Numbered from the stretch's first letter, positions 1 through 64,000 are shown. The stretch: DNA of 64,000 bases from an uncultured Erythrobacter sp. (GCA_947495695.1 CANLZP010000001.1:1199069-1263068); one strand, 5' to 3'. Notes: generated by a model from the letters alone, not told the origin. Numbers and translations: made by a program.

Positions 1-62
1 GGTGGGTTGGAAATCCATAGGAGTAATCCTCTCTTGTCTTGTTTGACTCGGTAAACTTGTTG

Positions 63-82
63 ACTCTCTCGTGGCAGAGAGT
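63..82. repeat. Short inverted repeat downstream of the MFS gene
   Basis: The arms ACTCTCT and AGAGAGT flank a six-base loop and form a perfect 7-bp hairpin. It lies about 45 bases beyond the stop of the minus-strand transporter gene, so it could help end that transcript. There is no T-run on either side, so it is not a typical intrinsic terminator. The rest of the first 126 bases shows nothing I recognise. Confidence 0.35.
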
Positions 83-126
83 GCCGGCTGCGCCAAGCTG
101 TCAGTTTGATGGGCGCCTTATTTCTG

Positions 127-1560
127 TCATTGTGCTGGTGGCGGTTTGCTTGGGGATGGCTGGATCGTGATGCCAGCGGCCAAACGCGCTTCGTGATCTT
201 CGCGGCTGATCGGGAAGCGGCCTAGCCAGAAGGCCGAAACCAGCGCCAAGATGCCCGATACAATCCCGAAATAGATCACCATATCGGTGATGACCGTTGC
301 CGGAACTTGGCCCGGTTGGGCATTATTGGCGAGCTGCGATGCAGCAATGATTTGTCCAGTCACAAATATTCCAAAGCCGGTGGCGCATTTCTGGACCAAC
401 CAATTGCCCGAATAAAACGAGCCTTCGGCCCGCCGTCCGGTGCGCTCCTGAAAGGCCTCTACAATCTCTGCAATCATGGATGATGCCGATATCATCACCA
501 CCACTGCCAAGGCGTTGCCGAAGAACAAGAAGCCATAATAGAGGGCGGTTGATGGCAACGTGCCCGGCGTTGGCCAAAGCCCGGCCAGCAAGAATAGATA
601 GGGTGAAAACAGAATGGCGAACGAACCAATGGCGGCGATGGCGGCGCTTTTGGGTTTGCCCAGATGGCGATGCATCGGCCCCACGATGAAGAACATCAGC
701 ACGACTGAACAGAACAGCACAATCGGATAGGCGATCAATGCTGCCTGATCGAATTGCCACACGAACACATTGACATAGTTCGATATGGAAAAGCTCATCC
801 CTTGCGCGACATAGGCGGCCAAACCGCCGGCTGCGAAGATCAGGAAGGCCTTTTCGCTAAAGGCTTCGAAAATCTCGGCAAATGCACCCTTGAAACTGAA
901 GGGTTCGGGTTTGTGTTGGGGCAAATGCGCCACCAATTTATGCTGGCCCAAGGCTGATCCCAACACCGAAATCGCCATCAGGATCGCGCCGAATATTCCG
1001 AATGAGGCATAGCCATCACGCTGCAGCAATCCGTCTGCGCCCGGCAAAAATACGGTATAGGCCAGCAACATCATCAAAATGCCGCCGCACCAGCCTGACA
1101 GATAGCGATATCGGAACAGCGTTGTGCGCTCGTCATAATCGTTCGTTATCTCGGGCAAGAGCGAGACAGAGGGGACTTCGCAGGCAGACAGCAGGACCCG
1201 CACCACGATGGCGATGCCCAGCAATCCAAAGAAGCTGGGGGCTACTGTGCCAGGGGGTGACCACATCAAAATCCAGGCGAAGGCCAGCGGGATTGGCGCT
1301 GCATAAAGCCACGGCAATCGTCGGCCCCAACGGGTGTAGGTCCGGTCAGACAAATTGCCCAGGATTGGATCGACCACGGCATCCACCAGCAGCGCAATAA
1401 GCAAGGCCAGCGCGACCAGCCCGGCATCCATGCCCAGAACCTGATTGTAATACAGCAGCAGGAAAAAGCTGAAACCGGTGTCTTTCACCCCAAAGGCAAC
1501 TGCGCCAAACCCATGGATCAGCTTGAGCCGCATCGGCATGGGGCCAGCGACAAAGCTCAT
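127..1560 (-). CDS. MFS transporter, GPH (sugar:cation symporter) type
   Basis: This is a 12-helix inner-membrane transporter of the glycoside-pentoside-hexuronide:cation symporter family within MFS, about 477 aa, which is normal for the family. The family hallmark is near residues 60-85, where VDPILGNLSDRT is followed by RWGRRLPW. The hydrophobic segments run along the whole length. The ORF track starts at a TTG at 1578; I prefer the ATG at 1560 because GGATAGG lies at good Shine-Dalgarno distance and the encoded protein then begins MSFVAGPMP. It diverges from an acyl-CoA dehydrogenase operon across about 210 bp, so it may import a compound broken down by that operon. The substrate cannot be told from sequence; GPH members in sphingomonads are not restricted to sugars. 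Confidence 0.85.
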   Translation of the reverse strand: MSFVAGPMPMRLKLIHGFGAVAFGVKDTGFSFFLLLYYNQVLGMDAGLVALALLIALLVDAVVDPILGNLSDRTYTRWGRRLPWLYAAPIPLAFAWILMWSPPGTVAPSFFGLLGIAIVVRVLLSACEVPSVSLLPEITNDYDERTTLFRYRYLSGWCGGILMMLLAYTVFLPGADGLLQRDGYASFGIFGAILMAISVLGSALGQHKLVAHLPQHKPEPFSFKGAFAEIFEAFSEKAFLIFAAGGLAAYVAQGMSFSISNYVNVFVWQFDQAALIAYPIVLFCSVVLMFFIVGPMHRHLGKPKSAAIAAIGSFAILFSPYLFLLAGLWPTPGTLPSTALYYGFLFFGNALAVVVMISASSMIAEIVEAFQERTGRRAEGSFYSGNWLVQKCATGFGIFVTGQIIAASQLANNAQPGQVPATVITDMVIYFGIVSGILALVSAFWLGRFPISREDHEARLAAGITIQPSPSKPPPAQ

Positions 1561-1728
1561 AGCTTGCCTATCCCGCAAGGGGCGCCCGCGCCGAATCCTG
1601 ACATCAGTCTCTCCAAAAACTTTCTCGCTAGCCTAGGGCAAGCATGGGCTGCGTCAACGGTGGTCTTTGTGACGCTACGGCATGGGGGTCCCTCGTAAAT
1701 CGCCTTGCAGCCGATATGCGAATCACCC

Positions 1729-1744
1729 TAACGTAAGCGTCAAG
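1729..1744 (+). promoter_or_regulatory. Possible LiuR-like operator upstream of the acyl-CoA dehydrogenase operon
   Basis: The 16-mer TAACGTAAGCGTCAAG lies 29-44 bases before the ATG of the first acyl-CoA dehydrogenase. It resembles the ACGT-N2-ACGT motif bound by LiuR-type MerR regulators of branched-chain and acyl-CoA catabolism in proteobacteria. The match is from memory and imperfect. A good ribosome-binding site (AGGAGAG) follows it. No clear -35/-10 pair was found in the divergent intergenic region. Confidence 0.3.
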
Positions 1745-1772
1745 CGAACAAGATTTACAGGAGAGTCGACCC

Positions 1773-2960
1773 ATGTCCGAGACAGCTGAGCTGCAAAGCT
1801 TCCGTCAGGAAACGCAAGATTGGTTGCAAGCCAATTGTCCGCCCGAGATGCGCCAACCCGTGCGCGATGAAGAAGATATTTTCTGGGGTGGTCGCAACGC
1901 CGAATTTGCCTCGGACGCGCAAAAGGCTTGGTTCGAAGTCTGCCGTGACAAGGGATACACCGTTCCGGCGTGGCCCACCGAATATGGCGGCGCTGGCCTC
2001 AACCCGGCACAGGCAAAGATCCTGAGGCAGGAAATGAACCGCATTGGCGCTCGCCCTCCACTTTCGAGCTTTGGCATTTGGATGCTTGGCCCAGCTTTGC
2101 TGCACTTTGGCACCGAAGGCCAAAAGAAGCGCTTCCTCAATGAAATAGCGCGCGGAGAAATCCGCTGGTGCCAAGGCTATTCGGAACCCGGGAGCGGTTC
2201 TGACCTGGTGTCGATGCAGACCTTTGGCGAAGACAAGGGCGATCATTGGGTGGTCAATGGCCAGAAAATCTGGACCTCTTACGCTGACAAGGCTGACTGG
2301 ATTTTCTGTCTGGTGCGGACCGATAAGGACAGCAAATACCAGGGCATCACCTTCATGCTGTTTGATATGCATGCCGGCGGCGTAACCACCAAGCCGATTA
2401 AGTTGATCAGTGGCAACAGCCCGTTTTGCGAAACCTTCTTTGATGATGCCAGCGTGCCTAAAAGCTATGGCGATGATTGCGCCGGATATGTCGGCGAGAT
2501 CAACCGCGGCTGGGATGTTGCGAAATATCTGCTGGGCCACGAGCGCGAGATGATTTCTGGCGCCGATGGCGGCAACACCGGCACGCTGGGCGCGGCCATG
2601 TCACGCCACGCGGGAGAGCTCGATCCGATTTTGCGCGCAGACCTGGCTGACTTCGATGTCGATGCGCTGGCCTATGGCTGCATGGGTGAGAAATTCCTTG
2701 ATGAAATCAAGGTCGGCAAGGCGCATCCGGCCCAGCCGAACATGATGAAATATGCCGGGACCGAGCTGAACAAGCGTCGTCACGAATTGATGATGAGTGC
2801 GGGTGGATCGCGCAGTCTTGAGTGGGACAGCGAAGAAACCCGTGGCGGCAAGCCATCGCGCAATTGGCTGCGAACCAAGGCAAACTCGATCGAAGGTGGC
2901 ACCAGCGAAGTCATGCTGAATGTCATCTCCAAACGCATTTTGGATTTGCCCGGCGCTTAA
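1773..2960 (+). CDS. Acyl-CoA dehydrogenase (larger subunit-like of a pair)
   Basis: This is an FAD-dependent acyl-CoA dehydrogenase of 395 aa, normal for the family, which introduces an alpha,beta double bond into an acyl-CoA. The middle-domain signature GYSEPGSGSDL lies near residues 134-144, followed by GQKIWTS. The C-terminus carries EGGTSEVMLNVISKRIL, matching the family's GTSE tail; the position of the catalytic Glu of medium-chain enzymes is Gly, so the base must come from elsewhere or from the partner. The start is an ATG behind AGGAGAG. A second, shorter acyl-CoA dehydrogenase follows 75 bp downstream. Adjacent unequal pairs like this form alpha2-beta2 enzymes in steroid side-chain degradation; that role is an inference here, as the substrate is unknown. 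Confidence 0.92.
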   Translation: MSETAELQSFRQETQDWLQANCPPEMRQPVRDEEDIFWGGRNAEFASDAQKAWFEVCRDKGYTVPAWPTEYGGAGLNPAQAKILRQEMNRIGARPPLSSFGIWMLGPALLHFGTEGQKKRFLNEIARGEIRWCQGYSEPGSGSDLVSMQTFGEDKGDHWVVNGQKIWTSYADKADWIFCLVRTDKDSKYQGITFMLFDMHAGGVTTKPIKLISGNSPFCETFFDDASVPKSYGDDCAGYVGEINRGWDVAKYLLGHEREMISGADGGNTGTLGAAMSRHAGELDPILRADLADFDVDALAYGCMGEKFLDEIKVGKAHPAQPNMMKYAGTELNKRRHELMMSAGGSRSLEWDSEETRGGKPSRNWLRTKANSIEGGTSEVMLNVISKRILDLPGA

Positions 2961-3035
2961 CGCGCGGCCGCTGCCTTGCTCCGTTTCACGCGCCCACGGG
3001 CGCAGTCAAAAATTTCAAGAATGGGATGAATATCC

Positions 3036-4175
3036 ATGCCCCTATATCACGATGAAGATCAGGCGATGCTCGCCGACACAGCCGCGCAATTCATGGCCGA
3101 TGAAGGTGCCATTGCGAAACAATTGCGCCATTTCCGCGACCGCGATTGCCCCGATGGATTTGGCCATGCATTGTGGAGCCAATTTGCAGAAATGGGCTTT
3201 ACCGGCATGCTGGTGGCCGAAGAAGATGGTGGATTGGGCATGGGCCATGTCGAAGCTGGCATCGTGCTGGAGGAGATCGGCCGCAATCTGACGCCGTCGC
3301 CCTTCCTGACTAGCTCTATTATCACAGCAACGGCCCTGGCTGGAGCGGATGACAATCTGCGCGGACGCTATCTGCCGGGCTTGATCTCGGGCGAGAGCGT
3401 TTTTGCGGTCGCCATCGATGAAGGGGCCAAGCATCGCCCCGAACGGGTCGCCACCAAGGCAGAACGCTCGGGCAATGGCTTCAAGCTGTCGGGCAAAAAA
3501 GACTTTGTAGTCCAGGCTGTGGCAGCCGACATGATCGTCGTGTCCGCGCGCACTTCAGGCTCGGATGCCGATGGAGATGGCATTACCTTGTTTGCGGTGC
3601 CCAAGGATGCCGCGAATATGACGCAGGACCCGGTTCGTCTGGTCGATAGCTCAATGGCTTCGCACATCACTTTTGACGGGGTTGAACTGGATGGTGATGC
3701 CGTCATTGGCGAGGTTGATGGTGGCCGCGCTATCCTCAACACAATGCTGATGGCAGGCCGGGTTGGCTCTGCTGCAGAGGGTGTGGGTGTTGCCCGCGGC
3801 GCGATGGACATGACGGTAGAATATCTCAAACAGCGCAAGCAATTTGGTAAGCTGATCGGCGAGTTTCAGGCCCTGCAGCATCGTGCTGCACACCTTTATT
3901 CCGAGGTGGAGATTGCCCGCGCTGCTGTGATCAAAGCCCAGCAATTGCTTGACGGTGGTAGCGAGAAAGCAGACCTTATGAGCTCGGTTGCGAAGGCGAA
4001 AGTCGCCAAAACAGCCGGGCTGGCGGTGCGCGAAGGCGTGCAAATGCATGGCGGTATTGGCATGACCGATGAATATGACATCGGACTGTTTATGAAGCGC
4101 GATCGGGCGCTGCAGGAATTCATGGGCGATGCCTATTATCACACCAACCGCGTGGCCGAATTGAGCGGGTACTAA
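3036..4175 (+). CDS. Acyl-CoA dehydrogenase (smaller subunit-like of a pair)
   Basis: This 379-aa acyl-CoA dehydrogenase carries the C-terminal RKQFG motif near residue 267, which contributes the FAD-contacting arginine, followed by FQALQHR and HGGIGMTDEYDIG. It ends in an unusual tail (MKRDRALQEFMGDAYYH) instead of the GTSE-IQR tail, as seen in the partner subunit of heteromeric acyl-CoA dehydrogenases. It lies directly downstream of the larger paralogue and 12 bp upstream of an SDR gene, so the three are probably co-transcribed. I infer that the two dehydrogenases form one complex. The long antisense ORFs opposite it are shadows. Confidence 0.9.
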   Translation: MPLYHDEDQAMLADTAAQFMADEGAIAKQLRHFRDRDCPDGFGHALWSQFAEMGFTGMLVAEEDGGLGMGHVEAGIVLEEIGRNLTPSPFLTSSIITATALAGADDNLRGRYLPGLISGESVFAVAIDEGAKHRPERVATKAERSGNGFKLSGKKDFVVQAVAADMIVVSARTSGSDADGDGITLFAVPKDAANMTQDPVRLVDSSMASHITFDGVELDGDAVIGEVDGGRAILNTMLMAGRVGSAAEGVGVARGAMDMTVEYLKQRKQFGKLIGEFQALQHRAAHLYSEVEIARAAVIKAQQLLDGGSEKADLMSSVAKAKVAKTAGLAVREGVQMHGGIGMTDEYDIGLFMKRDRALQEFMGDAYYHTNRVAELSGY

Positions 4176-4187
4176 GAGGAAATCACG

Positions 4188-4997
4188 ATGGATCTGAATT
4201 CACTTTTCGGCCTTGATGGCCGTATCGCTTTGGTCACTGGTGGTTCGCGCGGGATCGGCAAGATGTTTGTCGAAGGCCTGCTCGCGGCTGGCTGCGCTCG
4301 GGTCTATATCTCGGCGCGCAAGATCGAGCAGATGGATGCGACCATCGCCGAATTTGGCGAGGACAAAGTCATCGGCATTCAGGCTGACCTGAGCCAGATG
4401 GACGGTATGCAGCATGTTGCTGACGAAATCGCAAAGCGCGAAGACAAACTGGATATCTTGATCAACAATGCGGGTGCCGCTTGGGGGCAGGACTATCTGG
4501 AATTCAGCGAGGCGGGTTGGCATCGGACAATGGATCTGAACGTCAAAACGCCTTTCTTCCTCACCCAAAAGCTGCACGGATTGTTGACCGCTGCTGCCAC
4601 CGAGGCTCGTCCGGCCAAGGTGATCCATGTATCGTCGATTGACGGACAACGGATCAACCCGTGGGAAACCTACGCTTATCAAGCGTCCAAAGCGGGCGTT
4701 ATTCAATTGACGCGGCGCATGGCTGCGCGACTGATCAAGGATCACATCGTGGTCACAACAATTGCACCGGGTGCGTTTGTCAGCGAGATGAATCAAGCGG
4801 CCAAACATGCGCCCGACGCTTCTGCTGCTAATATTCCCGCCAAGCGAATCGGTACGGCCGAAGATATGGCCGCTGCAGCGATTTATCTGTGCAGCCGCGC
4901 AGGCGATTATGTGGTGGGCGAAACGCTGACCGTTGATGGCGGCATTGTGAACGCACTGCTGCCCAATCTGTTCAACGATCCATCGGGCAAAGGTTGA
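4188..4997 (+). CDS. SDR family oxidoreductase
   Basis: This classical short-chain dehydrogenase/reductase (269 aa) has its NAD(P)-binding loop TGGSRGIG near residue 17, NNAG near residue 94, the catalytic Ser in HVSSIDG near residue 149, and YAYQASK supplying the Tyr and Lys of the catalytic tetrad. The Rossmann fold spans the whole protein. It follows the two acyl-CoA dehydrogenases by 12 bp with AGAGGAAATC as ribosome-binding site, so it probably acts on a hydroxyacyl or keto intermediate of the same pathway. The overall shape resembles FabG/glucose-dehydrogenase-like SDRs with a C-terminal VDGG motif. The exact substrate cannot be assigned. Confidence 0.9.
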   Translation: MDLNSLFGLDGRIALVTGGSRGIGKMFVEGLLAAGCARVYISARKIEQMDATIAEFGEDKVIGIQADLSQMDGMQHVADEIAKREDKLDILINNAGAAWGQDYLEFSEAGWHRTMDLNVKTPFFLTQKLHGLLTAAATEARPAKVIHVSSIDGQRINPWETYAYQASKAGVIQLTRRMAARLIKDHIVVTTIAPGAFVSEMNQAAKHAPDASAANIPAKRIGTAEDMAAAAIYLCSRAGDYVVGETLTVDGGIVNALLPNLFNDPSGKG

Positions 4998-5019
4998 TTA
5001 TCACTCTATAGGAGGGAGC

Positions 5020-5214
5020 ATGGAAATAGGTCTGAAAGTGCTGGTGAAGCTGCTGCCGTTGATATTCGGCATTGGCTTTCTGGCCCCTGTGATTGCTTCG
5101 GCCTTGGTAGCGCTGGAGATTACCGCGCCATTGGGCCTTTCTCCGCTCCACTTCGGATTGCTGATCGGCGGGGCTTGGGGTCTGATCGCGACCATCACGG
5201 GGCGTTGGCTATGA
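5020..5214 (+). CDS. Small two-helix membrane protein
   Basis: This 64-aa protein consists of two hydrophobic segments (about residues 8-32 and 40-60) joined by a short turn, so it should sit in the inner membrane. I do not recognise a family. Its ATG follows a strong GGAGGGAGC ribosome-binding site. Its stop codon overlaps the ATG of the desaturase gene (ATGA), so the two are translationally coupled. A role as a small partner or stabiliser of the membrane-bound desaturase is plausible from this coupling, but it is only an inference. Confidence 0.75.
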   Translation: MEIGLKVLVKLLPLIFGIGFLAPVIASALVALEITAPLGLSPLHFGLLIGGAWGLIATITGRWL

Positions 5215-6098
5215 CTCAGGCTATCGGAACGACTATTCCCGATGATCTCAGCCAGCTGAGCAATGCTGAATTGCGCCGGTTGGAATTGAATATTGCGCGC
5301 AAATATTCGGGCAAGGTGCCTTGGGGCATTGTCGCTTGGGCGTTTGGCAATCTGGCCTTCTGGCTAGCGCTGTGGCCGCTGGTGCTATTGGACATTATCC
5401 CGCTGTGGCTCGGCTTTGTCTTGTCGACCATAAGCCTCAGTCTGGTTTATCTACCCACCCATGATGCACAGCATTACATTATCGGAAGGCCAGGTACGCG
5501 ATTGCATTGGCTGAACGAGCTGCTGGGCCACGCGACGACCTGGATGGTTGGTACCCCATTCGAAGTTTACCGAATTTCGCATCTCGACCACCATCGCCAT
5601 ACCAATGATCCCGAGCGTGATGTCGACATCACCACTCAAGCCGAGGGACCGTGGCAGGCCCTATGGTCAACCATCCGGCAGAGACAGCCCGATTCCAAGC
5701 GGGCATCGGATTATATGGCATCGCTGGAACGGGCCGGGCGTCCCGATCTGATCTTGCTCAGCTTGATCTATAAGCTGGCGCAGGTGGCTATTTTGATCGG
5801 ATTGGCATGGAGCGGTTATGCTCTGGAGGCTTTCTTGCTGTGGTGGCTGCCCATGCAGTTCGCCATGACCTATCTGGTGTTCTTTCTCAGCTGGGCTCCG
5901 CACAGTCCGGGAATGGAAGCGGGCCGTTATCGCGACACCAAGAACTGGCGGTCCAAAGTTGGCAATGTGCTATCGATGGGGATGCAATATCACATCGTCC
6001 ACCACCTGCACCCTTATATCCCCTTGATGGATACGCCCGCCGCCTATCGCGAGCTGCGCCCCATATTGAAGGCACGCGGTTGTAAGCTGGAAATGTAG
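5211..6098 (+). CDS. Membrane fatty acid desaturase / hydroxylase family protein
   Basis: This 295-aa integral membrane di-iron enzyme has the three histidine clusters of the fatty acid desaturase superfamily: THDAQH near residue 83, HLDHHRH near residue 125 and HIVHHLHP near residue 263. Several hydrophobic helices lie between them. The ORF track starts at 5175, but the ATG at 5211 overlaps the upstream stop (ATGA) and is the likelier start. Members of this family desaturate or hydroxylate lipids or carotenoids; which applies here cannot be decided. It is the last gene of the acyl-CoA dehydrogenase operon and may provide the first oxidation of the substrate. The gmk gene converges on its end. 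Confidence 0.85.
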   Translation: MTQAIGTTIPDDLSQLSNAELRRLELNIARKYSGKVPWGIVAWAFGNLAFWLALWPLVLLDIIPLWLGFVLSTISLSLVYLPTHDAQHYIIGRPGTRLHWLNELLGHATTWMVGTPFEVYRISHLDHHRHTNDPERDVDITTQAEGPWQALWSTIRQRQPDSKRASDYMASLERAGRPDLILLSLIYKLAQVAILIGLAWSGYALEAFLLWWLPMQFAMTYLVFFLSWAPHSPGMEAGRYRDTKNWRSKVGNVLSMGMQYHIVHHLHPYIPLMDTPAAYRELRPILKARGCKLEM

Positions 6099-6140
6099 GC
6101 GCAGGGTTTAGCCGCACAGGCGGGGCGAGGTGCTAAGGAG

Positions 6141-6776
6141 CTATTCCGTCAACTCGCGCACAAAAGGTATCAGACCGGTTTGACGGGTCCGTCGCATACG
6201 TTCGGCATGCAGGATTTCGCGTACTTTGGCGAAACATGTGTCCAAATCGTCATTGACCACAACATAGTCATATTCCGCCCAATGGCTGATCTCGCCTTTG
6301 GCGCGTTCCATCCGGCTATCGATCACGTCATCTTCGTCTTGCGCGCGCGAAATCAATCTGCGACGCAACTCATCGATGCTGGGAGGTAGGATAAACACGC
6401 TGACCACGTCCTGCTGATCCTTTTGATAGAGCTGCTGCGTGCCCTGCCAATCGATATCGAACATGAAATCCTGACCATCCTTCAGTGCATTACGGATGAT
6501 CCCCTTGGGCGTCCCGTAACGGTGCCCGAAGACCGGCGCCCATTCGTAAAAATCATCATCTTCGATCATTTGGTCGAACTTCTCGTCATCGACGAAATAA
6601 TAGTGAACGCCGTCCTCTTCGCCCGGCCGCTTGGGCCGGGTGGTGACAGATACGGACAGCTTTATCTCATTGTCAGCGTCGAGAATTTTGCGCGAGATGG
6701 TGGTCTTGCCGGCCCCAGAAGGGGACGACAGGATGAACATTAGTCCGCGTCTGTGCAGTTGGTCTTGATCGGCCAT
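6141..6776 (-). CDS. gmk: Guanylate kinase
   Basis: Guanylate kinase phosphorylates GMP to GDP with ATP in the cytoplasm. The 211-aa protein has the P-loop SSPSGAGKTT near residues 17-26, the GMP-binding region SVTTRPKRPGEEDGVHY near residues 42-58, and DIDWQG in the core. Length and order match the family. It is the last gene of a minus-strand group, with a small hypothetical gene 56 bp upstream and sspB before that. This is an essential single-copy gene in most bacteria, and the call is secure. Confidence 0.97.
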   Translation of the reverse strand: MADQDQLHRRGLMFILSSPSGAGKTTISRKILDADNEIKLSVSVTTRPKRPGEEDGVHYYFVDDEKFDQMIEDDDFYEWAPVFGHRYGTPKGIIRNALKDGQDFMFDIDWQGTQQLYQKDQQDVVSVFILPPSIDELRRRLISRAQDEDDVIDSRMERAKGEISHWAEYDYVVVNDDLDTCFAKVREILHAERMRRTRQTGLIPFVRELTE

Positions 6777-6832
6777 GCACGCTGTTGGCGCAAAGCGGGG
6801 GCTATAATCAAGGGTGCAGGACCGAACTCTGC

Positions 6833-7231
6833 CTATTTTTCCTCGTTAGCGGTAGGATCGGCTGGCACAATCTCGGGCGCGTCTCCGGAATTGTTCACCC
6901 GGCGCGACTTGCCGCGATCATACAGCGTTTTGGCCAGCAATCCGCCGCCCACCAACAACGCACCGGGTACTGATCGTGTGGCAAGTTTGGACAATCCGTA
7001 CAGCGCTAGCGTGGACAAGATCGTGTGGTCATTGGCCAATTTGCGCGCTTTTTCGCGGCTATAGCCGGTTCTCAGGACGCTCTTATGCAAGGTCTGGCGC
7101 GTCATGCGGGTGACACCGCGCACCACCAAATCAGCGATCAACAGATTGGTGGCAGGATTAGTGCTGGGGCCGGGCATACGCTCGGACTGGGTCTCGATTG
7201 CAGTATCGGTGTCAGCGTCGTTCAAAGGCAA
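6833..7231 (-). CDS. Conserved hypothetical protein with a hydrophobic segment
   Basis: This 132-aa protein has no family I recognise. A polar N-terminus rich in Asp, Thr and Glu is followed by a region with paired basic residues (SREKARKLAND) and a hydrophobic stretch around ALYGLSKLATRSVPGALLVGGGLLAK, so it may be membrane-associated. The likely start is TTG at 7231, supported by GGAG six bases upstream; an ATG at 7177 is the alternative. It lies between sspB and gmk on the same strand, 45 and 56 bp away, and is probably co-transcribed with them. Confidence 0.7.
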   Translation of the reverse strand: MPLNDADTDTAIETQSERMPGPSTNPATNLLIADLVVRGVTRMTRQTLHKSVLRTGYSREKARKLANDHTILSTLALYGLSKLATRSVPGALLVGGGLLAKTLYDRGKSRRVNNSGDAPEIVPADPTANEEK

Positions 7232-7276
7232 TGTGATCTCCAGGGTCTCGCCCCCAAGATATCGGACGAGCTTGTT

Positions 7277-7780
7277 TTAATCCTTGCGGCCGAAATCGAC
7301 CGTGACGACGTTCGAGCCGTCTTCTGCTCCTTCAACGCCTGCATTGTCTGGCTGTTCCGGAGAATCATTTTGTGCATCGTCATGCGCTTCTGGCGCCATA
7401 TCGGCCACGGTCGCCTGAAACTGCAGGCCAAAGTCCACCGCCGGATCCACAAATGCGGTGATCGCCGCAAAGGGAATGGAGAGAGAGGAGGGGATCTGGT
7501 TGAAGCTGAGCCCTACCGAAAATCCGTCATCGCGCACTTCCAAATCCCAGAATTTGTTCTGCAAAACGATAGTCATTTCATCGGGGAAACGCTCACGCAG
7601 ATGGGGCGGGATGGACACGCCGGGCGCGCCTGTTTTGAAGGTGATGTAAAAGTGGTGGTTGCCGGGCAGCTCGCTGCCGCTTTGGACAATCTCGCCCAGC
7701 ACCCGCGCGACCACAGCGCGCAAGGCTTCTTGCACGATTTCGTCATAGGGGATCAGGCTGTCTGGCGTATCATCACTCAT
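7277..7780 (-). CDS. sspB: ClpXP adaptor protein SspB (alphaproteobacterial type)
   Basis: SspB tethers ssrA-tagged and other substrates to the ClpX unfoldase to speed their degradation. This 167-aa protein has the conserved core NHHFYITFKT, PGVSIPPHLRERFPDEMTIVLQ, FWDLEV and the GLSFNQIPSSLSIPFAAITAF stretch typical of the Caulobacter-type SspB. The last third is acidic and flexible (about residues 125-165) and probably carries the ClpX-binding tail. It diverges from hisB across 119 bp and heads the sspB-hypothetical-gmk group. Confidence 0.93.
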   Translation of the reverse strand: MSDDTPDSLIPYDEIVQEALRAVVARVLGEIVQSGSELPGNHHFYITFKTGAPGVSIPPHLRERFPDEMTIVLQNKFWDLEVRDDGFSVGLSFNQIPSSLSIPFAAITAFVDPAVDFGLQFQATVADMAPEAHDDAQNDSPEQPDNAGVEGAEDGSNVVTVDFGRKD

Positions 7781-7865
7781 TGCAAGTGCTAGGTGGCGAT
7801 CCCATTGGCGTGGGTCAAGCGGTTATCGCGTCTTAATCCCGCAATTTGCTGCGATGCACCAATGC

Positions 7866-7893
7866 TTGCGCATGGCGACAGGGAAACTATAGC
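7866..7893 (+). promoter_or_regulatory. Candidate sigma-70 promoter for hisB (leaderless)
   Basis: A TTGCGC -35 box at 7866-7871 and a TATAGC -10 box at 7888-7893 are separated by 16 bases. Only six bases lie between the -10 box and the hisB ATG at 7900, and no ribosome-binding site fits there, so the transcript should begin at or next to the start codon. The same geometry is seen at the lrp gene at 44845. Confidence 0.5.
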
Positions 7894-7899
7894 CCCCTT

Positions 7900-8493
7900 A
7901 TGCGAAACGCCCGTATCGAGAGAAAAACCGCCGAAACCGCGATTGAGGTTGTCGTAAACCTCGACGGGAATGGCACCTATGACATTTCGACAGGGATCGG
8001 CTTCCTTGACCATATGGTCGAGCAATTTTCCAAGCATTCTCTGATTGATGTGACGATGAGGGTGGATGGCGATCTGCATGTTGATCAGCATCACACCACT
8101 GAAGACAGCGCCTTGGCGCTGGGTCAGGCGCTGGCGCAGGCCTTGGGCGATAAGGCCGGGATTGGCCGTTATGGCGCTGCCTATTCTCCGATGGATGAGA
8201 CTTTGGCGCGTGTGGCGCTGGATATTTCCGGTCGGCCGTATCTGGTGTGGAAAGCCGGATTCACTCAGGAAAAACTGGGTGAATGGGACACCGAACTGAT
8301 CGAGCATTGGTTCCATTCTGTGGCGCAAACAGCCGGTATCACGCTGCATATCGAACTGCTGTATGGCACCAATAATCACCACATATGCGAAAGCATTTAC
8401 AAGGGCTTCGCTCGCGCTATGCGCATTGCGGTGGAAAGCGATCCGCGCAAAGGCGGCGCTATTCCCAGCACCAAGGGGCAGCTGGGTGGGTAG
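7900..8493 (+). CDS. hisB: Imidazoleglycerol-phosphate dehydratase
   Basis: HisB dehydrates imidazoleglycerol phosphate to imidazoleacetol phosphate in histidine synthesis. The 197-aa single-domain enzyme has the manganese-binding motifs [13 protein letters not shown] near residue 34, [10 protein letters not shown] near residue 61, and [14 protein letters not shown] near residue 161. The ORF begins at 7846, but the ATG at 7900 ([10 protein letters not shown]) matches the normal N-terminus and sits six bases after a -10 box. It is the first gene of the his cluster. Its end overlaps the GTG start of hisH by 8 bp. Confidence 0.96.
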
Positions 8494-9112
8494 CGGAGTT
8501 GCGCTGATCGATTATGGCGCAGGCAATTTGCACTCTGTTCACAATGCGCTGAAAGCCGTCGGGGCCGATGTTACGGTCACCCAAGACCCCGAAATCGTGC
8601 GCACAGCAGACCGGATCGTATTGCCCGGGGTTGGCTCATACAAATCATGCGCTGATGGATTGCGCGGTTTGATCGGTATGGTCGATGCGTTGGAGCAGCG
8701 CGTGCGGGTCGAGGCGGTGCCGTTCCTGGGCATTTGCGTGGGCATGCAATTGCTGGCCGATCGCGGATTGGAGCATGGCGAGACATTGGGATTGGGCTGG
8801 ATCGGCGGCGATGTTCGGCTGATCGAGAGCCAAGATCCGTCCATCAAAGTGCCGCATATGGGCTGGAATGACGTGGCCTTGCTGCCGCATGTCGGCACCC
8901 ATCCCTTAATCGAAGCGGGCGAGGCCTATTTTCTCCATTCCTATCATTTTGCAGCGCATGATCCGCAGCATATTTGCGCGATGACCGATCACGGACAAGG
9001 CCTGGTTGCGGCAGTTGCCAGCGAAACTGTGGTAGGGGTGCAATTTCATCCTGAGAAGAGCCAGTCTTATGGGTTGGAGATGCTCTCTCGATTTCTGGAG
9101 TGGAAGCCGTGA
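8486..9112 (+). CDS. hisH: Imidazole glycerol phosphate synthase, glutaminase subunit
   Basis: HisH releases ammonia from glutamine and channels it to HisF. The 208-aa class I glutamine amidotransferase has its nucleophile Cys in GICVGMQLL and the catalytic His and Glu in VQFHPEKSQ. The family N-terminus [13 protein letters not shown] appears right after the GTG at 8486, which I take as start; it overlaps the end of hisB by 8 bp. The longer ORF from 8363 reads through hisB out of frame and is not real. It overlaps hisA by 4 bp (GTGA), so hisB, hisH and hisA are translationally coupled. Confidence 0.95.
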
Positions 9113-9837
9113 TTGTTTTTCCAGCGATTGATCTGAAGGGTGGCGAAGTCGTCCGACTGGCAGAAGGCGATATGGACCGAGCCACCGTTTATGGTGACAA
9201 TCCGGCTGCCCAAGCGATGATCTTTGCCGATGCAGGTGCGCAGCATCTGCATGTGGTCGATCTGGACGGCAGCTTTGCGGGACGCACGGAAAATCGCGCT
9301 GCGGTTGAGGCGATCATCGAGGCCTTTCCTGGCTATGTGCAATTGGGCGGCGGCATACGCGATGCGGCAGCGGTTGAAGGTTGGTTCAATCTGGGCGTGG
9401 CTCGGGTGGTGATGGGCTCCGCCGCGCTGAAAAACCCCGATTTCGTCAAAGAGATGGCACGCGAATGGGAAGGCGGCATCGTGGTGGCGGTGGATGCCAA
9501 GGACGGGATGGTTGCAACCGAGGGTTGGGCCGATGTGTCCGATGTACCGGTGGTCGATTTGGCCCGCCGGTTTGAAGATGCGGGCGTTGCCAGCCTACTG
9601 TTCACCGATATTGGCCGCGACGGATTGCTGAAAGGCGTCAATATCGATGCAACGCTGGATCTGGCGCGCCGGGTGGATATTCCCGTGATTGCCAGCGGCG
9701 GAGTGAAGGGATTGGATGACATTCACATCCTCTCGGTCAACGCGCATGAGGGGATCGAGGGCGTGATTACGGGCCGCGCTTTGTATGAAGGGCGGCTAGA
9801 TCTGGCTGCCGCCATTGCGATGGGTGCGAGGGAGTAA
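9109..9837 (+). CDS. hisA: ProFAR isomerase (phosphoribosylformimino-AICAR-phosphate isomerase)
   Basis: HisA is a (beta/alpha)8 barrel that performs the Amadori rearrangement of ProFAR to PRFAR. The protein begins [16 protein letters not shown], with the catalytic Asp in AIDL. The second half has DIGRDGLLKGVN with the other catalytic Asp, and [14 protein letters not shown] for phosphate binding. The GTG at 9109 overlaps the hisH stop (GTGA) and has GGAG eight bases upstream; the GTG at 9100 used by the ORF track has no site. Length is 242 aa, normal. The gene continues the his operon. Confidence 0.95.
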   Translation: MIVFPAIDLKGGEVVRLAEGDMDRATVYGDNPAAQAMIFADAGAQHLHVVDLDGSFAGRTENRAAVEAIIEAFPGYVQLGGGIRDAAAVEGWFNLGVARVVMGSAALKNPDFVKEMAREWEGGIVVAVDAKDGMVATEGWADVSDVPVVDLARRFEDAGVASLLFTDIGRDGLLKGVNIDATLDLARRVDIPVIASGGVKGLDDIHILSVNAHEGIEGVITGRALYEGRLDLAAAIAMGARE

Positions 9838-9841
9838 GAGC

Positions 9842-10231
9842 ATGTTTGGTTGGCTAAAGAAGAAAATCGCTGAAAGCCCGAGCATGGTTGTGGTTGGCGA
9901 AGGGGTCCTCAAAACGCATGATGTCGAGGCGAGATTTCGCGATGCTGCGCCGAATTCAAAACGCTTTTTTGGTAAGCTAAAGCAAAGCCGGTGGAGCGAT
10001 GGACAAGAACGTTTCAGTCTGCGTTTGCGCGACCTTTCCAGCGAACATGATGGAAAGTTGCGCCTGTACCGCGATGCCGATCAGGTGTCGGAATTTGATC
10101 TGACAGGCAGCGCGATTGAGTTTCGTTGGAAGGGGATGAGCAGCGATGCCATCCCCAAGTTCGAAATTGGCGACAAGCTGCGAATTGATGTGGGCTCCAT
10201 GAGCATCACTGCGACGGTGGAACCCGACTGA
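9842..10231 (+). CDS. Hypothetical protein within the his operon
   Basis: This 129-aa protein lies between hisA (4 bp upstream) and hisF, whose ATG overlaps its TGA by one base, so it is firmly inside the histidine operon. It starts [13 protein letters not shown]. The rest alternates charged and hydrophobic residues in a pattern suggesting beta-strands, with segments such as [17 protein letters not shown] and [17 protein letters not shown]. No catalytic motif, signal peptide or membrane segment is seen, and I do not recognise the family. Nothing in the sequence ties it to histidine synthesis beyond its place. Confidence 0.8.
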
Positions 10232-11013
10232 TGACCGTGCGCATTCGCGTGATCCCTTGTCTGGATGTGGCCGATGGCCGCGTGGTCAAAGGCGTGAATT
10301 TTGTCGATTTGAAGGATGCGGGCGATCCGGTGGAGCAAGCGCGGGCCTATGATGCGGCAGGCGCGGATGAACTGTGTTTTCTGGATATTTCGGCAACGCA
10401 TGAAGGGCGTGGGACTTTACTCGACATCGTCAAACGCACCGCGGAAGTATGCTTTATGCCGGTGACGGTGGGCGGCGGCGTTGCCTCGGTAGAGGATGCG
10501 CGCGCCTTGCTGCTGGCCGGGGCTGACAAGGTGGCGATCAATTCTGCAGCGGTGAAACGGCCCGAAGTTGTGCGCGAAATCGCCGAGAAGTTTGGTAGCC
10601 AATGCATTGTCGCCAGCGTGGATGCGCGCCGGGTTGTCGGAACCACAGGCGAGGCGGGTCCGAAGTGGGAAATCTTCACCCATGGCGGGCGAAAACCCAC
10701 GGGTATTGATGCATTGGAACATGCGAAATTGCTGGCAGAGATGGGCGCAGGCGAATTGCTCGTCACCAGCATGGACGGTGATGGAACCAAGGCCGGATAT
10801 GATCTGGAGTTGATCCGCGCGATTGCTGACAGCGTCACCATCCCGGTGATCGCCAGTGGCGGCGTGGGGACGCTGGATCATCTGGTCGAAGGCGTGAAGC
10901 GGGGCCATGCCAGCGCTGTGTTGGCGGCCTCAATCTTCCACTTTGGCGAGCATTCCATTGCCGATGCCCACACGGCCTTGCGCGCCGCCGGATTGCCCGC
11001 GCGATCGATTTGA
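10231..11013 (+). CDS. hisF: Imidazole glycerol phosphate synthase, cyclase subunit
   Basis: HisF uses HisH-derived ammonia to convert PRFAR to imidazole glycerol phosphate and AICAR. The 260-aa (beta/alpha)8 barrel starts [19 protein letters not shown] with the catalytic Asp at residue 12. The second catalytic Asp lies in VASVDARRV near residue 130, and the phosphate-binding loops are TVGGGV and [12 protein letters not shown]. Its ATG overlaps the preceding stop by one base. Length and motifs are normal. Confidence 0.97.
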
Positions 11014-11061
11014 CCCAAAAGAACATTTGCCAGCCAGCTGGCTTTGGACGAGAAAAGCCCG

Positions 11062-11382
11062 ATGGACACACTAAAGCGCCTTGAACAAACCATTGCCGAG
11101 CGGGCCACTGCCGCGCCTGATGAAAGCTATGTGGCTAAGCTCAATGCCAAGGGGCTGGAGACCATCGCCAAGAAATTGGGCGAGGAAGCGACCGAGACGG
11201 TGATTGCTGCGCTGTCTCAGGGCAAAGATGAGCTAGTGGCGGAAAGCGCAGATCTATTGTTTCACCTGCTGGTGTTGTTGCAAGCCAAGGGCGTTTCTCT
11301 CGATCAGGTTATGTCGGAATTGGATCGCCGCGAAGGCGTGTCTGGTCTGGTCGAAAAAGCCTCGCGGGGGGATGATGGATAG
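11062..11382 (+). CDS. hisE: Phosphoribosyl-ATP pyrophosphatase
   Basis: HisE hydrolyses phosphoribosyl-ATP to phosphoribosyl-AMP, the second step of histidine synthesis. The 106-aa all-helical protein has KKLGEEATETVIAA and ELVAESADLLFHLLVLL, carrying the metal-binding Glu/Asp residues of the MazG-like fold. The ORF track begins at a TTG at 11044; the ATG at 11062 (MDTLKRLEQTI) gives the usual N-terminus. It overlaps the downstream cupin gene by 11 bp. No hisI or hisG is present in this window. Confidence 0.94.
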   Translation: MDTLKRLEQTIAERATAAPDESYVAKLNAKGLETIAKKLGEEATETVIAALSQGKDELVAESADLLFHLLVLLQAKGVSLDQVMSELDRREGVSGLVEKASRGDDG

Positions 11383-11707
11383 GTCGCATTGGATGACTCG
11401 TCTTGCCGAATTCGAGGCAGGACTGGAACAATCGGATGTACCATTTCACCTGGGTGTCGCCCATGGTTCCATGTCCACAGAGTTGTTCAGGCCGGTGGGC
11501 ACGGACATCCAAAAGCCGCACGCTCAGGACGAATTGTACATAATCCGACGCGGCACATCCGACTTTCTGCGCGGCGAGGGCCGCGTGTCTGTGGCAGCAG
11601 GGGATGTGCTATTTGTTCCGGCTGGAATGGACCATCGTTTCGTCGATTTCAGCGCAGACTTCGACACGTGGGTCATTTTCTGGGGCCCACAAGGTGGAGA
11701 GAAATAA
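11372..11707 (+). CDS. Cupin domain-containing protein
   Basis: This 111-aa single-domain cupin has the two beta-barrel motifs: HAQDELYIIRRG near residue 50 (with its Glu and His positions) and GDVLFVPAGMDHRFVDF near residue 82. The fold usually binds a metal and serves sugar isomerases, dioxygenases or small regulators; the present function is unknown. It overlaps hisE by 11 bp and the HIT gene by one base (TAATG), so it is embedded in the operon. Such small cupins at the end of his operons are not part of the pathway itself, and a role in it is unproven. Confidence 0.88.
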   Translation: MMDRSHWMTRLAEFEAGLEQSDVPFHLGVAHGSMSTELFRPVGTDIQKPHAQDELYIIRRGTSDFLRGEGRVSVAAGDVLFVPAGMDHRFVDFSADFDTWVIFWGPQGGEK

Positions 11708-12084
11708 TGCCGATTGATGCGACGCTGCCCTATGATGACAACAACATTTTCGCCAAGATTTTGCGCGGAGAAATCCCCTCCACCAAGGTCTATGAGGATG
11801 AATGGTCCTATGCGTTTGAGGATATCAACCCGCAGGCAGAAATTCACACGCTGGTGATTCCCAAGGGCCAGTATGTCAGCTGGGATGATTTCTCGGCTAA
11901 GGCTCCGGCAGAGGAAATCGCCGGTTTCGTCCGGGCGGTTGGCGAAGTTGCGCGGATGAAGGGACTGGTGGAACCGGGCTATCGCATGATGGCCAATATA
12001 GGCGCGCATGGCGGCCAAGAAGTGCCGCATTTGCACGTTCATATATTTGGCGGACAGTTTTTGGGGCCGATGATCGCGCGCTAG
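11707..12084 (+). CDS. HIT family protein (purine nucleoside phosphoramidase-like)
   Basis: This 125-aa histidine triad protein has IFAKILRGEIPSTKVYEDE at the N-terminus and HLHVHIFGG at the C-terminus, where the HxHxH triad forms the nucleotide-hydrolysing site. Bacterial HinT proteins cleave AMP-linked amines. The ORF track begins upstream at 11389, out of the real start; the ATG at 11707 overlaps the cupin stop by one base. It ends the his-cluster transcript, followed by a structured non-coding region. A HIT gene after hisE is common in alphaproteobacteria. Confidence 0.93.
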   Translation: MPIDATLPYDDNNIFAKILRGEIPSTKVYEDEWSYAFEDINPQAEIHTLVIPKGQYVSWDDFSAKAPAEEIAGFVRAVGEVARMKGLVEPGYRMMANIGAHGGQEVPHLHVHIFGGQFLGPMIAR

Positions 12085-12377
12085 CTTGACCCTCAATCGC
12101 CGGGCCGCGAACGTCCGTTCGCCTTGGCTTTCAGCCTGACCGGCCGGCGCGAAGTCGCGCTTGCGACGCCATTGGCGTCGACCCGTTCCAACCAAGAGGC
12201 TTGGTCGCGGAGCATGGACCCGAAGGGGCCGCAAGGCCGACTGGCCGCCTGCAGGCCCGAAAAGGGCCGAGGAACCCCAAACAAACAGACTCAAATATGC
12301 CACGTTTCACCGCCTTCCATGTGAAGCGATGAAAACCCCGCTTCCCAGTGAATCCGCGCTAGGCTAAGACATTTGCG
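12085..12377. repeat. Gene-free, GC-rich structured element before the tol-pal operon
   Basis: This stretch holds a chain of short perfect or near-perfect inverted repeats, for example CGAACGTCCGTTCG, CGACGCCATTGGCGTCG and GGCTTTCAGCC, packed from about 12105 to 12290. Small ORFs cross it on both strands (63-68 aa), but their composition follows the hairpins and they lack good ribosome-binding sites. I read it as a dispersed palindromic element rather than a gene. The last 80 bases, up to the ybgC start, hold no clear promoter boxes. Confidence 0.5.
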
Positions 12378-12878
12378 ATGAATTTGCCCAATCCTCCCGG
12401 CGGTTGTTTTGACGGCCCACGCCATCTTTATGCGGTGCGCGTCTATTATGAGGACACCGACCTGTCCGGCATAACCTATCACGCCAATTATCTGCGCTGG
12501 TTTGAACGCGCGCGGTCTGACCTGTTGCGCATGCTCAAGATAGATCAGCGCGCCGCGATCGAAGCAGGGGAAAGCGGGGATGGGGGCGCCTATGCCGTGT
12601 CGGAAATCAATCTGAAATATTGGCGCCCGGCCAAGTTGGATGATGATGTGGTGGTCGACACGATCTGCACCGAATTGGGCGCGGCCAGTTGCCGGATGCA
12701 CCAACGCGCCTTTCGCAATTTTGCCGGCGCTGCTGGCGGTGATGCTGGCGTTGAAGAAGAACTTTTGTGTGAAGCGACACTGCGCGTAGGCTTTATCTCG
12801 CTCGACGGGCGTCCGCGCCGTCAGCCGGCCGAATGGCGCGCCGCTTTCAAAGCATTTATGGAAGACAAACTAGCATGA
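12378..12878 (+). CDS. ybgC: Tol-Pal-associated acyl-CoA thioesterase
   Basis: This 166-aa hotdog-fold thioesterase has the 4-hydroxybenzoyl-CoA thioesterase/YbgC signature YYEDTDLSGITYHANYLRW near residue 20, with the catalytic Asp in EDTD. It hydrolyses acyl-CoA esters and is almost always the first gene of tol-pal operons. It overlaps tolQ by 4 bp (ATGA). The insertion GAAGGDAGVEEE near residue 120 is slightly longer than in the E. coli protein but is typical of alphaproteobacterial versions. Confidence 0.93.
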   Translation: MNLPNPPGGCFDGPRHLYAVRVYYEDTDLSGITYHANYLRWFERARSDLLRMLKIDQRAAIEAGESGDGGAYAVSEINLKYWRPAKLDDDVVVDTICTELGAASCRMHQRAFRNFAGAAGGDAGVEEELLCEATLRVGFISLDGRPRRQPAEWRAAFKAFMEDKLA

Positions 12879-13579
12879 TTTTCTCTCTCCCGCTCACCAG
12901 CCTTGGCGCGTCGACGCGGCTCAATCCACTCGATCTGTTTTTGCAGGCCGATATTGTTGTGCAGGCGGTCATGCTGGGTCTTATTCTGGCCAGCGTGTGG
13001 GTGTGGACGATCATTGTCTCCTTCTCTTTACGGATGGGCAAGATCGAGCGCCGCTCACGCGAGTATGAGGACGAGTTCTGGGATAGCGAGGATTACGAGC
13101 GCCTGCTTGGCAAGCGAGCCAAGGCCGATATTCCCAGTGCACGTGTTGCCGCCATGGCGATGGAGGAATGGAAAAGCTCCACCGCCAAGTCGCCGATTGA
13201 TCGGGAAGGGACGCGCCACCGCACCGCCAGCGCAATGGAAAGCCAGGTGGCGCAAGAGGCGGACAATCTGGCCGAGAGGCTTAATTTTCTCGCGACCACG
13301 GGTGCGGTTGCTCCGTTCGTTGGCCTGTTCGGTACTGTATGGGGCATCATGAACAGCTTCTTCCAGATTGGTGCTCAGGAAAGCTCGTCGCTCGCTGTGG
13401 TTGCTCCGGGCATTTCAGAAGCCTTGTTTGCAACCGCCATTGGCCTGTTCGCCGCCATACCGGCAGTGATCGCCTACAACCGCTTCAGTCACCGGGTGAA
13501 CCGCTATGAGGCACGCCTGCAACGCTTTGCAGACCGTTTCCATGCAGGTCTCAGCCGCGAACTGGATCAAGCATCATGA
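12875..13579 (+). CDS. tolQ: TolQ, proton-channel subunit of the Tol-Pal system
   Basis: TolQ is a three-helix inner-membrane protein that, with TolR, uses the proton gradient to energise TolA for outer-membrane constriction at division. The 234-aa protein has a first helix near residues 28-50, a long cytoplasmic loop, and the MotA/ExbB signature PFVGLFGTVWGIMNSF near residue 147 followed by ISEALFATAIGLFAAIPAVIAYN. The ATG at 12875 overlaps the ybgC stop; the ORF track's earlier start is inside ybgC. Confidence 0.95.
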   Translation: MIFSLPLTSLGASTRLNPLDLFLQADIVVQAVMLGLILASVWVWTIIVSFSLRMGKIERRSREYEDEFWDSEDYERLLGKRAKADIPSARVAAMAMEEWKSSTAKSPIDREGTRHRTASAMESQVAQEADNLAERLNFLATTGAVAPFVGLFGTVWGIMNSFFQIGAQESSSLAVVAPGISEALFATAIGLFAAIPAVIAYNRFSHRVNRYEARLQRFADRFHAGLSRELDQAS

Positions 13580-13714
13580 TTTGCGCATTCGCCTCCGCGA
13601 ACGCGATTTCCTCGCTCTCACGACCTGAAGGTCGCGTCGCTGCGGGCGGGCCGTCGCCCTTGCGGCGGCTGCGCCCCCGTCAGGCGCAAACCAGATGGGC
13701 TGGGGGTTAGGCCT
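13580..13714. repeat. GC-rich hairpin element between tolQ and tolR
   Basis: Inside the otherwise tightly packed tol operon, 135 bases separate tolQ and tolR. They contain the perfect hairpin CGACCTGAAGGTCG and a longer imperfect stem around GGGCGGGCCGTCGCCC and GCGGCGGCTGCGCCC. Composition is much more GC-rich than the flanking genes. It looks like an inserted palindromic (REP-like) element; copies elsewhere would have to be confirmed by search. No coding is supported. Confidence 0.5.
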
Positions 13715-14158
13715 ATGGCATTCTCCATGGCTTCGCAGAGCGAATCTCGCCGTTCCCGCCGCGCGCCTATGGCAGAGATCAATGTCACGCCCTTTGTCGA
13801 TGTGATGCTGGTTTTGCTGATCATTTTCATGGTCACAGCCCCGCTGCTTGCCTCCGGCGTGCCGGTGGAATTGCCTGACAGCCGCGCAAATCCGATCGAT
13901 CAAAGCCCCAGCCAAGTGACCGTGGCGATTGATAATGCGGGCGTCATCTACATCGACAATACGCGCATTCCTGCAGGCGGTTTTGCCGATGCGTTGCTGC
14001 AAATCGATCCTGGGTCGCAGGCCAGCGGGCCGATCATCGTGCTGCGCGCAGACCGGACGTTGGATTATGGCCGGGTGATGGCCGTGATGGGAGAATTGAA
14101 CCGCGCTGGCTTCAATTCGATCTCGCTGGTCACCAACGGTTCAGTCTCGCCGCCATAG
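13715..14158 (+). CDS. tolR: TolR, Tol-Pal proton-channel partner
   Basis: TolR is an ExbD/TolR-family protein with one transmembrane helix. In this 147-aa protein, AEINVTPFVDVMLVLLIIFMVTAP near residue 22 has the family's conserved Asp that takes part in proton flow. The rest is a periplasmic domain ending VMGELNRAGFNSISLVTNG. It is separated from tolQ by a hairpin element. tolA follows 7 bp downstream. Confidence 0.95.
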   Translation: MAFSMASQSESRRSRRAPMAEINVTPFVDVMLVLLIIFMVTAPLLASGVPVELPDSRANPIDQSPSQVTVAIDNAGVIYIDNTRIPAGGFADALLQIDPGSQASGPIIVLRADRTLDYGRVMAVMGELNRAGFNSISLVTNGSVSPP

Positions 14159-14165
14159 CGTAGCG

Positions 14166-14933
14166 ATGATGGTGGAACATGTTGCCTTTCGTCGCGAAGA
14201 GCGGTTTGGCCTGGCAATTGCCTTCGGGCTGCACCTATTGTTGGTGGCGGTGCTGGTCATGCAGCCTGCGCCCGACATCCTGACCGAGCGTCCTGAGCGC
14301 ATGACCGTCAGCCTGGCGAGCGACATTGGTCTGGAAGCGACCGCTCCCGTGCTTGTGCCTGAAAGCCGCGCGGCCATTGCCCCTGAATTGGCCGACGAGC
14401 CTCAGCCCAGCGTTGCAGATACGCTAGAGCAAGCGACCACAAGCACAGCGCCTTCGCCAGACCGGCAAACAAGACAAGAAACACCCAGGCCCCAACCCAC
14501 AGCTCGGCCCGAACCGCGCCAAGGCGGCGGATCGCAAGTGGGCGACAATTTTCTGGAAGGGGCGGGCAACAGTCGTACCAGCGATGATGCGCGCATTCCG
14601 GCCAGCCAAATTGGGGCCAGTGCCAAGGCATCGATTATCCAGGCCATCGTGCGCCAGATCCGCCCGCATTGGACCGCACCTTCGGGCGTCGATTCCGAGC
14701 TTTTGATTACCGAGTTGGCGTTTGATCTGGATGAAGAGGGCCGATTGCGGGGCCGCCCACGGGTGCTACGGCAGGGCGGGATCAACGCTTCAAACCGCCC
14801 GCAAGCAGGGCTGCATGCCGAACGCGCCATCCGTGCAGTGCAACTGGCCGCACCGTTCGACCTGCCTGACGAATATTACAACGCCTGGAAGTCGATCCGG
14901 GGCGCGCGTTTCGATAGGAACCTTTCTCGATGA
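14166..14933 (+). CDS. tolA: TolA-like energy transducer (TonB/TolA C-terminal domain)
   Basis: This 255-aa protein has one transmembrane helix near residues 15-35 (LAIAFGLHLLLVAVLVMQP), a Pro/Glu/Arg-rich periplasmic spacer (about residues 60-125), and a C-terminal domain beginning IIQAIVRQIRPHWTAP with the TolA/TonB fold pattern. It should span the periplasm and link TolQR to TolB and Pal. The spacer is shorter than in E. coli TolA, as is normal in sphingomonads. It overlaps tolB by 4 bp (ATGA). Identification rests mainly on place and architecture. Confidence 0.88.
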   Translation: MMVEHVAFRREERFGLAIAFGLHLLLVAVLVMQPAPDILTERPERMTVSLASDIGLEATAPVLVPESRAAIAPELADEPQPSVADTLEQATTSTAPSPDRQTRQETPRPQPTARPEPRQGGGSQVGDNFLEGAGNSRTSDDARIPASQIGASAKASIIQAIVRQIRPHWTAPSGVDSELLITELAFDLDEEGRLRGRPRVLRQGGINASNRPQAGLHAERAIRAVQLAAPFDLPDEYYNAWKSIRGARFDRNLSR

Positions 14934-16339
14934 AACAGCTGATTTTTGCTCTCGCCCTTTTTGCCATCCCGCTGGCCACCAGTCCCCTCGCAGCGCAAAG
15001 CTCTGATCTGGGTACGCCTGTCGCCGAAGGTGGCTCGGTGGAAACCTTGGGCCAAGCCGAAGCCGAGGAAGGCGGCCTAAGCTTTACCGTCACCGATGAA
15101 AGCGATTGGTCCGATATTGGCGTGGCGATTGCCGGCTTTGCCGCCGACCGTGACCGACCAACGCCCGCCAATGCCAATGGCACGGCCGCGCTGGGCCGCG
15201 AGATTTCGCGCGTCATCACCGCCAATCTGCGCAACAATGGTATTTTCAGACCTGTCGGACCGGACAGTCTGCCTCAGCCGAGCTTTGCCCAGATCACTTC
15301 GCCCAGTTGGGGCAGTTGGAGTGGTCGCGGGGTGGAGATGCTGGTCCATGGCTATGTCAGCGCGCGTGCAGATGGCCGACTGACCGTTGGGTGCTATCTT
15401 TACGATGTAGCTCTGCAAGACGAGTTGATCCGCGAAGGTTGGGTTGTGCCACCGGCTGATTGGCGGCGCGCGGCGCACAAATGTTCAGACCTGATCTATT
15501 CGCGCCTGACGGGGGAGAGCCCGTTCTTCGACAGCCGCATCGCCTATATCGCTGAAACCGGACCGAAGGATAAACGCATCAAGCGGCTGGCGATCATGGA
15601 CAGCGATGGCGCCAACCACCGATTTCTGACGCTGGGCAGCGCCACCGCGCTGACGCCGCGTTACTCGCCCGATTACAAGAAGCTGCTGTATCTGTCTTAT
15701 GTAGACGGCAATCCGCGCATCTATGTCTATGACATTGGCACCGGTCGTCAGCAGTTGGTGGCGGAAACCGGCAACCCCACGTTGGCCCCGCGCTGGTCGC
15801 CCGATGGCCGCAATATCCTCTATTCGATGGCCGTGGGCGGCAATACGGACATTTATCGTGTGCCTGCCATTGGAGGCCGCAGCGTGCGGCTGACCGACAC
15901 GCCTGGTATCGATATTGGCGGGTCGTATTCGCCTGACGGCAGCAAGATTGTGTTTGAAAGCGACCGTTCGGGCACACAGCAATGCTATGTTATGGATGCC
16001 GACGGCTCTAACCAAAGGCGTTTGACCTTCTTTGGCGGGCGCTGCGCAACGCCGGAATGGAGCCCGCGCGGAGACCAGATCGCCTTCACGCGGATTGCGG
16101 GTGACTTCAACATAGCGGTGATGAACCCCAATGGCCGTAACCTTCGGGTGCTGACCAGCGGATGGCAGGACGAGGCGCCAACCTGGGCTCCCAATGGCCG
16201 GATCATCCAATTCTTCCGCACCACCCGCAATTCGGGCCGTTCTGCCCTGTGGCAGGTCGATCTGACGGGTCGCAACGAGAGACGGCTAAAAACGCCGGTT
16301 GATGCCTCCGATCCGGCTTGGGGACCGATTTTGCCTTGA
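14930..16339 (+). CDS. tolB: TolB periplasmic beta-propeller protein
   Basis: TolB links Pal to the inner-membrane Tol complex. The 469-aa protein has a Sec signal peptide (residues 1-22, cleavage likely after LAAQS), an N-terminal domain and six WD40-like repeats with the motifs RYSPDYKKLLYLS, RWSPDGRNILYSMA, SYSPDGSKIVFESDRSG and EWSPRGDQIAFTRI. Its length is normal. tolA overlaps its start and pal follows 78 bp later. Confidence 0.96.
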   Translation: MKQLIFALALFAIPLATSPLAAQSSDLGTPVAEGGSVETLGQAEAEEGGLSFTVTDESDWSDIGVAIAGFAADRDRPTPANANGTAALGREISRVITANLRNNGIFRPVGPDSLPQPSFAQITSPSWGSWSGRGVEMLVHGYVSARADGRLTVGCYLYDVALQDELIREGWVVPPADWRRAAHKCSDLIYSRLTGESPFFDSRIAYIAETGPKDKRIKRLAIMDSDGANHRFLTLGSATALTPRYSPDYKKLLYLSYVDGNPRIYVYDIGTGRQQLVAETGNPTLAPRWSPDGRNILYSMAVGGNTDIYRVPAIGGRSVRLTDTPGIDIGGSYSPDGSKIVFESDRSGTQQCYVMDADGSNQRRLTFFGGRCATPEWSPRGDQIAFTRIAGDFNIAVMNPNGRNLRVLTSGWQDEAPTWAPNGRIIQFFRTTRNSGRSALWQVDLTGRNERRLKTPVDASDPAWGPILP

Positions 16340-16417
16340 GCACGTTTTGGTAATAACATTCTGGCTGCATCCCCCTGGTGCTTTTACCATGCGGCCATTC
16401 GGGAAAGGAACCCAAGT

Positions 16418-16939
16418 ATGAATACTCGACTTGCAACCATCGCGCTTCTCAGCGGAACCGTGGCCTTGGCTGGCTGTGCCAAGAAGGCTCCTGAACAGCT
16501 TCCACCAGCGCCAGAGCAGACCACTACGGATCAAGGAACCACCGTTGCTCCCGTGGGTGACACCGGACCGACCCTGGGCACGCAGGCTCATTTCGAAGAT
16601 GCGGTGAACGGCCAGAATGTGATCTATTTCGACACCGACCGGTTCAATATCGACAGCGCCGATGCGGCCGCGCTGCAAACGCAGGCGCAATATCTGTCTC
16701 GCTATGGTGCCATCTCGATCACCATCGAAGGGCACGCCGATGAACGCGGCACGCGCGAATACAACCTCGCGCTGGGTGAGCGTCGGGCCAATTCGGCAAA
16801 GAATTATCTAATCAGTCTGGGCGTGGATGCCAATCGCATTCGCACTGTCAGCTATGGCAAGGAGCGCCCGGTTGCTCTGGCGTCAAACGCAGCCGCTTGG
16901 TCGCAAAACCGCCGCGCTGTCAGCGTCGTAATAAACTAA
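16418..16939 (+). CDS. pal: Peptidoglycan-associated lipoprotein Pal
   Basis: Pal is an outer-membrane lipoprotein that binds peptidoglycan. The 173-aa protein has a signal peptide with lipobox LAGC near residue 20 and a C-terminal OmpA-like domain with FNIDSADAAALQTQAQYL and IEGHADERGTREYNLALGERRANS, the meso-diaminopimelate-binding region. A GGAAAGGAA ribosome-binding site precedes the ATG. It completes the ybgC-tolQRAB-pal operon. Confidence 0.97.
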   Translation: MNTRLATIALLSGTVALAGCAKKAPEQLPPAPEQTTTDQGTTVAPVGDTGPTLGTQAHFEDAVNGQNVIYFDTDRFNIDSADAAALQTQAQYLSRYGAISITIEGHADERGTREYNLALGERRANSAKNYLISLGVDANRIRTVSYGKERPVALASNAAAWSQNRRAVSVVIN

Positions 16940-16950
16940 AGCTTGATCAA

Positions 16951-17136
16951 TTAGTTAGACAGCCACCAAGGTGACAGCAAGCCGAGCACGTTCTCATCAA
17001 TCTGGGGTAAAGCGGTTTGCAAGGGGGCAACTCCCAGGCCGGCACCGCTGCCGACCGGATGGGCGACATTGATCGCGACGAGGGCAGCCATCGCGAAAAC
17101 AGCGATAATGCTCGAAAGGGTCAATTGCTTGCTCAT
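16951..17136 (-). CDS. Small single-pass membrane or secreted protein
   Basis: This 61-aa protein has a basic-hydrophobic N-terminus (MSKQLTLSSIIAVFAMAALVAINVAH) that can be a transmembrane helix or signal peptide, then a Gly/Pro-rich tail ending in LLSPWWLSN. I chose the ATG at 17136 because AAGGACG lies at ribosome-binding distance; the ORF track begins at 17166. It converges on pal and diverges from the J-domain gene. Family unknown. Its small size limits confidence. Confidence 0.6.
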   Translation of the reverse strand: MSKQLTLSSIIAVFAMAALVAINVAHPVGSGAGLGVAPLQTALPQIDENVLGLLSPWWLSN

Positions 17137-17292
17137 ATTCACGTCCTTAGCTGCGCAATGCTTCACAAATTATGAAGTGCTATTGCAATGCAACATTTCT
17201 AATCGAAACTGGTTCCCAGATCTTTTCATTGCTCGCAACCCTCTCTAGACAGGCCGTCGAAATGATTAGACCAGCGACATTGAGCGCCCACC

Positions 17293-17826
17293 ATGGCTAG
17301 AGCGGGCCGTTCCAACGATTGGGGCTTCCCGCGCTGGCGGTCCTATGATTCCTCACGCGAGGCTGTGGCCCAGCGTGAATGCGACCGGCACGGTTGCGGC
17401 GAGGCGGGGCTGTGCCCGGCGCCAAAATCTCCCAACAATCCGGACAAATGGTATTTCTGCCAAAAGCATGCGGCAGAATACAACAAGGGCTGGGACTATT
17501 TTGAAGGTCTCGACAAGGAACAAAAGGCTGAGCGCGCCAAGGCCGAGCGGCAGGAAAGCGAAGGCTATGCAGAGGCCTCGCATTACGGTTGGACCGGATC
17601 AGGCGATGGCAGCCGCAGTGCTGATGAGATGCGCGCGTTGGAAGTGCTCGATCTTGAAGGCGATGCCGACTTTGCCCAGGTCAAGAAGGCGTGGCGCGAG
17701 AAAGCCAAGCTCGTGCATCCCGATGTGAAGCCCGATGACGTCGAGGCCGCAGCCGAATTTCAGAAGCTGCAATTGGCCTATGAAGTGCTCAAATCAGCCG
17801 AAGAACGGCGCGAGTGGCACGGGTAG
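17293..17826 (+). CDS. J-domain protein with a Cys/His-rich N-terminal region
   Basis: This 177-aa protein ends in a DnaJ J-domain (about residues 115-177) with the HPD tripeptide in KLVHPDVKP, which stimulates Hsp70 ATPase. The N-terminal half has CDRHGCGEAGLCPAP and WYFCQKHAAEYNKGWDYF, whose Cys and His residues could hold a zinc ion. No Gly/Phe-rich region or DnaJ zinc repeats are present, so it is a type III J-protein. It stands alone between small genes on the opposite strand. Its client is unknown. Confidence 0.88.
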   Translation: MARAGRSNDWGFPRWRSYDSSREAVAQRECDRHGCGEAGLCPAPKSPNNPDKWYFCQKHAAEYNKGWDYFEGLDKEQKAERAKAERQESEGYAEASHYGWTGSGDGSRSADEMRALEVLDLEGDADFAQVKKAWREKAKLVHPDVKPDDVEAAAEFQKLQLAYEVLKSAEERREWHG

Positions 17827-17885
17827 CCGGGGGCGCAGGCTCTCGACCCGTGACAGCAAACGGGCGCATAGGCGGGCAGCGTTGA

Positions 17886-18080
17886 TTAGCCGGAAAGTTT
17901 GGACAGCAATTCCACGACCTCGTCGAAACCCTCATGGACATTGACTTCAGATCCGCCGCCGAAATTCAGCACTGAACCCAGCTCTTGGCTCTTCCCGACA
18001 TAAAGGACGCTCGCAATCCGGCAGGCGACTTTCGAGCCGTCGCGACGATGCAGCAGAACGAAACCGGTTGGGGCGGTCAT
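17886..18080 (-). CDS. Small FlbD-like protein
   Basis: This 64-aa protein resembles the FlbD-type small-protein pattern: a short beta-rich start (FVLLHRRDGSKVACRIASVLYV), a central NFGGGSEVNV, then VHEGFDEVVELLSKLSG, comparable to the 'VVEE-xEEVIERI' end of FlbD proteins. The likeness is weak and from pattern only. No flagellar genes are nearby. It lies between the J-domain gene and the SET-domain gene, on the same strand as the latter. Confidence 0.55.
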   Translation of the reverse strand: MTAPTGFVLLHRRDGSKVACRIASVLYVGKSQELGSVLNFGGGSEVNVHEGFDEVVELLSKLSG

Positions 18081-18140
18081 TCTAACTTCTCAGCTTTTGG
18101 GCGAGGGCGCAGCGTGCGAGCCTGTCAGCAGTTTGTATTG

Positions 18141-18629
18141 TCACGAGTGGGCCTGCGCGATCAAAGGCGAGGGCTCTGCATCAATCTCGATCAAATATGG
18201 TGCGACAAATCCAGTGTAATCATCCTTGCGCTGCTGCGGCAAATCCTTCCAGCCGGTGATCATGCCGCGACAATTCGCGGTTCCGCAACTGCAAGGGCCT
18301 GGGAAATGCTCGATGCGATAATTGCGCATTGCGTAATCATAGGTCGCTTCGTCAGCATCACAGATGGCACGCATCGCGACAATATTGTGGCCGCCAGATT
18401 GGTTGATGATGATGCCGCAGTTCGGATCACAGGAATGATTGAATTTTGAGCTCAGCCCCTTGTGAAACCCAAACCGTGTCTTGCTCAATTGGGACGCATG
18501 GGAATGGTTTTTGATCGCATTGGTATCCAGCACGCCAACATGAAGAATGTCACCGCGCTTGAATGACTTTAGGGCAAAGATACCCTGCCCACGATCGGGA
18601 GTCGTTCGTTCTTCGACCATGGCAGTCAT
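18141..18629 (-). CDS. SET domain-containing protein-lysine methyltransferase
   Basis: This 162-aa bacterial SET protein transfers a methyl group from S-adenosylmethionine to lysine. All signature parts are present: RGQGIFA near residue 14, NHSCDPN near residue 64 forming the pseudoknot with DEATYDYA near residue 92, and a post-SET cysteine cluster CSCGTANCRG near residue 112 for zinc. The domain fills almost the whole protein, so no targeting domain is seen. Its start overlaps the end of the upstream 71-aa gene by 4 bp, so the two are coupled. Targets of such compact bacterial SET proteins are mostly unknown. Confidence 0.9.
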   Translation of the reverse strand: MTAMVEERTTPDRGQGIFALKSFKRGDILHVGVLDTNAIKNHSHASQLSKTRFGFHKGLSSKFNHSCDPNCGIIINQSGGHNIVAMRAICDADEATYDYAMRNYRIEHFPGPCSCGTANCRGMITGWKDLPQQRKDDYTGFVAPYLIEIDAEPSPLIAQAHS

Positions 18630-18841
18630 GACAAATTTCCTTGTTGCGCCAGTTGAGGATTGGGAAGCTTATCTGCTAGCTTAATCGCGACAGGATATTG
18701 TGCGACACCCAGCTTGTGCCGCGCCTTCTGGAGCAGCACTTCATAGTGATCGACCAAGTCGGGGCCGATTATCGCGGGTTTAGGACGTGCAGCTCTCAGC
18801 AGAGCCACTTGATGATCGTATAGAAGTTTGTTGAAGCTCAA
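18626..18841 (-). CDS. Small hypothetical protein coupled to the SET gene
   Basis: This 71-aa protein is mainly helical in character (LLYDHQVALLRAARPK, DLVDHYEVLLQKARHKLG) with a polar tail. I recognise no family. Its stop overlaps the start of the SET-domain gene by 4 bp, suggesting coupled translation and perhaps joint function, such as a substrate or partner of the methyltransferase. That is inference only. Confidence 0.65.
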   Translation of the reverse strand: MSFNKLLYDHQVALLRAARPKPAIIGPDLVDHYEVLLQKARHKLGVAQYPVAIKLADKLPNPQLAQQGNLS

Positions 18842-19140
18842 TGTGCTTTCTCCCCAATGCGGGAGCGCAATTGTCTCTCAGTCGAGAAGGCGCATGAACA
18901 TGGACTCTCGATAGTACTGAAATGGTGGCGCGACACAGATTTACAAGTAGGCGATACCTGTAGATCGGGTCGTTGGCGGGCAGTTTGCTTTTGCCGAAAC
19001 TGGTAATCCGAGTTTGATGGTTAGCCAATGACGCATCACCTGCCCACAACCCGCGTTCTGAAATTGGAGCGCAAAACGGACATCGTTCGCTCATGCTGCT
19101 ATCTCTACTCCCAGATCGCGTCCTGCCTGAGGAGACTAAG
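18842..19140. other. Divergent intergenic region between the SET pair and the FAH-like gene
   Basis: About 300 bases separate the two divergent units. The only structure seen is the hairpin GAGCG-CAAAACG-GACAT-CGTT-CGCTC at about 19070-19095. No convincing -35/-10 pair or operator was found on either strand. Confidence 0.4.
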
Positions 19141-20334
19141 TTGAAGCGAATTGCAATCTTTAGCGGCTTGGCTGTCGTGGTATTGGCAGTAGGCGCATTC
19201 CTTGCTTGGGTTACTTCGCCCGATCCCAAACATAATCCTGCTACATTCGAGGAAGCTCCACTTGTCGAGCGCGTTGCGCAGCTTGAGGATGCGATCACGC
19301 TTGCCCAATTTGCTGACGGCGACGGCGTGGTCAGGACAATTTTGGTTCTGGATTTTGACGGCGAAATAGTTACCGGAGTAAATCTACGGGAACTGGGTGG
19401 CATCGATAGCAGCAACCTATTTGAGGCATTGGCCTCTATAGAAAAGTTGCCAATCACGGTCGAGCAAGCCAAAGTTTTCCCCTCGATTGTCTTGCCAATG
19501 GACCGGCTCCTGCCCTCGGGCACCATTGGCGCCCGCCACATTGGGACCGGCACGAACTTTCCCGAACACGCAGAAGAGGCGAACAGCACCTCTGTTTTCG
19601 GCTTTCCCAAATTTGGCGAGGCTACTCCTGCTCGAACAACGGTTCGGCAAGTGCCCGGCATCCTACTCGACTACGAAGTCGAGCTGTGCATGCGATTTGA
19701 TCGGGACATTGCCTCGGTCGACGATTTTGATGCGGCGGTAAAGGGCGTTTTTCTTTGCGGTGATTTTACCAACCGCAACGCGATCGTCCAACTCGCAGAC
19801 CCCGACAATCTTGATTCGGGGTCCGGGTTTAGTGACGCAAAGAGTGGCCCTGATTTCTTTCCCACCGGGCCATTCTTGGTGATCCCACGCGACTGGCAAA
19901 CGTTCGTAGCCAAGCTGCGGATGACGACCAGCCTAAATGATGACCCTCGGCAGGACGCACGGGGTTCGGAAATGACCCTCAATTTTAGAGAACTGGTCAC
20001 CAAGTCTCTGGATGACATGTCAGAACGGCGCTTCCTTTATCGGGATGGCCGAGAATTCCTCGCTGAGGGCGGCATGATAAGCAAGGACATGACAATCATG
20101 TCCGGCACCTCTGAGGGGACGATTTTCACTGGGCCGACCAGGGGGGATTTGATCGAGGCTGTCGCAACTTACCTTCTTACTGGCGGCCCGTTTGCCCACG
20201 AGAGATTCCTAGACAGTGCCAAGGCCACGTTTATCGAGAATGAGTGGAAATCGGGCCACTATCTTCAACCCGGCGATAGAGTCCGTCATGGCTCGTCTTA
20301 TCTCGGAAACATCGTAGTCGAAGTTATTCAATAG
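19141..20334 (+). CDS. Membrane-anchored fumarylacetoacetate hydrolase (FAH) family protein
   Basis: This protein of about 397 aa has an FAH C-terminal domain with the metal-binding pattern LDYEVELCM, GDFTNRNAIV, KSGPDFFPTGPFLV and MSGTSEGTIF. FAH enzymes hydrolyse or decarboxylate beta-diketo acids. Unusually, the N-terminus is a membrane anchor or signal peptide (LKRIAIFSGLAVVVLAVGAFLAW). I choose the TTG at 19141 because GAGGAG lies six bases upstream; the ORF track uses 19093, which has no site. It stands alone with no aromatic-catabolism genes beside it. The role is unknown, and an extracytoplasmic location would be unusual for the family. Confidence 0.8.
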   Translation: MKRIAIFSGLAVVVLAVGAFLAWVTSPDPKHNPATFEEAPLVERVAQLEDAITLAQFADGDGVVRTILVLDFDGEIVTGVNLRELGGIDSSNLFEALASIEKLPITVEQAKVFPSIVLPMDRLLPSGTIGARHIGTGTNFPEHAEEANSTSVFGFPKFGEATPARTTVRQVPGILLDYEVELCMRFDRDIASVDDFDAAVKGVFLCGDFTNRNAIVQLADPDNLDSGSGFSDAKSGPDFFPTGPFLVIPRDWQTFVAKLRMTTSLNDDPRQDARGSEMTLNFRELVTKSLDDMSERRFLYRDGREFLAEGGMISKDMTIMSGTSEGTIFTGPTRGDLIEAVATYLLTGGPFAHERFLDSAKATFIENEWKSGHYLQPGDRVRHGSSYLGNIVVEVIQ

Positions 20335-20516
20335 CCAGCAGCTGCATTTGGGTCGCTACCAGCCGTTCCGCTTTCCGCAGATCATGTAGCAAAGCTGTCA
20401 GTCAGCTATCAGGCGATGCGATGGACAGTTCAGCAGTCGGCTTTTGGGGTGGAAAGCGGACATCCGAGATTTTTGTGATGTGACGTCGAGCGCGGTGAGA
20501 TCAATTAGATCTTGAA

Positions 20517-20553
20517 GTCTGGTGTACCAGACATTATGTCCGGTTTACCAGAC
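20517..20553. promoter_or_regulatory. Tandem palindromic operator upstream of a membrane protein/regulator operon
   Basis: Two 16-bp inverted repeats lie head to tail: GTCTGGT-GT-ACCAGAC at 20517-20532 and GTCCGGT-TT-ACCAGAC at 20538-20553. Their starts are 21 bp apart, two helical turns, so two repressor dimers could bind on one DNA face. A TTGAAG (-35 like) at 20512 and TTATGT/TATGTC (-10 like) near 20535 would place the first palindrome inside the promoter spacer. The Xre-type regulator of the downstream operon is the obvious candidate to bind it. Confidence 0.65.
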
Positions 20554-20570
20554 ACAGGATTTGTCACGTT

Positions 20571-21194
20571 ATGCCACAAAGTATCACTGCCATGTTCGGC
20601 GCCTTTATCGTCGGCATTTCTCTTGCCTTGTCGTCGCTGCTGCTAGATTTTCCTACTGGCTGGGTAGGCGCGCTTGCTCTTGCTGGATGGGCGGCTTTGG
20701 CGTGGCGGCGATGGGCCAGATTGGAAAGAACAACCGGATTGGAGCCGGGTGCGCCTGAGAGAAACGTCCGTTTCTACGCGGTTGGGACTGCGCTGCTTTT
20801 TGGTCATATGGTCGCGACGCTCGCTTATCCAGACATAGATATTCACGTCGGCAACGGAAATTATCTCGCGATAGATTCATGGACCATGATCGCTGCGATG
20901 ATCGCTGTGGGCTTTGCCGTGAGTAGGGCTGGCGATATCCGCGACGAGCGAGACAGAATGATAATAGCGCACGGCACAAAAGTGGGTTTTCTGTCGCTGA
21001 TTGCAGGCCTTGTCGTGTTTTCGTTTGCTCTGGGTTTTGTGCCGGCAATTGAGAGAGAGTATCTCTCACTTTTTATGGCAGGCAACATTCAAATTGCGAT
21101 CGTGGTCGCATCATTGTTGATCAAATATGCAGTCCAGCTGGTTGAGTATGCCAGAGATACAAATGCCAATACCGTAATTGGCGATGACGAATGA
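20571..21194 (+). CDS. Multi-pass membrane protein (DUF2178-like)
   Basis: This 207-aa integral membrane protein has about six hydrophobic segments. The central [22 protein letters not shown] resembles the DERD-x-I signature of DUF2178 membrane proteins, which in many bacteria are encoded next to a small Cro/CI-type regulator exactly as here. Its stop overlaps the regulator's start (ATGA). Function unknown; by analogy these pairs respond to membrane-active compounds, but that is not shown by the sequence. Confidence 0.75.
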
Positions 21195-21454
21195 CGGCTC
21201 TTAAAATCGGCAACAACATTCGTAGCTTCCGCTTTGCTCAAGATGAAATGACGCAAGCGCGTCTTGCGGAAATCGTTGGCGTTACGCGTCAGACAATCGT
21301 GGCGCTTGAGACGGGTAGATATGCCCCATCTCTGGAACTGGCCATGAAATTGGCAGCTGCCTTCGCGTGCAGTGTTGATGAGCTATTCTTCTGGAAAAAT
21401 CCGGAATGCGCAAGCGCTGCAATTCATTCTACTTCCGAAAAGGATCCGCAATGA
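21191..21454 (+). CDS. Xre/Cro-CI family transcriptional regulator
   Basis: This 87-aa single-domain DNA-binding protein has the helix-turn-helix [36 protein letters not shown], a close match to the short YgzD/YozG-type regulators. It has no ligand-binding domain. It overlaps the membrane protein gene upstream and the hydrolase downstream by 4 bp each (both ATGA), so the three form one coupled operon. The tandem palindrome in front of the operon is its likely binding site, which would make it autoregulatory. Confidence 0.92.
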
Positions 21455-22365
21455 CCAAGGCAATCAAGCTTATAAAATGGACCGGAATTCTGGTCTCTGC
21501 GCTTATCGTGCTGGCGGTTGGTTACTACACCTATTTGGTCCTCAGCTTTGATGACCGCAATATGCCGGAGAACCATGGCCGGGTTAATGTCGAACTGTTC
21601 CTGGGCGATGGCGACAATCAACCACTGATCGTCGGGCTCGGCGGGTCGGAAGGGGGGAATGCTTGGGCAAGCGATTATTGGAAGGGGCAGCGCGACAGGT
21701 TCATATCGCAAGGTTACTCGTTCCTAGCGGTCGCATATTTTGGCGAGGAGGGCACACCGCAAGATCTGGATCGTATAGCTTTGGAGGGTGTGCACAGAGC
21801 AATTCGGGAAGCAGCGGCAGACGCCAGTGTAAACGGTGAATGTGTCACCTTGATGGGAGGGTCAAAGGGAGCGGAGCTGGCCCTGCTGCTGGGGAGCCAT
21901 TATCCCGACATCGATGCTGTCGTTGGTATAGTACCCGGAAATGCCGTGTTCCCTGCGCTTACAATTGCGATGAACACGCCTTCATTCTCATTGGACGGGG
22001 AAGGCCTGCCGTTTGTGCCCCTCCCCTTCAGCGCTACATGGCCTCTGCTCAAAGGTGACTTGAGAGCCGTTTGGGAAGAGATGCTGAAAGATCAAAGTGC
22101 TGTAGACAGCGCTTCAATTGCGGTGGAAAATATCAACGGTCCCGTGCTTTTCCTCTCAGCGACGAGAGACGAATTTTGGCCATCAACGGAAATGTCAGAC
22201 TCCATGGAACAGCGGCTCGCAAAGAACGATTTTTCCTATCCTGTAGAACATGTTGCAATCGAAGGTGGCCACATGGCGCCAACTGATCATTTTGATGAAG
22301 TTGAGAGGTTTCTCGCCGCTAACTTGCAGCAAAGAAACCTGAGTGGTTGCTCGGAGCCTTCCTGA
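21451..22365 (+). CDS. Membrane-anchored alpha/beta hydrolase (BAAT/acyl-CoA thioesterase C-terminal type)
   Basis: This 304-aa protein has an N-terminal anchor (residues 7-30, [22 protein letters not shown]) and an alpha/beta-hydrolase domain. The nucleophile elbow is [10 protein letters not shown] near residue 145, the typical sequence of the bile-acid-CoA:amino acid N-acyltransferase/acyl-CoA thioesterase C-terminal domain. The acid is in [10 protein letters not shown] and the histidine in EGGHMAP. The ATG at 21451 overlaps the regulator's stop. With the anchor, the catalytic part is probably periplasmic, where a CoA ester is unlikely as substrate. Confidence 0.82.
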
Positions 22366-22697
22366 AATTTGGCAGTACGCGAAAGCAAGGGCGATCCAAA
22401 CCAGTCTGACTGTCCGCAATTGGATCGTTTTCAGAAGGTCGACTTTGATAGCGCATCCGGTCTTATCGAGACAATCAAACGGACGCCGCAGCGTATAATA
22501 CCTCGCTCATTCATCGATCCGCACTCGCTGCCAATTCGCCCCCATCTTGCTAAGGCGGTAGCGCGCGCTAGGGTTTGTGTGGCTCTTTCTCACCGTCGGA
22601 AACCCCTAAATGGCATCAAAGCTGGGTGTGTGCACTCGCATTCCTTGTTGGAAGAGTGTCAAAATTGAACTCGAGCGCGATTTTACGTCATTCGCTC
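22366..22697. other. Gene-free stretch between convergent genes
   Basis: These 332 bases lie between the ends of the hydrolase gene and an SDR gene. ORFs of about 90-107 aa cross the stretch or its edge into the SDR gene, but they lack ribosome-binding sites and resemble no family. I see no repeat, terminator with T-run or RNA gene here. It may be decayed sequence. Confidence 0.5.
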
Positions 22698-23537
22698 TTA
22701 AGTTTTGGGTCCGGCGAAGCCCGGCTTTCCAGCAGTGGAATCGATCTGTGGGTTGGGATTGTCATTCCACCACGCAACGTCGTTCCAGGGCCGGGCATCC
22801 ACTTCATGTGTCCAGCAATTGCGCGGTTGCTGCGCCAAATGCCAATAGGTCTCTGCCAAATCGGCCGGGTCGATGATGCCCTGATCGCCCTTCGATGACT
22901 TGTAGGCGTCAAACTTATCGCCCAGCAATTTGCCCAGAGTATCGGGTGAATTGACCCCGCCATCGACCACAATATGCGCAACATGGATGCCTTGCGGACC
23001 AAATTCGGCGTTCAATGTCTGGCACAACATCCGCCGCCCGCCCATCGCCGCAGCATGGCTGTGCTGGCCTGCATTGCCGCGCATGGCGGATGTGGCAGAG
23101 GTGACCAGCAGCGAACCGTGCGGACCGCTCTTGGCGCGCTCAACCATCGCCGGGAACATCGCATGGGCCAGGCGAAACACTCCGTAACAGCCCAGTCGCC
23201 AGCCCAGTTCAAACGTCTTGTGCGGCGTATCGTGCAGCTTGCGATTCCCGATCTGCGCGCCCAGATTGTACAGCGCGCTTTCGATCGGGCCGATGTCGGT
23301 TTCGACCCGCTCAACCAGCTCCTCGATCGCTCCATCCTCGGCTGCATTGAGCAACGTGCCGGTGGCGCTGCCGCCTGCATCCTCGATTTTGCCGATCAAT
23401 CGCGCTAGACTTTCCTCATCCGAACGCCGGGCCAGCACCGCATGATAGCCGCCCGCAGCAAAACGCATGGCCACGTGCCCGCCAATGCCGGCACCAGCAC
23501 CAATTACCAAACACACCGGTTTTCGATTGTCGGTCAT
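22698..23537 (-). CDS. SDR-fold protein with degenerate active site
   Basis: This 279-aa short-chain dehydrogenase-fold protein keeps the cofactor loop IGAGAGIGGHVA near residue 13, but NNAG is replaced by NLGAQ and the expected Tyr-x3-Lys is replaced by HSHAAAMGG. The catalytic pair therefore seems lost, so it may not be an ordinary oxidoreductase. It has a long C-terminal tail rich in Trp and Asn (HEVDARPWNDVAWWNDNPNP). It lies 3 bp downstream of purT and is probably the last gene of a three-gene operon. Confidence 0.85.
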   Translation of the reverse strand: MTDNRKPVCLVIGAGAGIGGHVAMRFAAGGYHAVLARRSDEESLARLIGKIEDAGGSATGTLLNAAEDGAIEELVERVETDIGPIESALYNLGAQIGNRKLHDTPHKTFELGWRLGCYGVFRLAHAMFPAMVERAKSGPHGSLLVTSATSAMRGNAGQHSHAAAMGGRRMLCQTLNAEFGPQGIHVAHIVVDGGVNSPDTLGKLLGDKFDAYKSSKGDQGIIDPADLAETYWHLAQQPRNCWTHEVDARPWNDVAWWNDNPNPQIDSTAGKPGFAGPKT

Positions 23538-23540
23538 GGC

Positions 23541-24713
23541 TTAATCTCCGTATTGCAAAATTACTGTGGCAGCTGCCCGATTGGCCGCATCGCGGGCCGC
23601 ATCTGTGTCGGTCCCAATTGCCAGAGCGACCCCCATACGCCGAAACGGCCGGGCGATAGGCTTACCAAAAATGCGGATGTCTGCTCCATCTGCCATGGCA
23701 TTGGCCAAGCCAGAATAGGCGATAATGTCGCTGTTGCGGTCCGCCAAAATGACGCTGCTGGCCGATGGCCGCGCGGCGATAGTGGCAGGAATGGGCAGGC
23801 CCATAATTGCACGGGCGTGCAGATCAAACTCGCTCAGATTTTGGCTGAGCAGAGTGACCATTCCCGTATCGTGTGGGCGGGGCGACAGCTCGGAGAAGAT
23901 CACCTCGTCCCCTCGGATAAAGAACTCGACCCCGAACAGACCATAGCCTTGCCCATTGCCTTGTAAGGCTTCAACCACTTTTGCGGCCATTTCCTGAGCT
24001 GCGCTGATAGCAGCATCGGACATGGGTGTGGGTTGCCAGCTTTCACGATAGTCGCCGCGTTCTTGGCGGTGACCGATCGGCGGGCAAAAAGTGATCCCGC
24101 CGGCATGGCGCACGGTCAGCAGGGTGATTTCATAGTCAAAATCGATGAATTGCTCGACGATTACGCGCTGCCGGTCACCGCGCATATTCTCGCCGGCATA
24201 AGTCCACGCCGCCTCGAGCTGGTCAGCGCTATCGACCTTGCTTTGGCCTTTGCCGCTGGACGACATGACGGGCTTAATCACACAAGGAAAACCAGTCACT
24301 TGCGCGGCTGCGACAACCTCTTCCAGATTTTCGGCATAGCGGTAGCGCGAGGTTGTAACCCCGAGCTCGCCAGCCGCAAGATCGCGGATCGCGTCGCGGT
24401 TCATCGTTAGCTGCGTTGCCCGGGCAGAGGGAACCACATTGCTGCCCGCGGCCTCGATTTCAGCCAGAACTTCGGTACGGATCGCCTCCACTTCGGGCAC
24501 GATCAGGTCGGGCTGATGCCGCTCGACCACGCCGAGCAGCGCGTCGCCATCGAGCATCGAGAAGACCTCTGCCTCGTCCGCCACCTGCATGGCCGGGGCG
24601 GCGGCATAGGCATCGCAGGCGATCACATAAGCACCCAGCCGCTTCGCCGAAATGACGAACTCACGGCCAAGCTCGCCCGAGCCCAGCAACAAGATCTTGC
24701 TCGTGAATGCCAT
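23541..24713 (-). CDS. purT: Formate-dependent phosphoribosylglycinamide formyltransferase
   Basis: PurT makes formyl-GAR from GAR, formate and ATP in purine synthesis. The 390-aa ATP-grasp enzyme has LLLGSGELGREFVISAKRLG at the N-terminus, the ATP-grasp core FPCVIKPVMSSSGKGQS near residue 150 and GLFGVEFFIRGDEVIFSELSPRPHDTGMVTL near residue 275. Length is normal. It follows the cystathionine gamma-synthase-like gene by 18 bp and precedes the SDR gene by 3 bp on the same strand. Confidence 0.96.
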   Translation of the reverse strand: MAFTSKILLLGSGELGREFVISAKRLGAYVIACDAYAAAPAMQVADEAEVFSMLDGDALLGVVERHQPDLIVPEVEAIRTEVLAEIEAAGSNVVPSARATQLTMNRDAIRDLAAGELGVTTSRYRYAENLEEVVAAAQVTGFPCVIKPVMSSSGKGQSKVDSADQLEAAWTYAGENMRGDRQRVIVEQFIDFDYEITLLTVRHAGGITFCPPIGHRQERGDYRESWQPTPMSDAAISAAQEMAAKVVEALQGNGQGYGLFGVEFFIRGDEVIFSELSPRPHDTGMVTLLSQNLSEFDLHARAIMGLPIPATIAARPSASSVILADRNSDIIAYSGLANAMADGADIRIFGKPIARPFRRMGVALAIGTDTDAARDAANRAAATVILQYGD

Positions 24714-24731
24714 CGGTGCTCCGTTGATGAT

Positions 24732-26051
24732 TTAGACGTTCTCCAACGCCTGCCCGAAATCAGCGATCAAGTCATCTGCATCTTCAATACCGATGGAGAT
24801 GCGCACCAGATTGTCGGTGATGCCCAGCTGGGCTTTGCGCTCATCGGGCACAGACAGATGGGTCATGGCAGCAGGAAGGCTGGCCAGCGTTTCCGTGCCG
24901 CCCAAGCTGACCGCCAGCTTGGCAATCTTCATACTGTCGAGGAAGCGGAAGGCTTCTGCCTCGCCGCCCTTGATGAACAGCGAGAAGGTGGAGCCAGCGC
25001 CCGAGCAATGCCGATCAAAGATGTCCTGCTGACGCGGATCGTCGATAAAGCCCAGATAGCCCAAGCCCTCGACCTTGGGATGGTCTTTCAAGAAAGCACA
25101 AACCTTGGCCGCGTTCTCGCCCGCGCGCTGCATGCGCAGCTCGACCGTCTCCAGTGAACGCAGCAGCATCCATGCGGTGTTGGGATCGCAAATGCCGCCC
25201 ATCGTGTTGCGCAGGGCACGGACCGGATCCATCCACTTTTTCGCCCCAGCAATGCTGCCAGCAACAAGGTCAGAATGGCCACCAACATATTTGGTCAGAG
25301 AGTAGACCACGATGTCTGCTCCGTGATCCAACGGGCGGGACCACAGCGGGCCAAGGAAGGTGTTGTCAATGGCGATGGGCGTTGTCTCTGGATCCAGTAA
25401 GGCGTCGCGCGCGGCGGTCACGGCCTCCACATCCACCAACGCATTGGTCGGGTTGGCTGGGCTTTCCAGATAGACCATTGCCACTTTTCCGCCCTGAGCA
25501 TCGGCCTGCGCTTTGGCCTTGGCCAAGACAGCGTCCAATTCTTCTCGGGTCGCACCGGCGGGAAAATCGACATAGGTCACATTGAACTTGCTCATCACCT
25601 TGGCGACGAAGCCCTCGGATGCCGCGTAGAGCGGGCCGGAGTGGACGATCACATCGCCTGCACTGCAATAGGCCAGCATCATAACGGTGATTGCGGTCAT
25701 GCCGCTGGAAAAACTGAGGGCGTCTTCCGCGCCGTCCCAGACCGACAGGCGGTCTTCCAGAATTTCCTGATTGGGTCCGTTGAAGCGTGAGTAGACCAAG
25801 CCTTCTGCACCGCCGGGACGCTTGCCCGTAATGCCTTCGAAGTGACGCTTGCCAGCGGCCGAATTTTCAAACGCAAATGTGCTGGTCAGGAAGATCGGCG
25901 CCTTGAGCGAGCCTTCTGACAGCACCGGGTCAAACCCGTGCCCCATCATCAGAGTGCTGGGCTTCAACTCGCGTCCGCCGATGGATTTTACCTTTGGCTT
26001 GGGCTTGCGGCGAGGGGTCGGGGTGTCAACAGCATCGGTTGCGTCGGTCAT
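24732..26051 (-). CDS. Cystathionine gamma-synthase family PLP enzyme
   Basis: This 439-aa trans-sulfuration-type PLP enzyme has SFSSGMTAITVMMLAYCSAGD for cofactor phosphate binding, AIDNTFLGPLWSRPLDHGAD and the Schiff-base lysine in VYSLTKYVGGHSDLVAG. Family members make or cleave cystathionine, homocysteine or methionine; the exact reaction cannot be fixed. The N-terminus is extended by a basic segment (RRKPKPKVK). The ATG at 26051 has AAGGAAG at good distance; the ORF track's 26129 start reads through the leader. The leader can fold into a pseudoknot that hides this ribosome-binding site. It heads an operon with purT and an SDR gene. Confidence 0.9.
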   Translation of the reverse strand: MTDATDAVDTPTPRRKPKPKVKSIGGRELKPSTLMMGHGFDPVLSEGSLKAPIFLTSTFAFENSAAGKRHFEGITGKRPGGAEGLVYSRFNGPNQEILEDRLSVWDGAEDALSFSSGMTAITVMMLAYCSAGDVIVHSGPLYAASEGFVAKVMSKFNVTYVDFPAGATREELDAVLAKAKAQADAQGGKVAMVYLESPANPTNALVDVEAVTAARDALLDPETTPIAIDNTFLGPLWSRPLDHGADIVVYSLTKYVGGHSDLVAGSIAGAKKWMDPVRALRNTMGGICDPNTAWMLLRSLETVELRMQRAGENAAKVCAFLKDHPKVEGLGYLGFIDDPRQQDIFDRHCSGAGSTFSLFIKGGEAEAFRFLDSMKIAKLAVSLGGTETLASLPAAMTHLSVPDERKAQLGITDNLVRISIGIEDADDLIADFGQALENV

Positions 26052-26153
26052 GCGGAATGCTTCCTTCTTAGACGGTTGTTCAATCGGTGCGCCCAGGAAG
26101 GCAGGCGCTGATTGGACCTCGCGTGGCACCCGTTTCTAACCTCCGCAGAAACG
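26052..26153 (-). promoter_or_regulatory. Structured 5' leader of the cystathionine gamma-synthase-like gene; possible riboswitch
   Basis: Read on the minus strand, the leader has a perfect hairpin CGTTTCT-N9-AGAAACG (26131-26153), then GCGCC-N10-GGCGC (26089-26108). The loop of the second hairpin contains CTTCC, complementary to GGAAG in the ribosome-binding site (26060-26064), which gives a possible H-type pseudoknot. The CTTCCTGG loop followed by an SD pairing recalls the SAM/SAH riboswitch, but I cannot match the full consensus. An alternative pairing GGTGC/GCACC encloses the second hairpin. A perfect 12-bp palindrome TTGCAATTGCAA lies upstream at 26176-26187. Confidence 0.4.
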
Positions 26154-26271
26154 CCTCTCCATCGCGAGAAAGTAATTGCAATTGCAACTATCGCCATTTG
26201 GCCAGTGCTTCAAGCCCGCACGCTGGATGCATGCTCAGCCTATGCTTCGCTTTGCATGCTGAACCCTGGCC

Positions 26272-27681
26272 CTAAACGATCTGCGCCATTGCCCAGACCA
26301 TGCCAACGATCAGGAATACACCGATCAGATCGAGTACCAATCCGGCACCCACCATGCGTTCGATCTTGATCCGGCCCGTGCTCCAGGCAATCGCATTGGG
26401 CCCCGTTCCAGCCGGCAACATAAAGCCCCAGCTGGCGGCAAGGGCTGCTGGCATAGCGAGCAGCATCGGGTCTGCGCCCAAGGCGACAACCAAGGAGGCG
26501 ACCACCGGAATAATGCCGGTGGCGGTGGCAACATTGCTGGCAAATTCGGTAATCACAATGATCATTGCGACCACAGCCAGAGCAACCACGAACAGCGGGA
26601 AGTTTTCCAGAGGCAACAAAGCTTCTGCGAGCCAATCCGCCAGCCCCGATACCTCCATGCCGCCAGCCAATGCCAGACCGCCGCCAAACATCATGATCAC
26701 ACCCCAGGGGGCACGGTCTGCCTCTTTCCAGATGAGCAAGGGCCGCCCTGTTCCATCTGGCAGTAAAAACAGCGCGAAGCTCGCTATGATCGCAATGGTG
26801 CCATTGGTCCAAGACCCGTCAGGCAAAATCGGCTTGACCCACGGCACCGTCATCCAAGCCAGGAAGGTAAGCCCAACGATGGGCACCAAACGCTTCTCGG
26901 CCAAACTCCATTGCGCCTGATTGTCAATCGAGGCGCGGGCCGCTGCCACATCAAATGGGTGCCCTGTGACATTCTGGAACTTGCCGATGATAAAGGCGGC
27001 CAGTGGTACACCCACCAGCACAATGGGCAGTCCGAACAAGGTCCATTGGATGAAGGAAATCTCCACACCAATCAATGTATCGAGCAGGCCCACGGCGATG
27101 GCATTTGTCGGAGAACCAACCAGCGTTCCCAGCCCGCCAATGCTGGCTGCAAAGGCAATCCCCATGGGCAGCGCGCCTGATAATCCTTCACGATCGGATG
27201 CCAATGCCCCGCCACCAACCAGCACCGCCAGCGCCATGGGCATCATGATCAGTGTGGTTGACGTGTTGGATATGAGCATCGAAAGCAGTGCGGCCGAGAT
27301 CATGAAGGCCAGCAGCAATTGGGTTTGCCCGCCCTTGGACCCAATCGCTTTCAATATGGCCAGGCTGAGCCGTTTGTGCAGGCCGGTGCGCTCAATTGCT
27401 AAGGCGACAAATGCCCCGCCCAACAACAGAAACAGGATAGGCGAATAATAGGTGCTAGCCGTTTCTCTGGCGCTGGAAACGCCCGAAAATGGCAAAACCA
27501 CAAATGGGAGCAATGCAGTGACAGTTAGCGGCACGGCTTCGGTCATCCACCACGAGGCCATCCACACAACCAGCCCGGCAACGAGCCATGCTCCAATTGG
27601 CATTCCAGCCGGTGGGGAGGTGAATACCGTGATGGCGAATATCAATGGGCCGATCAAACGACCGATTGTTTGCGCAGACAT
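26272..27681 (-). CDS. SLC13/DASS family anion:sodium symporter
   Basis: This 469-aa inner-membrane permease has about 12 hydrophobic helices and the SLC13 pattern: ISNTSTTLIMMPMALAVLVG (SNT motif) near residue 137, GGLGTLVGSPTNAIAVGLL near residue 185, and a second TEFASNVATATGIIPV near residue 390. Family members import dicarboxylates, citrate or sulfate with sodium. The substrate is not evident. It stands alone on the minus strand between the cystathionine gamma-synthase-like gene and the DUF547 gene. Confidence 0.92.
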   Translation of the reverse strand: MSAQTIGRLIGPLIFAITVFTSPPAGMPIGAWLVAGLVVWMASWWMTEAVPLTVTALLPFVVLPFSGVSSARETASTYYSPILFLLLGGAFVALAIERTGLHKRLSLAILKAIGSKGGQTQLLLAFMISAALLSMLISNTSTTLIMMPMALAVLVGGGALASDREGLSGALPMGIAFAASIGGLGTLVGSPTNAIAVGLLDTLIGVEISFIQWTLFGLPIVLVGVPLAAFIIGKFQNVTGHPFDVAAARASIDNQAQWSLAEKRLVPIVGLTFLAWMTVPWVKPILPDGSWTNGTIAIIASFALFLLPDGTGRPLLIWKEADRAPWGVIMMFGGGLALAGGMEVSGLADWLAEALLPLENFPLFVVALAVVAMIIVITEFASNVATATGIIPVVASLVVALGADPMLLAMPAALAASWGFMLPAGTGPNAIAWSTGRIKIERMVGAGLVLDLIGVFLIVGMVWAMAQIV

Positions 27682-27809
27682 ACTGGGTGCTCTCCCTAAG
27701 CTTTCGAGAAAGTCTCTAGCAGCTTCGCGTCAGCAATGCGCGCCCGATCGATCGATTACCCACGACTTGGCAACTCGCTGGCAAGCCTGTGCAGGTATGT
27801 TCGGCCGTT

Positions 27810-28985
27810 CTAGTCCACTTCGTTGGTGGCAGCTTCGCCCTCTTCGCCGGGCAGAGTGATGTTTTCGAATGTGACGGTACCTGTCCGGCCTTCGCGGATC
27901 AGACGCTCGATCTTGGTCTGACGCTCGGACAGCAACCGTGCCATGCCCTGTGGCACCCGGAAGCTGACGGAGCTACCATCGGAGGTGACGTTCGAATAGC
28001 TCGGCTCGCGAACCCCTCCGGCCATATCCGCAATGTCAGGTTCGGATATTGCAGCATCGACCGTGCTGGTCTGTTGCATCAATTCAAGCACGTCAGCATC
28101 GGCATAGGTCGTGATGTGCGCGCGGATATCTTGGTCCCATTCAGGGAAATAAAAGGGTTGTGCCTCTGCATAGATTTCAGAGACCTGAAGTCGGTCAGAA
28201 CGCTTTTGTGTGCCGCGCAGTGAATTGACAAAGTCGCGAGCAGACTTGTCGAGCAATCGGCCAACGTTCTCCGCAGTGTAAGCTTCTGACTGGATGGATG
28301 GTCCACCAATGTCGCCGCGCCAGAACCCATAAATAACCTTGGGATTGCGCCAGTGGCGATAGACGATCTGGGTGCGGATATCTTTGAGGCTCATGGACAC
28401 GCCCTTGACCGAGAGGATCTTGGCCTCGTCCATCGGAACACCATCAATTTCGATCTCACGCGGCTGGCGTACTGGCCATGCATTGGCGATCTGCTCGATC
28501 ACGGTGACATTGTGCAAATTGATCCAGAAAGCGAGCTGCTCGTTCCGGCTCAGTTTTGCGATATCCAGTTCGGTGCCAACTCTTTCCAGATCTTGCCGGT
28601 ATTCGGTAAAAGTGGCGATGACTTCCTGATCGAGGAAGGAGAACAGAATACGGTTCCCTTCCAGTCGATAGCGCGAATCATGACCATAGATGCGTCGGCT
28701 ACCCATGCCTGAGCTGGGCCGCCCGGGATTTTGGCGGAGCGATTTGCCCATCCGAAAAACAAGATAGTTCATCGCCTCGTCCCAGATTTCGTAATCAATT
28801 CGGTTGCGGACTGGCGTATCGGTCGGGGTAAAGGTCGAGAAATCCGGATTTGCTTCCGGCATCGCAAACAGAGCCACTGCGCTGTTTGTGGCCAATGGAC
28901 TCGGCTGGGTCGATTCCGCTTGTGCAGCGGGCGCGCACGCCAAGAATGCCGTCACTGCGATTGTGCTGATGGTGGCTTTACCCAT
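27810..28985 (-). CDS. Secreted DUF547 domain protein
   Basis: This 391-aa protein has a Sec signal peptide (residues 1-23, cut after AQA) and a DUF547 domain with SRNEQLAFWINLHNVTVIEQI near residue 150 and the conserved VSMSLKDIRTQIVYRHWRNPKVIYGFWRGDIGGPSI stretch. DUF547 proteins resemble papain-like/transglutaminase-type folds by distant similarity, but their function is unknown. The tail after residue 300 is low in similarity to the family. It follows infC on the same strand but lies beyond infC's terminator. Confidence 0.88.
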   Translation of the reverse strand: MGKATISTIAVTAFLACAPAAQAESTQPSPLATNSAVALFAMPEANPDFSTFTPTDTPVRNRIDYEIWDEAMNYLVFRMGKSLRQNPGRPSSGMGSRRIYGHDSRYRLEGNRILFSFLDQEVIATFTEYRQDLERVGTELDIAKLSRNEQLAFWINLHNVTVIEQIANAWPVRQPREIEIDGVPMDEAKILSVKGVSMSLKDIRTQIVYRHWRNPKVIYGFWRGDIGGPSIQSEAYTAENVGRLLDKSARDFVNSLRGTQKRSDRLQVSEIYAEAQPFYFPEWDQDIRAHITTYADADVLELMQQTSTVDAAISEPDIADMAGGVREPSYSNVTSDGSSVSFRVPQGMARLLSERQTKIERLIREGRTGTVTFENITLPGEEGEAATNEVD

Positions 28986-29139
28986 GGATCAAGTAACCTT
29001 TGTCTGCGGCACCAAAATAATGGAGCAAATAATTGCTATCTATCTGGAATGTAATGGTTGCACGTGAAACCTCAACGGTTTCGGTCGACTATGGTTGCAA
29101 GTTGATCGAATAGCCGCGCCAACATTCTCGACCTGATGC

Positions 29140-29168
29140 AAAAAGGGCGCACAATTCTGCGCGCCCCT
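29140..29168 (-). terminator. Rho-independent terminator of infC
   Basis: On the minus strand GGGCGCGCA-GAAT-TGTGCGCCC forms a 9-bp stem (one G-T pair) with a four-base loop, followed directly by TTTTT. It starts 27 bases after the infC stop codon. This is the best intrinsic terminator on the minus strand of the window. Confidence 0.88.
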
Positions 29169-29194
29169 TCATAAATGCGATTGCTTAGCCAAGC

Positions 29195-29713
29195 CTATTT
29201 TGGGGCGAGCACCATCAGCATTTGGCGTCCTTCAAGGCGCGGAAACGCCTCTACTTTGGCAATTTCTTCAACATCGGTTTGCACCCGGCGGAGCAGATCC
29301 ATGCCCAGATTCTGGTGCGCCATTTCGCGCCCCCGGAACCGCAAAGTGATCTTCACCTTGTCGCCGTTTTCGATGAACTTGTTCACGTTGCGCATCTTCA
29401 CGTCATAATCATGCGTGTCGATATTGGGGCGCATTTTGACTTCTTTAATGTCCTGAGTTTTCTGCGTTTTACGCGCAGCATTGGCTTTTTTCTGAGCCTC
29501 ATAGCGGTATTTGCCGACATCCAGGAACTTGGCCACGGGCGGGTCCGCATTGGGGGATACTTCGACCAGATTCAGGCCGAGGTCATTCGCTTGTTCCATA
29601 GCTTCACGGGTATACATCACACCAAGGTTTTCACCTTCGTGATCGATTACGCGTACTTTTTCGGATTGGATGAAATTATCGTAGCGTGGGCCGCTCTTGG
29701 TAGGCGGGGCCAT
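29195..29713 (-). CDS. infC: Translation initiation factor IF-3
   Basis: IF-3 binds the 30S subunit and secures correct start-codon choice. The 172-aa protein has the N-domain ([14 protein letters not shown]) and the C-domain ending [35 protein letters not shown]. It starts with a plain ATG at 29713, unlike the AUU start used for autoregulation in E. coli. The usual followers rpmI and rplT are absent; a strong terminator ends the transcript instead. The start [15 protein letters not shown] fits alphaproteobacterial IF-3. Confidence 0.97.
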
Positions 29714-29788
29714 TGAACGCCGAGGTGGACGGGCTATGGGGCTTTCTCCTTTGGTAGCCTTCAGTTGATGGGCGCTATGTAGGGATTA

Positions 29789-30520
29789 TCAGCGCGAAAC
29801 GCTAGGTGAGTCTTGGGTCGAAGAACGAAATAACGGGAAGTGTAGCAATTTTCCCCGTGTCGGCACGATTGCATCGATCTTATCAGCCGGGCTGAGCGCG
29901 TCCAAAACCGCCTGATCGCTCGCGTCCATTCCGCCGGTATAGGCGCCAAATGCCGGGAGGATCATGCGGTCTCCAGCATCGCATCTTGAGCTTTTTACGG
30001 CGCATGGCCTGGCGATGTGCCGGTCGCGCACTGTCACGCGCATCTTGGGGTGGAAATGGCCCGATAACTCGGGCTGAGTTTCACCGCTCTTGGCGATATG
30101 GCGCAGGACAATCCCGCCCACCTCTAACTCGTCTTCAATCTGGCCGCCAAAACCCCGGTGCATCTGTTCGTCATGATTGCCCGTGATCCACACCCAATCG
30201 AGTGCCCTTGTCAGGGCCTCCAGCATGCCACATGCATAAGCATCCAAACGGTGAGTGCCGTCATCATCGTGGAAATTGTCCCCCAGCGTAATGACCCGCC
30301 GCGCGCCGGTTGCTTTTACAGCATCGGCAATCCTTTCCAGCGTCGCTCTGCTGTCATATGGCGGCAGCATCTGGCCGCGTTGGGCGTAATAACTGCCCTT
30401 TTCCAAATGCAGATCGGACACCAACAGTGCCTGCTCGGCCGGCCAATAGAGCGCCTGGGACGTGCTCATAACAAGCTCGTTTCCGGCGAAATCAAATGGG
30501 GCGAACGAAACGGGAACCAT
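29789..30520 (-). CDS. pdeM: Metallophosphoesterase, PdeM type
   Basis: This 243-aa calcineurin-like phosphoesterase has all metal motifs: SDLHLEKG near residue 37, GDNFHDDDG near residue 82, TGNHDE near residue 116 and LSGHFHPKM near residue 153. The layout matches PdeM, the phosphoesterase linked to the ligase-associated DNA repair genes. Those partners (ATP ligase, Lhr-type helicase, exonuclease) are not in this window, so it is an orphan here. The ATG at 30520 is preferred; the ORF track's 30652 start crosses the FNR box region. It diverges from hemF. Confidence 0.88.
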   Translation of the reverse strand: MVPVSFAPFDFAGNELVMSTSQALYWPAEQALLVSDLHLEKGSYYAQRGQMLPPYDSRATLERIADAVKATGARRVITLGDNFHDDDGTHRLDAYACGMLEALTRALDWVWITGNHDEQMHRGFGGQIEDELEVGGIVLRHIAKSGETQPELSGHFHPKMRVTVRDRHIARPCAVKSSRCDAGDRMILPAFGAYTGGMDASDQAVLDALSPADKIDAIVPTRGKLLHFPLFRSSTQDSPSVSR

Positions 30521-30580
30521 TCTGTGTCCTTGCCGCGCACCGCAGCCTTTGGCAAGGGGAATGCAAAGTTTGTATCGGGC

Positions 30581-30594
30581 TTGATCCGGATCAA
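30581..30594. promoter_or_regulatory. Perfect FNR/Anr box between pdeM and hemF
   Basis: TTGATCCGGATCAA matches the FNR/CRP-family consensus TTGAT-N4-ATCAA exactly. It lies 84 bases before the hemF ATG and 60 bases before the pdeM ATG. In Pseudomonas, hemF is regulated by Anr through such a box. It probably adjusts heme synthesis to oxygen through an FnrL-type regulator; which gene it controls, and in what direction, cannot be read. Confidence 0.8.
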
Positions 30595-30678
30595 ACAAAG
30601 CTGAGCAAATCGACGTATAAGCGTGCTCGAAATTACTCCAACAGCCCCGCAAAGGGCTCAGATGGCTGCAAGGATATC

Positions 30679-31536
30679 ATGACCAATTGGCAATCCCACA
30701 CTGACCGCGCGCGAACATGGTTCGAGGATCTTCGAAACCAGATCTGTGCAGAGTTCGAAGCGATTGAGCGGGAGGCCGGTTCTGATGCGAGCTTTCAATA
30801 CAAAGCCTGGACCCGCGAAGAAGCGGGCAATGCAGATCCGGGCGGCGGCACCCAGGGTCTGATGAAGGGCAAAGTGTTTGAAAAGGTCGGGGTCAATGTC
30901 TCGACCGTGCGGGGAAATTTCAGCCAGGAATTTGCCGGACAGGTGAACGGTGCCAGTCCCGAAAGTCCCGGCTTTACCGCGACCGGCATCTCGCTGGTTG
31001 CCCATATGGCCAATCCGCATGTGCCAGCGGTGCATATGAATACGCGTTTTCTAACCACCCAAGCGGCTTGGTTTGGTGGCGGGGCGGATCTTAACCCGCC
31101 GCTCCCTTATGAAGACGATACAGAGGCTTTTCATGCGGCCTTTCGGGCGGCCTGTGCGGCGCATAACCCAACCTATTATGATCGCTTCAAAAAGTGGGCG
31201 GACGAGTACTTCTACATTCCCCATCGCGGTGTCCATCGCGGTGTTGGCGGGATTTTTTACGACCATCTTGAATGCGAGGATGACGCTGCTTTCGATCGCA
31301 ATTTTGCGTTTACGCAGGACGTCGGAAAATCATTCCTCGATATCTATCCCAAGCTGGTGCGCAAGCGGATGGAGGCGGATTTTTCGCCGCAGGACAAACA
31401 ACAGCAGCTGGAATGGCGCGGGCGCTATGCCGAGTTCAATCTGGTTTATGACCGCGGCACTTTGTTTGGCCTGAAAACTGGCGGAAACATTGATGCGATT
31501 TTGATGAGCCTGCCACCAGAGGCGGTGTGGAGCTGA
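30679..31536 (+). CDS. hemF: Oxygen-dependent coproporphyrinogen III oxidase
   Basis: HemF decarboxylates coproporphyrinogen III to protoporphyrinogen IX using oxygen. The 285-aa protein has VAHMANPHVPAVHMNTRF, WFGGGADLNPPLPYEDD and the long FYIPHRGVHRGVGGIFYDHLE stretch of the family. The ORF begins far upstream at 30496, but the family N-terminus starts at the ATG at 30679. A perfect FNR box lies 84 bases upstream. The end abuts the convergent GH16 gene with no gap. Confidence 0.96.
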   Translation: MTNWQSHTDRARTWFEDLRNQICAEFEAIEREAGSDASFQYKAWTREEAGNADPGGGTQGLMKGKVFEKVGVNVSTVRGNFSQEFAGQVNGASPESPGFTATGISLVAHMANPHVPAVHMNTRFLTTQAAWFGGGADLNPPLPYEDDTEAFHAAFRAACAAHNPTYYDRFKKWADEYFYIPHRGVHRGVGGIFYDHLECEDDAAFDRNFAFTQDVGKSFLDIYPKLVRKRMEADFSPQDKQQQLEWRGRYAEFNLVYDRGTLFGLKTGGNIDAILMSLPPEAVWS

Positions 31537-32430
31537 TTATTCGGGAGCGTAAACCCGCACCCAATCCACTTCCATCGCAACGCCGCCCTGCTTGATCTGC
31601 TCTGCCGTTTCAGCGGGGAGGCCGTAATAGGGCTGTTTGATCCCATTGGTTTTGGCCGGATAGATGCCGCCGACGGCGAAGTTCAGAATCGCGAATTTTG
31701 GCGTGTCGAAACGCCATTCGCCATAATATCCAACCATCTCCTTGGTGGCGCGATAGGTCAGGCGACCGTCCACCTCGAACAGCACGGCATCGCTGGTCCA
31801 TTCCACTGCATAGGTGTGCCAATCGGTTGCATCTTGCCCGTCAGAGAAAAAATACTTGTTCACGATCGGCGTCTCGCCTGAATAGCCAGGGCCATGCAGG
31901 GCCACGCCTGTCCAATCGGTTTCGCCGACATATTCCATGATGTCGATCTCGCCGGTTTGCGGCCATTGGCCGTTGCCCAGCAGCCAGAACGCAGGCCATA
32001 CTCCCTCGGCATCAGGCAGTTTGATGCGCGCTTCTATGCGGCCATGGGTGAATTCGAACTTGTCACGTGTGTTGACCCGGCCAGAGATGAAGTCCGCATT
32101 GCGATCTTCCCTGCTGTCGACGCCAGGACGATAGACCGGACGCAATACCAGCGCGCCGCCATCGGCACCCTCGATGTCCTGCGCGATAGAGATAGTATCG
32201 GGCGAATCGAGATAGGCTTGCAACTCGTCATTGACCCAGAAATCCATCCCCACAACATTCCATTTGGAACGATCAAGGTCAGGGGCATTGAATTCATCAG
32301 CGAACAGCAATTCGCGGTCAGCCAATTGTTTGGGATCGCCATTTTTAGCTGCGCTGATAGATGTCGATAGATCGCATCCAGCTGTACCCAGAGCAAGGCC
32401 CACGAGCGCGATTGCGGCCAACACTTTCAT
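31537..32430 (-). CDS. Glycoside hydrolase family 16 lipoprotein
   Basis: This 297-aa protein has a lipoprotein signal peptide with LGTAGC (Cys near residue 19) and a GH16 domain. The catalytic core GEIDIMEYVGE near residue 165 has the nucleophile and acid/base Glu residues of the E-x-D-x-x-E motif. GH16 enzymes cut beta-1,3- or beta-1,3/1,4-glucans, laminarin, agar or carrageenan. DEFNAPDLDRSKWNV near the start is typical of laminarinase-like members. It is probably tethered to a membrane and acts on marine or plant polysaccharides. It is a single gene, convergent with hemF and divergent from the rel gene. Confidence 0.92.
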   Translation of the reverse strand: MKVLAAIALVGLALGTAGCDLSTSISAAKNGDPKQLADRELLFADEFNAPDLDRSKWNVVGMDFWVNDELQAYLDSPDTISIAQDIEGADGGALVLRPVYRPGVDSREDRNADFISGRVNTRDKFEFTHGRIEARIKLPDAEGVWPAFWLLGNGQWPQTGEIDIMEYVGETDWTGVALHGPGYSGETPIVNKYFFSDGQDATDWHTYAVEWTSDAVLFEVDGRLTYRATKEMVGYYGEWRFDTPKFAILNFAVGGIYPAKTNGIKQPYYGLPAETAEQIKQGGVAMEVDWVRVYAPE

Positions 32431-32570
32431 ACCATCTCCCCTTCTTGATAACGTTCACATAACACATTCTGCGTTTAGCGCCAATTGCCCTTAGGCGCGC
32501 GCCTCAATTTCTGCTCAAGCAAATTCTCGCTTGCGCTTTTGCGAGCAATCGTCACATCATCCCGCCACCC

Positions 32571-34661
32571 ATGCTGCGTCAATATGAACTTGTTGAACGG
32601 GTCCTTGGCTATGACCCCAATGCCGACGAGGCAGCGCTGAATCGCGCCTATGTTTATACGGTGCAGAAACATGGCACCCAGACGCGTGCCAGCGGTGATC
32701 CCTATTTCAGCCATCCAGTTGAAGTTGCCGGGCTGATGACCGATCTGCAGCTGGATCAAGAAACGATCATGACCGCGTTGCTCCACGATACGGTCGAGGA
32801 CACGCTGGCGACGATTGAGGATATTGAGGCAAACTTTGGGCCCGAAGTCGCCCGATTGGTGGATGGCGTCACCAAGCTGTCCAAGATTGAAGCCATGCCT
32901 GAGGACGAGCGCGCTGCTGAAAATCTGCGCAAGTTTCTGCTCGCCATGTCCGAAGATATTCGTGTGCTTCTGGTCAAGCTGGCTGACCGCTTGCACAATA
33001 TGCGCACCCTGCATTTCATCAAGAAGCCGGAAAAGCGCCAACGGATCGCTCGCGAAACGATGGATATCTATGCCCCGCTGGCAGAGCGGGTGGGCATGTA
33101 TGAATATATGCGCGAAATGCAGGCGCTGGCGTTCGAACAATTGGAGCCAGAAGCTTTCGCCACGATCAACGACCGGCTGGCCAAATTGCGCAGCCAGGAT
33201 GGCGGGCAGGTCGATGCCATTGCTCTGGCCATTAAACAGGCACTGGCGGAAGCGGGTCTCACGGTCGAAGTATCCGGGCGCGAAAAGCATCCCTATTCGA
33301 TCTGGCGAAAGATGGCCGAGCGCCATGTCAGTTTCGAGCAGGTCACCGACATTATGGCATTTCGCGTGGTGTGCGAAAGCGAGGCTGATTGCTATAAAGC
33401 GATGGGCGTTCTGCACACGACGTGGCAATTCCTGCCAGGCCGGTTCAAGGACTATATCTCTACCCCCAAGACAAATGGCTATCGTAGCCTGCACACATCC
33501 TTGATGTATGAAAATTCCATGCGAGTGGAGGTGCAGATCCGCACTCGGGAAATGCATCAGCGCAATGAATTCGGGTTGGCTGCGCATTGGGCCTATAAAC
33601 AAGGCGACCGGCCCGATGGACAGGTCAGCTGGCTGCGTGATTTGATCGAAATCGTCGACGCCAGTCACGATGCCGAAGAATTGCTCGAGCATACTAGGCT
33701 AGCGATTTATCAAGACCGCATCTTTGCCTTCACTCCCAAAGGCGCCTTGTTCCAATTGCCAAAGGGCTCAACGCCGGTGGATTTCGCCTTTGCCGTCCAT
33801 ACGGATCTGGGTGCCCAAACGGTTGGGGCAAAGATCAACGGGCGTCACATGCCGCTGCGCACACCGCTGGAAAATGGCGACGTGGTGGAAATCATCAAAG
33901 GCAAAAAGGCAGAGCCGCAGTTGAACTGGTTGGGCTTTGTTGTGACAGGCAAAGCGCGCGCCGCCATTCGCCGCGCTGTGCGCCTGAAAGAACGCGATGA
34001 AGTGGCCGAGATTGGGCGCAAATTGTTCGACGAAATTGCCACAAAAGTTCCTGCCCGTATTGGCAAGAAGGCAGTGCGCGATGCAAGCAAGCGGCTGGGG
34101 TTGGATGGTGAACCAGAGCTGATGTACGCTATTGGCGCTGCCAAGTTGAGCGACCGCGAAGTGATGGAAGCTCTGGTCCCGGGATGCACTGTAGATATTG
34201 ACGACGATGAGGATTGGTCCAAGCGCGACCACACGATCTCTATCCGTGGACTGACGGCGGGCGTCGGTTTCAAACTGGCAGAGTGCTGCCACCCGGTTCC
34301 CGGCGACCGGATTGTGGGCTTGCGCAAGAAGGGCGAAGGCGTGGAGGTCCATGCGATCGATTGCCTGGCATTGGCGAGTGGGATCGATTCCGATTGGCTG
34401 GATTTGAGTTGGGGCAAGCAGTCTCAGGGCGCTTTGGGCCGGATGCGCGTGACGATCTATGATCGCCCGGGAACCTTGGCAGAAATGGCGGGCATCTTTG
34501 CCCAAAATCTGTCCAATGTGAAGTCGCTGGAGCAGGTGCAAAATGATGCACCCTTTGCCAGCTATGAAATTGATCTCGAAGTGCAGGATTTGGCGCATTT
34601 GACGCGTATTCTGAGCGCTTTGCGTGCGAGCGATGCGGTGGCACAGGCGGAGCGCGCCTGA
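32571..34661 (+). CDS. Bifunctional (p)ppGpp synthetase/hydrolase (Rsh)
   Basis: This 696-aa RelA/SpoT protein controls the stringent response. The domain order is HD hydrolase (HPVEVAG near 48 and HDTVEDT near 72-78, so hydrolase residues are intact), synthetase (RFKDYISTPKTNGYRSLHT near 300), TGS (AFTPKGALFQLPKGSTPVDFAF near 385), and a C-terminal ACT domain (RVTIYDRPGTLAEMAGIFAQN near 628). Both activities should be present. Alphaproteobacteria usually have one such long enzyme. No strong ribosome-binding site precedes the ATG. The next gene starts one base inside its stop codon (TGATG). Confidence 0.96.
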   Translation: MLRQYELVERVLGYDPNADEAALNRAYVYTVQKHGTQTRASGDPYFSHPVEVAGLMTDLQLDQETIMTALLHDTVEDTLATIEDIEANFGPEVARLVDGVTKLSKIEAMPEDERAAENLRKFLLAMSEDIRVLLVKLADRLHNMRTLHFIKKPEKRQRIARETMDIYAPLAERVGMYEYMREMQALAFEQLEPEAFATINDRLAKLRSQDGGQVDAIALAIKQALAEAGLTVEVSGREKHPYSIWRKMAERHVSFEQVTDIMAFRVVCESEADCYKAMGVLHTTWQFLPGRFKDYISTPKTNGYRSLHTSLMYENSMRVEVQIRTREMHQRNEFGLAAHWAYKQGDRPDGQVSWLRDLIEIVDASHDAEELLEHTRLAIYQDRIFAFTPKGALFQLPKGSTPVDFAFAVHTDLGAQTVGAKINGRHMPLRTPLENGDVVEIIKGKKAEPQLNWLGFVVTGKARAAIRRAVRLKERDEVAEIGRKLFDEIATKVPARIGKKAVRDASKRLGLDGEPELMYAIGAAKLSDREVMEALVPGCTVDIDDDEDWSKRDHTISIRGLTAGVGFKLAECCHPVPGDRIVGLRKKGEGVEVHAIDCLALASGIDSDWLDLSWGKQSQGALGRMRVTIYDRPGTLAEMAGIFAQNLSNVKSLEQVQNDAPFASYEIDLEVQDLAHLTRILSALRASDAVAQAERA

Positions 34662-35020
34662 TGGGTGTCATCGGCATTGATCATGTGCAACTGGCCATCC
34701 CCGAGGGCGGCGAGAATGAAGCGCGACGCTTCTATTGTGATATGCTGGGCATGACCGAGGTACCAAAACCCACCAATCTTTCCCCCACCGGGTGCTGGTT
34801 TGAAAGCGGATCGGTGTCCGTGCATATCGGGGTGGATGCGGACTTTAAGCCTGCCAAAAAGGCGCATCCGGCATTGCTGGTGGATGATCTGGCAGATCTG
34901 CGCCAAGGGCTGGAAGCGGTCGGCATTGAAACCCAAGATGATAAACAAGTGAGCGGCTATGACCGCTTCTTTACCCAAGATCCGTTCGGCAACCGGATCG
35001 AGATCATGCAACGGGTCTAA
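34661..35020 (+). CDS. VOC family (glyoxalase/dioxygenase-fold) protein
   Basis: This 119-aa single-domain VOC protein starts GVIGIDHVQLAIPEGGENEARRFYCDMLGM and ends YDRFFTQDPFGNRIEIMQ, the paired beta-alpha-beta modules of the fold. The metal-site residues would be the His in DHVQLA and the Glu in RIEIM. The fold serves lyases, dioxygenases and resistance proteins, so no substrate is assigned. Its ATG overlaps the rel stop by one base, indicating coupled translation. Confidence 0.9.
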   Translation: MGVIGIDHVQLAIPEGGENEARRFYCDMLGMTEVPKPTNLSPTGCWFESGSVSVHIGVDADFKPAKKAHPALLVDDLADLRQGLEAVGIETQDDKQVSGYDRFFTQDPFGNRIEIMQRV

Positions 35021-35334
35021 AGCAGCTCTAGCCGGAGGGTGACCGGATCACCTTCTGCCAAATCTTCGGCCCGCATCACCTTTTTGCTAACCAACAAGAT
35101 CCATTCGGATTGTTTTTGCTGCGGGAAAACAGAGCTCTTCCAATCGGTCTCGCCTATTTGGGCCATCACTTTCACCGACCCAAACCCGCGTTGGCGTCCG
35201 AACTCCAGCCGATGCAGCCGCGCATGCATGGCGATCTGCTCGGCTGCCTCGCCGGTGATCACCACCAGATGATAGGTGCCACGATCTCCCTGCCAACGGG
35301 TCAGAGGTAGAGTCGCTTGTACGGTGTCAGTCAT
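35017..35334 (-). CDS. DUF1905 family protein
   Basis: This 105-aa protein matches the DUF1905 pattern: TYHLVVITGEAAEQI, RRGFGSVKVMAQIGETDWKSSVFP (here QRGFGSVKV) and a lysine/valine-rich end with EGDPVTLRLELL. Function is unknown; the fold is a small beta-barrel. It overlaps the cyclophilin gene start side by 8 bp and the convergent VOC gene by 4 bp. Confidence 0.85.
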   Translation of the reverse strand: MTDTVQATLPLTRWQGDRGTYHLVVITGEAAEQIAMHARLHRLEFGRQRGFGSVKVMAQIGETDWKSSVFPQQKQSEWILLVSKKVMRAEDLAEGDPVTLRLELL

Positions 35335-36301
35335 CGTCCGCTACGCGCCGCACCGGAACGGGGATGTTGCAGATATCCGCACCTCCCGCAGGCACGATAA
35401 AGAAGGGATCGCGGCGATTGGCACGGGCTTCGGCGTATTGGGCGAAGGTCTCGCTTTCGGTGGAGAGATATTCGAACAATGGTTGCTCGTCCTCGGATAG
35501 GTCGCTGGCGACGCGAACCGACAGGATGGGTGTGCGATTGTCCGCCTCATCTGCGGCGTAAAACCCTAATTCGCCCTTGCCGCGCGGCAGGCTGGAAAGG
35601 TGCTCCATTCCGCTGATGATCCGTCCGACCAGTGCAATATTGCGATCCAGATGACGCGGTGCGTGGCCGATGACCGTGTAAAGTTCCGCTCCAGAACCTG
35701 TGTCCGGCGAGTAATTGCGTCCGACACCTACCATGCCGTAGCAGTGGACGGGCCAAGACCACCCATCGGAATCGCCAGCTATCGGCCAACCCTTTTGGTG
35801 AGTGGCCCAATCCGCATAGAGATCAGCAGGGCCGTCTACGCCAAGCACTACAGTGCTACTGTCATGATATGGCTCGGCCCTGTACTCATCCTCATCCATC
35901 ACCCTCAGCCCCTCGGGCAACGGTTTGGCTTCGCCGGTCGCTTCGGGATTGTCGTAATTGGGATCGCCCCATTGGACGACGTAATTGTCCTGCACTCGGT
36001 TGACGCTGATCCCGTCATACCAATTCGCGCGGGCGAGGGTGCGGATGTTTGCGATCCAGCCTTGCGAGAAAGGCGCTGGCATCAATTGGATGATAACTTC
36101 GCGCGGCTTTCCTTCGCCATCCGGCGCGAGTGTCATCACCAGCAAATCCTCCGCCGCAATCGTCACCCACTCCTCCGCAGAGGCTTGTGCAACGATCTGG
36201 CCGGGCGATGGCGCACCCTCGGCTGGATCCTGCGCAGCAAGCGAAATGGGCGCTGAAAAGGTCAGGGCGAAAGCGGCGGCGGCCAGAATTGTTTTCTTCA
36301 T
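35327..36301 (-). CDS. Periplasmic peptidyl-prolyl isomerase (cyclophilin type)
   Basis: This 324-aa protein has a Sec signal peptide (residues 1-22, cut after LAA) and a divergent cyclophilin domain. Visible pieces are LVMTLAPDGEGKPREVIIQLMP, NWYDGISVNRVQDNYVVQWGDP (the FHRV-x-x-F region is altered) and YTVIGHAPRHLDRNIALVGRIISGMEHL. The domain carries insertions (about residues 120-195), so catalytic activity is not certain. It lies upstream of the DUF1905 gene and 118 bases from tRNA-Ser in the other direction. Confidence 0.85.
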   Translation of the reverse strand: MKKTILAAAAFALTFSAPISLAAQDPAEGAPSPGQIVAQASAEEWVTIAAEDLLVMTLAPDGEGKPREVIIQLMPAPFSQGWIANIRTLARANWYDGISVNRVQDNYVVQWGDPNYDNPEATGEAKPLPEGLRVMDEDEYRAEPYHDSSTVVLGVDGPADLYADWATHQKGWPIAGDSDGWSWPVHCYGMVGVGRNYSPDTGSGAELYTVIGHAPRHLDRNIALVGRIISGMEHLSSLPRGKGELGFYAADEADNRTPILSVRVASDLSEDEQPLFEYLSTESETFAQYAEARANRRDPFFIVPAGGADICNIPVPVRRVADDD

Positions 36302-36419
36302 TTGCGCTTGGTGCCATCATGCGGGTTGCGCTGCAATGGCAGGGCAGCTAGAGGCGCGCATTCTTGTTGATGCGGCACCGCGGCGCTGGGCCAGCGATGC
36401 GTTAGCAGAATGAGAATGC

Positions 36420-36507
36420 GGAGCGGTGGCAGAGTGGTCGATCGCGCACGCTTGGAAAGCGTGTATAGGGCAACCTATCGAGGGTTCGAATCCCTCTCGC
36501 TCCGCCA
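36420..36507 (+). tRNA. tRNA-Ser(GGA)
   Basis: A complete class II tRNA of 88 bases. The acceptor stem GGAGCGG pairs with TCGCTCC, the anticodon loop TTGGAAA gives anticodon GGA (serine codons UCC and UCU), the variable arm ATAGG-GCAA-CCTAT is a perfect stem, and the T arm has GTTCGAATCC. The 3' CCA is encoded. Confidence 0.98.
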
Positions 36508-36930
36508 CCTAGTTTCTTCGATCTCAGACACGTAAGAAGTTGCCTCCCAGAACCGGGCAATTCTGCGCCAGTTTTCGCTTGACCAATTGCCCGGAAAACG
36601 GACCAAGAGCAGCGAAGCCTGATGGCCTAACCTGGCCATGGGTCGAGGAAATTCTGCCAAGTGGAGGCGGGTTGGCGTCCGACTAACAACACCGCCTTCT
36701 GGCGTTTGAAAATGCGTCGAATGATAATTTGCGGCCCTGCATGCTTCCGTGTTGCTGTCCCGCCACATTAATGTGGGTAAGATTATGATCGGCGTGATAA
36801 AACTTGCGAACATTTCGTTATTCATATTTACGATGTCTTCAGGGACTAATTTCTAAAGAGGGTGGGATCTCTCTTTGGGAGCCATTTGGATAGCCAGTCG
36901 GTTTGCGCCCGCTGGATAGGGGAACAGCAA
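36508..36930. other. Gene-free region between tRNA-Ser and the TonB receptor gene
   Basis: These 423 bases hold no supported gene. The ORF 36475-36825 on the minus strand reads through the tRNA and ends RDSNPR, the usual artefact of antisense tRNA-Ser. A 10-bp perfect inverted repeat lies just after the tRNA. An AT-richer zone at 36780-36860 (TTATTCATATTTACG) probably holds the promoter of the receptor gene, but I cannot fix its boxes. No integrase or target-site duplication was seen. Confidence 0.5.
36553..36594. repeat. Perfect 10-bp inverted repeat 3' of tRNA-Ser
   Basis: CCGGGCAATT at 36553-36562 is repeated inverted as AATTGCCCGG at 36585-36594, with a 22-base loop. It starts 46 bases after the tRNA and could serve as a processing or termination structure; there is no T-run after it. 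Confidence 0.6.
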
Positions 36931-39900
36931 ATGATTAAAAACACCAGATTTTCTGACCGCCGGCCTGCGCGCTGGCTTACAAGCGCCGGGGTTTCGGCCT
37001 TGGCCATCACAATAGCGTCGCCCGTATTCGCTCAGGACAATACGAGTGATGATGCTGACGAAACCGTTGTCCTGGATGACGGCACAGCTCAGGTTGACAG
37101 CAGTCAGTCGATCGTTGTCACGGGTTCGCGGATCCGTCGTAATGAAACGACTAGCGCTTCGCCGCTTACTATCATCGACCCTAACCTTCAGCGTAAGCAG
37201 GGCTTGAATTCGGCAGCTGAAATCATTCAGCAGTCTCCCATCGCCAACGGCTCGACCCAGATCACCTCAGCGATCTCCGCCAACACCATCTCAAACGGTG
37301 GTCAGGGTGCTCAGACGGTTTCCCTTCGCGGATTGGGTGCTGAGCGGACCCTTGTTCTGTTGAATGATCGTCGCGCTGGACCTGCCGGTACTCGTGGTGC
37401 TGTTTCCGCATTCGATCTTAACGTTCTGCCGGGCATCATCATTGAACAGGTCGACGTGCTTAAGGACGGTGCGTCATCTATCTATGGTTCAGACGCTGTT
37501 GCGGGTGTTGTGAATATCCGCACCAAGAAATCAACCGACGGACTCGAATTTGACTTCTATCGCTCGCAGACCTTTGAGGAAGGCGGCGAAGAAACCAGTG
37601 TTAGCCTTGCATGGGGCAAGCAGTTTGACCGCGGCCACATCATGTTGGCAGGCGATTATTACAAACAGCGCGAATTGCAGCGTCAAGACCGAGACTTCCT
37701 CGGCTGCCCCGAAGACTATGTCTTCAGCGAAGATGGTCAGCGCAGGCTTGATCTGATTGATCCGCGCACCGGTGAATTGGGCTGCCCCAATGGAACGCTT
37801 TGGGGGCATGTTTGGACGTATTTCTCCGACAACTTGCAGGATCAAGATCCTAACTTCTTCAATCCAACGATCGTTTCATTGCTGCAGTTTAGCTACGGCA
37901 ACGATAATCTTGGTAACTTCATTCCGGCTCCTGGACCGGCGGTTAATCCCGGAAACGTAATTACGCCTCCAGGCTGGTTTGCGGTTAGTTATGAAGATCC
38001 CAATGCTTACATCCTGCGCAATGCCTATCACCCGTTCGAACAGGCAAGCACAGTTATTCCTGAAACGGAGCGCTTCACGCTTTACGCTGATGCAGCGTTT
38101 GAACTGACAGACGGCATTGAAATCTACGCGGAAGGCCTGTTCAACCGGCGCGAGACATATGTAGATACATACTCGCAGTTCTATAACTTCGGTTATACGG
38201 ACCTTTATGCGCCAGGTGATCCGGATGATCCGTTCCCAGGCTGGACATCGTTTGGTGGACTGGGCGCATTTGTCAGCCCTACCGGCATCCTTGACCAGTA
38301 TGATAACTGGATCGATGTCGACTATTACCGCGGTGTTCTGGGTGCTCGGGGCGATCTGACCGATCGTATCTCGTACGACGTTCACGGGCAGTATAGTCGC
38401 TCGGAAGGCAAGTATACACTGCAGCAAATTTTGCAGGATAGTATCACACAGCAAACCGATCGTGCCTATGGCTACGGCTGTTCAGGGCTGTTTACGGCGG
38501 TTGAGAACAAGCCGTGCCTGCAGATCAACTGGGTTGATCCTCGCGTGATGGCTGGCGACCTAACTCAGGAAGAAATTGACTATCTGGTCGACGAGGAAAC
38601 CGGTAATACTGTTTACGAACAAATTTTTGCCGAAGCTTCTGTTTCTGGTGAATTGTTCGAACTGCCAGCAGGCCCATTCGGGTTCGCAGCTGGTGCGGTT
38701 ATCCGGCGTGACGAGATTGACGACACGCCCGGCGACATCACTTATGCGCTGACGCCAGGCGGTGATCCGAACAATCCCGATGATTATGTCGACAACGGAT
38801 TTGCGAACAACTTCTCGTCTACACCCACCCGCGGGCGGACAACGACGAAAGAAGCATTCGCTGAAATCAACGTTCCGCTTCTTGCTGACGAATTCCTTGT
38901 CCAGAACTTGGAAATCTCGGCTGCTGCTCGTGTCACCAATGTAAGCGCGACAGCTCCTGACGGCCGCAGCGATTCCAGCAATGGCAACTGGACCTATAAG
39001 CTGACGGGTAACTGGCAAGTTACCGATTGGCTTCGGTTCCGCTCAACCTATGGCACATCCTATCGTGCGCCTGCGTTGTTCGAGCAATTCCTTGGTAGCC
39101 AAGCGAGTGGTGCGCGTCAGCGTAACGTCGACCCTTGTGTGCGTTGGCAGGAACAACTTGACGATGGCACGATTACTCAGCGTATTGCGACCAACTGTCA
39201 GGCTGACCAAAGCTTCTTGAACGGTCCTGCGGGCGGAATTCCGTTCGATCATACTGGGGCTGGTATCCAGGTTTCGGTGTTTACATCGGGCGGCCTTGGA
39301 GTGCTTGAGCCGGAGACGTCACAGGCATTTACAGCCAGTGTGATTTTGACGCCAACATTGGCCTTCCTGCCTGACACAGATATCGCTCTGACAATCGACT
39401 ATTTCGATATCACGGTTGAAGGCGAGATCTCACAATTGGATCCGTTCCAGATTGTTTCAGGTTGCTATGATTCAGAAGACTTCCCGAACAATCCGTTCTG
39501 TTCGTTCTTCGAACGCGGTCAAGATGGCGATATTAACAATATCCGCTTCGTGAATCGTCAGTTCATCAATGTTGATGAGCAGGTAAACCAGGGTATCGAC
39601 TTCACCCTGCGCGTTCGTCATGACTTCGGAAATCTGGGAGAATTGTCGCTTCTTGGTCAGGCTACTTTGCAAACGAAAGACACGCTCTTCACCTTTGCAA
39701 GCGACGCTGATGACTTCGATCCCGATGGTTTCCTCAACGGACAAGTTGGCGATCCGAAGTTCACAGGCAACATGATCGCGACGTGGGAGAAAGATAACAC
39801 CACGTTCCTGTATGGTGTGACCGTTATCGGTGCTTCTTCGAGTGAGCGCCAGTACATCGATGATTTCGGTGGCCTATGTAACCCAACTCCATCGTTCGAA

Positions 39901-40143
39901 GTTGTCTATGGCGAGCCTTACTGTGTCGTGCCTCGCACCGATGCAGTCTGGTATCACAATGCCTCGATCACGCAGAGTTTCAGCGATGATCGCTTCGAAG
40001 TAACGCTGGGTATTGCGAACCTGTTCGACACCGAACCACCTCAGGTTTCGGGTCTGGTTACGCCATTCGCCAACGTGCCACAGGCGTCACAGTATGACTT
40101 CCTTGGGCGTCGTGCGTTTTTGCAGGCTCGCGCTAAATTCTAA
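36931..40143 (+). CDS. Large TonB-dependent outer-membrane receptor
   Basis: This 1070-aa receptor has a Sec signal peptide (cut after VFAQ near residue 36), a TonB-box-like QSIVVTGSRIRR near residue 65, a plug domain (TVSLRGLGAERTLVLLNDRR, VDVLKDGASSIYGSDAVAGVVNI) and a beta-barrel ending LGRRAFLQARAKF with a terminal aromatic. It is larger than typical siderophore receptors and of the type used for carbohydrates or other large ligands in sphingomonads and xanthomonads. The ATG at 36931 has GGATAGGGGAA upstream. A strong terminator follows, so the downstream sulfotransferase and halogenase genes need their own promoter. The ligand is unknown. Confidence 0.94.
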   Translation: MIKNTRFSDRRPARWLTSAGVSALAITIASPVFAQDNTSDDADETVVLDDGTAQVDSSQSIVVTGSRIRRNETTSASPLTIIDPNLQRKQGLNSAAEIIQQSPIANGSTQITSAISANTISNGGQGAQTVSLRGLGAERTLVLLNDRRAGPAGTRGAVSAFDLNVLPGIIIEQVDVLKDGASSIYGSDAVAGVVNIRTKKSTDGLEFDFYRSQTFEEGGEETSVSLAWGKQFDRGHIMLAGDYYKQRELQRQDRDFLGCPEDYVFSEDGQRRLDLIDPRTGELGCPNGTLWGHVWTYFSDNLQDQDPNFFNPTIVSLLQFSYGNDNLGNFIPAPGPAVNPGNVITPPGWFAVSYEDPNAYILRNAYHPFEQASTVIPETERFTLYADAAFELTDGIEIYAEGLFNRRETYVDTYSQFYNFGYTDLYAPGDPDDPFPGWTSFGGLGAFVSPTGILDQYDNWIDVDYYRGVLGARGDLTDRISYDVHGQYSRSEGKYTLQQILQDSITQQTDRAYGYGCSGLFTAVENKPCLQINWVDPRVMAGDLTQEEIDYLVDEETGNTVYEQIFAEASVSGELFELPAGPFGFAAGAVIRRDEIDDTPGDITYALTPGGDPNNPDDYVDNGFANNFSSTPTRGRTTTKEAFAEINVPLLADEFLVQNLEISAAARVTNVSATAPDGRSDSSNGNWTYKLTGNWQVTDWLRFRSTYGTSYRAPALFEQFLGSQASGARQRNVDPCVRWQEQLDDGTITQRIATNCQADQSFLNGPAGGIPFDHTGAGIQVSVFTSGGLGVLEPETSQAFTASVILTPTLAFLPDTDIALTIDYFDITVEGEISQLDPFQIVSGCYDSEDFPNNPFCSFFERGQDGDINNIRFVNRQFINVDEQVNQGIDFTLRVRHDFGNLGELSLLGQATLQTKDTLFTFASDADDFDPDGFLNGQVGDPKFTGNMIATWEKDNTTFLYGVTVIGASSSERQYIDDFGGLCNPTPSFEVVYGEPYCVVPRTDAVWYHNASITQSFSDDRFEVTLGIANLFDTEPPQVSGLVTPFANVPQASQYDFLGRRAFLQARAKF

Positions 40144-40161
40144 GCCGAGCGATTGTGTAAC

Positions 40162-40199
40162 AAAAAAGGGGCGGCGGGCTTTGCCTGCCGCCCTTTTTG
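40162..40199 (+). terminator. Rho-independent terminator after the TonB receptor
   Basis: GGGCGGCGGGC-TTT-GCCTGCCGCCC forms an 11-bp stem with one G-T pair, flanked by AAAAAA before and TTTTT after. It starts about 20 bases after the stop codon. The A-run on the other side means it can also work on the minus strand. Confidence 0.93.
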
Positions 40200-40238
40200 T
40201 TAGCAATGCGCATAGTCTTGGTCTAAAATTTGGCCAAC

Positions 40239-41024
40239 ATGCAGACCATTCACCTCAAGCCTGACGATCTGGACGAGCAAACTCGCGCCTTTGAACAGCA
40301 GGCTCTTCGCCAACCGTTGTTTCTAAACTCGGTGCCCAAATGTGGCAGCCATCTGCTGCGGAATATTGTCCGCATGTTCGTGCCAATAGAGCAGCAGTAC
40401 CGGCGTGACTTTATCCAATATGGCAATTTGAGAGAGCACCTTGATGCGTTCGATGGGCCGCCAGCCAAGTTGAGTTGGGGCCATCTGGCATTCTCGGACA
40501 TCTCGGCCGTCACGACCAGCGCGGCTCGCAAGGTCTTGCTGGTTCGTGATCCCTACAGCTGGGTCCTCTCCAAAGCGCGCTTCATGCTCTCGGATGAGTT
40601 CAGCGGTGAGCTTGATATTCTCAAAAACGCACCCGTCTCGGCAGAACAGCTCATCAATATGGTGATCTTCGGGATCCATCGGACAAACCCTGGATTGAAA
40701 GACACCTTTACACATAACGCCGTCGCCTGGCTCGGAACGGACGTATTTCTGGTGAGATATGAAGAGCTTGTGTCTGCTCTGCGAAGGCTCGACGATCCGG
40801 CAGTCGAGCCCTATTTCAAAGATCTTTTCGATGCTTGCGGGCTCGCCATGCCTAGTGATTGGCGCGAAAGGGTGCGCATTGGCTCTGATCCTGCACACAG
40901 CGGGACAGCGAAACAAAACCTTTCGGGCAAAATCACGGAATTACCTTCTGAACTGACTGCTCAGCAGCGCGACCTGGTGGATTTTTCATGCCCTGGCTTG
41001 CGCAAAATTTTGGGTTACGACTGA
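40239..41024 (+). CDS. Sulfotransferase family protein
   Basis: This 261-aa PAPS-dependent sulfotransferase-fold protein has the 5'-phosphosulfate-binding loop LNSVPKCGSHLLRNIVR near residue 28 and the 3'-phosphate motif VLLVRDPYSWVLSKARF near residue 98. It is small but complete. The ATG at 40239 follows the receptor's terminator by 39 bases; the ORF track's start is a TTG three codons earlier. It is the first of three genes (with the TPR-sulfotransferase and the halogenase) on this strand. The acceptor is unknown. Confidence 0.88.
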   Translation: MQTIHLKPDDLDEQTRAFEQQALRQPLFLNSVPKCGSHLLRNIVRMFVPIEQQYRRDFIQYGNLREHLDAFDGPPAKLSWGHLAFSDISAVTTSAARKVLLVRDPYSWVLSKARFMLSDEFSGELDILKNAPVSAEQLINMVIFGIHRTNPGLKDTFTHNAVAWLGTDVFLVRYEELVSALRRLDDPAVEPYFKDLFDACGLAMPSDWRERVRIGSDPAHSGTAKQNLSGKITELPSELTAQQRDLVDFSCPGLRKILGYD

Positions 41025-41034
41025 GTCAGTACGC

Positions 41035-42831
41035 ATGACAAATGAACCGACAATTGGCGCGACGACTTCGACGGGAAAAGCCGGTTCCATAGCTAATTGC
41101 CTTGCCAAATTGTTAAATGACCCGCGCGGTGCGCTGACCGATGTGAATACGCTGCTGGGGCAATCGCCAAATGATCCGAGAGTTTTGAGGCTGGCGGCCA
41201 AAGTTCACCGGAAATTGGGTGAAGCGGATCAGGCGCATAAGGCAGAAATTGCAGCAATCCATCACAGTGGCAAGATCCCGAGCCTTGCGCTGGCCGCGAA
41301 GCAGATGGGCGCGCAAGAATTTGGCGAGGCGAGCCGCATATTGGCGGATTATTTGCGTCAAGAACCCGAAGATCTGGCCGCGCTAACGCTTTCGGCCGAA
41401 GCGGGCATTGCCATGGGCGTCGCTTACAAAGTTCTGCCGTTGCTAGAGCAGGTCCTGTCGCGCGCACCTTCATTTCTTAGAGCGCGCATCCTTTATGCCA
41501 ATGCTCTGTTGCTGACGGACAGGCTGTCCGATGCTCAGCGCATCATTGAACCGATCGTATCCCTGCGGCCAGACGATGCCGAAGTGGTCAATCTGCTTTC
41601 GCGTATTCATACAGAACGCGGTGACTATGCCGGGGCAACGAAGGCCAATCAACAACTGGTGAGGATTGATCGGGGATCTCCCGATGCCCTCACAAATCTA
41701 GGCGATAGTCTTCGCTTTGACGGAAAACGCGAAGAAGCTATCGCTGCCTATCGGCGCGCGATTGTGCAAGATGCCTCTCACGGGCGGGCATGGTGGAGCT
41801 TGGCTGATCTGGATCCGCGTGCTTTGACCCCAGACGACGTTGCACAAATTGGTGAAGCGCTTGTACGGCGAGGCGATCAACCAGAACACGCTGGCAATCT
41901 TCATTTTGCACTGGGTATCGCAGAGGATGCCCGAGGACACGCCGAGCAAGCCTTTGAACAGTTTGCTGCAGGCAATCGGCTGCGGCGCGTTGCGCAGCCT
42001 TACGATGCACAAAGCATCACCTCCCAGGTTGATCGCTATCTCGAGGCTTTAGGGAACAACCCCACCCCGCCCAGCCACACGGTTGACCCATCCGAGCCGG
42101 TGCCAATCTTTGTACTTGGTATGCCCAGAGCAGGCTCAACTTTGGTTGAACGGATGCTGGGCAGGCATTCCAGCATCGAAGCGTTGGGTGAGCTTTCGAT
42201 TGTAGCGCATATGGTCGACCGGGTTCGTAACGACGTGGGCGAAGATAAGCTTGAGCAGACTATTGCTGGGTTGGGCGAGCCTGCGCTGGCCAGCATGGGG
42301 CAATGGTATGTCGCCCGGGCGAAAGAGCGGATGAATTCGAAATCCGCATTCTTTGTAGACAAGTTGCACATGAACTGGCGCCATTTGCCGCTGATCCTGC
42401 GTATGCTGCCCCAGGCTCGAATTATCGATATCAGGCGCGGTGCGATGGACTGCTGCTGGTCGAATTTCAAAACGCTGTTTGCCCGCGGACATCCAGCCGC
42501 CAGCGACCTGGCCGATATTGGCCATTTCTATGCTGATTATGTTCGCCAAACAGACACATTAGCGCAAATCTATCCTGGCCGAATTCATCTTCAAAGCTAT
42601 GAGCAGTTGGTTGAAGCGATTGGTGATCAGGGTGAGGCAATGTTTGCCGCCATAGCGATACCCTTTGAGTCCCAAGTGCTGGAGTTTCACTTGTCGACGG
42701 AACCTGTCGCAACCGCGAGTAGCGAACAGGTCAGGAAACCTCTCAACCGCAAGGGTATTGGCGCCTGGAAAGCCTATGAGCCATGGCTGGGGCCATTGCG
42801 TGATGCGTTAGGAGACCAAGCGCGTGTCTGA
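41035..42831 (+). CDS. TPR repeat-sulfotransferase fusion protein
   Basis: This 598-aa protein joins TPR-like helical repeats (about residues 10-330, e.g. LAALTLSAEAGIAMG, ALTNLGDSLRFDGKREEAIAAYRRAI) to a sulfotransferase domain starting VPIFVLGMPRAGSTLVERMLGRH near residue 355, whose PRAGSTL loop binds the sulfate donor. RIIDIRRGAMDCCWSNF near residue 463 is the 3'-phosphate motif. This architecture is common in alphaproteobacteria, with unknown acceptors, perhaps proteins held by the TPR part. It starts 10 bp after the first sulfotransferase and overlaps the halogenase by 8 bp. Confidence 0.9.
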   Translation: MTNEPTIGATTSTGKAGSIANCLAKLLNDPRGALTDVNTLLGQSPNDPRVLRLAAKVHRKLGEADQAHKAEIAAIHHSGKIPSLALAAKQMGAQEFGEASRILADYLRQEPEDLAALTLSAEAGIAMGVAYKVLPLLEQVLSRAPSFLRARILYANALLLTDRLSDAQRIIEPIVSLRPDDAEVVNLLSRIHTERGDYAGATKANQQLVRIDRGSPDALTNLGDSLRFDGKREEAIAAYRRAIVQDASHGRAWWSLADLDPRALTPDDVAQIGEALVRRGDQPEHAGNLHFALGIAEDARGHAEQAFEQFAAGNRLRRVAQPYDAQSITSQVDRYLEALGNNPTPPSHTVDPSEPVPIFVLGMPRAGSTLVERMLGRHSSIEALGELSIVAHMVDRVRNDVGEDKLEQTIAGLGEPALASMGQWYVARAKERMNSKSAFFVDKLHMNWRHLPLILRMLPQARIIDIRRGAMDCCWSNFKTLFARGHPAASDLADIGHFYADYVRQTDTLAQIYPGRIHLQSYEQLVEAIGDQGEAMFAAIAIPFESQVLEFHLSTEPVATASSEQVRKPLNRKGIGAWKAYEPWLGPLRDALGDQARV

Positions 42832-44353
42832 TCCTCGCACACAGCCCCTGCGTAAGATACTTATCGTTGGCGGCGGTTCGGCAGGATGGATGGCGGCAAC
42901 GATGCTTTCACGGGTGTTGGGGCGCGTTGCAGAGATTGAATTGGTGGAGAGTGAAGCGCTCGGTGTGGTCGGGGTTGGCGAGGCAACAATTCCTCCGATC
43001 AGAAAGTTCAATCGGTTTTGCGGTGTTGATGAAGCCGCATTTCTGCGCGCCACCCGGGGCACTTTCAAAGTGGGCATCCAGTTCGAAAATTGGGGTGCCA
43101 TTGGTGATAGATATTTGCATGCTTTTGGGCGCGTAGGGCAAGAGCTCGATGCACTTGTCAGGATGCATCACTGGTGGCGCTTGGGTCAGCAGGCTAATGC
43201 GCCGGAATACCCGAAGTGGGAAGAATTATTCCTTGGGCGAGCTGCGACGGACTCAAATCGGTTTGGGCATGATCCGCGTAACCCCGGGCCATTGAGTGAA
43301 CTGTTGCCGCACGCCTATCACTTTGACGCCATCGCCTATGGTCAACATCTTCGCCAAATTGCTGAAAAACAGGGCGTAAAGCGCACTGAAGGCATCGTTG
43401 TCGATGTCGAACTGGCAGGCGAAACGGGCCATGTTCGAGCCGTCAAACTGGAAGACGGCCGCGAAATCAGTGCTGATTTGTTCATCGATTGCTCGGGCTT
43501 CAGGAGCATCTTGTTGGGCAAGGCGATGGACGAGCCATTTGACGATTGGAGCCGCTGGCTGCCGGCTGATCGCGCTGTGGTGGTCCAAAGCAAGTCAGAG
43601 GGGAATGACATTATTCCCGCGACACGGGCAATCGCTCATTCAGTGGGCTGGCAGTGGCGAATTCCGTTGCAGCATCGCGTGGGCAATGGGCACGTATACG
43701 CCAGCGCATTCTCGAATGATGAAGAGGCTGAGCAGCGGTTGCTGGGCCAATTGGACAGCGAGGCCATTGGAAGCCCAAGGGTCTTGCGCTTTGCTACAGG
43801 ACGCAGACAGCGGCCGTGGGTTGGCAATGTCGTCGGTTTAGGGTTGGCATCAGGCTTTCTTGAGCCTCTGGAATCCACCAGTATCCACCTGGTGCAGACC
43901 GCGCTCGAACGATTGGTAGAACTGCTACCTTCGCGCGCGATTGATCCGGCTTTGCGAGATCGTTTCAACACGCAAAGCGAGAATGAATGGTGTCAGGTGA
44001 GGGACCTCATCATTGCTCACTATAAGGTAACCCAGCGCGAAGATTCCGAATTTTGGCGGCATTGTTCGGCAATGGATGTGCCCGATTCATTGGCCGAGAA
44101 CATGGCCTTATGGAAAGATCACGGTGCCCTGACGATTGATGGCGGGCATCTATTCCAGCTTGGTTCTTGGTCTGCGGTTTTGATCGGACAGAACCTCCTG
44201 GCTCAAAGGGTTCACTCGCTGACAGCGCGCGTGGAGGACAAGGACATTGCACCGCGTATTCAAGAGCTTGCACACTCCTTGCGGGTAAAGGCAGCATCCC
44301 TGCCAAGCCATTCCGCTTTTCTCAGACAGATAGGGGCCTGGTCGGACGCCTAG
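42824..44353 (+). CDS. Flavin-dependent tryptophan-halogenase family protein
   Basis: This 509-aa protein has every key motif of flavin-dependent halogenases: FAD loop GGGSAG near residue 17, GEATIP near 53-58, the catalytic Lys in FKVGIQF (residue 82), the WQWRIP signature at 276-281 and the Glu in LEPLESTSIH (residue 350). It should halogenate an activated aromatic ring using reduced FAD, halide and oxygen. Related enzymes next to TonB receptors (e.g. BrvH and Xanthomonas homologues) prefer bromide and indole-type substrates in vitro, but their natural substrates are unknown. It starts at GTG and overlaps the TPR-sulfotransferase. No flavin reductase is adjacent. Confidence 0.93.
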   Translation: MSDPRTQPLRKILIVGGGSAGWMAATMLSRVLGRVAEIELVESEALGVVGVGEATIPPIRKFNRFCGVDEAAFLRATRGTFKVGIQFENWGAIGDRYLHAFGRVGQELDALVRMHHWWRLGQQANAPEYPKWEELFLGRAATDSNRFGHDPRNPGPLSELLPHAYHFDAIAYGQHLRQIAEKQGVKRTEGIVVDVELAGETGHVRAVKLEDGREISADLFIDCSGFRSILLGKAMDEPFDDWSRWLPADRAVVVQSKSEGNDIIPATRAIAHSVGWQWRIPLQHRVGNGHVYASAFSNDEEAEQRLLGQLDSEAIGSPRVLRFATGRRQRPWVGNVVGLGLASGFLEPLESTSIHLVQTALERLVELLPSRAIDPALRDRFNTQSENEWCQVRDLIIAHYKVTQREDSEFWRHCSAMDVPDSLAENMALWKDHGALTIDGGHLFQLGSWSAVLIGQNLLAQRVHSLTARVEDKDIAPRIQELAHSLRVKAASLPSHSAFLRQIGAWSDA

Positions 44354-44401
44354 CCCCTGGTTGGGGCAATATGCTGTCACGGTGCGCTGGGCCTGTGACG
44401 G

Positions 44402-44845
44402 TCAAGCGCGCATATCCTTGGATGATCCCAAACTGATATGAGAGGTTATGCTGGCAACCTGTGGTAGAACGCCCAAAGTGTCAGCATGGAAGTGTTTGTA
44501 GCTTTCCAGGCTGTCCACCTCGACCCGCAACAGATATTCCACCGAACCGGTGATATTGTGGCACTCGCGCACTTCTTCGGCACTCTCCATCGCCCGTTCG
44601 AAGTTGCGCGCGTCCTTTGCCAGATGGGCTGATAGGCCGACCATCACAAACACAACAATGTCTCCGCCTATGCGTGATCGGTCGAGAACCGCCCTGTAAC
44701 CAGAAATGCAACCGCCACTTTCGAGTTCTTGCACTCTGCGCAAACAGGCTGACGGCGACAAACCGATGGTGGCGGCAAGATTGACATTGCTGATTCGCCC
44801 ATCGCGCTCCAGAACGTGCAAGATTTTGCGGTCAATGCTGTCCAT
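44402..44845 (-). CDS. Lrp/AsnC family transcriptional regulator
   Basis: This 147-aa regulator has the N-terminal helix-turn-helix MDSIDRKILHVLERDGRISNVNLAATIGLSPSACLRRVQELE and a C-terminal RAM/AsnC ligand-binding domain ending TSHISLGSS. Such proteins sense amino acids. It is divergent from the indoleamine dioxygenase gene, so tryptophan or a derivative is the likely effector. The ATG at 44845 lies only six bases after a textbook promoter (-35 TTGTCA, 17 bp, -10 TATAAT), so its mRNA is probably leaderless; the ORF track's 44884 start lies upstream of that promoter's -10 box. Confidence 0.93.
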   Translation of the reverse strand: MDSIDRKILHVLERDGRISNVNLAATIGLSPSACLRRVQELESGGCISGYRAVLDRSRIGGDIVVFVMVGLSAHLAKDARNFERAMESAEEVRECHNITGSVEYLLRVEVDSLESYKHFHADTLGVLPQVASITSHISLGSSKDMRA

Positions 44846-44851
44846 TTTAGA

Positions 44852-44880
44852 ATTATATGCGAAAATGAGATCCCTGACAA
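44852..44880 (-). promoter_or_regulatory. Sigma-70 promoter of the Lrp-type regulator
   Basis: On the minus strand TTGTCA (44875-44880) and TATAAT (44852-44857) are 17 bases apart. Transcription should start at or beside the ATG at 44845, giving a leaderless message. Confidence 0.78.
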
Positions 44881-44914
44881 CCAACTATGCAAGGTAATTC
44901 GCCCTGTATTGCTA

Positions 44915-44939
44915 TATAATTGTGCTCTATCTGATAGAG
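44915..44939 (+). promoter_or_regulatory. -10 box and palindrome in front of the indoleamine dioxygenase gene
   Basis: A perfect TATAAT (44915-44920) has no good -35 box at the right distance, which suggests an activator-dependent promoter. The perfect inverted repeat CTCTATC-T-GATAGAG (44925-44939) covers the expected start site and part of the ribosome-binding site (AGAGG at 44936-44940). It may be an operator for the divergent Lrp-type regulator or a hairpin in the message. Confidence 0.55.
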
Positions 44940-44950
44940 GTCAATTCACT

Positions 44951-46147
44951 ATGTCGCAGTCAATCAACACAGTGCCGGGTATCAAGCCTCTGGAGCAATA
45001 CGACATGTCTGCCGAGCGCGGCTTTCTATGTCGCCATGATGCCTCGAACATTGATCTGCCGGATGGCTGGGGAGAAGCAGCAAGTGTTGCACGGCAATTG
45101 CCAAACATACTTCCCTCGGGGAGCATCCGGGCCTTCCTCAATGCGCATCTGCCAGATGCCGATGATTGTTCTGATGCATCGTCACTGAGCGATGCGCAGG
45201 CGCGCATGGCCACGGTGCATTACAGCTTCATGGTGCAATCCTACATCTGGGGCGAGGAGAGCTGCACAGACCGTTTGCCAGCTTGCCTCTCGGTTCCGAT
45301 GGTGGCGCTGGCTGATCGCCTTGGTCAGCAACCGCTGCTTACCTACAGTTCTTATGTGCTCGACAATTGGGCGCTGATCGATCCGGCTAAGCCCATTGGT
45401 TTGGACAATATCCAGATGCTGCAGAATTTTCTGGCTGGGCAGGACGAAGCCTGGTTCGTGCTGGTTCATGTCGCCATTGAAGCTTGTGCGGGCGGCGTCT
45501 TGTCCCGGTTCGCAGATATTCAGGCGGCGGTGGACAGCGGTGATGCGGCAGCAGCCCAAGAACAGCTGGAGCAAACGGCAACCATCTGGTCGCAGATCAA
45601 CGGCCTGTTTGATCGCATGCCCGAGCGGTGCGATCCCTATATCTATTTCGAGCGCGTGCGCCCCTATATTCACGGTTGGAAGGACAATCCGGCTTTGCCG
45701 AACGGCGTGATCTATGAAGGGGTTGAGCGCTATGGTTCGGCGGCCCAAGCCTTTCGCGGGCAGACCGGATCGCAGTCCTCCATCGTCCCTAGCATGGATG
45801 CTTTGTTGGGCGTGGGACATGCGGCAGATCCATTGCGCGAATATCTCGACCAGCTGCACGAATACCGGCCGCGAGGCCATCGGCGGTTTATCGATGATGT
45901 CCGTGCGACCAGTACTTTGCGCGATTTCGCCCAGAAGGTTCAATCGCATAGTCTCAATGAGGCATATAATGCCAATGTTCAGGCCGTTGCAGATTTTCGC
46001 TCGCGGCATCTCGAATATGCTGCGTCCTACATCAACAAGCAGGGCAAGCGCTCTGCTGGCAATGATACAGAAGTGGGTACAGGCGGCACGCCGTTCATGC
46101 GGTATTTGAAGAAGCATCGCGACGAGACGCAAGCCAGATTGCTGTAA
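44951..46147 (+). CDS. Indoleamine 2,3-dioxygenase
   Basis: This 398-aa heme enzyme opens the indole ring of tryptophan to give N-formylkynurenine. It aligns by eye with human IDO1 over the whole C-terminal half: YFERVRPYIHGWKDNPALPNG (Arg237 = human Arg231), AFRGQTGSQSS, YRPRGHRRFI, the proximal heme ligand His353 in FRSRHLEYAASYI, and GTGGTPFMRYL. The ATG at 44951 follows AGAGG. It is divergent from an Lrp-type regulator and 600 bp from a tryptophan-halogenase gene. Later kynurenine-pathway genes (formamidase, kynureninase) are not in the window. An MFS transporter follows. Confidence 0.93.
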   Translation: MSQSINTVPGIKPLEQYDMSAERGFLCRHDASNIDLPDGWGEAASVARQLPNILPSGSIRAFLNAHLPDADDCSDASSLSDAQARMATVHYSFMVQSYIWGEESCTDRLPACLSVPMVALADRLGQQPLLTYSSYVLDNWALIDPAKPIGLDNIQMLQNFLAGQDEAWFVLVHVAIEACAGGVLSRFADIQAAVDSGDAAAAQEQLEQTATIWSQINGLFDRMPERCDPYIYFERVRPYIHGWKDNPALPNGVIYEGVERYGSAAQAFRGQTGSQSSIVPSMDALLGVGHAADPLREYLDQLHEYRPRGHRRFIDDVRATSTLRDFAQKVQSHSLNEAYNANVQAVADFRSRHLEYAASYINKQGKRSAGNDTEVGTGGTPFMRYLKKHRDETQARLL

Positions 46148-46264
46148 TACGCTCCCGCAACGCTTCAACATTGGTCGGAAACTCTTGTTTTTCCGGTCGA
46201 ACCTGTTTGCCAACGCTGACGGGATAGACCAGTGTCCTCCCCAGTTCAGTTACTGGGAAGATTA

Positions 46265-47785
46265 ATGACCGCAACGGCAGCGCATGCACCGCCTTCAATT
46301 CTCCCGGAATCTGAAGGTTTCGGCACGGCAGGATACCGTTCCTATGTCCTGGGAATGCTGTTGGTCGTCTATATTTTCAACTTCATTGACCGAACTATCA
46401 TCAACATCCTGACCGAGCCGATTAAACTCAGCTTTGGATTGGAAGACTGGCAATTGGGCCTGTTGGGCGGTCCCGCTTTTGCGGTGCTTTATACCTTTAT
46501 CGGTATCCCGATCGCCCGAGGGGCCGAGCGATATAATCGCGTGATGATCATTGCCTCTGCGGTCGCGATCTGGAGTCTTTTTACCGTCCTGTGCGGTTTC
46601 GCCGTATCGTTCTTAATGCTGTTTCTGTTCCGTGTTGGGGTTAGCATAGGAGAGGCTGGCTGCACGCCGCCCGCCCAATCACTGATCGCCGATTATTTCA
46701 AACCGTCACGCAGAGCCACGGCTGTTTCGGTCTACGCTTTGGGCGTGCCAATCGGCAGTATGCTGGCATCGGTTTTCGGCGGGCAGTTGGCGGGCCTGGA
46801 CGGGGCGGAATTTGGCGCATGGATCAACTCCATGGGACTTGGCTTCCTTTTTGGGAGCATGGATTGGACTGACGTTGAGGGGTGGCGTGTTGCCTTTGTG
46901 GTGGTGGGCCTGCCAGGCCTTTTGCTCTCACTGCTGGTCTGGCGCAGCATTAAAGAGCCGCCGCGGGGATACACCGATCCAGCCGCGTTACAGGGTCTGA
47001 AGCAGGCCAGCTTCAAGGAGGCGCTGAGCGTCCTGGCTAAGAAGCCAGCCTATTGGCATGTCACATTCGGCGCGATGCTGGCATCCTTTGTCGGCTATGG
47101 CGTTGGGCAATTCACCACATCGTTCCTGATCCGCACGCATGGGCTTGCTATCGAAGATGCCTCTTTGTTGTTCGGATTGATTTTGGGCCTGATGGCGGCA
47201 ATCGGCGTGTTTTTATCCGGCTTTTTGGCTGACAAGATTTCACTACGCCACCCCAAGGCGCTGGTAGGAATACCGGCATTGGGACTGTTTGTGTCTGTTC
47301 CGCTCTATGTCTTCGGCTACATCGAATCCAATCTCTGGTTGGCAATGCCTGCGCTGATGGCCGCCGCTACGCTGCACTATTTCTATCTTGGGCCAATGTA
47401 TGCCGTTGCTGGCGGTGTGGTCGACAGCCGGATGCGCGCAACCGCGGTTGCGATCACGCTGTTTGTGGTGAACTTGTTGGGCTATGGGCTTGGACCGCCA
47501 TTGATCGGTATCCTGTCCACCGTTCTCAAGTCCGTATTCTTCAGCGGAAACGATCTCGGGTTGACGATAGAGGCATGCAAGCCGCTTCTCTCGATGGCGC
47601 CAGAAGCCAAGGCTGCATTGAGTTCCATCCAATTGGAAGCCCATGCGGCGTGTGCTTCGGCTGATGCGCGCGGGCTGCAATGGTCGATTGTGATATTTGT
47701 CTGCATCTACGCTTGGGCGGCGCTGCATTATCTGTTGGCAGGTCGGACTTTGCAACGCGATATGGCGGCATCGCCTGCGTCGTAA
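46265..47785 (+). CDS. MFS transporter, spinster-like
   Basis: This 506-aa transporter has 12 predicted helices and the spinster-type N-terminus VVYIFNFIDRTIINILTEPIKLSFGLEDWQLGLL, followed by the loop-2 motif IARGAERYNR. A long insertion near residues 175-210 extends one extracytoplasmic loop. The ATG at 46265 has GGGAAG upstream; a GTG at 46232 is an alternative. It lies between the dioxygenase and an acyl-CoA dehydrogenase pair on the same strand and probably moves an organic acid or hydrophobic catabolite. Substrate unknown. Confidence 0.9.
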   Translation: MTATAAHAPPSILPESEGFGTAGYRSYVLGMLLVVYIFNFIDRTIINILTEPIKLSFGLEDWQLGLLGGPAFAVLYTFIGIPIARGAERYNRVMIIASAVAIWSLFTVLCGFAVSFLMLFLFRVGVSIGEAGCTPPAQSLIADYFKPSRRATAVSVYALGVPIGSMLASVFGGQLAGLDGAEFGAWINSMGLGFLFGSMDWTDVEGWRVAFVVVGLPGLLLSLLVWRSIKEPPRGYTDPAALQGLKQASFKEALSVLAKKPAYWHVTFGAMLASFVGYGVGQFTTSFLIRTHGLAIEDASLLFGLILGLMAAIGVFLSGFLADKISLRHPKALVGIPALGLFVSVPLYVFGYIESNLWLAMPALMAAATLHYFYLGPMYAVAGGVVDSRMRATAVAITLFVVNLLGYGLGPPLIGILSTVLKSVFFSGNDLGLTIEACKPLLSMAPEAKAALSSIQLEAHAACASADARGLQWSIVIFVCIYAWAALHYLLAGRTLQRDMAASPAS

Positions 47786-47918
47786 GCGCGCAATCCAAGG
47801 CTTCGAAGAAGCGCTGAAGCGAAGGCAAAGCAACACGCAATGAGCCATTTTGCGCTTTGAGTGCGCGGCAAATCATGCCACGGAAAGCCAACAAAAGGAT
47901 TTTTCCGGAGAACTCTTC

Positions 47919-49115
47919 ATGAACCTTGAATTCACGGCTGAGGAAAACGCATTCCGAGACGAAGTGCGTGCTTTCATCAGCGACAATTATCCAGCCCAAT
48001 TGGCAGACTTCGGCATGCGCGAAGATATGTCACCGGAAGATATGGTCGCTTGGCACAAGGTCCTTGGCGAGAAGGGCTGGTCGGTTCCAGCATGGCCGAG
48101 CGAGTATGGCGGCACCGATTGGACTCCAACGCAGCGTTATATTTGGTCAGAGGAAAATGCCCGGATCAATGCCTTCATGCCGCTGCCGTTTGGTGTCTCG
48201 ATGGTTGGCCCGGTGATCTACACCTTCGGCAATGACGAACAAAAGGCTCAGCATCTGCCCGGCATCCGCAGCGGTGACGTGTGGTGGTGCCAAGGCTATT
48301 CAGAGCCGGGTGCTGGCTCGGACCTTGCCTCGCTCAAAACAACCGCGGTTCGCGATGGCGACCATTATGTGATCAACGGTCAAAAGACCTGGACCACGCT
48401 GGCGCAATATGCCGATTGGGGCTTTTTCCTGTGCCGCACCGATCCCGATGCGCCGAAGCCCCAGCAGGGCATCAGCTTTATCCTGGTCGATATGAAAACA
48501 CTTGGCGTTGAAGTGCGTCCTATCAAGCTCATCGATGGCGGTTACGAGGTCAATGAGACTTGGCTGACAGATGTTCGCGTGCCGGTGGAAAATCTGGTTG
48601 GCGAGGAAAACAAGGGGTGGACCTATGCCAAATTCCTGTTGGCGCATGAACGCAGCGGGATTGCCGGAGTGGCGCGTTCCAAACGCGGCGTTGAAAAGCT
48701 GCGCGAAATTGCTGGAGCTGAAATGCTGCATGGCGAGCCGCTGATCAATGATTTCGATTTTGCGCGCAAAGTAAGCCAACTTGAGATCGATCTTGCTGCA
48801 CTGGAAATTACCGAATTGCGCACCTTGGCAGGTGAGCAACAAGGCAAAGGGCCTGGACCAGAAAGTTCGATCCTGAAGATCAAAGGCACTGAAATTCAAC
48901 AGCGCCTGACCGAGCTCACGCTGGAGGCTGTCGGCCCCTATGGGGCGCCGCAATATGCCAGTATTTCGGGCGAAGGATCGAATGAATATCCGATCGGTCC
49001 CGAGCATGCGCATCACGCTGCATCGACCTATTTCAACATGCGTAAGACCTCTATTTACGGCGGATCAAACGAGATCCAGCGCAACATCATCACAAAAATG
49101 ATCCTCGGCCTTTAA
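47919..49115 (+). CDS. Acyl-CoA dehydrogenase (larger subunit-like of the second pair)
   Basis: This 398-aa enzyme has GYSEPGAGSDLASL near residue 146, GQKTWTT following, and the C-terminus SIYGGSNEIQRNIITKMILGL. As in the 1773 gene, the medium-chain catalytic-Glu position is Gly. The ATG at 47919 follows CGGAGAA; the ORF track's 47850 start is upstream of it. The next gene, 28 bp downstream, is the shorter partner, so this is a second likely heteromeric dehydrogenase of the same type as the first pair 45 kb away. Confidence 0.92.
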   Translation: MNLEFTAEENAFRDEVRAFISDNYPAQLADFGMREDMSPEDMVAWHKVLGEKGWSVPAWPSEYGGTDWTPTQRYIWSEENARINAFMPLPFGVSMVGPVIYTFGNDEQKAQHLPGIRSGDVWWCQGYSEPGAGSDLASLKTTAVRDGDHYVINGQKTWTTLAQYADWGFFLCRTDPDAPKPQQGISFILVDMKTLGVEVRPIKLIDGGYEVNETWLTDVRVPVENLVGEENKGWTYAKFLLAHERSGIAGVARSKRGVEKLREIAGAEMLHGEPLINDFDFARKVSQLEIDLAALEITELRTLAGEQQGKGPGPESSILKIKGTEIQQRLTELTLEAVGPYGAPQYASISGEGSNEYPIGPEHAHHAASTYFNMRKTSIYGGSNEIQRNIITKMILGL

Positions 49116-49143
49116 GGCTGCAGGCGATCACGGAGAGAAACAC

Positions 49144-50280
49144 GTGGATTTCAATTTCACCGAAGAACAGGCGATGGTGCGCGATGGCCTTTCGCGTCTG
49201 GTGCGCGAGCAATATGATTGGGAAACGCGCCGGTCCGTCGTGGATAGCGAAAGTGGTTGGCGGCCTGAAGTGTGGGCTCAGCTTGCCGAGCTAGGCATTT
49301 TGGGAATGCCATTTTCCGAAGCTGATGGCGGCTTTGGCGGCGGCGCGGTCGACGCAATGGTTGTGATGGAAGAATTCGGCCAAGGGCTGGTGGTTGAACC
49401 CTTTGTCCCGACCGTGGTTTGCGCAGGCGGCTTCTTGAAACATTCTGGCACCCAAGCGCAGAAGGAAGAACACATTGGCGGGATCGTCGATGGCTCTCGG
49501 GTCTTTGCCTTTGCTTATGCCGAACCGCAGGGCCGGTATGATCTGGCTGACCTGACCACTACGGCCAAGAAAGACGGCGATGCTTATGTGCTGAACGGCC
49601 ACAAGGCGGTGGTGGTTGGAGCCCCTTGGGCGACGCATCTGGTGCTGACCGCGCGGACCTCTGGCAAGCAACGTGATCGTGACGGAATTTCGGTCTTCAT
49701 CATCGACAAGAACGCTGATGGCGTTGTGTGCCGCGATTATCCCACGGTTGATGGTCGGCGCGCTTCGGAAGTCTATTTCGAAAATGTTGCTATGTCGTCC
49801 GATGCCTTGATCGGGGAAGAGGGCGCTGCACTTCCGGTTATCGAACGCGTGGTTGACGAAGCGATTGCAGCGCAATGCGCAGAAGCATGCGGCGCGATGA
49901 AAGTCGCACATAAGATGACCGTCGAATATTCGCGTCAGCGCAAGCAGTTTGGCGTACCGATTGGCTCGTTCCAGGTGCTGCAACACCGCATGGTCGACAT
50001 GTTTACAGAGTGCGAGCAATCGGTTTCGATGAGCTATCTTGCCACGCTAAAGCTGGATGCGTCCGAAACCGAGCGCAAGCGGGCGGTGTCCGCGGCCAAG
50101 GTTCGGGTCGGGCAGGCCGCGCAATTTGTCGGTCAGGAAGCGATCCAGATCCACGGCGGTATGGGCATGACCGATGAATTGGCCATTGGCAGCTATTTCA
50201 AACGCTTGACCATCTTCGATTCCGAATTTGGCAATGTTGATCATCACATGAAGCGACACATCGGCTTGAACGGGGGTTAG
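49144..50280 (+). CDS. Acyl-CoA dehydrogenase (smaller subunit-like of the second pair)
   Basis: This 378-aa enzyme starts at GTG behind GGAGAGAAACAC. It has RKQFGVPIGSFQVLQHRMVDM near residue 264 with the FAD-contacting Arg, then IQIHGGMGMTDELAIG, and lacks the GTSE tail, ending FDSEFGNVDHHMKRHIGLNGG. It mirrors the organisation of the 3036 gene and is probably co-transcribed with its 47919 partner. The flavoprotein gene downstream converges on it. Confidence 0.92.
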   Translation: MDFNFTEEQAMVRDGLSRLVREQYDWETRRSVVDSESGWRPEVWAQLAELGILGMPFSEADGGFGGGAVDAMVVMEEFGQGLVVEPFVPTVVCAGGFLKHSGTQAQKEEHIGGIVDGSRVFAFAYAEPQGRYDLADLTTTAKKDGDAYVLNGHKAVVVGAPWATHLVLTARTSGKQRDRDGISVFIIDKNADGVVCRDYPTVDGRRASEVYFENVAMSSDALIGEEGAALPVIERVVDEAIAAQCAEACGAMKVAHKMTVEYSRQRKQFGVPIGSFQVLQHRMVDMFTECEQSVSMSYLATLKLDASETERKRAVSAAKVRVGQAAQFVGQEAIQIHGGMGMTDELAIGSYFKRLTIFDSEFGNVDHHMKRHIGLNGG

Positions 50281-50334
50281 GGACGCGGGCCTTCGCGCCC
50301 GTTCCCCATTCCTGCGACGCGTGATCCGCTGGGC

Positions 50335-52658
<2,324 letters not shown>

Positions 52659-53981
52659 ATGCCTAGCGTGAACAATCCTGACATCGTGCCATTTTGGTTG
52701 ACCGGCAATTTCGCCCCCGTTTTTTCAGAGCGTTCTGAGGTTGAACTGACTGTTACCGGTGAAATTCCAAGAGAATTGAATGGGCTGTATGTTCGCAATG
52801 GGGCCAATCCGCCATCGGGCAAGAGCATGGATTGGTTTTTGGGATGCGGTATGTTGCACGGCATCGAGATTTCCGATGGCAAGGCCCAATGGTATCGCAA
52901 TCGCTATGTGCAAACAGCGTTGCTGGACGAGGAAATGCCGTCGGCCGAGATGCGCCGTGTGCTCGAAAACTCTATCGCCAACACACATATCGTTAGTCAC
53001 GCCGGCAAGATTCTGGCCTTGGCGGAATTGAACCTGCCGATCGAGGTCACAGGTGAGCTAGACACGATCGGCCCGTATAATTTTGGCGACAAGTTGAGCG
53101 CCAATATGACCGCGCATCCCAAGATCTGCCCGATAACCGGTGAGATGTTGTTCTTTGGCTATTCAATGCGGCCACCGTTCCTGCAGTATTACCGTGTTTC
53201 GGCCAGCGGCGAGCTGGTCCAGCATGAAGAGATTGCCGTGAAAGGCCCAACCATGATGCATGATTTCTGCATCACGGGGAGCAAGACCATTTTCATGGAC
53301 TTGCCAGTGGTGTTCGATCTGGAGGAACGCGCCAAAGGTGGCTTGGGTATCCGCCATGATGACGATTACGGTGCTCGTTTCGGAGTAATGCCTCGCGACG
53401 GCACCTCCGACGATGTCCAATGGTTCGAGATTGAACCTTGCTATGTTTACCACACGCTCAACGCTTATGATGAAGGCGACGAGGTGGTCTTGGAAGGCTG
53501 CCGCATGGTTGGATATATGGCCAAAGACATGGTCAAGCCGCCCATTCCGCAATTGCATCAATGGCGGCTCAATCTCAAAACCGGAACGGTGTCCGAACGG
53601 CAGCTTGATGATTTGGGCATAGACTTTCCAGGCGTGCCCGATGCGCTGGTCGGGCAAAAGCACCGCTACGGATATTTCGCGCAATTTGGGCAGATGGCCC
53701 CGACAGTCGATGCGTTTCACAAGTTTGATCTGCAAACCGGAGCGCGACAATCGCATATTCTTCAAGATGGTTGCGTGGGCAGCGAGGGATGCTTTGTCCC
53801 GGCAGAAAATGGCAAGAGCGAAGATGACGGATATTTGATGAGCTATATCTATGATCCGAACACAGATGTGAGCCATCTCGCCATCTTCGACGCTGCCAAT
53901 CTGGCCGATGATCCGATTGCCAAGATACACCTGCCTGTCCGCGTTCCTGCTGGCTTCCACGGCAGCTGGATTGCGCATTAA
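52659..53981 (+). CDS. Carotenoid oxygenase (carotenoid/stilbene cleavage dioxygenase) family protein
   Basis: This 440-aa non-heme iron enzyme is a seven-bladed propeller with four iron-binding histidines visible in NMTAHPKICPITGE, MMHDFCITG, YHTLNAYDEGD and GFHGSWIAH. Family members cleave a double bond in carotenoids, apocarotenoids, stilbenes or phenylpropenes; which applies cannot be told. The start is uncertain: ATG at 52659 lies very close to GAGGGAG, while a GTG at 52668 has better spacing. A TonB receptor gene follows 62 bp later and an esterase after that, so the three are likely an operon for uptake and breakdown of one compound. Confidence 0.9.
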   Translation: MPSVNNPDIVPFWLTGNFAPVFSERSEVELTVTGEIPRELNGLYVRNGANPPSGKSMDWFLGCGMLHGIEISDGKAQWYRNRYVQTALLDEEMPSAEMRRVLENSIANTHIVSHAGKILALAELNLPIEVTGELDTIGPYNFGDKLSANMTAHPKICPITGEMLFFGYSMRPPFLQYYRVSASGELVQHEEIAVKGPTMMHDFCITGSKTIFMDLPVVFDLEERAKGGLGIRHDDDYGARFGVMPRDGTSDDVQWFEIEPCYVYHTLNAYDEGDEVVLEGCRMVGYMAKDMVKPPIPQLHQWRLNLKTGTVSERQLDDLGIDFPGVPDALVGQKHRYGYFAQFGQMAPTVDAFHKFDLQTGARQSHILQDGCVGSEGCFVPAENGKSEDDGYLMSYIYDPNTDVSHLAIFDAANLADDPIAKIHLPVRVPAGFHGSWIAH

Positions 53982-54043
53982 GGCTCTGAAAAAATAAAAG
54001 AAAGATCGCCCGCATTTGGGCAAGAAACTTAGGGAGAGAAGCA

Positions 54044-56497
54044 ATGGTTCAATCAAACAAAAGTGCACATCGCCTGGTCAAAGGGACCTGTTCTGCAGCG
54101 GCCATTGGTGCTGCATTGTTCATGGCTCCTTCTGCATTGGCGCAGTCCTCAACTGAAGCCGAGGCCGACGCCGTCGATGACCCAAATGTCATTGTGGTGA
54201 TCGCGCGAAAGCAGGAAGAAACGCTGCAAGATGTTCCGGTTGCGATCACAGTTATCGATCAAGAAACGTTGGGTGATTTCAGGATCGATGAGGCGACCGA
54301 TCTGGTCAGTCGTATTCCAGCCCTCGCAGTGCAAGTTGGCGGATCGGGCGCTGGCGCCTCTATCTCTCTAAGAGGGATTGGGTCATCGGGCATTTCCAAT
54401 GCTTTCGATTCTGCCGTTGCTTTGAATATCGATGGCATCACGGTCAGCACCCAGCGGCTGTTGCAGGCTGGTTTCTTTGATGTTGCGCAGGTTGAGGTGC
54501 TGAAAGGTCCGCAACCGCTGTTCTTTGGTAAATCGACTTCGGGCGGGGTTTTGTCGCTGCGTTCGGCCGACCCCACCCCTGATTGGGAAGTAGGCGGCAA
54601 GGGATCGTACGAGTTTGAAGAGGAAGGCTACACTTTCGGCGGCTATATCTCTGGACCTCTGACCGACACGCTTGGTGTGCGTTTCGCAGCTGAATATCAG
54701 GACATTTCAAAATATGTCGAGCTGCAGGACAATGTCCCCGCGCAGGACCGCGACAAGGGCCTGAAGAACTTCATTGGCCGCCTGACGCTCGCTTGGGAGC
54801 CGACCGATCGTTTCGATGCCAAGCTCAAGCTGAGCTATAACCGGCAGCGGTCTGAAACGCTCAACGGCTTTACCGATATGTTCTGCGGTGGGGATGGCAT
54901 CGCTGATCCCTCAACGTTGGCTGTGTTCGGGCTTAGCTTTGCGCCGACCCATGATTGCAACATTTCGGACAATCGCTTCCCTGGCCCTGATGGAGATCCG
55001 CGAATTACATCGGTGCCAACCGGTCTTGATATTGGTGACCGCGATATAACCCAGGCATTTAACGATACCGATTTGCTGTTCGCCAGCTTGGAAATGAACC
55101 TGGACCTATCCGATACGCTGACGCTCAGCACGCTGTCGGGCTATGTGGAAATGGACAATATCTACAACGATACGTTCAATTCCACCGGGGTGAACCCGGA
55201 TGGCACCGCTGGCGGTTTTGCTGCGCCGTTTGAAAATACGCTTGAGCAATACACCCAGGAATTGCGCCTGGCGAGCAACTTTGATGGGGCGTTCAACTTC
55301 CAAATCGGCGCCTTTTGGGAAGACCGCGAAAGCGGCCTGTTGACCGCACAGAACGCCTTCTTGCCGGCCATTGTGATCGGCTCGGACGCGATCACCGGGT
55401 TCGACTTTGACTGGCTTGCGGACCGTCCGCTGTCAGCAGAAACGGTCTCGCTGTTCGCCAGTGGTTCCTTGGATCTGACCGAAAGCCTGAACCTGTCGGG
55501 TGGTGTGCGCTGGACCGATGAGAAGAAGAGCACGACGATCGGGTTCCCCTATGTCGCCAATTTCATCACAACCGTTTTCGGCTCGGTTGGTTCAGGCTTT
55601 TTTGCCGGACCAATTGAATTCAGCGACAGCAATATTTCGCCCGAGGTCGTGTTGAAATATTCGCCCAATGATGATTTCAACGTCTATGCGGCGTTCAAGA
55701 CTGGGTACAAATCTGGCGGTGTCGACAACAACACATTACCAACCGGCACAGTGGCCCTGTTGGGCGGTCCTGACGCAGCGGCGGCCGAAGCGGCTGCTGA
55801 TGCGCTGCGATTTGATTCCGAGACCTCCATTGGCGGCGAAATCGGGGTTCGGTCACAGCTCGCCGATCGCGCGCTAACCTTGAACGCAACGGCGTTTTAT
55901 TACGTGTTTGATGACCAGCAGATTCAGAACTTTGACGTCAATATCTTCAACTTCTCGACCTTTAATGCGGGCGAGACGACGACCAAGGGTATCGATGTCG
56001 ATTGGCGTTGGAGCACGCCGCTTGACGGACTGTCGTTGTTTGGTGCCGCCTCCTATCTAGATGCAGCGTTCAGCGACACATTCATCTCTGTTTCTGGCCT
56101 TGATCTTGATGGCCGACGCGCACCGCGAGCACCCAAATGGGCCGGCAATATCGGCATGGACTGGGACATTCCGCTGGGCAATTCTTTGGAATTGGGCCTG
56201 AATTCAATCGTCACCTATACCGACGATTATTTCACCAACAGCACCAGCCCATTTGCCTTTGATCCGGCAACCAATATTGGTGATTTGGTACAAGATTCCT
56301 ACGTCACGTTGGATGCCTCGATGTCGATTGGTGATCCCGATGGCAATTGGACCTTGTCGCTCATCGGCACAAACCTGACGGACGAGATCTTCATCACGAC
56401 ATCTGCAGCTGCGCCATTTGGTGCCGGCACAGATGATAGATTGGTGACGCTGAACAGAGGTCGCCAGGTCTTTGTTGAGGTAGGCTTTAAGTTCTAG
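54044..56497 (+). CDS. TonB-dependent outer-membrane receptor
   Basis: This 817-aa receptor has a Sec signal peptide (cut after LAQS near residue 36), a TonB-box-like IVVIARKQEETLQDVPVAITVI, a plug domain (SLRGIGSSGISN, VEVLKGPQPLFFGKSTSGGVLSL) and a beta-barrel ending RGRQVFVEVGFKF. It belongs to the large sphingomonad group often found beside catabolic genes rather than iron genes. AGGGAGAG precedes the ATG. Its place after a carotenoid oxygenase suggests uptake of a hydrophobic isoprenoid or aromatic ligand. Confidence 0.94.
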   Translation: MVQSNKSAHRLVKGTCSAAAIGAALFMAPSALAQSSTEAEADAVDDPNVIVVIARKQEETLQDVPVAITVIDQETLGDFRIDEATDLVSRIPALAVQVGGSGAGASISLRGIGSSGISNAFDSAVALNIDGITVSTQRLLQAGFFDVAQVEVLKGPQPLFFGKSTSGGVLSLRSADPTPDWEVGGKGSYEFEEEGYTFGGYISGPLTDTLGVRFAAEYQDISKYVELQDNVPAQDRDKGLKNFIGRLTLAWEPTDRFDAKLKLSYNRQRSETLNGFTDMFCGGDGIADPSTLAVFGLSFAPTHDCNISDNRFPGPDGDPRITSVPTGLDIGDRDITQAFNDTDLLFASLEMNLDLSDTLTLSTLSGYVEMDNIYNDTFNSTGVNPDGTAGGFAAPFENTLEQYTQELRLASNFDGAFNFQIGAFWEDRESGLLTAQNAFLPAIVIGSDAITGFDFDWLADRPLSAETVSLFASGSLDLTESLNLSGGVRWTDEKKSTTIGFPYVANFITTVFGSVGSGFFAGPIEFSDSNISPEVVLKYSPNDDFNVYAAFKTGYKSGGVDNNTLPTGTVALLGGPDAAAAEAAADALRFDSETSIGGEIGVRSQLADRALTLNATAFYYVFDDQQIQNFDVNIFNFSTFNAGETTTKGIDVDWRWSTPLDGLSLFGAASYLDAAFSDTFISVSGLDLDGRRAPRAPKWAGNIGMDWDIPLGNSLELGLNSIVTYTDDYFTNSTSPFAFDPATNIGDLVQDSYVTLDASMSIGDPDGNWTLSLIGTNLTDEIFITTSAAAPFGAGTDDRLVTLNRGRQVFVEVGFKF

Positions 56498-56549
56498 CCG
56501 ACCCTGACAACCCTGTATCGATGCTGCAATAAGGCGGGAGCTGACACGT

Positions 56550-57515
56550 ATGAACGAACCTTCGCATCCCGCCTTTAGCAGCACGCCTGATATGCAAATC
56601 AGCTCGGCCAATCGTGATGCAATGGCACCAGAGCTGGAGCAGATTGATCGCAAGGTCGGCTGGCTGATTATCAATCGGTTCACCTACAAGCTGATGCGGG
56701 TCTTGGGTCGGCTCGGCCAACCAAAGGTCGACACAAGCGGAGTGACAATCACCCAAGTGGATGGAACGGGACCTGGCACCTATGTTGTGTTGCCCGACGA
56801 GCGCGCTGGATCAGGGGCAGTATTGCTGATCCATGGCGGTGGATTGGTGATCGGCAGCACGGCTGATGTGCGTCCGCAGGCAGTGAACTTGTGCCGAAGG
56901 CTGGGCGTTCCGGTGATCTGTTCGGGTTACCGTCTGGCGCCTGAGTCTCCGTTTCCAGCAGGCTTGGATGATTGCCATTCGGCATGGCAGTGGTTGCTTG
57001 ACCATGCTGGTGAGATGGCAATCGATACCGCAAAAATCGTGATTGGCGGATACAGTGCAGGGGCAGGCTTGGCCGCGTGCCTGGCACAAAAATTGCGCGA
57101 TGAAGGCGGGCGGCAACCTGCCGCGCAATTGCTGGTTTATCCCATGCTGGATGATCGAACGGCAGCCCGCCGCGAGCTGGATAAACCTCGCCATCGGGTT
57201 TGGAGCAATCGCAACAATCTGTTCGGCTGGTCGAGCTATCTTGGCCATCAGCCGGGGCAAGATAGTGCCCAATATGCGGTGGCCGCACGACAGGATGACC
57301 TCTCGGGCCTGCCTCCTGCATGGATAGGCATTGGTACGTGCGACCTGTTTCTGGATGAAGGGCGGATCTATGCCCAGCGGCTGACCGAGGCTGGTGTCGC
57401 TACCGAATATGTCGAGGCGAAGGGCGCGCTCCATGCCTTTGACATGGGAGGCACTGAGATGGGCAAGGCCTTTGTAAATATGCAGCTGGAGTTTGTGCAG
57501 AAATTCGTCAGCTAG
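56550..57515 (+). CDS. Alpha/beta hydrolase, hormone-sensitive lipase (HSL) family
   Basis: This 321-aa esterase has the oxyanion motif HGGGLVIGS near residue 94 and the nucleophile elbow GGYSAGAGLA near residue 167, both typical of the HSL (family IV) esterases. The acid is in GTCDLFLDEG and the histidine in GALHAFDM. It should hydrolyse short acyl or lactone esters. It lies 52 bp after the TonB receptor on the same strand, probably in one operon with the carotenoid oxygenase. No signal peptide is seen, so it is cytoplasmic. Confidence 0.9.
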   Translation: MNEPSHPAFSSTPDMQISSANRDAMAPELEQIDRKVGWLIINRFTYKLMRVLGRLGQPKVDTSGVTITQVDGTGPGTYVVLPDERAGSGAVLLIHGGGLVIGSTADVRPQAVNLCRRLGVPVICSGYRLAPESPFPAGLDDCHSAWQWLLDHAGEMAIDTAKIVIGGYSAGAGLAACLAQKLRDEGGRQPAAQLLVYPMLDDRTAARRELDKPRHRVWSNRNNLFGWSSYLGHQPGQDSAQYAVAARQDDLSGLPPAWIGIGTCDLFLDEGRIYAQRLTEAGVATEYVEAKGALHAFDMGGTEMGKAFVNMQLEFVQKFVS

Positions 57516-57608
57516 GGCGGAGTAGCGCAAGCCGCGGCTCGATCTTGAGCGAAGGCGCGACAGCGTGCCGCAGGCTTTTTACGATAATTGGCCGCACTTC
57601 CGCCCATA

Positions 57609-57629
57609 GAATGCATATCAATTGCATTC
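57609..57629. promoter_or_regulatory. Inverted repeat upstream of the TetR-efflux operon
   Basis: GAATGCA-N7-TGCATTC is a perfect 7-bp-arm inverted repeat. It lies about 20 bp upstream of the -35 box of the tetR promoter and may be a second regulator site. Confidence 0.45.
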
Positions 57630-57645
57630 ATTCATCTCATTCGGA

Positions 57646-57675
57646 TTGACAATTCGTTCGAACGAACAGTATCGG
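57646..57675 (+). promoter_or_regulatory. tetR promoter with a 14-bp palindromic operator
   Basis: A perfect TTGACA -35 box (57646-57651) is followed by the perfect palindrome TTCGTTCGAACGAA (57653-57666) in the spacer and a weak -10 box TATCGG (57670-57675). A TetR dimer bound there would block RNA polymerase. The start codon follows six bases after the -10 box. Confidence 0.7.
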
Positions 57676-57681
57676 GCGGGA

Positions 57682-58296
57682 ATGCGCGATCGACTCATCG
57701 AAACAGCCATCCGTCAGTTTGGCGAACTGGGCTTTGAAGGCGCAAGCACGCGCGCCATTGCCGCTGCGGCCGACACCACGATGAGCAATATCACCTACCA
57801 TTTCGGCAGCAAGCATGGCTTGTTCTGTTCTGCCGGAGAGGCGATTGCATCGCGCCTGGGGCAGGTGGTGACGAAAGGGGCTTCTGAGGTCTTGCCCGCC
57901 AATGCGAGCAATGCCCAGCGGCTGGACCAGATCTGCAGCGTGCTGCGCCGGATTGGCACATTCATGCTGAGCGACGAGGCCAAGCCGATGGCGCTGTTTG
58001 TGTCGCGCGAACAGCAAAATCCGCAATCGATCATGCGCGAATATATGCGCCGCGAGTTTAACAGCGGTGCAGACGTATTTGCCAAAGAAATCAAACAGAT
58101 TCGCAGCGATCTGTCTTATGAAGAATGCCGCATGAGCGTATTCTTTCTGTTTGGCATGGCTATCTCTCTGCGCAGCTCCCGGCTGTCTCTATGCGTATTT
58201 ATGGATGTTGAAGACATCGATCAGGATATGTCCAAGGCATTGCTTGCGCGGCTGGATAGCATGGCGCGCGGCGCAATTTGCGGAGAAACAGGATGA
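57682..58296 (+). CDS. TetR/AcrR family regulator of the efflux operon
   Basis: This 204-aa repressor has the N-terminal TetR helix-turn-helix (IRQFGELGFEGASTRAIAAAADTTMSNITYHFGSKHGLF) and a helical ligand domain resembling the CecR-type (DUF1956) C-terminus (FVSREQQNPQSIMREYMRREF). The ATG at 57682 follows GGGCGGGA and the palindromic promoter; the ORF track's 57622 start would lie upstream of it. It overlaps the outer-membrane factor gene by 4 bp (ATGA), so regulator and pump are one operon and self-regulated. Confidence 0.93.
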   Translation: MRDRLIETAIRQFGELGFEGASTRAIAAAADTTMSNITYHFGSKHGLFCSAGEAIASRLGQVVTKGASEVLPANASNAQRLDQICSVLRRIGTFMLSDEAKPMALFVSREQQNPQSIMREYMRREFNSGADVFAKEIKQIRSDLSYEECRMSVFFLFGMAISLRSSRLSLCVFMDVEDIDQDMSKALLARLDSMARGAICGETG

Positions 58297-59780
58297 CCCT
58301 GCACATCGTCACCGCAGTTTTAGCAATTGTCGGTCTGGCCGGGTGCATTTCGATGGCACCGGACGTGAAACGGCCCGATCTGGTGTCTGAGATGCCGCAA
58401 GCATATGACGATCCAGCAATTGTGGGTGACTATCAACCGCAAGCATGGTGGAGTGCATTTGGCGATCCCGAACTCGACGCATTGGTCAGCGATGCCTTGG
58501 CGCAAAACCTCGATATTGCCGAGGCTGCTGCCCGGGTCGAGCAGGCGCGTGCGCAGGCCCGTATTGCTCGCTCTGCTTTGCTGCCGGCCATCAATGCGAG
58601 CATTTCTGCCACCGATACCAGCACGCCGGTTGCGGGCAGCGCCTTTGGCGGCTTGGGCGGAGCCGGGTTTGATCGCATCGAGACTGAAACCTATTCCCCC
58701 AGCATTGCGGCCTCTTATGAACTTGATCTGTTTGGCCGTGTGCGGAACGATTACGCGGCGTTGCGGCAGGATGCGATCGCCAGCGAATACGCCTTGCAAT
58801 CGGTTCAATTGGCTGCGGCAGCCGAAACGATCTCGGCCTATTTCGATATTGTCGACACGCGCCGACAATTGGAGCTGACAGCACAAACCATTGATGTCCT
58901 TGCCGATCGCACAGCGCGCAGCGAAGAACGATTTGAACGTGGATTGATCGATAGTTTCGAGCTGTATCAGGTGCGTCAGGACTTGCGGGTCAATCAGGCG
59001 GCGCTCCCGCAGTTGGAGAGCGCGCTATCCTCCTCAATGGCGCGCTTGGCCGTTTTGACCCGGACTTTTCCGGACGCCACGGAGAAACGGCTGGACAAGG
59101 CGCTGCAGCCACGATTGGTCTTCGAACCGGTTCCGGCTGGATTGCCCGCAGACCTGTTGTCACAAAGGCCAGATGTCGCGGCAGAATGGGCGCGCCTAGA
59201 GGCAGCCCGTCTCCGCATTGGCGCGCGCCGTGCAGAACGTTTCCCTCAGATCAGCTTGAGCGGGTCGGTCGGCGGGCAAGGCGGATCCATCGGGGATGGA
59301 TTTGATTTCGCCGAAAACTGGACGTCATCGCTTGCGGCCAACATCGTGGCGCCCCTCTTTAATGCAGGCCGGATTACCGCCAATATTCGCAGCGCTCGTG
59401 CCGCATATGACCAACAGGCCGCGGCCTATGCCCGGACAGTTCTGACCGCCTACAGCGAAGTGAGCAGCGCTCTGGAAGATTACGAACAACAGCGCAGGCG
59501 CTACAGCTTGATCGCCGCTCAGCTGTCAGAAGCGCGGTCGTCGCTCGATCTGCAAAAGCGACGCTTCAGCGTAGGGGTGGGTGGCTATATTGCCTATCTC
59601 GACGCTTTGCGGGCCGTTTATCAGGCTGAAGCCAGCCTTTCATCTTCGGCAAGGGCAACAGCCATTGCCCGCCTGGGTGTGCATCGCGCACTGGCAGGAG
59701 ATTGGGCTTCCCAAACACAATCGATACCGCTGGAAATGGGCGAGATTGAACAGCTGAAAATCGCCGGAGAAAATCAATGA
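58293..59780 (+). CDS. RND efflux outer-membrane factor (NodT/OprM family lipoprotein)
   Basis: This 495-aa TolC-like channel protein has a lipoprotein signal peptide with LAGC near residue 17 and two repeated coiled-coil/barrel halves, visible as AEAAARVEQARAQARIARSALLPAI and RLEAARLRIGARRAERFPQISLSGS. It forms the outer-membrane duct of the tripartite pump. Its start overlaps the tetR stop and its end overlaps the adaptor gene (ATGA both). Confidence 0.94.
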   Translation: MTLHIVTAVLAIVGLAGCISMAPDVKRPDLVSEMPQAYDDPAIVGDYQPQAWWSAFGDPELDALVSDALAQNLDIAEAAARVEQARAQARIARSALLPAINASISATDTSTPVAGSAFGGLGGAGFDRIETETYSPSIAASYELDLFGRVRNDYAALRQDAIASEYALQSVQLAAAAETISAYFDIVDTRRQLELTAQTIDVLADRTARSEERFERGLIDSFELYQVRQDLRVNQAALPQLESALSSSMARLAVLTRTFPDATEKRLDKALQPRLVFEPVPAGLPADLLSQRPDVAAEWARLEAARLRIGARRAERFPQISLSGSVGGQGGSIGDGFDFAENWTSSLAANIVAPLFNAGRITANIRSARAAYDQQAAAYARTVLTAYSEVSSALEDYEQQRRRYSLIAAQLSEARSSLDLQKRRFSVGVGGYIAYLDALRAVYQAEASLSSSARATAIARLGVHRALAGDWASQTQSIPLEMGEIEQLKIAGENQ

Positions 59781-61078
59781 GTCGCCAATTGAAGTGGTCG
59801 CTTGCACTGTTGGGTGGGGCCATTGTGATCGCCATATTGATGGTTGTTCTGCGGCCTGAGCCAGAAGGCGCTGAGCGGGTTGAGCAGGTGCCATTGGTTG
59901 AGGTGATCCCATTCAAGGCAGCCTCTGGCGCCATCCCCGTGGTGGCCTCGGGCACGGTTGAACCAACCGACGAGATGACCGTTGCTACGCAGGTTTCGGG
60001 GCAAATTTCTTATGTGAATCCGCGCTTTAGAGAAGGTGGAGTTGTTGGGGCAGGCGCTACCTTGGTGCGGATAGAAGCCGCCGATTTCCAAAATCAGGTG
60101 CGGATTGCCCGGGCTGATGTGGCGACGCAGGATGTCGCAGTTCTGCAGGCGCGTGAGGAAGTCGATATTGCGCGCGATGAGCTGGACCGCTTTGCCAATC
60201 GTGAAGCCAATGGCAGCGCAGCTGCAGGCGCAGCAGGCGGGCAAAGTGGCTCGTCCCAGATATTGCCACCAACTCAGCTTGCGAAAAACGGTGTCGCTGC
60301 AACGCAATCGGGACAGCCGAGCGATCAACAGACAGGTACTTTGGCCACCCGAGAGCCGCAATTGCGGGCCGCCAAAGCCGCGCAAGAGCGAGCCAAGGCC
60401 AATCTGGCGGTGGCGCAATTGTCTCTCGACCGGACCCGTGCAACCGCTCCATTCCGGGGATTGGTCAGGCAGGAAAATGCCTCCATCGGAACCGTGGTGC
60501 AGGCGGGCCAGTCTTTGGGATCGATAGTTTCAACCTCTGCCTATGAAGTGCGCCTCTCATTGACGCAGGACGAGATGGCACTGCTGCCAGGTCTGATGCA
60601 GAACCGCGGTGCCAATGTGCCCGCCAGCGTCTATTATGAATTTGGCGGAGTGACCTATCGCTGGCATGCTGTGGTGGACCGGGTTGATGCAATCCTTGAT
60701 CCCAGCACCCGTAACGTGGAGGTGTTCTTGCGAGTGGCCGCGCCGCTAACCGGTGGTAAGAGGGTTGGTGCAGAAGGTCAGGCCACCGCGCCCGCGCCAC
60801 CACTACTGCTGGGTGCGTTTATCCGGGCCGAGATCGGCGGGACCAGTCTGGCAAGCTATGCGGTCGTTCCGGCTGAGGCGCTTAGGCCAGGCAATGAAGT
60901 CTGGATCGTGCGCGATGGAAAGCTGAAAATTGTGCCGGTGCGGGTGATCCAGCGGACCGATCAAGACGCTTATGTGGTCACATCAGAGATAGCTGAGGGC
61001 GGCCAATTGGTGGTCACCAATCTGTCGGCTCCGGTTGACGGGATGTCTGTGCGGACTTCTGGCCAGGACAGTCAATGA
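59777..61078 (+). CDS. RND efflux periplasmic adaptor subunit (membrane fusion protein)
   Basis: This 433-aa HlyD/AcrA-type adaptor has an N-terminal anchor (LKWSLALLGGAIVIAILMVVL), a lipoyl-like half near residue 65 (ATQVSGQISYVNPRFREGG), an alpha-hairpin interrupted by a Gln/Gly/Ser-rich insert (about residues 150-190), and RTRATAPFRGLVRQENASIGTVVQAGQSL near residue 220. It bridges pump and outer-membrane channel. It overlaps both neighbouring genes by 4 bp. Confidence 0.94.
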   Translation: MSRQLKWSLALLGGAIVIAILMVVLRPEPEGAERVEQVPLVEVIPFKAASGAIPVVASGTVEPTDEMTVATQVSGQISYVNPRFREGGVVGAGATLVRIEAADFQNQVRIARADVATQDVAVLQAREEVDIARDELDRFANREANGSAAAGAAGGQSGSSQILPPTQLAKNGVAATQSGQPSDQQTGTLATREPQLRAAKAAQERAKANLAVAQLSLDRTRATAPFRGLVRQENASIGTVVQAGQSLGSIVSTSAYEVRLSLTQDEMALLPGLMQNRGANVPASVYYEFGGVTYRWHAVVDRVDAILDPSTRNVEVFLRVAAPLTGGKRVGAEGQATAPAPPLLLGAFIRAEIGGTSLASYAVVPAEALRPGNEVWIVRDGKLKIVPVRVIQRTDQDAYVVTSEIAEGGQLVVTNLSAPVDGMSVRTSGQDSQ

Positions 61079-64000
61079 CAGACGAGCCGACGCCCATTGC
61101 ACAAGACTCGCTGGACGAGGAGCGAGCTCGGCCGCTCGACCGATTTGGCGAGGTGTCCGACGAACGCGCACGCGACCGGTCGGGCATTATCGCGTTCATG
61201 GCGCGCAATGGAGTGGCCGCCAATCTCTTGATGCTGTTCATGCTGGTAGCCGGCTTCATTTCCTATTCCAGGATTGTTCAGGAAGTTTTCGCTGAAAACA
61301 GTCTGGATACGATTGCTGTCACGGTAAAATATCCGGGTGCGACGCCGGTTGAGATCGAAGAATCGATTGTTCAGCGACTGGAAGAGGCAGTTGAGGCGAT
61401 CGAAGATGTGAAGAAAGTGACCGCCGTGGCTCGCGAGGGGTCAGGCACGGTCAATGTCGAATTGGAATTGGGGGCCGATATGGCCCGCGCATTGGACGAT
61501 GTTAAGTCCGAGGTGGACCAGATCGACACCTTCCCTGTCGAGGCCGAAGAACCCGAGGTGCGCGAGCTGACGTCGAGGCAGGTGGTGCTGCGAATTGCGC
61601 TTTTCGGCGACGTGCCAGAACGCACATTGAAGGAAGCGGCATATTCGTTGGAGGATGCCATCGCCGCTCTGCCCGAGGTCAGCTATGTGCAGACCAGCGG
61701 CGTGCGCAATTATCAGATCTATGCCGATGTGCCGCAGGATCGCCTGCGCGCGCTCAATCTGTCGCTGACCGATGTCTCACGTATTGTCACAGCCAGCAGT
61801 CTGGATAGCCCGGCCGGATCGATCGATACCGCGACCGAAGAAGTGCGCGTGCGGACCGTCGGGCAGAATTATACGCAGCAAGACTTTGAAGACATCGTGC
61901 TGTTGTCGAGCGAATCCGGAGCCCTGCTGAGGCTGGGCGATGTGGCCGAAATCAACGACAGTTTTGAAGATGCCGACCGGATCACTCGCTTCAATGACAA
62001 GCCGGTTGCATTTGTTGACGTCTATCGAACCAGCGACGAGCGGGTCCTGGATGTGGCAAATGTGGTGAAGCAGTTGATGGCTGACGAATATTCATTGCCT
62101 CCAACGGTCAGCTATGCGGTCTGGGAAGACAGTTCAGTGTTGCTGGAAGACCGGCTCAGCCTGCTGCTGAAGAACGCCGTTCTGGGCTTGGTTCTGGTGC
62201 TGATCGCTCTGACGCTGTTCTTGGATATCAGGCTGGCATTGTGGACAGCGGTGGGCATCGGGGCGACCTTTACGGGCGCTATCTTCCTGCTCGAATATGC
62301 TGGCTCCAGCATCAATATGTTCTCGCTGTTCGGGTTTATCCTCGCCTTGGGCTTGGTGGTGGATGATGCGGTCGTGGTCGGCGAGAATATCTATGCCGAG
62401 CGCGAACGTGGCCGCACGGGCATGGGCGCTGCGATTGCCGGTGCTGAGCGTGTCAAAGTTCCCGTAATCTTCGCCGTTTTGACCACGATCGCCGCCTTCA
62501 GCCCCTTGCTGGCCGTTGGTGGAACAATCGGCAAGATTTTGTCCGATGTTCCCCTGGTCGTGCTGGCAGTACTGATCCTGTCCTTGCTGGAGTGCCTGCT
62601 GGTATTGCCCCACCATTTGTCGCATTTGCCAGCCGCTGGAACGATCGCGCGCAGTTCGGTCAATCGCTTCTTTGAACGTGTCCGTAAAGCAGTCGACAAG
62701 CGGCTGAAGGCCTTCATTGATGGTCCGCTGGACAGAGCCTTGCAATTTGCCGTTGGTGCGCCGTCTGTTATTCTTTCGGGCGCGGTTGCATTGCTGATTG
62801 TGTTCGTAGCGATGGTGCCGGCGGGTATCATCAAATTCGCCTTCTTCCCCGATATTGAAGCGGATCTGGTAACCGCATCATTGGAGATGCCCGCGGGCTC
62901 AACCATAAACCGCACAACGGAAGTGGCTGAGCATATCGAGCGGGCTGGAGACCGTGCAATTGCGCGTTTTGCGAGCGAGGGTGAAGGCCAACCCGGCTTC
63001 GTGGATGCTACCTACATGAGCGTTGGCCTGCGCCAGATTTTCAATGGACCGGAGGGCACATCTGAACAGGTTCGCCCAAATATAGCCGATCTTAGGATTG
63101 CCTTGATTCCTTCGGGCGATCGGACCATCTCGGCAGCCCAGATTGAACAAGCATGGCGCGAGGAAATCGGCGATGTGCCCGAGGCGCGCACGCTGACGGT
63201 TAGTTCGTCCCTGCTGTCTCTGGGGGCTCCGGTGAATGTGCAGATATCGCACCCGGATGACGCTGCGTTGGACCAGATCCGTCTACGCATTATGGATGGC
63301 ATCGGCCGGCTTGGTGGAACCTTTGACATCGAGAGTGATCAGGACGCCGGGCTGCGTGAGATTGAACTGCGCCTCAAGCCATCGGCGCGCACTTTGGGCG
63401 TGACGCTGAGCGATGTTGCAACGCAGGTGCGTGCAGCTTTCTTCGGCGCAGAGGCTGTGCGGGTTCAGCGCGGCCGCGAGGATGTACGTGTTTACGTCCG
63501 TCTGCCAGAAACCGAACGCAATTCGATCGCCGATATTGAACGGTTCCGTATTCGGGTGCCGGGCGGATTTACCTCCGTTGGGGCTATTGCCGATGCATCC
63601 TTCACCCAGGCACCTTCGCAGATTAAGCGCGAAAATGGTCTGAGGGTGGTGACGATCTCGGCCGATGTGGATGATGATGTAATCACCGGCCAAGAGGCGA
63701 CGCGCGTTTTGGAGCAAGAAATACTGCCCGGTATTCAGCGGGACTATCCTAGGCTGCAATATAAGTTTGGTGGTCAGCAGGAAGAGCAGCAAGAAAGCTT
63801 TGGTGACATTGGTTCAGCCTTCGCGCTGGCCTTGGTCGTGATCTATGCTTTGTTGGCCATTCCGTTCAAATCCTACACCCAGCCCCTGATCATTATGGCC
63901 GCCATTCCGTTCGGATTGGTCGGAGCATTGGTGGGACACCTGTTGCTGGGTATTCCGCTCGGGATATTGTCGGTGTTTGGCATTGTCGCGCTGTCCGGGG
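61075..64000 (+). CDS. RND efflux permease (AcrB/AcrD family), incomplete at window end
   Basis: The gene starts at an ATG overlapping the adaptor stop (ATGA) and stays open to the last base, about 975 codons; the full family length is 1000-1100. The ORF track misses it because it has no stop. It begins MTDEPTPIAQDSL with an unusually long polar N-terminus (about 40 aa) before the first helix (VAANLLMLFMLVAGFISY). VKYPGATPVEIEESI follows, and the proton-relay motif GLVVDDAVVVGENI lies in TM4. It should pump hydrophobic or amphipathic compounds by proton antiport. Confidence 0.95.
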   Translation, partial: MTDEPTPIAQDSLDEERARPLDRFGEVSDERARDRSGIIAFMARNGVAANLLMLFMLVAGFISYSRIVQEVFAENSLDTIAVTVKYPGATPVEIEESIVQRLEEAVEAIEDVKKVTAVAREGSGTVNVELELGADMARALDDVKSEVDQIDTFPVEAEEPEVRELTSRQVVLRIALFGDVPERTLKEAAYSLEDAIAALPEVSYVQTSGVRNYQIYADVPQDRLRALNLSLTDVSRIVTASSLDSPAGSIDTATEEVRVRTVGQNYTQQDFEDIVLLSSESGALLRLGDVAEINDSFEDADRITRFNDKPVAFVDVYRTSDERVLDVANVVKQLMADEYSLPPTVSYAVWEDSSVLLEDRLSLLLKNAVLGLVLVLIALTLFLDIRLALWTAVGIGATFTGAIFLLEYAGSSINMFSLFGFILALGLVVDDAVVVGENIYAERERGRTGMGAAIAGAERVKVPVIFAVLTTIAAFSPLLAVGGTIGKILSDVPLVVLAVLILSLLECLLVLPHHLSHLPAAGTIARSSVNRFFERVRKAVDKRLKAFIDGPLDRALQFAVGAPSVILSGAVALLIVFVAMVPAGIIKFAFFPDIEADLVTASLEMPAGSTINRTTEVAEHIERAGDRAIARFASEGEGQPGFVDATYMSVGLRQIFNGPEGTSEQVRPNIADLRIALIPSGDRTISAAQIEQAWREEIGDVPEARTLTVSSSLLSLGAPVNVQISHPDDAALDQIRLRIMDGIGRLGGTFDIESDQDAGLREIELRLKPSARTLGVTLSDVATQVRAAFFGAEAVRVQRGREDVRVYVRLPETERNSIADIERFRIRVPGGFTSVGAIADASFTQAPSQIKRENGLRVVTISADVDDDVITGQEATRVLEQEILPGIQRDYPRLQYKFGGQQEEQQESFGDIGSAFALALVVIYALLAIPFKSYTQPLIIMAAIPFGLVGALVGHLLLGIPLGILSVFGIVALSG

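Follow-up and report, generated by a model that had tools for sequence, protein, structure and literature searches.

A tailoring enzyme encoded beside a TonB receptor is a known kind of arrangement. Siderophore loci usually carry tailoring enzymes beside their uptake receptors, and halogenases are often encoded next to TonB receptors in marine and plant-associated bacteria; the natural substrates of these halogenases are, to our knowledge, not known. BrvH, a group C halogenase with the motifs ATIPTI/HPFGL, is inactive towards tryptophan; it halogenates indole, and bromide is the only halide that it uses (PMC8269204). The catalytic residues of the protein-tyrosine sulfotransferase TPST1 are R79, E100, K159 and S286 (PMC5562738). 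In bacteria, raxX-raxSTAB of Xanthomonas is a tyrosine-sulfated peptide system (PMC6637879).

Here we describe a row of four genes in a 64,000-nucleotide stretch of DNA (the window) from an uncultured Erythrobacter sp., an Erythrobacter-type sphingomonad with a genome of 2.74 Mb. The row encodes a TonB-dependent receptor, a small sulfotransferase (sST), a TPR-sulfotransferase and a flavin-dependent halogenase. In Sphingomonadales, we found the receptor and sST to be a fixed pair. The genomes with this pair are also those in which a halogenase of the BrvH/Xcc type occurs, and in Erythrobacter and Qipengyuania its gene is the fourth of the row. We infer that the halogenase and the sulfotransferases probably share one aromatic target. 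As far as the literature covered shows, a fixed pair of this kind, joined by a TPR-sulfotransferase of the protein-tyrosine type and accompanied by a halogenase, has apparently not been described; none of the papers found in our search, which covered few subscription papers, joins a tryptophan halogenase, a TonB receptor and a sulfotransferase.

Layout of the cassette and its products

The first-pass annotation had placed the four genes in one row, with the halogenase gene overlapping that of the TPR-sulfotransferase and the other sulfotransferase gene preceding the latter. All of this was borne out, and the domain matches agree (Table 1). The gap between the sST and TPR-sulfotransferase genes is 10 bases, and the TPR-sulfotransferase and halogenase genes overlap by 8 bases. 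The halogenase start is a GTG inside the 3′ end of the TPR-sulfotransferase gene, with an AGGAG ∼10 bases upstream, and its translation is predicted from this arrangement to be coupled to that of the TPR-sulfotransferase.

Table 1. Features of the cassette, in positions counted from the first nucleotide of the window
Feature	Position	Strand	Description
TonB-dependent receptor P0001 (TBDR), 1070 aa	36931..40143	+	PF07715 and PF00593 above cut-off
Terminator-like hairpin, receptor/sST gap	40168..40202	+	GGGGCGGCGGGC-TTT-GCCTGCCGCCC, T-run after
sST P0002, small SULT-like sulfotransferase, 261 aa	40239..41024	+	predicted fold, Foldseek
TPR-sulfotransferase P0003, 598 aa	41035..42831	+	PF13469 109 bits and TPR models
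Flavin-dependent halogenase P0004, 509 aa	42824..44353	+	PF04820 562 bits

The tight coupling appears to be limited to the three enzyme genes. The whole gap between the receptor and sST genes folds at −47.8 kcal/mol (z −6.3), and the hairpin within it, a twelve-pair stem followed by a T-run, looks like an intrinsic terminator. Such a strong G+C-rich hairpin is present in this gap at 51/51 loci, and 92% of the gaps have z below −2 relative to shuffles. As this hairpin separates them, the receptor is apparently not simply co-transcribed with the enzymes, and read-through or a weak promoter of their own would have to serve the latter.

Two flanking regions were also noted. A tRNA-Ser (GGA) gene at 36420-36507 lies directly upstream of the cassette and is a possible insertion site. 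Directly downstream of the halogenase, at 44402-47785, are genes for an indoleamine 2,3-dioxygenase, a divergent Lrp/AsnC regulator and an MFS transporter. The dioxygenase is genuine (PF01231, 282 bits; human IDO2, E 2e-48), but this set stands next to the cassette only in the window and in a near-identical relative, not in Qipengyuania or in the further genome G618. We therefore set these genes aside, and with them the idea that the halogenase and the dioxygenase act jointly on tryptophan.

The receptor has an Ala-rich, signal-peptide-like N-terminus, followed by the plug and β-barrel of a TonB-dependent receptor, as seen both in the domain models and in an AlphaFold2 model (pLDDT 74.6). This model finds TonB-dependent receptors in the PDB, with the best matches to PirA and PfeA (E 1e-28). 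These siderophore-receptor matches are generic, with 13–14% identity and with our receptor being ∼350 residues longer, and a ligand class was not deduced from them. Ten Cys residues are invariant and fall into five close pairs (C259, C285, C517, C529, C736, C756, C845, C857, C983 and C998), which are probably disulfides in external loops. We also noted three Trp columns, 418, 624 and 944, that are conserved in 27, 28 and 26 of the 29 receptors of halogenase-free modules and are kept in just 2, 3 and 6 of the 16 receptors of halogenase-bearing modules, a comparison that is confounded by clade structure.

The sST protein itself has no Pfam or NCBIfam match, and a sequence search for its solved relatives gave chance matches only. 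Its relatives weakly match Sulfotransfer_3 (16/25) and Sulfotransfer_1 (13/25). An AlphaFold2 model built from an alignment of 25 relatives was confident (pLDDT 87.4, pTM 0.86), and its best 50 Foldseek matches are all sulfotransferases, the top one being SULT7A1 (E 9e-7, probability 1.00, TM about 0.57, 14% identity). K34, the PAPS-loop Lys within PK[SC]GSH, is invariant in the 25 sequences. So is H82, which lies 21 residues N-terminal to the Arg of the second PAPS motif and which, from this motif spacing, we take to occupy the place of the catalytic base of SULTs. The Ser of the 3′-phosphate motif is Ala in most relatives and is Ser111 in the window protein. From the weakly matching relatives and the model, sST is thus predicted to be a SULT-like sulfotransferase, having the fold, the PAPS-loop Lys and, as placed by motif spacing, the His at the catalytic position. 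It shares the Lys and this His with the first matches of the model, the SULT cytosolic sulfotransferases and the glycopeptide sulfotransferases Teg12 and Teg14, but it differs from them in sequence (12–17% identity, TM about 0.5) and represents a distinct small family without a Pfam or NCBIfam model of its own.

In the TPR-sulfotransferase, the N-terminal half matches TPR superhelices, including that of O-GlcNAc transferase, and the best solved relatives of the catalytic-domain profile are human TPST1 (E 4.5e-20) and TPST2. R79, E100, K159 and S286 of TPST1 align with R365, E386, K443 and S562, which are invariant in 12 aligned domains and 20 full-length relatives. The protein is thus predicted to be a TPR superhelix joined to a protein-tyrosine-sulfotransferase-like catalytic domain, with a homologous PAPS-binding domain that retains the catalytic Arg, Glu, Lys and Ser. 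Unlike TPST1 and TPST2, it carries fused TPR repeats and no visible signal peptide, and it would work in the bacterial cytoplasm instead of the Golgi.

The motifs claimed for the halogenase in the first-pass annotation (GGGSAG, GEATIP, K82, WQWRIP and E350) were every one present. The match to PF04820 (562 bits against a cut-off of 21) spans the whole model (1–457), and the GxGxxG and WxWxIP motifs are accompanied by the catalytic Lys and Glu. K82 and E350 are invariant in the 17/17 aligned orthologues, among which several have Ser for the Ala of GGGSAG and one has Asn for the Arg of WQWRIP. The closest solved structures are 9luq, Xcc4156 (6y1w) and BrvH (6frl), with PrnA and RebH being farther. 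Its ATIPPI and HAFGR are similar to motifs given for group C, the non-tryptophan group, in PMC8269204. On inspection, the sequence showed no tryptophan motif of the HxHGFE type that is listed in the same paper. Structures and motifs would thus put the enzyme into one family and one group with BrvH (Brevundimonas BAL3) and the non-tryptophan, bromide-preferring enzymes of Xcc-b100, from which it differs in being the fourth gene of a sulfotransferase cassette.

Conservation of the pair and co-occurrence of the halogenase

We searched family, order and class samples for sST and found it only in Sphingomonadales. It was present in 24/401 family genomes, 34/401 order genomes and 12/61 Qipengyuania genomes; three members of the family were its only carriers in the class sample, and the plasmid collection gave no match. 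Since its matches are either very strong or absent, sST is a sharply bounded family. Among the 52 sST loci examined for gene order, 51 have a receptor of the same type directly upstream on the same strand, at a gap of 81–144 bases. The TPR-sulfotransferase comes next after sST at 39 loci, and the halogenase is a linked fourth gene at only 8, so the conserved unit is not the four-gene order. It is the receptor with sST; the TPR-sulfotransferase is the usual third gene and the halogenase an optional fourth. In keeping with this, receptor and sST distances correlate at 0.92 overall and at 0.72 in the genomes where the halogenase is unlinked.

We then compared the occurrence of the halogenase with that of sST. 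In the family sample, orthologous halogenases score at least 630 bits and the next halogenases at most 524; the orthologues form one clade (100/100) apart from the other halogenases of the family. Over the family, Qipengyuania and order samples together, an orthologue is present in 13/48 genomes that bear sST and in 0/430 genomes that lack it (Fisher 2e-14, with kinship uncorrected and counts taken without a species tree). Within Qipengyuania, all six genomes with the halogenase are among the 12/61 with sST (p 1.7e-5). Five more genomes were reached via the halogenase, of which four have sST and one MAG (G403) does not. Thus, sST is present in 17/18 halogenase genomes, linked to the halogenase in 8 and unlinked in 9, and 5 of these 17 have no TPR-sulfotransferase beside sST. 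The reverse association is loose, as about three quarters of the searched pair-bearing genomes are without the halogenase. On the sST tree the halogenase label changes 5 times, compared to a mean of 11.7 for shuffled labels, and 0/500 shuffles were as low. The halogenase accompanies two subtypes of sST and is hardly ever seen with the commonest subtype.

Shared descent alone explains this co-occurrence poorly, because halogenase and sST distances are uncorrelated in the unlinked genomes (r −0.03). Inheritance of the halogenase has therefore not always followed that of the pair, even though the halogenase turns up in genomes that have the pair. Its unlinked copies lie mostly in a housekeeping neighbourhood, and several genera (L096 8281-9192 and relatives) have a common site by prephenate dehydratase, MoxR/DUF58, Ppx and FtsJ.

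It had been stated in advance that a joint function would be unlikely if related genomes mostly carried the halogenase without the sulfotransferases, or if the key Lys and Glu were lost. Neither was seen. A joint function is supported by the presence of sST in nearly all halogenase genomes and by the retention of K82 and E350 in the 17 orthologues; the part of that claim that concerned a substrate did not gain such support. Through its co-occurrence across genomes, the halogenase is tied to a single receptor type and a set of two sulfotransferases, of which one belongs to the protein-tyrosine type. This narrows the chemistry to a target that offers a hydroxyl to be sulfated as well as a ring to be brominated. 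The cultured strains Qipengyuania aquimaris and Q. nanhaisediminis are available for a substrate search, with the pair-bearing lineages without the halogenase as natural controls.

Possible targets of the enzymes

We favour the reading that the row is a receptor-coupled tailoring cassette, whose three enzymes have a single target in common, either aromatic or peptidic; we give it a probability of roughly 0.5. The hairpin would stop most transcripts, leaving the receptor in excess and the three enzymes at a lower level. The receptor would be exported, and the enzymes should be cytoplasmic, because inspection showed no export signal in them and PAPS and reduced flavin are what their relatives work with. 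In the simplest view they have one aromatic target in common. The target would be tied to this receptor, our first choice being its imported ligand. The sulfotransferases would transfer sulfate from PAPS to the hydroxyl of a phenol or tyrosine; a peptide or protein target would be held by the TPR helix. With FADH2 and O2 the halogenase would form hypobromite, which Lys82 and Glu350 may direct onto indole or another electron-rich ring. The catalytic residues are conserved in all three enzymes.

The first-pass annotation had offered the import, halogenation and sulfation of one aromatic ligand as a possible function. Its joint-function part is supported by the data above, but no ligand, precursor peptide or transporter was found. 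In our neighbourhood comparison, neither an importer of the inner membrane nor a biosynthetic gene or a precursor peptide was conserved with the cassette. This counts against our reading, in which a ligand would have to meet cytoplasmic enzymes, and so do the few linked loci, the housekeeping site of most unlinked copies, the halogenase genomes without a TPR-sulfotransferase beside sST, and the MAG that lacks sST. We compared the small ORFs lying up to 900 bases to either side of seven linked cassettes and found none common to Erythrobacter and Qipengyuania; matches occur only among the Qipengyuania copies and come mostly from flanking genes. A precursor-peptide (RiPP, Rax-like) reading was rejected on this ground. 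The cassette is like raxX-raxSTAB (PMC6637879) in being a small set of genes with a bacterial sulfotransferase of the tyrosine type; it differs in that no precursor peptide was found, nor any dedicated exporter near the cassette except the MFS gene, which is itself not conserved with it.

The absence of small-molecule pathway genes would favour a different view, that the enzymes modify a protein in the cytoplasm before its export, most simply the receptor or a receptor-held peptide. The TPR-sulfotransferase and sST would sulfate Tyr, and the halogenase would brominate Trp, which could affect how the receptor binds its ligand or keep it from being recognized by phages or bacteriocins. The receptor is the sole invariant partner of sST. 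The likeness of the TPR-sulfotransferase to protein-tyrosine sulfotransferases, with all four catalytic residues in place, fits this view and lends support to the earlier suggestion of a peptide or protein target recruited by its TPR part; this part is also similar to the protein-recruiting TPR part of O-GlcNAc transferase. Free tryptophan, moreover, is not a substrate of related halogenases such as BrvH (PMC8269204). Against this, a column comparison showed no Trp or Tyr column gained in receptors from halogenase-bearing modules, and three Trp columns are mostly lost there. We also know of no sulfated or halogenated outer-membrane receptor. Overall, we regard modification of a protein before export as unlikely. 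More doubtful still is its specific form, a post-translational system in which the TonB receptor or a peptide that it carries is Tyr-sulfated by two dedicated sulfotransferases and, in some lineages, Trp-brominated. If true, sulfation and bromination would tune the binding of the receptor or the range of its attackers.

The nearest fold matches of the receptor, the catecholate siderophore receptors PirA and PfeA, together with the usual layout of siderophore loci, would suit enzymes that tailor one of the cell's own products, which leaves the cell and is then retaken via the receptor like a siderophore or a signalling compound. This is improbable in our view, as no NRPS, PKS or amine/acid ligase gene is nearby, the fold match is generic and the receptor is longer than those matched. 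A halogenase unrelated to the sulfotransferases, which landed beside them once and was then inherited, has a similarly poor standing: the linked halogenases form one subclade (100/99), so the linkage arose once, and most pair loci do without the enzyme, but the co-occurrence persists where the genes are unlinked with uncorrelated histories, and also inside one genus.

The receptor-coupled cassette, our preferred reading, has two simpler counterparts in the same genome, both without sST and each consisting of a TonB receptor with one enzyme. A second TPR-sulfotransferase gene (L154 8982-10478; G000 C2:69134) lies near a TonB receptor gene on the same strand, and a second gene of the tryptophan-halogenase family (L099 9168-14263; G000 C1:743781-745175) is divergent from that of a large TonB receptor.
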